From a virus, in IMG/VR virus record IMGVR_UViG_3300021085_000254, positions 1 through 21,909 of that record: 21,909 bases of DNA; one strand, given 5' to 3'. Shown piece by piece: positions 1 to 21,909 of this stretch (position 1 is its first letter; the number at the start of each line of letters is the position of its first letter). The notes beneath the pieces are model-generated. The model saw only the letters and a program-made list of their open reading frames with translations. It searched no databases and was not told where the DNA came from. Made by a program: the position numbers and the translations under genes.

Positions 1-1
1 A

Positions 2-28
2 ACATCAGCACCAACATTCGAAGGATAA
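2..28 (+). CDS. C-terminal end of an upstream small gene (partial)
   Basis: A reading frame enters from outside the window and ends with a TAA at 26-28. The visible residues read TSAPTFEG. It stops six bases before the next ATG, and the AAGGAT ribosome binding site of that next gene lies across its end, which is the tight packing seen in the rest of this strand. Only eight codons are visible, so no function can be given and chance openness is possible. Confidence 0.35.
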   Translation, partial: TSAPTFEG

Positions 29-33
29 CAGGC

Positions 34-213
34 ATGTATATTAAGAACCCAGTAGAGGTCGTGAACGCGTTGAAGCGTATGAATACGAAGGTCGAGAACT
101 TGAGGCTTGAGTTCAAGGCCATGGGACACCCGCGCAAGTACGACATGGACGAGCTGTTGGGCTTGGTCGATCTGGTCAACAAGAACCTGAGAGGTAATGA
201 TCGCAATGGTTAA
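34..213 (+). CDS. Small hypothetical phage protein, 59 aa
   Basis: ATG at 34 is preceded by an AAGGAT Shine-Dalgarno at 21-26, seven bases away, and the frame runs to TAA at 211-213. The protein is mostly helical and charged (starts MYIKNPVEVVNALKRM) with no cysteines, signal peptide or membrane segment. It overlaps the next gene by 17 bases, as expected for a co-transcribed early phage operon. I do not recognise a family. The good ribosome site and operon position are the evidence that it is real. Confidence 0.6.
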   Translation: MYIKNPVEVVNALKRMNTKVENLRLEFKAMGHPRKYDMDELLGLVDLVNKNLRGNDRNG

Positions 214-583
214 GAGCAGCTATACGTACGAAGAAATCTACGCCAAGAATTTGATGGCGTTCGAAAAGATGCAGGCCAAGAAAGGTCTGCGTCCACCCCT
301 TCCCTGCATGATGCGAAAGGCAGCGCTGGATCAGACATCCGCCGAGAAGAAGGAGGCGAGAGATGATCTTCGTAAGGTTACGTACGAGCTTGTACTCAAT
401 GCAATCGAGGTGGGCGAGGTCGTCGCTACACCCGTGATTGCTGACCGATTGGGGACGACGCCGCAGAAGGTAGCAAATTATGTCAACGCGATGTGTGACG
501 AGGGCTACTTGAACAAGCTCAACATGACGCACGGTAAGCGAATGTTTGTCTACATGAAGACAGGCAAGGCAATGAAAGGGTGA
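197..583 (+). CDS. Small winged-helix-like protein, 128 aa
   Basis: The first half (about residues 1-60) is basic and helical. Residues about 65-125 look like a winged-helix DNA-binding fold: a helical stretch (RKVTYELVLNAIEVGEVV), then TPVIADRLGTTPQKVANYVNAM as a helix-turn-helix with recognition helix, then a hydrophobic wing ending KRMFVYMKTG. This is the arrangement of small MarR/ArsR-type regulators, so a DNA-binding regulator is inferred. The start could be ATG 197 or ATG 206; a GAGAGG at 189-194 suits 206 slightly better in spacing. It overlaps the upstream gene. No target can be named. Confidence 0.65.
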   Translation: MIAMVKSSYTYEEIYAKNLMAFEKMQAKKGLRPPLPCMMRKAALDQTSAEKKEARDDLRKVTYELVLNAIEVGEVVATPVIADRLGTTPQKVANYVNAMCDEGYLNKLNMTHGKRMFVYMKTGKAMKG

Positions 584-746
584 TCGTGCAGGACGCGGTT
601 AGCGTTCGAAACTGTGGCGCAATTTGGTAGCGCTGAAACCAATAAACAACCGCCGCCTGTTGGGACATGAGCGTGGTTAGAATAAGCGTCCTGCCCAGAT
701 ATTGTATCCGAGCGGGACGCGATGCACAACATATGGAAATTAAAAA
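584..746 (+). other. 163-bp stretch without a convincing gene
   Basis: No frame here has both a plausible start and a ribosome site. It contains a tRNA D-arm look-alike around 614-632 (GCGC, loop with TTGGTA, GCGC), but no matching acceptor, anticodon or T arm. Nothing else was recognised. Confidence 0.4.
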
Positions 747-857
747 ATGGAAAAAGATAACGCTTGGCCCACGACATTGGTGGGCTGGATGCTGGCAATG
801 TTCAGCACGGACATCGTTTGGAAACCAAAAGACAAGGACGAGGAGCCGCCGTTTTGA
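747..857 (+). CDS. Tiny hypothetical protein, 36 aa
   Basis: The ATG at 747 opens a 36-codon frame (begins MEKDNAWPTTLVGWMLAMF, ends DKDEEPPF) that stops at TGA 855-857. The stop shares a TTGA overlap with the TTG start of the next gene, a strong sign of translational coupling. Residues 9-20 are hydrophobic and tryptophan-rich and could lie on or in the membrane; the tail is acidic. The ribosome site is weak (GGAA about ten bases upstream). No family recognised. Short length keeps confidence moderate. Confidence 0.5.
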   Translation: MEKDNAWPTTLVGWMLAMFSTDIVWKPKDKDEEPPF

Positions 858-1132
858 GCAAGCAACCTGAGATTAAATACGTACGAAAGAGATTGTACGT
901 CACAGACACGAAGACGCCCGCGCTGTCGATTGACGATGATGGTTACGTGCGGTGTGGAGTTACGCAAGAGATGCGCGACAACGACATGCTTGTGCTGGCC
1001 CTGACGTTGGCACTGAGGAATGAGGACTGGAAAAAGAAAATGATCGAGCGCGTACGAACTGAGTTGGTAGGCGCGACTACTCCGACGAGTAGGATTTATC
1101 GGGTAATGGAATTGATAAAGGGCGGTGACTAA
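854..1132 (+). CDS. Hypothetical protein, 92 aa, TTG start
   Basis: An in-frame ATG exists at 764, but the better start is TTG at 854. It has a GAGGAG Shine-Dalgarno at 840-845 with eight-base spacing and forms a TTGA overlap with the preceding stop, and the residues upstream of it do not look like protein. The product starts with SKQPEIKYVRKRLYV, then a short beta-like segment (ALSIDDDGYVRCGVTQEM), then helices to the C-terminus. No family recognised. Its stop codon lies inside the loop of the intrinsic terminator, so it is the last gene of this operon. Confidence 0.65.
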   Translation: MSKQPEIKYVRKRLYVTDTKTPALSIDDDGYVRCGVTQEMRDNDMLVLALTLALRNEDWKKKMIERVRTELVGATTPTSRIYRVMELIKGGD

Positions 1133-1147
1133 CCGCCCTTTTCTTTT
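1117..1147 (+). terminator. Intrinsic terminator of the left + strand operon
   Basis: A perfect 10-bp stem (AAAGGGCGGT at 1117-1126 paired with ACCGCCCTTT at 1132-1141) with loop GACTA is followed by TCTTTT. The stem holds the last codons of the 854-1132 gene. In the opposite direction the same stem is followed only by TATC, so it may weakly stop leftward transcripts too. Confidence 0.9.
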
Positions 1148-1193
1148 AGTTATTATGTGTGCAGGGGGGCACCCGAGAAGGCCCAGCGTCCTA

Positions 1194-1886
1194 CTAAACG
1201 AGAGTTGGGTTCACCTGTTCCATTCGACGTGCATAAACGAGCGACGTGTTGGACTGACCAAGCGGGTTGTGGGTGGTATAGCTGGCCTCCACCAGTTTAC
1301 CCGCACGAGCTAACGTCATGCAACGACTTTGGACTTTGGTGTAGCAACCTTTCTGTGCCTTGTTCATATCCTTCAAAGCTATTTGATTGACGTTGAGGAC
1401 AGACCAAAGGACATCAACGAATGACATCGCGTCCACGTCTAGTATGCCGATGATCATGTCGTCGAGTTCAGAGTTGTCCATGTCTAGTAAAATACTAAAC
1501 ATTTGTTCTCTTATATCATGCAAGCTGGGTGTGGCAGTCACAGTTTCCACAACTGATCTCGGGGTCTGAGTTGTGACAACCTTCGTGGTCTGTGGATCTT
1601 CGTCTACTACGATGCCGTCTTCGTCGTAGTAGTCTTCGTCCTCACCTACGATGTAAGTTTCCTCATGGTTTACGTCCAGATATATGGCGATGTACTTTGC
1701 GACGTAAGATCGCTCTGGATAGTTATCTTTCATCTGTGCGTAGTATCTGTCTCCGATGGCCACGTTGGTTGCCTGTGCCATGTTGACTGATATGTAACAT
1801 GTATCTCCATCACTGGTCTGGGCGTAGGCTGATCCACTGATGGTTAAGTTTGTAATCTCAAGGACTGAAGTTGTGTGATTTGTCAT
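1194..1886 (-). CDS. Hypothetical two-domain protein, 230 aa, at the attP-distal side
   Basis: Residues about 8-72 alternate hydrophobic residues in beta-strand fashion (VLEITNLTISGSAYAQ, then CYISVNMAQATNVAIGDRYYAQM) like a small OB/cold-shock barrel. A very acidic linker follows (GEDEDYYDEDGIVVDEDP), then threonine-rich sequence. Residues about 125-230 are helical and end in a winged-helix-like stretch (GCYTKVQSRCMTLARAGKLVEASY). A regulatory or nucleic-acid-binding role is inferred only from these folds; I do not know the family. A 16-bp perfect palindrome lies 22 bases upstream of the ATG and may be its operator. It reads away from the attachment site, so after integration it would sit at the opposite end of the prophage from the integrase. 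The ribosome site is poor. Confidence 0.7.
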   Translation of the reverse strand: MTNHTTSVLEITNLTISGSAYAQTSDGDTCYISVNMAQATNVAIGDRYYAQMKDNYPERSYVAKYIAIYLDVNHEETYIVGEDEDYYDEDGIVVDEDPQTTKVVTTQTPRSVVETVTATPSLHDIREQMFSILLDMDNSELDDMIIGILDVDAMSFVDVLWSVLNVNQIALKDMNKAQKGCYTKVQSRCMTLARAGKLVEASYTTHNPLGQSNTSLVYARRMEQVNPTLV

Positions 1887-1907
1887 TTTTAGTACCGTAT
1901 CTTTGGC

Positions 1908-1923
1908 GCATCGTTAACGATGC
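1908..1923. promoter_or_regulatory. 16-bp perfect palindrome, candidate operator
   Basis: GCATCGTTAACGATGC reads the same on both strands. It lies in the leader of the 1194-1886 gene, between that gene and the attachment site. Symmetry of this length in a leader suggests a dimeric regulator binding site. The regulator is not identified; the LuxR-HTH or the winged-helix protein nearby are candidates by inference only. Confidence 0.55.
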
Positions 1924-1972
1924 AGGTGATTATTAAGCCAAGAGTTGTCACGTCTTGGGCCGCTCAATAAGC

Positions 1973-2115
1973 ACCGAAAGTTATGGTAGTTGGTATGGAA
2001 ATACCTTAGCAGGGGAGCGCCTTCGTCCACTCGGCCACGTCTCCGTGGATCGGAATAGTCGGTACGCTTCTGATCTGCAATAGGTAAACACATAAATCTT
2101 TTCATAACTTTCGGT
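1973..2115. repeat. 13-bp inverted repeat flanking the tRNA fragment (attP arm sites)
   Basis: ACCGAAAGTTATG at 1973-1985 is the exact reverse complement of CATAACTTTCGGT at 2103-2115. The two copies bracket the tRNA-Ser half at 2004-2044, 18 bases from one side and 58 from the other. Tyrosine integrases with an N-terminal arm-binding domain recognise such short repeats on either side of a core, so these are probably arm-type sites of the adjacent integrase. Confidence 0.65.
2004..2044 (-). other. attP: attP core: 5' half of tRNA-Ser(GCU)
   Basis: Read on the - strand, 2044 to 2004 is a serine tRNA from base 1 through the anticodon loop: acceptor GGAGACG, D arm GCCGAGTGGACGAAGGC, anticodon stem start CTCCC, loop CTGCTAA with anticodon GCT at 2010-2008. 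After two more G the similarity ends: the next bases (TATTTCC) cannot complete the anticodon stem, and no variable arm, T arm or CGTCTCC acceptor strand follows. It lies 100 bp beyond the integrase stop. This is best explained as the phage attachment core shared with a host tRNA-Ser gene. A non-functional tRNA relic is the alternative. Confidence 0.75.
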
Positions 2116-2143
2116 CTTCTGTTTAGTTGTGTGGCTGACCCAA

Positions 2144-3151
2144 TTACAGGGACATCACGGCTGCTTTATGATCCTCATAGGTGGTGTTCATGTAACGCAT
2201 CACCATCTTTAGATCTGAATGCCCCAGTAAATCTGCGATTACTTTGGGCGGTATTCCGTTACGCGCAAGACGCGTAGCGAATGTGTGTCTTAGGGTGTAA
2301 GGTGACTTTCTTATTTCTAGCCTGTCAGTAACCTTACGCCAGTGATACCCAATCTGTTTGTTAGTTTCGAACGGTCGCCCGTCGATCATGAATGGGTATG
2401 CCGCAGGGGGTGGATCACTGCGCGGGATTGTTAAGAGTGCCTTGTCGTTGAGGGGCACCCGACGCTCCCTGAGTTCTCCGTCTGCACCTTTGTACGATCC
2501 GAGGACTACAGTGTTGTTACTGAAGTCTACGTTGTCATAGGTCAGACGCATCGCCTCAATAGGACGAGCACCAGTGTGGAGTAGGAAGTTGCAAAGGCGT
2601 CGGATGTCTGGATGCAAGTCAGGAAAGATTGTGTCGATCTCTTCTTGCGATAGCGTATCCGTTTTGTGTTTGCCTTCACGCGGCTTCTTTAACTTTACTG
2701 GTTCACGTAACCCGAGGGATGCAGCGAAGTTGAGTACGCCTTGGAGTTGGTTAAGGTCTCTGCGAATTGTTGAGTTCGCATTGCCACGATTGACATGCTT
2801 CTCCTCTACATATTCTTCCACGTCGTTGAGGTCGATCTTGTTGATCTGAAACTCTCCGAAGTGATTGACGAGACGCATGACGTACTCCTTGGTTGATTTG
2901 CTGCTCCCAGTATGGGGCGATTTGAGATAGCGGCGAGCGACAGATTTAAATCTGTTCTGTGCTCCGTGGATTGATTTCTGTCCGAGCTTTATAGTTCCTG
3001 CTAAAACCTTGGCTTCGTACTCAGCGCATAGTTCTTTTGCATGTACGTAGTCATTGGTTCCTAGAGAATGTCGAACGCGGAAACCTTGGAACGAGCCAAC
3101 CGCTTGATACATTTTTCCACCGCTGCGCTTCTTAACTTTGAAGAGCGGCAA
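2144..3151 (-). CDS. int: Tyrosine-family site-specific integrase, 335 aa
   Basis: It catalyses recombination between phage and host attachment sites. Residues 1-60 form a basic, beta-rich arm-binding region (MPLFKVKKRSGGKMYQ); about 70-150 is the SAM-like core-binding domain (starts RRYLKSPHTGSSKSTKEYV); 165-335 is the catalytic domain. Visible active-site residues are R196 (TGARPIEAMRL), R288 (SPYTLRHTFATRL), H311 (LLGHSDLK) and nucleophile Y320 (VMRYMNT). The first box II histidine is replaced by Y285, a variant seen in active family members. The start is TTG 3151, with a strong AAGGAGG site that overlaps the end of the upstream LuxR-HTH gene, so translation is coupled. It reads toward the attP core 100 bp downstream. 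Confidence 0.95.
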   Translation of the reverse strand: MPLFKVKKRSGGKMYQAVGSFQGFRVRHSLGTNDYVHAKELCAEYEAKVLAGTIKLGQKSIHGAQNRFKSVARRYLKSPHTGSSKSTKEYVMRLVNHFGEFQINKIDLNDVEEYVEEKHVNRGNANSTIRRDLNQLQGVLNFAASLGLREPVKLKKPREGKHKTDTLSQEEIDTIFPDLHPDIRRLCNFLLHTGARPIEAMRLTYDNVDFSNNTVVLGSYKGADGELRERRVPLNDKALLTIPRSDPPPAAYPFMIDGRPFETNKQIGYHWRKVTDRLEIRKSPYTLRHTFATRLARNGIPPKVIADLLGHSDLKMVMRYMNTTYEDHKAAVMSL

Positions 3152-3154
3152 AGT

Positions 3155-3688
3155 TTAGTCCTCCTTTCGATACAAGTTTTCATATGGGTCGGGCTTGGAA
3201 CCGTCGTAAGCTCTAGCCCAGTCGATTGGTAAGCCGCCCGAAGATCGTTGGTACTCAGTCGGGTCAACGCGGTCGAGTATGTCGTGCATTACTAAGGCAG
3301 CTTGGCCTCTAGTTTTGGTGCCGACCTTCTTACATACGGCCCGAACGTGCAGCTTAACAGTGTTCTCTGCTATATTAAGAACATCTCCTATGGCTTTGTT
3401 TGACCAACCTTCTATTAAGAATTGGGCAGTAACATGCTGCTTCGCTGTCATGGTACGAAGTAGAGACAGCTCGGCGGGTGCAACTGGGCTGGCAGTGTCC
3501 TTGATAGCTGGTGCGCTATTTGTACTTTGCAGCAGGAGATTGGTGATAATGTCGAGCTTCGCCTCAAGTCGAGCAAGTTCGAACCGAAAGTTTTGTGTGT
3601 TGTTTGACATTGTTTCATACTGATCCATGATTGATTTAAAAGGCCCAGGGGTTTCTGGACTGTCTCCTATGTAGTGGTTATGATACAT
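3155..3688 (-). CDS. LuxR/GerE-type HTH protein upstream of the integrase, 177 aa
   Basis: Residues about 80-136 (LRTMTAKQHVTAQFLIEG, then SNKAIGDVLNIAENTVKLHV) match the four-helix LuxR/GerE DNA-binding domain, including the typical NKAIGxxLxIxExTVKxHV run. Residues 30-55 form a short coiled coil, probably for dimerisation. There is no room for an autoinducer-binding or receiver domain, so it resembles a single-domain regulator. A 40-residue polar tail follows the HTH. ATG 3688 is preferred over the upstream GTG because AAAGGTG sits nine bases before it. It ends three bases before the integrase start and so is almost surely in the same transcript; a role in the lysis-lysogeny decision or integrase control is inferred. 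Confidence 0.85.
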   Translation of the reverse strand: MYHNHYIGDSPETPGPFKSIMDQYETMSNNTQNFRFELARLEAKLDIITNLLLQSTNSAPAIKDTASPVAPAELSLLRTMTAKQHVTAQFLIEGWSNKAIGDVLNIAENTVKLHVRAVCKKVGTKTRGQAALVMHDILDRVDPTEYQRSSGGLPIDWARAYDGSKPDPYENLYRKED

Positions 3689-3824
3689 CTTTGTCAACAC
3701 CTTTCGATCTGTTTAGGCACACTTCTCCTTCAAGCTACTGTTACTGCTACGTTATTATTTTTATTAAGTAGGCTATAAGATATGCACTACAAATGTATCG
3801 GTGAAAACACCAAGTGATTTGGCG

Positions 3825-4250
3825 CTAAATTCCAAGCGCCTTGATCGCTATGTGCGTGTCACTAAAGTCTATACGAGTTGATACATCTCGCACTCTTTCG
3901 GCGTATGATCCCCACACCTCTATCAAGAAAGGGGTCGCAGAAAGATACCGATAGTTTGGTATAGACCTGTCGCTGGCAACCCAACCTTCGGCCTCGCAGT
4001 CGTTTGCAATCGTCTCGGCAGAGTTGCGACTGATGCCAAGTAACTTGGCGGTATCTGTTATAGTTGTTAACTCTTCGTGAAGAGTATTTCGTATGACCAG
4101 TACACCGAAACAACGTCGCGCATGAGACGATAAGAAGTAAGCGCGAGTACGCATTTGCTTCTTAGGTAAGTCTATCTTTGGTTCTAATATTAGAAGCTCG
4201 TACTCCAGTTGAGACAGTTGCGCACTGTATTTTTTAATAAGTTTATCCAT
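3825..4250 (-). CDS. Winged-helix regulator-like protein, 141 aa
   Basis: The N-terminal 30 residues are a helical leucine-rich segment (LIKKYSAQLSQLEYELLIL). Residues about 45-105 look like a MarR-type winged helix: FGVLVIRNTLHEELTTITDTAKLLGISRN contains a strand/helix and the turn, SAETIANDCEAEGWVAS the recognition helix, and the SDRSIPNYRYLSATP stretch the wing. The C-terminal 35 residues are helical. A transcription regulator is inferred. It stands alone with spacers of 124 bp to the LuxR-HTH gene and 38 bp to the spanin genes. The ribosome site is weak. Confidence 0.65.
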   Translation of the reverse strand: MDKLIKKYSAQLSQLEYELLILEPKIDLPKKQMRTRAYFLSSHARRCFGVLVIRNTLHEELTTITDTAKLLGISRNSAETIANDCEAEGWVASDRSIPNYRYLSATPFLIEVWGSYAERVRDVSTRIDFSDTHIAIKALGI

Positions 4251-4288
4251 ACTTCATAAATGCAAGCGAATATTTAGGGATCAATACA

Positions 4289-4495
4289 TTATTTGCACAC
4301 CTTTTGGTGCGTCTCGTTGTGTACGAGTATGTCCTTGAACAAGTCTTCGTCCTTCTCGATAAGGAAGTTAACTGTGTTTTCGTTCTGAAAGTATAGTGGC
4401 TTGGCTATATCACAATACGTGTCACCACTAATCGTCGCGCATCCACTTAGTAGCGCGATGATACAACTCATCTTCATCAAGGTCGTTAATCTCAT
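4289..4495 (-). CDS. Rz1: Rz1-like outer-membrane spanin lipoprotein (o-spanin)
   Basis: The N-terminus MRLTTLMKMSCIIALLSGCA is a lipoprotein signal with lipobox LLSG-C19. The mature part is about 50 residues, with a second and third cysteine near the start and end (TYCDIAKP, QKVCK). The gene starts inside the Rz-like gene in another frame and extends past its end, the embedded/overlapping arrangement typical of Rz/Rz1 pairs. Spanins join the inner and outer membranes and fuse them in the last step of lysis of a Gram-negative host. Confidence rests on lipobox plus arrangement, not on sequence identity. Confidence 0.85.
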   Translation of the reverse strand: MRLTTLMKMSCIIALLSGCATISGDTYCDIAKPLYFQNENTVNFLIEKDEDLFKDILVHNETHQKVCK

Positions 4496-4661
4496 CTGTG
4501 ATTTTCCTTTGTGATCTGACGTTGGCTAGGCGCTTCTCGTCAATCTTGCGCTTGATCTTATCTTGACCCCGCACGACGCCTGCCGAATAAATTCCAAGCA
4601 AACCGAGTACGAACGCCGCGCCAACCAGCGCGTATAGTTGAAGTTTTTGCATACCGAACAT
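4428..4661 (-). CDS. Rz: Rz-like inner-membrane spanin (i-spanin)
   Basis: A 77-residue protein with one N-terminal transmembrane helix (about residues 9-30, LYALVGAAFVLGLLGIYSAG) followed by a charged, helical periplasmic part (KIKRKIDEKRLANVRSQ) and an acidic/basic tail. This is the usual i-spanin layout. It begins right after the endolysin stop (TAA then ATG) and its last 68 bases overlap the Rz1-like gene. ATG 4661 or ATG 4652 may be used. It would work with the Rz1-like lipoprotein to disrupt the outer membrane. Confidence 0.85.
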   Translation of the reverse strand: MFGMQKLQLYALVGAAFVLGLLGIYSAGVVRGQDKIKRKIDEKRLANVRSQRKITDEINDLDEDELYHRATKWMRDD

Positions 4662-5330
4662 TTAATGCCAGCCTTCTGCCCATGCTTTTAATCGTTCCCG
4701 CATTATGTATAGAGCAAATAGTATAGTGATGCCTGCAAACCCGAGGATAATATACTGAGCATTCTGGTCGATGCCTGATAGCGCAGTGATAGTTGTGCCT
4801 GCGCTTGCGGCGACAGTTGCAGCAGAAGCCTTGACCGTTTTACTTTGGCCAGCTTTCGTACGCTCTGGTTTCTTTTGCGTTGCTTCAGAAAGAGACATGC
4901 CAGCCAGCCATTTCTGTACGCGGAAACCTGGGCACGCCTTGGTACTTACTCTGTTATGTCCGAGTACGTTGTCGTTCTTTACGTTGAACTGTTCTTGCAG
5001 CTCACGGATCAGGGAGTACGCACGGGCAAGCTGCACGGGAGTGTAGTGTTCTGTTGCTAGGTCGTCAGCGTCGGAGCCGAAGCCACCGATTAAACAGATC
5101 GCGATTGATCCTGTGTTGTGACCCTTCTGGGCGGCGGGAGTTTTTTCAAGGGGGCGACCCTGTACGACCTCGCCGTTGCGGGAGACTAGGTACGAGTACC
5201 CAATCATGTCGAAGCCACGCTCGCGGTGCCACTTATCTATTTCTTTTAGCTGTTCGTTGATGCCATCTGCTGACATCCAATCTGGTCGAGTGGCACTACA
5301 GTGTACCACAATACTATCTATCTTTCTCAT
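4662..5330 (-). CDS. Endolysin: N-acetylmuramoyl-L-alanine amidase with C-terminal membrane anchor
   Basis: Residues 1-145 match the T7 lysozyme (Amidase_2) fold that cuts the bond between muramic acid and the peptide stem. The zinc ligands are visible as H10 (IVVHCSATR), H125 and C133 (LGHNRVSTKACPGF), with K131 in the place of the catalytic lysine and the GYSYLV tyrosine region. Residues 150-170 are a polar basic linker, then an alanine-rich stretch, then a transmembrane helix at about 193-210 (YIILGFAGITILFALYIM) and a basic amphipathic end (RERLKAWAEGWH). T7 lysozyme itself (151 aa) lacks this tail, so this is a membrane-tethered or holin-fused version. ATGA overlap with the upstream nuclease gene. 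Confidence 0.92.
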   Translation of the reverse strand: MRKIDSIVVHCSATRPDWMSADGINEQLKEIDKWHRERGFDMIGYSYLVSRNGEVVQGRPLEKTPAAQKGHNTGSIAICLIGGFGSDADDLATEHYTPVQLARAYSLIRELQEQFNVKNDNVLGHNRVSTKACPGFRVQKWLAGMSLSEATQKKPERTKAGQSKTVKASAATVAASAGTTITALSGIDQNAQYIILGFAGITILFALYIMRERLKAWAEGWH

Positions 5331-5725
5331 AGGTCAAACTCCCGACGTAAAGTTTCAAATTGACGTTCTCGTGTGAACTCTCGGGGATTAACTTTAATAG
5401 AAAACGGGGGTCTGTCGTCCCATCTACGCGCAAACATTAGCTCTTGGTCGAGGGCCACAAAGATGTAGACGCCATCGTAAGAAGCTCGTCGGTGTGGGTT
5501 TACTTTGAAGTCGTATCTCTTGGTACGGCAGACCAGATCTGATCTTTCCTGCGGGCGCTTGGATGACTTGACCTGTACGCGTACGATGCGTCCACCAGGG
5601 AGTGCTGCCCATAGGTCATCATACGGTAGATCTACATGAGTTATACGAAGACCCATGTTCTCCATGATGTACGCGGCATAAAACTCTGCGGCTCGCCCGC
5701 TATATATATTGTCTTGCTCTGCCAA
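5327..5725 (-). CDS. Small PD-(D/E)XK nuclease-like protein, 132 aa
   Basis: Motifs fit a minimal PD-(D/E)XK nuclease of the archaeal-resolvase/phage endonuclease type: E14 in GRAAEFYAAYIMENMG, D36/D37 in LPYDDLWAAL, and the RVQVKSS strand with the catalytic Gln/Lys pair. The second half (YDGVYIFVALDQELMFARRWD) is the usual closing beta-alpha part. It probably cuts DNA; the substrate is unknown. The frame starts at TTG 5725 immediately after the TGA of the previous gene, with no clear ribosome site, so coupling is assumed; the first in-frame ATG would remove the E14 motif. It overlaps the endolysin by ATGA, so it is co-transcribed with the lysis genes. Confidence 0.7.
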   Translation of the reverse strand: MAEQDNIYSGRAAEFYAAYIMENMGLRITHVDLPYDDLWAALPGGRIVRVQVKSSKRPQERSDLVCRTKRYDFKVNPHRRASYDGVYIFVALDQELMFARRWDDRPPFSIKVNPREFTRERQFETLRREFDL

Positions 5726-6001
5726 TCATCTGTTGCGCAGGAGTGTCTCGAGGTGAATGATAGTTGTTTTGGCTGCTGATAAATCTGAACGTAGCTCCGC
5801 TATCTCTTTCAGTAGTGCTTCTATTTGCGAGGTCTTTTCGTCCAACTTGTCCGCCAGTCTGTCCACCTGTGTCTTTAGTGTAGTTTGGTATTCAGCGTTG
5901 GCATCCCGACGTTGCTTCTCACGTACGGCCATGAAGGACCAGAAGCCAGCACTGCCTGCGATTGCGACAGCTATGGTAATAATATGTTCTAGGCCCACCA
6001 T
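5726..6001 (-). CDS. Small membrane protein with coiled coil, holin/XhlA-like candidate, 91 aa
   Basis: One N-terminal transmembrane helix (about residues 5-24, HIITIAVAIAGSAGFWSFMA) is followed by a long charged coiled coil (LADKLDEKTSQIEALLKEIAELRSDL) to the C-terminus. This layout is shared by XhlA-type lysis helpers, some single-TM holins and i-spanins. Since a separate Rz pair lies downstream, a holin or holin-helper role is the more economical inference. ATG 6001 has a GAGGA just upstream; TTG 6004 is also possible. Located two genes upstream of the endolysin in the same tight operon. Confidence 0.7.
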   Translation of the reverse strand: MVGLEHIITIAVAIAGSAGFWSFMAVREKQRRDANAEYQTTLKTQVDRLADKLDEKTSQIEALLKEIAELRSDLSAAKTTIIHLETLLRNR

Positions 6002-6008
6002 CAATTCC

Positions 6009-6242
6009 TCAACTTCTGCTATCGGCTATCAAGCCGCTCCGCACCAGCGGAGCTGCTGCTGACGAAGTGTTCATCTGTATGCAACGAACACTATACGAAC
6101 CGTTACTAGGCTTCGTCTTTTCTAAAACCTTTTCGTAATCCACCAACTCTTTGTGGCACGAGCTGTGGCTTTCAAACAGCAAGGGAGCCGCATGTATCTT
6201 GTACTCACTACCCATTATTAGGAGGACTACCATCACATACAT
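6009..6242 (-). CDS. Small secreted two-cysteine protein, 77 aa
   Basis: The start is ATG 6242, sharing a TAATG overlap with the upstream gene; a longer frame upstream is only the shadow of that gene. The N-terminus MYVMVVLLIMGSEYKIHAA looks like a signal peptide with a possible cleavage near IHA-A. The mature part has two cysteines (SSCHKELVDY and VRCIQMN). The pattern C-x2-EL ... CIQ also occurs in the 6910-7089 gene, suggesting two diverged copies of one family. Function unknown; a periplasmic role is inferred from the signal and from the lysis-gene neighbourhood. Confidence 0.65.
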   Translation of the reverse strand: MYVMVVLLIMGSEYKIHAAPLLFESHSSCHKELVDYEKVLEKTKPSNGSYSVRCIQMNTSSAAAPLVRSGLIADSRS

Positions 6243-6730
6243 TACACGACCCCCTTGTACCAAAGGACATAGTAAGCAAAGCCACCGAAACCCGATGTGG
6301 CGATGAGGCCAGCGATGCAATACGAAATGATGACCAGTCTTCTTTCCGCCTCTTCTTCAGCTCGCTTCTGAGCTTCCGCTCTCTTGCGTCTTGCCTCGGC
6401 CTCGAACTGTACGAAGCGTTCCCAAGTCCCTGGCTTTCCATACAACATGCAAATTGAGCGAAGGGAATTTCTGTTGTCCTTCATCTCTTCAAGTTTCTGA
6501 AAGGCTTCGAAGTCTGATGCACCCTTGCCAAGAAGGTTGGTGAAAGGGGAACTCTTTTTCTTGCTGGCGTCTTTTAACTTGGTCTCGCTGTCTAGCATCA
6601 CGCCTATAGATGAAGCGACGGAAGACAACTCACGACCATTTGATACAGCTTTCTTGATAACTGCGTAAGCAGAGTTAGCTGCGCTTGCGAGGGCTATTAC
6701 TTCGGCTACTGCCACGGCGTACAACTCCAT
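6242..6730 (-). CDS. Hypothetical membrane-anchored protein, 162 aa
   Basis: Start chosen at ATG 6730 (MELYAVAVAEVIALASAANS) because upstream residues in the same frame look like chance translation and the new N-terminus is a clean alanine-rich hydrophobic helix. Then come a polar region with lysines (KLKDASKKKSSPF), a helical region around ICMLYGKPGTWERFVQFEAEA, a basic/acidic coiled coil (RRKRAEAQKRAEEEAERR), and a C-terminal transmembrane helix (about residues 133-155, IISYCIAGLIATSGFGGF). No ribosome site is evident; translation may be coupled to the overlapping small basic frame upstream. Family not recognised; an envelope-associated or virion role is possible. Confidence 0.7.
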   Translation of the reverse strand: MELYAVAVAEVIALASAANSAYAVIKKAVSNGRELSSVASSIGVMLDSETKLKDASKKKSSPFTNLLGKGASDFEAFQKLEEMKDNRNSLRSICMLYGKPGTWERFVQFEAEARRKRAEAQKRAEEEAERRLVIISYCIAGLIATSGFGGFAYYVLWYKGVV

Positions 6731-6827
6731 TAACCGACACGGTAGTTTTGGGTGTACGTAATATTTTCTGCCGCGCAGACTTAGCTGCTCGACCGCGTTT
6801 TGAATTTGGGCTTGATCTACGTGCCAT
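6675..6827 (-). CDS. Possible small basic protein, 50 aa
   Basis: An ATG at 6827 opens a frame of 50 residues, strikingly rich in Arg, Lys and Ser (begins MARRSSPNSKRGRAAKSARQ, ends RGSSRSNSPRKRS), overlapping the start of the 6242-6730 gene by 56 bases. The composition is like small nucleic-acid-binding phage proteins, but basic, serine-rich frames also arise as shadows. It would fill an otherwise empty gap between 6910 and 6730 and give a coupling route for the next gene. The ribosome site is weak. Confidence 0.4.
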   Translation of the reverse strand: MARRSSPNSKRGRAAKSARQKILRTPKTTVSVNGVVRRGSSRSNSPRKRS

Positions 6828-6909
6828 TGAAATAAAATAATGCTTTCGTACGAGAGTGTCGTCCTTTGCATATGGTGTTGTAGGACACATACCTACATTC
6901 GGAGGTGAC

Positions 6910-7089
6910 TTAGTTGTACACTTGAACCTGGATACATTCTATTGTCTCCAGTTTGTCGTTCACCAAGACAGAAGCTATACGTAATTCTGTCATACACTTA
7001 GTCTCATTGTCGAACGAACCTAAGTGATGATAGCTAACACCCACATCTGGTACTGCACGAAACCAGATAAGTAAGAACAGAACCTTCAC
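6910..7089 (-). CDS. Small secreted two-cysteine protein, 59 aa, GTG start
   Basis: A GTG at 7089 overlaps the TGA stop of the upstream nuclease gene as GTGA, the classic coupled start, and the frame runs to TAA 6910-6912. The N-terminus is a short signal-like hydrophobic segment (MKVLFLLIWFRAV). The rest carries two cysteines in the arrangement TKCMTEL ... IECIQVQVYN, which parallels the 6009-6242 product. Function is unknown. Secretion to the periplasm is inferred from the N-terminus. Evidence for reality is the coupled start, the signal and the paralogue. Confidence 0.6.
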   Translation of the reverse strand: MKVLFLLIWFRAVPDVGVSYHHLGSFDNETKCMTELRIASVLVNDKLETIECIQVQVYN

Positions 7090-7463
7090 AAGAACCCTCG
7101 CTTTTCAAGAAGAGCTGCGTACATGTGACGCCAATCCTTGAGGCGCATGACTACGAGGCTGTCGTCTAGTGCTTCTTGATTTCGTCTCGTCACGACTACG
7201 GGAGCTTCGGGAGATTTTGTCTGGTCTATGTTGCGCTCTGCTTGGCGCATCGCATCTCGTACGTTTAATCTCTCTACTCGCTTGGCTTCGATGAACACGT
7301 CTGGCGTACCGAGTATATCAGCACCGCCAGCCTGCAATCCTATCTTACCGCCACCACTGAGAGGGGCACGTTGGCAACGCTCTTCATTGAAGATGTTCTC
7401 GTTGAACCACTTCGCCAAATCGACTTCGTACTTGTCGCCTTTTCTCTTCTGTGGATTGCCCAT
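7086..7463 (-). CDS. PD-(D/E)XK endonuclease, Holliday-junction-resolvase-like, 125 aa
   Basis: The order of motifs matches small resolvase-type nucleases: GDKYEVDLAKWFNE (first acidic residue on helix 1), GGADILGTPDVFIEAKR (D and the E-x-K catalytic pair on adjacent strands), then NVRDAMRQAERNI (a helix with polar residues) and VVVTRRNQEALDDSLVVM. It probably resolves or cuts branched or replicating DNA. Start ATG 7463 makes a TAATG overlap with the HTH/zinc-ribbon gene; the in-frame TTG six bases earlier is less likely. It ends with a GTGA overlap onto the small secreted gene. Confidence 0.82.
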   Translation of the reverse strand: MGNPQKRKGDKYEVDLAKWFNENIFNEERCQRAPLSGGGKIGLQAGGADILGTPDVFIEAKRVERLNVRDAMRQAERNIDQTKSPEAPVVVTRRNQEALDDSLVVMRLKDWRHMYAALLEKRGFL

Positions 7464-7819
7464 TACCAAGGAACCTCTGGCTTGTAAGGCTTCTTGCGAG
7501 CCTGCGTCTGTTGATGTTGCTCAAGGGTTACGCGCTCGGCGTCTCCCTCACGGTCTACACAGGTATCGCATCTGTACTGGTTCTTAGGGCGAGGTTCATT
7601 GCACCCGCAAAATATGCAGGGTCTGCTCCAGCTTTCGGGAGTAGGCTTGATCTGATACTTGGCACCTGGAAAGTATTGAAGTTCAAGCCGCATGAGTAAT
7701 CTCTTCAGCGTGTCCAAGCACACCTCATACTTCTCAGCTAATTCTTTGTGAGTGAAGTCATTGTGATGCTTTCGGAGCCAAGTCACCTCTTGATCAGGTA
7801 ACTTGATTTTTCTTGACAT
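7463..7819 (-). CDS. HTH plus zinc-ribbon protein, 118 aa
   Basis: Residues about 5-45 form a helix-turn-helix (VTWLRKHHNDFTHKELAEKY, then EVCLDTLKRLLMR). After a GAKYQ linker comes a CIFCGC ... CDTC zinc ribbon, followed by a polar glutamine/lysine-rich tail. The domains suggest a DNA-binding regulator or a nuclease accessory factor. ATG 7819 (MSRKIKLPDQ) is chosen because conservation-like residues begin here; ATG 7852 would add eleven residues and sits right behind a weak promoter-like pair (TTTACA, 17 bases, TACAAG on the - strand). First gene of the long leftward operon; coupled to the resolvase-like gene. Confidence 0.7.
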   Translation of the reverse strand: MSRKIKLPDQEVTWLRKHHNDFTHKELAEKYEVCLDTLKRLLMRLELQYFPGAKYQIKPTPESWSRPCIFCGCNEPRPKNQYRCDTCVDREGDAERVTLEQHQQTQARKKPYKPEVPW

Positions 7820-7894
7820 GATCGCGTTCGTTACCGTTTCTTGCGTAAACATGTCTCGACTTGTAACATATGCACAACTTAGTGTAAACTTTAG

Positions 7895-8098
7895 GTGGTA
7901 AAAAATATATGCGTACCTATTGACATTTCCGACAAAGACGATAAAATCGCAAGCGATGTAGGCGACTGCAAGCGAATACGAAGTAATGTATTACTTCGTA
8001 TGAGAGCAGGACAAAGACAAAGAGAGCAGCGATTTTATCGCCTCGGGTACGAACAAATGTACGAAAGTCTTTTCGGTATTTTATCTAAGCTAATGTAG
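7895..8098 (+). CDS. Possible small protein, 67 aa, or non-coding RNA
   Basis: The frame begins at GTG 7895 with no good ribosome site and ends at TAG 8096-8098. The product is charged (VVKNICVPIDISDKDDKIAS, then an RMRAGQRQREQRF helix, ending LFGILSKLM). It is the only + strand unit in a - strand region, and a strong + strand terminator lies 77 bases beyond, so it is transcribed rightward. The dense nested palindromes inside it are unusual for a coding region, so a structured RNA or a replication/regulatory site is equally possible. No family recognised. Confidence 0.4.
   Translation: MVKNICVPIDISDKDDKIASDVGDCKRIRSNVLLRMRAGQRQREQRFYRLGYEQMYESLFGILSKLM
7939..8041. repeat. Nested inverted repeats, candidate operator or replication origin
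   Basis: Outer arms CGATAAAATCGC at 7939-7950 and GCGATTTTATCG at 8029-8040 are exact reverse complements, and each is nearly palindromic itself (GCGAT-TTT-ATCGC at 8029-8041). In the middle, ATACGAAGTAAT at 7976-7987 and ATTACTTCGTAT at 7990-8001 form a perfect 12-bp inverted repeat with only GT between. GCAAGCGA also occurs twice (7949-7956 and 7968-7975). As RNA this folds into a long stem with a strong inner hairpin; as DNA it offers several dyad sites. Confidence 0.7.
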
Positions 8099-8174
8099 AT
8101 TTTTGTTGCAAACTTTTTGGTCTTGGTGCTAAACTTTAGTTGTTACACTAAACTGTTTTCTCCCAGACAGAACT

Positions 8175-8214
8175 CCCTCGACGCTAGGTATTAACTACGT
8201 CGAGGGTTTTTTTT
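8175..8214 (+). terminator. Intrinsic terminator after the 7.9-8.1 kb unit
   Basis: CCCTCGACG at 8175-8183 pairs with CGTCGAGGG at 8198-8206, followed by eight T. There is no T run in the opposite direction, so it serves rightward transcription only. Its T run touches the stop codon of the convergent primase-helicase gene. Confidence 0.92.
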
Positions 8215-10141
8215 ATTGAGAGTTAGCTGCCCATGACGGGGCTGATGTAGCTCTAATTTTTTCAGTCCACTCAGCTATAGTAGACACGGGGCGACCTACC
8301 CGACTTGCTATCTCTATGTCAGAGAGGGGTGGTCTCACTGCGCCAGAGGCGTCTGTCCATTCTTGAGCAAAGGTCATGGTTCTCTGTCTCGCTGTCCTTG
8401 GTGACATGATGGATACAGTGTCGTCTTCTGTCGAAGAGGTGAAGGCTATATTATATACAGGCTCGTGAACGTCTGACCACTCACGTACCTTGCCATACCG
8501 CAACTGCATCATGACATCTATACGCCTGCCCTCGGCTTCCGCAGCAACATTCATGTCCACAAATGGACTTGCGGTAATACTACCCTCGTAGATGCCTGCC
8601 TTTACGTCTGCCGTTTCCTGATCCCAGAACACCTGTGTGACCTTGATCTGGGTTTCAAGTACGGTCAACTGGTTAGAGCTACCCGCTTCACGACCTGACG
8701 TGCCGCTTTCACCTGGCTTGTTACTGTGATGCAGAAGCCATACGCACAGACCCGCGTTGCGTAGCTTTAGACATAGCTGGTTGATGTACCCCCATTGCTC
8801 GGCAGAGTTTTCTTGCAGACCTGGGAACGCTGATCGGATTGTGTCGATCACAACGTGCGTGGGTTTCGTGGCCTTGATCCACTGTTCAAAGTTCTTGATG
8901 CCAGCTTCGTTCATTAAGTTCATGTCGCGCTGATCATGGAACGGTGCCCATATCATGAAGTCATTACCCGCATCACCGAAGCTGCGCTTGGATCTGTCTA
9001 GGAACTTGGCCACGTTCGACCTACTATTCTCGAAGTCAAAGTACAAAACCCTAGACTTCTCGTTAATGTCGAATGGCCCAAACCTCTGCTGACCCGAAGA
9101 TGCCGCGTACAATACATTACGAACGAACATTGACTTGCCGTGACCAGAATATCCAAAGACCTGTATGATTGTACCTGACGTTGGCGCAATCGGGTCGATA
9201 AAGAAACTCATGTTGTCTACGTAACTTTGCAGTTCGTCGAGGTCACTTGTCGTAATGGGCTTGTACGATGGCGGCTTTTCGGGTGCCTTCGACTTGGCTG
9301 ACAGTTCTGACCCAGAGCTTTCAGTGCTCCAAGCTCGTTCGCACATCTGCCTAACCTTGCTCTCTTCAATGTGGTTTTGAAAGAACGCATCCATGAAACG
9401 GCCAGCGCCCTCTATAAGTTCATCAACTGTCTCGCCCTGCCCCGCCAAGGACGATATGTATTTATAAAGGCGATCATCTCTACCGTTGCCGCCTCCATCT
9501 GGCAGCTTCCCGATACGAGAAACAAGTTCTTCAGTGCGGTTCCAGATCGGTTGATCTACATGAATGTCTTCTAAACTCATTCCTTCTAACCGAAAGGAAT
9601 TGAAGTCTATGACGTTCGATACCTCCGCAGTGAGCTTCGGCGCTGCGTAAGTAGGGATGTCGTCGAAGTCGTTGCCATGGGCCACCCGCCATTCGTAGTT
9701 CTTACTCGGCGGCGCAAGGACATACCCCTTACTTCCGCGCAAGTCTAACCCGTCAACGCGAGGCCACTCTTTACTATTTCCATCAGACCCAACTCTATTC
9801 TTTATCCAGTCAGACCCTTTCGGGAACTCGAAGTAATAGTGCCAGCCCTTCTTGGTACGCACACTAACGGGTGTGCGCGTCAAGCCAAGATCCCTTGCTT
9901 CCTTTACAGCCCCTTCATTGTCGCAATCGACGACAACAAGACCTGTCATCTCACCAGTAAGAAGCGCAATGTTTGCGTTGGGCCACCTATCAAACCATTC
10001 GTATGCCTCTTGCTCGGTCGGCATAATGTTCTGGTCTATGTAATGGCCCCACTTTACGAGCGGCTTTTTAGTGTCTGGGCTAATCGGAATGACAGCCCAG
10101 CCTCGGTCAAGATACTCTAGCGCTGCGTCTAGTATCTCCAT
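8213..10141 (-). CDS. Bifunctional primase-polymerase / RecA-fold helicase, 642 aa
   Basis: Residues 1-150 are an archaeo-eukaryotic prim-pol domain (opening GWAVIPISPDTKKPLVKWG; D72 and D74 in VVVDCDNEG; H101 in KKGWHYYFEFP; D133 in GLDLRGSKGYVLAPPS). Residues about 300-550 are a RecA-like AAA_25 ATPase: Walker A GYSGHGKS at 330-337, Walker B THVVIDT with D433, and the WLLHHSNKPGESGTSGREAG sensor region. A helical domain lies near the C-terminus. It would prime and unwind DNA at the phage replication fork. Start ATG 10141 has a GGAGGA site seven bases upstream; the longer frame lacks one. It overlaps the Cro-like gene by 35 bases. Confidence 0.92.
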   Translation of the reverse strand: MEILDAALEYLDRGWAVIPISPDTKKPLVKWGHYIDQNIMPTEQEAYEWFDRWPNANIALLTGEMTGLVVVDCDNEGAVKEARDLGLTRTPVSVRTKKGWHYYFEFPKGSDWIKNRVGSDGNSKEWPRVDGLDLRGSKGYVLAPPSKNYEWRVAHGNDFDDIPTYAAPKLTAEVSNVIDFNSFRLEGMSLEDIHVDQPIWNRTEELVSRIGKLPDGGGNGRDDRLYKYISSLAGQGETVDELIEGAGRFMDAFFQNHIEESKVRQMCERAWSTESSGSELSAKSKAPEKPPSYKPITTSDLDELQSYVDNMSFFIDPIAPTSGTIIQVFGYSGHGKSMFVRNVLYAASSGQQRFGPFDINEKSRVLYFDFENSRSNVAKFLDRSKRSFGDAGNDFMIWAPFHDQRDMNLMNEAGIKNFEQWIKATKPTHVVIDTIRSAFPGLQENSAEQWGYINQLCLKLRNAGLCVWLLHHSNKPGESGTSGREAGSSNQLTVLETQIKVTQVFWDQETADVKAGIYEGSITASPFVDMNVAAEAEGRRIDVMMQLRYGKVREWSDVHEPVYNIAFTSSTEDDTVSIMSPRTARQRTMTFAQEWTDASGAVRPPLSDIEIASRVGRPVSTIAEWTEKIRATSAPSWAANSQ

Positions 10142-10334
10142 AGTTTCTTTCCTCCGTGAAGTATTGATCGAGGTCAAGCAATGGCCATACCTCTTTGATT
10201 TTTGACAGGTAAGTGGAGGAAACAAAGTCTCTGCGTACCCAGCCATATGGCGTGGTACGACAGATGCCTAGCGACTTAGCAACGGTGGGCGCTCCACCGA
10301 GATCGTCGATCAATCTTTGTATATCGAAGTGCAT
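10107..10334 (-). CDS. Cro/YdaS-like helix-turn-helix repressor, 75 aa
   Basis: The sequence (LIDDLGGAPTVAKSLGICRT followed by TPYGWVRRDFVSS) is a typical small Cro-type HTH with recognition helix around residues 26-35. A GAGGA site sits eleven bases before ATG 10334. The gene is divergent from the recombination operon across a 103-bp control region, and its 3' end overlaps the primase-helicase start by 35 bases. It likely represses one or both promoters in that region. The last ten residues are basic and probably disordered. Confidence 0.82.
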   Translation of the reverse strand: MHFDIQRLIDDLGGAPTVAKSLGICRTTPYGWVRRDFVSSTYLSKIKEVWPLLDLDQYFTEERNYGDTRRSARVS

Positions 10335-10350
10335 TTTTTTTGTTTTCCTC

Positions 10351-10379
10351 TTGTAATGCTCAAGGATGTATCATATACA
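10351..10379 (+). promoter_or_regulatory. Candidate promoter of the rightward recombination operon
   Basis: TTGTAA at 10351-10356 and TATACA at 10374-10379 are separated by exactly 17 bases, each matching four of six positions of the sigma-70 consensus. It would give a leader of about 50 bases before ATG 10438. It lies in the divergent region shared with the Cro-like gene. Moderate consensus only. Confidence 0.4.
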
Positions 10380-10398
10380 CTACTACAGCACAACCTTT

Positions 10399-10414
10399 GA
10401 TCTTAAAATAGATC
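10399..10414. promoter_or_regulatory. Dyad GATCT-N6-AGATC, candidate Cro operator
   Basis: GATCT at 10399-10403 and AGATC at 10410-10414 form an inverted repeat with an AT-rich middle (TAAAAT), extended on the outside by TTGA and TCAA with a one-base offset. It lies just downstream of the promoter candidate, where a repressor would block transcription. Binding by the Cro-like protein is an inference from position. Confidence 0.4.
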
Positions 10415-10437
10415 GTCAATATTCAAGGATAAACATC

Positions 10438-10854
10438 ATGGACGATATGATATTCGGAGATACTCTATTAACCATACCGCAGCACCCCAAGGCAGACAGG
10501 TTGCGCGAGAATGCCGCTACCTACGCTAACTTACTGGCAAAAAGCGAAGAAGTTAAAATATCTTTGGACTACCTTAAAGCAATACTCCTTGGCGATCTAC
10601 CTCAAGAAGCTGGCGAATACCCCATTGAAATGGACGACGGGCGTACTCTGATGATCAAGGTTCCCGAGAAATGGTCATGGGATAAAAAGTTGTTGAAAGA
10701 TACATTCGAGGTTGCTGGTCTTCCTGAGTGCGTCAACCAAAGTTTCCTCGTTGATCGGAAGAAGTACGAAGCCGCTCCCGACAACGTAAGGGAAGTGCTG
10801 AAGCAAGCACTAACCATAGAATGCGGCTCACCCACAATCAAGGTTCAGACATGA
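10438..10854 (+). CDS. Hypothetical protein at the head of the recombination operon, 138 aa
   Basis: ATG 10438 has AAGGAT seven bases upstream, so the longer frame from 10366 is not used. The first third is helical (ADRLRENAATYANLLAKSEEV), then a beta segment (YPIEMDDGRTLMIKVPEKW), then LPECVNQSFLVDRKKYEAAP and a helical tail. Genes of this size often precede the Sak4/RecA-like gene in phages, but I do not recognise the family. It ends with an ATGA overlap onto the ATPase gene, so the two products are made together. Confidence 0.75.
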   Translation: MDDMIFGDTLLTIPQHPKADRLRENAATYANLLAKSEEVKISLDYLKAILLGDLPQEAGEYPIEMDDGRTLMIKVPEKWSWDKKLLKDTFEVAGLPECVNQSFLVDRKKYEAAPDNVREVLKQALTIECGSPTIKVQT

Positions 10855-11633
10855 AAATCACACCTCTAAAAACCAACGATACTTCGGTTGCGTCCGCATC
10901 GAAGTCTCTCGTTTATGGGCCACATGGATCAGGCAAGACAACGCAATGCGCTAACTACGCAAAGCGGTATGGCAAGGGACTGATACTAAGTGGCGAAAGT
11001 GGGCTATCATCTATTAGTGATATGTCCATCGACTACTTACCCTTCTCGACATTTGATCGGAAGCCAAAGGACGACCAGTATTCCTTCAAGGATCTGATGC
11101 AGTACATTAACTCGGATGATTTCAGAGCGCAGGATTACAAGTGGATTGCTATCGACAGTGCGACTGAGCTTAGTCAGAAATGTTTCTCTGATGTCGAGGC
11201 TGAGATGTCTGGTTCGGGCAACGGCTTTGAGAAGTGGGGCATGTACGAAAGAAAGATTACGTTCGCATTGAAATGGGTTCGCGATCTACCGATGCACGTA
11301 TTGATCACCGCCTTAGCCAACGAAGAGAACGACGACAACGGCGTGACAAACTACTGGCCTATGATGGTTCAGAAGAAGGTGCAGCGATTGATCCCTGCCC
11401 TATACGACAATGTGTTCCCACTTGTACGCAAGACATCTGAGCAAGGCGGGAAGGTATCTGTTCGCAGATACTTAATCACCGACAACGTAAATGGGTGGCA
11501 CGGCAAAGTTCGTGACCCGCACCGTCGCCTTAAACCATTCGAAGAGGTTGACGACGTTACCGAATTACTTAGCCGCATCTATATGACTGATGCTGAATAT
11601 AAAAACTACCAAGGAGAAAAACCTAATGAGTGA
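10851..11633 (+). CDS. Sak4-like RecA-fold recombination ATPase, 260 aa
   Basis: Walker A YGPHGSGKTT lies at residues 22-31 and a Walker B strand ends in YKWIAIDSATEL; VRDLPMHVLITALANEEND is the next beta strand with the sensor polar residues. This matches the AAA_24/Sak4 group of phage single-strand annealing/recombination ATPases, shorter than RecA and without its N-terminal helix. It probably pairs DNA together with the SSB-like protein encoded next. The start is ATG 10851 in ATGA overlap with the previous gene. The last codons overlap the next start. Confidence 0.85.
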   Translation: MKITPLKTNDTSVASASKSLVYGPHGSGKTTQCANYAKRYGKGLILSGESGLSSISDMSIDYLPFSTFDRKPKDDQYSFKDLMQYINSDDFRAQDYKWIAIDSATELSQKCFSDVEAEMSGSGNGFEKWGMYERKITFALKWVRDLPMHVLITALANEENDDNGVTNYWPMMVQKKVQRLIPALYDNVFPLVRKTSEQGGKVSVRRYLITDNVNGWHGKVRDPHRRLKPFEEVDDVTELLSRIYMTDAEYKNYQGEKPNE

Positions 11634-12072
11634 TTTCATGGGCTTAGAAGGCATGGACTTATCCAGTGTCGAAGTTAAAACAACCCGCATACTGGGTATG
11701 GGTCGCCACGTTGTGAAGATTACAGACGCGGCTGTAGAAAAAGACGATGCGAAAAATACTGCCCGCCTTGTTCTCTCGTACGACAACACGGACGGGTCTA
11801 TTCGTCAGTGGATATACGTGTATCACGGCGGCTCTCCTGCTGCGACTGATGTTGGAAGGAAGCAGTTGAAAGAACTTCTGTTGACGCTTGGTCACGATGG
11901 CAAAGAAGCGCCAGCGCCAGCGTACTTCAAAGGAAAGACTGTTGGCATCAACGTGAAGAACGAAGAATACAACGGCAAGAACCAAGCAAAGGTTTCTTAC
12001 CACTTCGCGCCACCCGCTGAAAAGGATCAGGCAGCCGCATCGAAACCTTTGGACGACGAGATCCCGTTTTAA
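11626..12072 (+). CDS. SSB-like DNA-binding protein (DUF669-like), 148 aa
   Basis: ATG 11626 has an AAGGAGA site and overlaps the end of the ATPase gene. The protein is beta-rich (RHVVKITDAAVEKDD, TARLVLSYDNTDGSIRQWIY) with a helix in the middle (VGRKQLKELLLTLGH) and ends in a flexible segment with an acidic tip, DDEIPF, like the protein-recruiting tip of bacterial SSB. Phage DUF669-type proteins sit beside Sak4 ATPases and bind single-stranded DNA. The family call is by pattern and context. Confidence 0.78.
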   Translation: MSDFMGLEGMDLSSVEVKTTRILGMGRHVVKITDAAVEKDDAKNTARLVLSYDNTDGSIRQWIYVYHGGSPAATDVGRKQLKELLLTLGHDGKEAPAPAYFKGKTVGINVKNEEYNGKNQAKVSYHFAPPAEKDQAAASKPLDDEIPF

Positions 12073-12899
12073 TGCACCCAGTACACCCCATAGCAAAGAA
12101 GCTAGTTGCGGACATCGACGAGGGTTACGCCAACGAAAGTCGTGGAGAGGCCCGATGCTACATCGGTGCCTCCATGGCAGGGACAGATTGTATCGCACAA
12201 ATGTCCCTGTCTCTTCGCGGGTTCCCTGACGTAGCTCCAGACCCACAACTAAAACGGATCTTCTTTGCAGGGCACCGCATCGAGGATTGGGTCGTATTCG
12301 ATCTGAAGAAACGTGCAGACTTGAGGGTGTACGAGAAAGACGACATGACTGGCCGTCAGCACCGCAGGGAGTGGCTCAATGGCCACGTATCCTGTCACTC
12401 TGATGGGTTGGTGGACTTCGAAGATGGATCGGGTCAAGCCATTCTTGAAATCAAATCCATGAATGATGCGAACTTCAAGAAGTTCCAGACCACAGGGGTC
12501 AAGTCGTCTCACAGAAGATACTATCGCCAGATGCAAATGATGATGGCGATGTTTAGGATCGAGCGTAGTCTGTTCGTTGCGTACAACAAAAACAACTCTC
12601 AATATCACGCGGAGATCGTTTCATTCGACCAAGAAGAATGGGACACAATGTACGTAAAGATACAGGCTGCACTTGATGGGCAGGCGGTGCGCGTCTCAGC
12701 GGCACCCGAAGACTGGCGTTGCAAGTCGTGCTTCAAGAGGGAAAGCTGTTGGAATATCCCAGACGTTAGCCCCGCCTGCCAATTTTGCGAGCACAGTTTC
12801 GCCAATAAAAATGGTGGATGGACATGTAAACTAACGGGACGAGAAGCACTTGATGCCTGTGATAAGTATGAAATGTTCAGACCTACACAGAAGGCATAA
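12072..12899 (+). CDS. Cas4/RecB-like PD-(D/E)XK exonuclease with zinc-binding tail, 275 aa
   Basis: Core nuclease motifs: H68 and E71 in AGHRIEDW, D111 in CHSDGLVDF, E126 and K128 in AILEIKSM, and the YYRQMQMMMAM helix with Q153, as in RecB/Cas4/lambda-exonuclease relatives. The C-terminal 65 residues hold seven cysteines (WRCKSCFKRESCW, then CQFCEH, TCKL, DACDKY), so a zinc ribbon or a Cas4-like iron-sulphur cluster is likely. It probably makes single-stranded DNA for the Sak4-like and SSB-like proteins. TAATG-type overlap with the SSB-like gene. Which metal centre it has cannot be read from sequence. Confidence 0.85.
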   Translation: MHPVHPIAKKLVADIDEGYANESRGEARCYIGASMAGTDCIAQMSLSLRGFPDVAPDPQLKRIFFAGHRIEDWVVFDLKKRADLRVYEKDDMTGRQHRREWLNGHVSCHSDGLVDFEDGSGQAILEIKSMNDANFKKFQTTGVKSSHRRYYRQMQMMMAMFRIERSLFVAYNKNNSQYHAEIVSFDQEEWDTMYVKIQAALDGQAVRVSAAPEDWRCKSCFKRESCWNIPDVSPACQFCEHSFANKNGGWTCKLTGREALDACDKYEMFRPTQKA

Positions 12900-12904
12900 G
12901 TTTC

Positions 12905-13135
12905 ATGGAAAAATTCAAAGAACTTAGTGACGCCCGAACGGGCATCATTAGAAAAGAAGCCGAGATCGAAAGTATCTACGAACGTCTTGAGGCTTTAGAC
13001 CCAACGAATATCGACGACATCCACAGGGCAAAGACAAAGTTGCGCCACGAGAAAGAGCGCATGGTCGAGCTGAAGTGTAAGGCGACAGAGTTAGAAATTG
13101 ATATGGTGAAAATGGGGTATCTTCGTGGCATCTAA
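12905..13135 (+). CDS. Small coiled-coil protein, 76 aa
   Basis: Almost wholly helical and charged: KEAEIESIYERLEALDPTNI, a short break, then IHRAKTKLRHEKERMVELK, forming a helical hairpin. There is no signal, cysteine motif or catalytic motif. It lies six bases after the nuclease gene and overlaps the next gene by eleven bases, so it is an operon member. An accessory role is possible but nothing specific can be said. Confidence 0.7.
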   Translation: MEKFKELSDARTGIIRKEAEIESIYERLEALDPTNIDDIHRAKTKLRHEKERMVELKCKATELEIDMVKMGYLRGI

Positions 13136-13430
13136 ACCCAGAGATCTACCGCTAGATGAAGCCAAGCGCCTAATTAACGCAGACCGAAACGAGGAGTACG
13201 GCGAGCCGTACGACAACTTCTCAGACATAGCCTCGATGATTACGGTCATACTGAGATCCATTCTGAAGGATGGCGAGCGAGTACGCGTTGAGCATGTGGC
13301 GATGATTATGATTATCGTGAAGTTGTCGCGTATGACGACATCTCCACGAAAGATGGATAGCTGGGTAGATATTGCTGGCTACGTCGGTACTGGATGGGAA
13401 GCCATCGAAATGGATAGTAAGGAGGGTTAG
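13125..13430 (+). CDS. DUF6378-like phage protein, 101 aa, GTG start
   Basis: GTG 13125 overlaps the previous gene. The pattern INADRNEEYGEPYDNFSDIA, then VEHVAMIMIIVKLSRMTTSP and DSWVDIAGYVGTG, fits the phage DUF6378 type: an N-terminal EYG/YDNF motif, a hydrophobic middle helix and a DSWxDIAGY end, often found beside phage nucleotide or DNA metabolism genes. The biochemical role is not established to my knowledge. Its stop overlaps the stop of the convergent giant gene by three bases. Confidence 0.78.
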   Translation: MASKPRDLPLDEAKRLINADRNEEYGEPYDNFSDIASMITVILRSILKDGERVRVEHVAMIMIIVKLSRMTTSPRKMDSWVDIAGYVGTGWEAIEMDSKEG

Positions 13431-13438
13431 TACCCTCC
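13421..13438. terminator. Hairpin between convergent genes, candidate weak bidirectional terminator
   Basis: GGAGGG at 13421-13426 pairs with CCCTCC at 13433-13438 around a TTAGTA loop that holds both stop codons. No T run follows on either side, so termination, if any, would be weak; pausing or mRNA end protection is also possible. Confidence 0.35.
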
Positions 13439-16400
13439 TCCATATCCTCCACCATATCCAGAAGTTTTCTTTCTACCACCCGCTCCGCGTTCTCCTGCGA
13501 TGCCATCGACTATGGCTTCCTTAGCCCAAGATACGCCGCCGAGAACTGGAACTCGTCCGACCACTTCGCGAGTAGCCGCACGCCGCATTCCATTAGCATC
13601 CGTACCATCAAGCCAAGAGCGACCGCCTTGAAGAACTGTCTGGGCGTCATTGAATAGCCCGACTGTCGGGCCACCGATGGTTTCCAGAGTGCGCTGCGCT
13701 CCATACGCACCGTTATCAGTCTGTGATCCGATGTCGTACATTAGCTCTCCAATCAGACCCATGCCGCCCAGAGCTACCATGCCATCAAAGTACCAGCCCA
13801 TAAGCATGTCCATGTCTTCGTTATCTTCGAAGGCTCCTGTTATTGTCTCAGACAACTTGCGTTCTCTCAGCTCGAACTCTCTGTTGTCCTCGCCACCACG
13901 TCCTTGAACAATGTCTTTCGCACCGACAGCCACACCACCCATTGCAGGGCCAGCGACCAGCAGAGCAGCCAACGGCCCAAGTCGATTATCACTTGCGCCT
14001 ACGAACGCCTTGGCAAAGTTCGCGCCACGCTCCGCAACAGTATCCCCACGGAATGCCTCACCCGCTACATTATTGACCAGTCGGGTCATCATGAGTGGGT
14101 ACGACTTCAACTGGAACGCAATCGCACCAAGAGGTGTCTGCGCCCAGAGGGGTATGTCGTTAGGATTAGGCGTGAATATCATCTGGTTAGTCAGTTTTAT
14201 TGTTGACGACGACAGCTTGTCAGCCAATGGGTGTTCGTTTCCTGAGAAACGGCTTTCCATAATCAAGTCCATATCAAGTGACTGATCGTCTACGAACTCA
14301 GCTAACCCCTCCTCGCGAAGTATGCGGCGAGCAATGCGACCAGCTCGTGATGTTGGACGGGTCTTTAAGATCCTGTGCTGGGCCTTCAAGTGTTCGTACG
14401 AAACGGCACCCGCTACATCTCTCATCATGTCCGTCCAAGGAGTAAGTAATGTAGAATTAAAGAACCCAGTCATAAACTGCGTACTGTCTACACCATGCGC
14501 AACTGTTAGACGTTGATGCACTGCGTTCTCGGTTGCCGCACCGATGTTGCGGATCATGTCACGATATTCTGGATCAGTAGCAAACTTACGAAGTGACTTA
14601 GTGTACGCACCGATGTCTCCTGTGCGTATCAACGGAAGAACCAAGTCGCCCAGGGAGGTAAGTGTGGTGAAGCCCAGGAGCGTTACCGCATTTACACCAC
14701 GCAACCACTTCGAGGCACTGACCATAGAGAATGTACCATGTACCCCATCAACAGGACGCCGCATCGCAGAGTTCATGAACCCTTGTGCGTGGCGCAAGTT
14801 CTGGTTCGATGTGACCTTTTGCAATCCTTCAGTGTCAGATAGCGCACTTGCAACAGCCTTCGCCCTCTTGCGGAAGTTGTTGCGTAGCATGACAGCATCT
14901 GGATTGTCAGAGAGCTTTTCACCCAAGACATCCATGATATTTGCTTCTATTTCTGCTGCGCTTGACCCATCCTGCGCCATCTTGATCAGCTCTTCTGCCT
15001 TTCTCTCGGCTGCGAACTTCTCTTTAATAGGTGCATAGAAGTAGTTGTTGTCAAAGATACTCTCCTTGACCCCATGATCCGTACCGCCAGAGCGTACATA
15101 GTTGGCGTTTATGATCTTGTTAGATGACAGCAGGCCGCCGATGACTTTAACGGCATTCATAGGCTGCGCTACGATTGACAAGTAGTCGTGATACCCGTGG
15201 GCACCTACGCCGAACTCTTCAGTTATGTCGATGCGGTGTTCGAGGTTGTCACTATACTTTGTCATGGCAACAAGGACATCGTTTTCTAGGAACACAGCCA
15301 AGCTGTCAGGAGTATCGAAGTCAGCAAACTCTGGGAACTCATCCAGCCTGATCAAGCGATTGTAATCTAGGTGATCAGACTGGTCGCCTGCCTTGTTAGA
15401 CATACGCTTAAAGTTCTGGGCGGGGTTGGAATACACACCGTCCTCATCAAGCAATCTCTGTACGACGCGTCGTGCTGAAGTCTCAGCCACAGCCGCATCT
15501 CCCGCACCATTCCGTTCAGCAAGGAAGTATTTCTTTAAGCGCCGTACGAACTCTTCTGGGTCGGCTTCAATCAAGTCCTTGCGCCAGACTTGCGGGAAGT
15601 AGTTCCGTTTAATTTCTCCGACGATAGCGCCTGATGCCTTTAGCCTACCTGTAGCTTCGTCCAAGTAACCGCGTACGTGATTGTAAACCTCTGCTTCTTG
15701 CGGGATCAGAGACGATGCTTTGTTCTCATCTCTAAGCGCAGATATAATACGCATGTGGCTGGCTGGCTGTGTCATCCGACGTTTCGGATTGATGCCCATT
15801 GCGCCCATTGCACTTTCCGCCATTAGCTGCGGGCCAGTACGCCAGTAGTTTACGAGCTTATTGCTGCTATCAGGAAGCTGCTTCAGTAACTTTGTAAGGG
15901 GAATAACGAACTTACCCATGCGTGCATTCGTACGTTCGAAGTGCCCGCCACTTCCGTCCTTCGGCTCGAAGAAGTTGGCCAGGGTTTTTAACCCAGAGCG
16001 ATCCATAATCTTAGAGTTCGTACGGATTGGGTTGAATATGTTAGACTTACGTATTTCGGATGCTGCTTCTGATGGCATACCCCGACCGCGTGCTACTGAA
16101 ATCATAGCCTCAAGTGTACGAGCTGGAACGCCTGCTTGCTCAAGTTCTGTAGCTGCTTGGTTCAGTACGCGAACGGGCGAGCCGACTGTAGCTGCTTCCA
16201 TTATACGCCCATTTATCGAGTGCGTACTTGAGTTCTCACCAATTATTGTTGTCGCGTCATCAAAGACATCACTCCGTATGGAGCGCACATCCCTATTAGA
16301 CAGCATGATCTTTTCACCGTTGGCTTCGATGCTTGTAAAGCCAGCATCTTTCATCACCCGCTTAAACTTGCGGAGACCACCAATGACACCAATTATCTCA

Positions 16401-19400
16401 GCGGCCATATTTTCCGCTGTGTAGATGCCACGTATCGCTGACAGTTCGCCTGCTTCTCTGGGCTGACCGCTTGCTTTAAGGTGACTGATGATAGCTTTGA
16501 CCATTGGGCTACGAACGGTCATTTCGTTCGTAAACAAGGCTGGCTCCAAGTCCCGTATAAAGACTGGGTTGGTCTCAGTTCTAAGGTTTACACCCATGCC
16601 ACTAAGCTCTTCGCTTAGTACGTCGTCCAATGCGTATAGCTTGTCGATGTATTGTCCTGATGCAGATCCGTCTATACGAGCATTGTTTATCTTGGAGCGC
16701 GTCATCTCAAGAGCGTCAACGATCTCCATTACGTCCTCTCGCTTTTCAGCAGAGGCAGAGCTAATTATCTCATCGCGTCTGTTCTGAACCGTGTTGAGAG
16801 GCTGACGAGTTACATAAGTACCCCGACCAAAGATCCCATTGGCCTGACCGTTGGTAAAGTTTGGTACTATGTTGTCGCCTGTAAACTCACGAACGGCCTC
16901 ATATCCAGCCATTGAGTAGTCTTCCATGATCTCATTAGCGTGATCAATCGCATACTCTGCTGGGACACTATCGCCATATCGTGCGCGTGGACTTCCTTTT
17001 CTTTGACTGGCAGAACCAATCATATCTCCGTACGCAGTGATCATAGAGAAGCGTTCTCGTGCTGGAAGGCTGCTTATAAGTCCGTTTAGTACGTAGCCAG
17101 TTGCTTCCATGATCTCATCGTCCAACTCCTCGATGAAGTCGTCAAAGAAATCCATGTCCTCGCCGTCCATGATATTCTGAATAGCCTTGATCTGTGGGTT
17201 ATTAGAAGTGAGGTCTGTTGCCTCAACTAATACGTCGGCAAAAAGACGCTCTTGTGGAATGCCGAGTACAGAGCTTGCTTTGGAAAATACGTTCCGAGTG
17301 GAGTGGCTAACTGCATGACTTGAGTACAGAGCCTCGCCTACGAAAGACACTGCACCAGATATGTCATCACCACGTACGAGGTTCGTACCAACCGTACGAA
17401 CGACCTTACGGTACGAACCGTACGAAGCTGCATCAACAGACTGTGGCAGGCTCTCCACACCCAGTCGAGCAAGGCGGGCCGTAATGGTACGGGACACTAG
17501 CTCGGTCTGATTGTCTCGATGAGTAATCCCACGTAGGTACTCACGCATTTTAACTGTAGCATTGGGCGGAATACCATTTTCGAAAGCTGTACCCGCGTCT
17601 TGGGCCTGCTCAACAATGATGGCTTTCTCGACTGCGTTGCTTTCGCGGCTACCTTTTTTAGCCGCGCGATTAGCTGCACGCGTCCGAATAAGGTTCTTCA
17701 TTATATTCATTGCCTGTTCTGGCGTTGCGCCAAGACCTTTTATTGTCTCTCCGTCTGCGGAGAAAGCTAGGCCCAGAGCAAGTTCATCTTTCTGAACGGC
17801 GTTGGCTTTTCCTTTGTTGCCACCACCCTTGACCTTCTCTTTGGACTGCCAAGTATTATAGATGGCCTGCTCTTCTTCGGTCAGTACAATCTCTTTTACG
17901 TCTGTCTTCACTAGGTGGCGGACGCGATTTGCCAACTTGCCGCCAAACTCGGTCGGCTTCCCGTCAACGTCAATTTGTCGGCGGTACTCAGCCAAGGCTT
18001 CTGCGAGGGAATACTTGCTTGTATCTCCACCCTTCGTGCCCTTTACAACCTGACCCTTGAACTCCTCCTTATTGGACTTGCCCTGTTTGCTCATGATTGC
18101 TTCTAATGACTTCTTAAAGTTACGCCGCTGACGGTTAGTTGCCGCCTTCATTTTATCTTTACTGGCGATCTTCTCCATCATTTTAGGTGTAAGGCCGACC
18201 CGTTCGCGCGTGGCTAGAAGCTCATCAGAAATCTTAGCTTCTGGAATGTCGCCATACTCGACATTCATATAGGCTTCGTTGATCTCTTCTAATTTTCCCT
18301 TGGCGTATTTGCCTAGACCACCATCCCATAAGGCGATCATATCCTTCGCCATATCGGGATGATAGCTGGAGCCACCCATTGCAGCCATATTCTCCCAGAA
18401 GTTACCATCGTCGGGTATCTGGTCGTTCACAGTATCTACAGCATAATCAACAGAACCAGTAAGCTCGTTGATCTGTTTAGCAAACCCTCTAAGTTTTGTA
18501 TGACCCTTGATGGCTTGGAATGCGCCAGTGTAGCCCTCGATCAACGCCCGATCAGTTGCCGTCGCACGGCCCTCGCGGGACGCCAAGATAGAGCGGTCAC
18601 GCTTTGTCATCGCTATGCCCTGGAATGTAGCTGCCAATCGACGTGAAGCGAGGCCCATCTTTTCAATGTCGTGCATTTCTGGGAAGCCGTCTCGTGCTGC
18701 CTCAAAATCCTGTACGGCCCTGCTCACTTGGTCGTATCTTATTCGTAGAGATTGACCCAGCTTTGTCTGCGCTTCTACGGGCATCGTATAGCGTACGCGA
18801 AGAGCCTCGTCTTTGCTCGCGATCATCTTCTCGAAGATAGGCTCAAGTTCTGGATCAACGATGTGACGGTTTGTAATGTGCTTCCAAAGTTTCTGTATTA
18901 GCTTTGTCGCTTTTTCAAAGAAGCTCATCGGCGCTATTGGTGCATCAAACTTATGGTGCGCCCAAAGTGCAAACTGGTTTGCGAAAAGTTCACCAGGGTT
19001 TTGCTTTGAGTTCGTGAGGCCAGCGACATCAGCGCCGTCACGCACCATCGGTGAGTACGCATCAAGTAACGTGCCTTCGACGCGATCAGATACGAAGCCA
19101 CCGTCAAAACGACCCTTTTGATCGTAGTATTTGCTGGCTGACTGCCAGAACTCTAACTTCATTTCTGGTGTCATTAGGTTCATGTACGCCCAATGACCAA
19201 GTTCGTGCATCACAACGAACGAAGATGAGATGCCAGTCTTCGTACCGTCTTTATCCACGTTCTTAGAGTTCAAGAATATGTTGTTGAAGTCTGGCCCCAC
19301 GTCTCCATCTGTAGATCCTGGCCCAATGCTTCTCATTTCCTGATACGAAAGTGGTTTGGATGCGTACAATCCTGCAACGTCATCATCTATTAACCCTGAA

Positions 19401-21909
19401 AGGTTGTACTCGCTGATTGGCTTAAACGCAGGCGCGGAGTTTTGCGGGGCAATCGCACGAAACATTCTCTCGATGTGAGCGAATGTCGAATTGTTCATTT
19501 GGCCTACAGTTTTACGAAGCTCGACAATAGACTTTTCAATGTCTTGGCCAGGCAACCTAAAGCCCAATGGCGCTTCTTTGTTAAGTACGTGAAGATACGC
19601 AGTAATCGCATCGAGGCGGTTTCCGAAAGGAACCTCTGTAGAGCTGTTAGGAATATCTAAACGGAAATTTGCGTTCTCTATGTCTTTTAGAATATCGACC
19701 ATATCCGCAAGTGACGGCTTAGATACCATGAACTCCTCAAGGGTATCAGCGTAATTAGTGCTACTCACTAATTTAGCACCGATATAAAGGCGACGTGCTA
19801 TCGACTTGCCTTCGGGAGTGGACGCCAATCTCTTAATATCCACGACAGTATTCATCGCGTCGGCGTAATCGAGCGGTGCTTCTGGTAATTTCTCCTGTAC
19901 CTTCTTCGGTGCAGGCTGTTCACCAATATCATTGGCTTGATCTAAGGGTTCAAAGAGGCTCTTGAGTTTGTCGCGATCTGTTGCGCTGGTTATTTTCTTT
20001 CCATCAACTTCGCGCGGGACATAACCGATATTATAATTCTCGACCGTCTGCTTACCCAGAAGACGCGCAAGTGAGCCGCCATTATCGACTTGGTACGGGG
20101 CCATTACCCGAGGTTTTAATTCTAGTGTCTTGGGCAAGATCATTAGGATCTTGTCGCCACGGGTAAGTGGGACATCAGGTAATTCCTGCACATCCGTTAC
20201 ATCGTTGCCCTGACCATCAACAACCTTCTGCTGCTCTGGCCCGTCTACTTGAAGACCGCCCTTACGCGCTCGTGCTTTAAGGGTTTCCTTTTCGTCTACG
20301 AATTTATCGAGGTCTCCGTCCTTGCCAAAGTCATCCTCGGCTTTGTCGATCAGTTTCTCAAACTCTTCGCGTACGCTGATGCCCTTGATGTTATCATCAA
20401 CAATTTTGTACTGCTCTGGGCGCTTAACACCCATGCGGTCAAGAGCCTGCGCTTCTGTTGGGTACGTATAGAAACGAGAGCTTCCTGTCTTTTCATTGTG
20501 TATAAGCACACCGAAGACTTCTTGGCCTTCTTCAGCAGGAACCCTTGAACCTTGAATTGCTTGCCCAGCGCGCGCGGGGAAAGGATAAACGCCTTTTAAC
20601 TTACCCATAGTGAGGTCAGTTTCTGCACGCGCCCTTGCTACTTCACGAGTTTCGTTGCGCCGCTGAAAAATATCAGCGCCTTCAGTAATTGTACGACCAT
20701 CACTGGTTTCGTACCCAGGTTTGAATAAGTTGTTCAGCTTGCTTGAGGTTCTGGTCTCGCCAGTAGCAACGTCTGTGTAGTTTCTAAATACCCTGCCAGC
20801 GTACTTGTCGAACGCAAGAGCATCGCCAACCTTACGAGTTGCCTCGGCTACCCGTTTAGGTGTGTACTTTAAGTCGTCATTTCGTGCAGCTACAGACATG
20901 CCGCTTTTAAATTTAGCGACCTCTTGCTGACTTTTTAGAGATGTGTACGTCGCGCCAACGTCACCTTCCAACTGGTCGATACGGCGACGTATAGCCGCTG
21001 ACATATCTTCCGACATCGGCGTGCCTTCGTCTGACGCTGCCTTCAAGACCGCACTAAAGTGGTTGCGTACAGATTTAGCACGAAGTGTTTTGTAGTAGCC
21101 AGACGCCTCAACGATTGCAAAGAACGCGTCGTCGGCGTCTTCGGAGACTTCAGCCAACTCAGGTTCATTGGCTTTCTTGGCATCCGCCGCTAAAGCATCT
21201 TCAGTTTCAGCTAAGTTTGGATCTGCAAAAGAAGCATCGTCTTTTCGAACGGGCGTGCCGAATATTTCGTTTACGAGCTTTTTCGTATATACACTTTGTG
21301 TCTTACCGTTGTAAGTTCTTCCTTCTCTAGCGGCTATGTGAATATTTATTGCCTGTCGCCCTGCGGCAGTTATCTTACCATCTTTCATATGGGCTTCATC
21401 GGCTGCAAGGATTTTACCAATTTCAGCTTTTGTAAGGATCTTGTTATTTGTGCCGTTCTTTTTGTTCGCTGCTTTAAGTTTGTTACCTTTAATGTGAGCG
21501 TCAAAAGATTTATCTAATTGTGCCGTCCAGCCATCTTTACCAGCAGTCGTTTTATACTTAGCCCCTTTTACATCTGGTATCTCTGGGACGGTTGGTATTT
21601 TTGGTGCAGCTTCGGCTGCTGCATCTGGCGCTTCGGGAGTAGTGTCAGTAGTGTCCGTAGTGTCACCCGCGTCTGTGGCAGTAGTGTCGTCCGCTTCGGC
21701 ATTAGCATCGGCACCCGCTTCATCAGTATCGGCTTTCGTACCGCCAGTAGCGTTAGCTTCATTTTCTTTTTTAGCCTTCTTGGCTGTTTCTTTGGCTTTT
21801 TTAACTTCTTCTTCTGTCGGCTTCTGTGCTTCAGCGGCACGATTGGCGTTGATCTCTGCGTTCGAAAGGCGATTAACCTGATCTATGTCTGTAGAGGAGA
21901 GAAGAGTTT
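13427..21909 (-). CDS. Giant virion-type polyvalent protein, N-terminus beyond the window
   Basis: The frame ends at TAA 13429-13427 and is open to the window edge: 2826 codons are visible, with no start codon between 21388 and 21909, so the first Met at 21388 is not the start. Residue numbers here count from that Met. The 173 residues before it are an Ala/Glu/Lys then Thr/Asp-rich linker (repeats of DTT). A zincin metalloprotease-like domain has HELGH at 728-732 and E800 in NPGELFANQF as likely third ligand. Around 1490-1715 a GIFGRGTYVT and DVRSIRSDVFD pattern resembles ADP-ribosyltransferase-like domains. Near 1850 is a NYFPQVWRK motif. The C-terminus has hydrophobic helices (GPLAALLVAGPAMGG, MVALGGMGLIGELM) and ends GYGGGYGGGY. 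Proteins of this build are known as polyvalent or DNA-ejection proteins carried in the virion. Host-cell action after injection is inferred. Confidence 0.85.
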   Translation of the reverse strand, partial: TLLSSTDIDQVNRLSNAEINANRAAEAQKPTEEEVKKAKETAKKAKKENEANATGGTKADTDEAGADANAEADDTTATDAGDTTDTTDTTPEAPDAAAEAAPKIPTVPEIPDVKGAKYKTTAGKDGWTAQLDKSFDAHIKGNKLKAANKKNGTNNKILTKAEIGKILAADEAHMKDGKITAAGRQAINIHIAAREGRTYNGKTQSVYTKKLVNEIFGTPVRKDDASFADPNLAETEDALAADAKKANEPELAEVSEDADDAFFAIVEASGYYKTLRAKSVRNHFSAVLKAASDEGTPMSEDMSAAIRRRIDQLEGDVGATYTSLKSQQEVAKFKSGMSVAARNDDLKYTPKRVAEATRKVGDALAFDKYAGRVFRNYTDVATGETRTSSKLNNLFKPGYETSDGRTITEGADIFQRRNETREVARARAETDLTMGKLKGVYPFPARAGQAIQGSRVPAEEGQEVFGVLIHNEKTGSSRFYTYPTEAQALDRMGVKRPEQYKIVDDNIKGISVREEFEKLIDKAEDDFGKDGDLDKFVDEKETLKARARKGGLQVDGPEQQKVVDGQGNDVTDVQELPDVPLTRGDKILMILPKTLELKPRVMAPYQVDNGGSLARLLGKQTVENYNIGYVPREVDGKKITSATDRDKLKSLFEPLDQANDIGEQPAPKKVQEKLPEAPLDYADAMNTVVDIKRLASTPEGKSIARRLYIGAKLVSSTNYADTLEEFMVSKPSLADMVDILKDIENANFRLDIPNSSTEVPFGNRLDAITAYLHVLNKEAPLGFRLPGQDIEKSIVELRKTVGQMNNSTFAHIERMFRAIAPQNSAPAFKPISEYNLSGLIDDDVAGLYASKPLSYQEMRSIGPGSTDGDVGPDFNNIFLNSKNVDKDGTKTGISSSFVVMHELGHWAYMNLMTPEMKLEFWQSASKYYDQKGRFDGGFVSDRVEGTLLDAYSPMVRDGADVAGLTNSKQNPGELFANQFALWAHHKFDAPIAPMSFFEKATKLIQKLWKHITNRHIVDPELEPIFEKMIASKDEALRVRYTMPVEAQTKLGQSLRIRYDQVSRAVQDFEAARDGFPEMHDIEKMGLASRRLAATFQGIAMTKRDRSILASREGRATATDRALIEGYTGAFQAIKGHTKLRGFAKQINELTGSVDYAVDTVNDQIPDDGNFWENMAAMGGSSYHPDMAKDMIALWDGGLGKYAKGKLEEINEAYMNVEYGDIPEAKISDELLATRERVGLTPKMMEKIASKDKMKAATNRQRRNFKKSLEAIMSKQGKSNKEEFKGQVVKGTKGGDTSKYSLAEALAEYRRQIDVDGKPTEFGGKLANRVRHLVKTDVKEIVLTEEEQAIYNTWQSKEKVKGGGNKGKANAVQKDELALGLAFSADGETIKGLGATPEQAMNIMKNLIRTRAANRAAKKGSRESNAVEKAIIVEQAQDAGTAFENGIPPNATVKMREYLRGITHRDNQTELVSRTITARLARLGVESLPQSVDAASYGSYRKVVRTVGTNLVRGDDISGAVSFVGEALYSSHAVSHSTRNVFSKASSVLGIPQERLFADVLVEATDLTSNNPQIKAIQNIMDGEDMDFFDDFIEELDDEIMEATGYVLNGLISSLPARERFSMITAYGDMIGSASQRKGSPRARYGDSVPAEYAIDHANEIMEDYSMAGYEAVREFTGDNIVPNFTNGQANGIFGRGTYVTRQPLNTVQNRRDEIISSASAEKREDVMEIVDALEMTRSKINNARIDGSASGQYIDKLYALDDVLSEELSGMGVNLRTETNPVFIRDLEPALFTNEMTVRSPMVKAIISHLKASGQPREAGELSAIRGIYTAENMAAEIIGVIGGLRKFKRVMKDAGFTSIEANGEKIMLSNRDVRSIRSDVFDDATTIIGENSSTHSINGRIMEAATVGSPVRVLNQAATELEQAGVPARTLEAMISVARGRGMPSEAASEIRKSNIFNPIRTNSKIMDRSGLKTLANFFEPKDGSGGHFERTNARMGKFVIPLTKLLKQLPDSSNKLVNYWRTGPQLMAESAMGAMGINPKRRMTQPASHMRIISALRDENKASSLIPQEAEVYNHVRGYLDEATGRLKASGAIVGEIKRNYFPQVWRKDLIEADPEEFVRRLKKYFLAERNGAGDAAVAETSARRVVQRLLDEDGVYSNPAQNFKRMSNKAGDQSDHLDYNRLIRLDEFPEFADFDTPDSLAVFLENDVLVAMTKYSDNLEHRIDITEEFGVGAHGYHDYLSIVAQPMNAVKVIGGLLSSNKIINANYVRSGGTDHGVKESIFDNNYFYAPIKEKFAAERKAEELIKMAQDGSSAAEIEANIMDVLGEKLSDNPDAVMLRNNFRKRAKAVASALSDTEGLQKVTSNQNLRHAQGFMNSAMRRPVDGVHGTFSMVSASKWLRGVNAVTLLGFTTLTSLGDLVLPLIRTGDIGAYTKSLRKFATDPEYRDMIRNIGAATENAVHQRLTVAHGVDSTQFMTGFFNSTLLTPWTDMMRDVAGAVSYEHLKAQHRILKTRPTSRAGRIARRILREEGLAEFVDDQSLDMDLIMESRFSGNEHPLADKLSSSTIKLTNQMIFTPNPNDIPLWAQTPLGAIAFQLKSYPLMMTRLVNNVAGEAFRGDTVAERGANFAKAFVGASDNRLGPLAALLVAGPAMGGVAVGAKDIVQGRGGEDNREFELRERKLSETITGAFEDNEDMDMLMGWYFDGMVALGGMGLIGELMYDIGSQTDNGAYGAQRTLETIGGPTVGLFNDAQTVLQGGRSWLDGTDANGMRRAATREVVGRVPVLGGVSWAKEAIVDGIAGERGAGGRKKTSGYGGGYGGGY

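Follow-up and report, generated by a model that had tools for sequence, protein, structure and literature searches.

Phages that integrate into tRNA genes commonly carry the 3' half of their target, and a common explanation is that the host promoter is thereby preserved. The opposite polarity is rarer: of the 3,919 islands in Islander, 3,760 have a 3' tDNA fragment and 159 a 5' fragment (PMC4383910). According to a review, it is the 5' half of the tRNA that serves the archaeal pTN3-like integrases, and the original promoter is retained, with very few exceptions, by bacterial tRNAs that are rebuilt (PMC8371274). In this work we have analysed a 21.9-kb virus record (21,909 nucleotides, hereafter the window), which is probably a fragment, and we describe the anatomy of its attachment site (attP), the conservation of this site, the match of its promoter to those of host genes and one tRNA-restoring junction in a single-cell genome. 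The record very probably comes from a temperate phage of marine Rhodobacterales which integrates at the anticodon loop of the single-copy tRNA-Ser(GCU) gene with 5' polarity, rebuilding the tRNA and placing it behind a phage promoter. Since 5'-half polarity is a documented minority class, we regard the phage as a new member of that class and not as a new kind of element.

The phage resembles the 5'-fragment islands of Islander (Williams classes) in its tyrosine integrase, probable anticodon-loop site and element-supplied 5' part (PMC4383910), but it differs from them in belonging to a phage lineage of marine Rhodobacterales whose attP contains a measurable, conserved putative replacement promoter and whose targets are tRNA-Ser(GCU) and, among relatives, also tRNA-Arg(CCU). 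With the pTN3-like elements of Thermococcales it has in common a shared stretch of 41 bp and a rebuilt tRNA that is parted from its original promoter (PMC8371274; PMC5495485). However, the attP of pTN3 lies inside the integrase gene, which is split on integration (PMC5495485), whereas the window attP lies 100 bp beyond the stop of an intact integrase, which is thus not of the suicidal type, and the half-tRNA is adjoined by a dedicated bacterial-type promoter. The canonical phages, among them many mycobacteriophages, also have an anticodon-loop tDNA target and rebuild the tRNA at one junction (PMC10865867), but the half which they bring is the 3' one, and the promoter remains that of the host. 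Lastly, Roseobacter phage CRP-810 is likewise a temperate phage of marine Rhodobacterales with mid-tRNA integration and a related primase (39.5% identity), although its integrase is only 28% identical, its 13-bp core lies in tRNA-Thr and it encodes a tRNA-Thr itself (PMC11288001).

Results

The features of the site and its surroundings are the following:

1194..1886, minus strand: gene of a conserved 230-aa protein, just past attP, in the same direction as the tRNA half
1908..1923, minus strand: hairpin 2 (GCATCGTTAACGATGC), covarying
1938..1958, minus strand: hairpin 1, with covarying pairs, in the leader that separates the half-tRNA from the gene after it
1973..1985, plus strand: inverted arm-type site ACCGAAAGTTATG on the other side of the core, exact repeat
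2004..2044, minus strand: 5' half of tRNA-Ser(GCU), the attP identity segment (tRNA base 1 = 2044)
2006..2012, minus strand: anticodon loop CTGCTAA, putative 7-bp overlap for strand exchange (from the end of attP/attB identity and by analogy)
2008-2010, minus strand: anticodon GCT, inside the anticodon loop CTGCTAA
2052..2057, minus strand: predicted -10 element TATTCC, after a 17-nt spacer and 7 nt before tRNA base 1
2075..2080, minus strand: predicted -35 element TTGCAG of the phage tRNA promoter (host-derived matrix)
2103..2115, minus strand: inverted arm-type site ACCGAAAGTTATG (read on this strand) on the integrase side, exact repeat
2144..3151, minus strand: tyrosine integrase of 335 aa, oriented towards the tRNA half (PF00589, 8e-21; phrog_1, 1.5e-53)
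3155..3700, minus strand: LuxR-type (GerE) HTH regulator, upstream of the integrase (PF00196, 2.4e-10)

Elsewhere in the record, an open reading frame of 2,653 aa (13427-21388, minus strand) takes up over one third of its length and has no PHROGs match, and a primase/polymerase (8213-10246, minus strand) shares 39.5% identity with its counterpart in CRP-810, which by this gene is the nearest named phage.

On the minus strand, positions 2044-2004 read GGAGACGTGGCCGAGTGGACGAAGGCGCTCCCCTGCTAAGG, which are bases 1-41 of a Rhodobacterales tRNA-Ser(GCU). This confirms the sequence-only reading of this DNA, which had noted a 41-bp match running from base 1 through the anticodon loop to a sharp end; the homology stops two bases past the loop. 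Neither ARAGORN nor Rfam found a tRNA in the whole 21,909-nt window. A complete tRNA-Ser, which would have spoken against that reading, is thus absent from the window; the tRNA-Ser(GCU) is truly truncated, its 3' half is missing and attP carries the 5', not the 3', part of the gene. Host genes identical over the 41 bp, for which the same reading had proposed a search, do exist: an exact match that extends over the next three tRNA bases occurs in two of 395 sampled Rhodobacterales genomes, and in most hosts the sole difference from the phage half is TC instead of AC in the D-loop.

Where could the crossover take place? Strand exchange probably occurs within or beside the anticodon loop CTGCTAA, because the identity between attP and attB ends there, both in the window phage and in related phages, and the proposed 7-bp overlap follows the analogy of the anticodon-loop integrases (PMC8371274). 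In the sequence comparison the identity finishes just after CTGCTAA. The earlier placement of the crossover in or near the loop agrees with this end of homology, at the resolution of the loop and not of a single base.

The integrase has the catalytic domain and the R, K, R, H and Y residues of a tyrosine recombinase: R196, K221, R288, H311 and Y320 are invariant across 14 aligned integrases of the family, and Y285 occupies the position in box II where H is common. Between its stop (2144) and tRNA base 1 (2044) there are 100 bp, the distance first reported. The 13-bp inverted repeat, another part of the earlier reading, is exact and beyond chance; a 12-mer within it occurs in the window with zero mismatches at these two places only, and shuffled sequence gives 0.05 matches to it with one mismatch permitted. 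The arm pair is present in close relatives, where lineage-specific changes are mostly shared by both arms, as is expected for integrase-bound sites, and the half-tRNA, like the inverted arms, is retained in relatives with diverged flanking DNA. These observations suggest that the integrase binds the inverted arms.

The half is preceded by a sigma70-like promoter, TTGCAG-N17-TATTCC-N7-tRNA half, which has the same geometry as the host tRNA-Ser(GCU) genes (TTGnnn, 17 nt, TAnAnn, 7 nt, tRNA). The per-site signal of a plain consensus score was too weak to convince, and a host-derived matrix was preferred. With a first matrix, built from 27 tRNA-Ser upstream regions, the attP site ranked first among 43,730 window positions and the attP promoter was also top-ranked in eight relatives. 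Ten of the 27 regions came from IMG/VR contigs and are possibly of phage origin, so the matrix was rebuilt from 19 genome-derived genes. With this genome-only matrix the attP site ranked third in the window, and the promoter ranked between 1st and 32nd across the nine closest relatives. Compared with shuffles, the promoter score had p < 0.01 in 12 of 13 distinct attPs; it was weak in the most divergent relatives. The sequence before the half thus probably acts as a promoter, and as it has the spacing of host tRNA-Ser genes, integration would swap the tRNA promoter together with the 5' half. The phage-supplied tRNA-type promoter is an addition which the sequence-only reading had missed.

A scan with the integrase over 84,980 genome species revealed a single close relative, L055, a single-cell Ascidiaceihabitans genome whose integrase is 71% identical; other matches, about 30% identical or less, were set aside, and no further integrase-bearing genome was found among 397 of the family. 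In L055, DNA homologous to the LuxR-type gene is followed by the integrase (318-1328), an arm site, the promoter, a complete tRNA-Ser(GCU) (1427-1516) and a non-phage flank; element DNA upstream of a complete tRNA is the arrangement of the 5'-fragment class, seen here in one genome. Two relatives, G006 (89%) and G009 (81%), match L055 over the tRNA and about 70 bp beyond it, whereas upstream of the tRNA they have different DNA with a host promoter. By its sequence, the L055 locus is a tRNA-restoring junction in which the phage promoter and the phage 5' half are joined to the host 3' half. The conserved attP and this junction into an intact tRNA-Ser(GCU) with host flank bear out the original suggestion that the phage uses the polarity opposite to the usual one, and the sole genomic relative found sits in tRNA-Ser(GCU) and not at another locus.

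Single-cell genomes can contain chimeras, and only one junction was seen in L055. We nevertheless consider it very improbable that the junction arose by amplification or assembly, since the join lies exactly where the attP/attB homology predicts and the parts of the phage neighbourhood follow one another as expected (LuxR-type gene, integrase, arm, promoter). Of the two junctions which were to be read, one was thus found, with the tRNA restored; the second (attL) did not turn up in this family, nor in the L055 genome itself, where tRNA-Ser(GCU) occurs at one place only. Searches of the L055 assembly for the 230-aa gene and the primase found no homologue, and the LuxR-type gene there is interrupted by two in-frame stops; L055 may therefore contain a decayed prophage. 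All 39 family genomes with a match, that of L055 included, have tRNA-Ser(GCU) in single copy, and the rebuilt tRNA is therefore probably the only copy of the cell, given an L055 assembly which is incomplete. In tRNA-dependent lysogeny, by comparison, the host tRNA is destroyed and a complete phage tRNA encoded elsewhere compensates, as in Fionnbharth (PMC10865867) and possibly in CRP-810, the best named relative by primase, whose integration site lies midway in tRNA-Thr and whose genome encodes a tRNA-Thr. This way of life is hardly credible for the window phage, because the target tRNA is rebuilt in L055 and a complete tRNA was found neither in the window, itself a fragment, nor in those parts of the relatives that were retrieved.

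With the window integrase as query, 26 loci were obtained from IMG/VR, and the tRNA-Ser(GCU) half is kept in about 20 related phage contigs. Where the integrases are 71-100% identical, the 5' half lies at the same place and in the same direction between differing flanks; it ends at CTGCTAAG or 1-2 bases later, and in one contig it stops within CTGCTAAG. The half is also found in L020 (integrase 59% identical to that of L051), L051 (46%), and L027 and L030 (about 44%). In L050, L052 and L053 (44-51%) its place is taken, in the same arrangement, by the 5' half of tRNA-Arg(CCU), as identified by ARAGORN on host genomes; judging from these halves, the target tRNA is switched in distant relatives with the polarity unchanged. 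In L049 (57%) the tRNA half is missing, and we found no target that convinced us. A strong hairpin (7005-7300) stands there in place of the half.

Could the half-tRNA be no more than a passive relic left by a single imprecise excision, host DNA that was captured once and has no function in attP? A captured fragment would be expected to end sharply inside the tRNA, as this one does, and the upstream promoter could have arrived along with it. However, the half is nearly unchanged down to about 44% integrase identity in diverged surroundings, the 5' half of another tRNA, tRNA-Arg(CCU), replaces it in distant relatives, and a genomic junction exists at exactly that point. Moreover, only 27 of 60 positions of the window upstream segment are identical to the nearest genome-derived host upstream region, so it appears to be the promoter elements that were kept, by selection, and not a recently captured stretch. 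We find such a relic most improbable and prefer to read the half as the working core of a 5'-polarity attP.

Strict IMG/VR searches at tRNA-Ser(GCU) found 5'-only stretches 16 times, some of them in close relatives of the window phage, and 3'-only stretches 18 times; with 5' and 3' search patterns that are not symmetric, 5' fragments at this gene look far less rare than in Islander. Promoter-like sequence and the tRNA-Ser(GCU) 5' half also occur beside unrelated integrases in L009 (548-588, minus strand) and L026 (1585-1625, plus strand), where the integrase is downstream on the opposite strand and the surrounding DNA has phage genes. Two contigs of metagenome 3300046449, L005 and L025, have the upstream promoter and the tRNA 5' half in common, beyond which one continues as the full tRNA and the other diverges beside an integrase; they are a possible attB/attL-like pair of another element. 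A further contig, L021, was considered as a second prophage with both ends and rejected, as it has the full tRNA only and no displaced fragment.

The 230-aa gene, conserved beside attP in relatives, starts about 115-120 nt after the half-tRNA, behind the two hairpins. The hairpins covary (75% of cells paired, versus 31-43% when slid), and no clear terminator T-run was found in the leader (1908-1958, minus strand). The AlphaFold model of the protein (pLDDT 68) gave weak PDB matches only (IF1, the Rho RNA-binding domain and PadR; best E about 0.02), and suggests, at low confidence, an N-terminal OB-fold and a C-terminal winged helix. It may be that the 5' half and leader are expressed as a regulatory or decoy RNA, or drive the 230-aa gene, with the attP role being secondary; a tRNA-type promoter that points through the half into the leader, the two covarying hairpins and the conserved gene would fit such a function. 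However, the inverted arms and the genomic junction demand an attP role anyway. We regard this explanation as rather unlikely, although it is compatible with the attP role and the two could coexist.

Discussion

The model of integration which we favour involves several events. In attP, an integrase arm site is followed by a predicted sigma70-type promoter, the tRNA 5' half as far as the anticodon loop and a second arm site. Recombination would join the phage promoter and the phage 5' half to the host 3' half; the lysogen would retain an intact, expressed tRNA-Ser(GCU) transcribed from the phage promoter, and the other end of the prophage (attL) would carry the host promoter followed by the displaced 5' half. 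Could attP also be a two-way promoter-exchange module, which swaps the host and phage tRNA promoters? We put this forward tentatively, as an idea that is rather unlikely. While the phage is free, its tRNA promoter would read through the 5' half and the structured leader into the regulator-like 230-aa gene, and in the lysogen the host tRNA-Ser promoter would drive this gene while the phage promoter drives the essential tRNA of the host. If this were true, growth-linked transcription of a host tRNA would control a prophage gene.

Fragments of the tRNA-Ser(GCU) 5' half recur among unrelated integrases. The phage described here appears to have made the choice opposite to that of the 3'-half phages, as it would supply the 5' half with a promoter of host geometry and so gain control, in the lysogen, over how a single-copy tRNA is transcribed. 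It thus becomes directly testable what 5' polarity costs, and what it gains, under selection.
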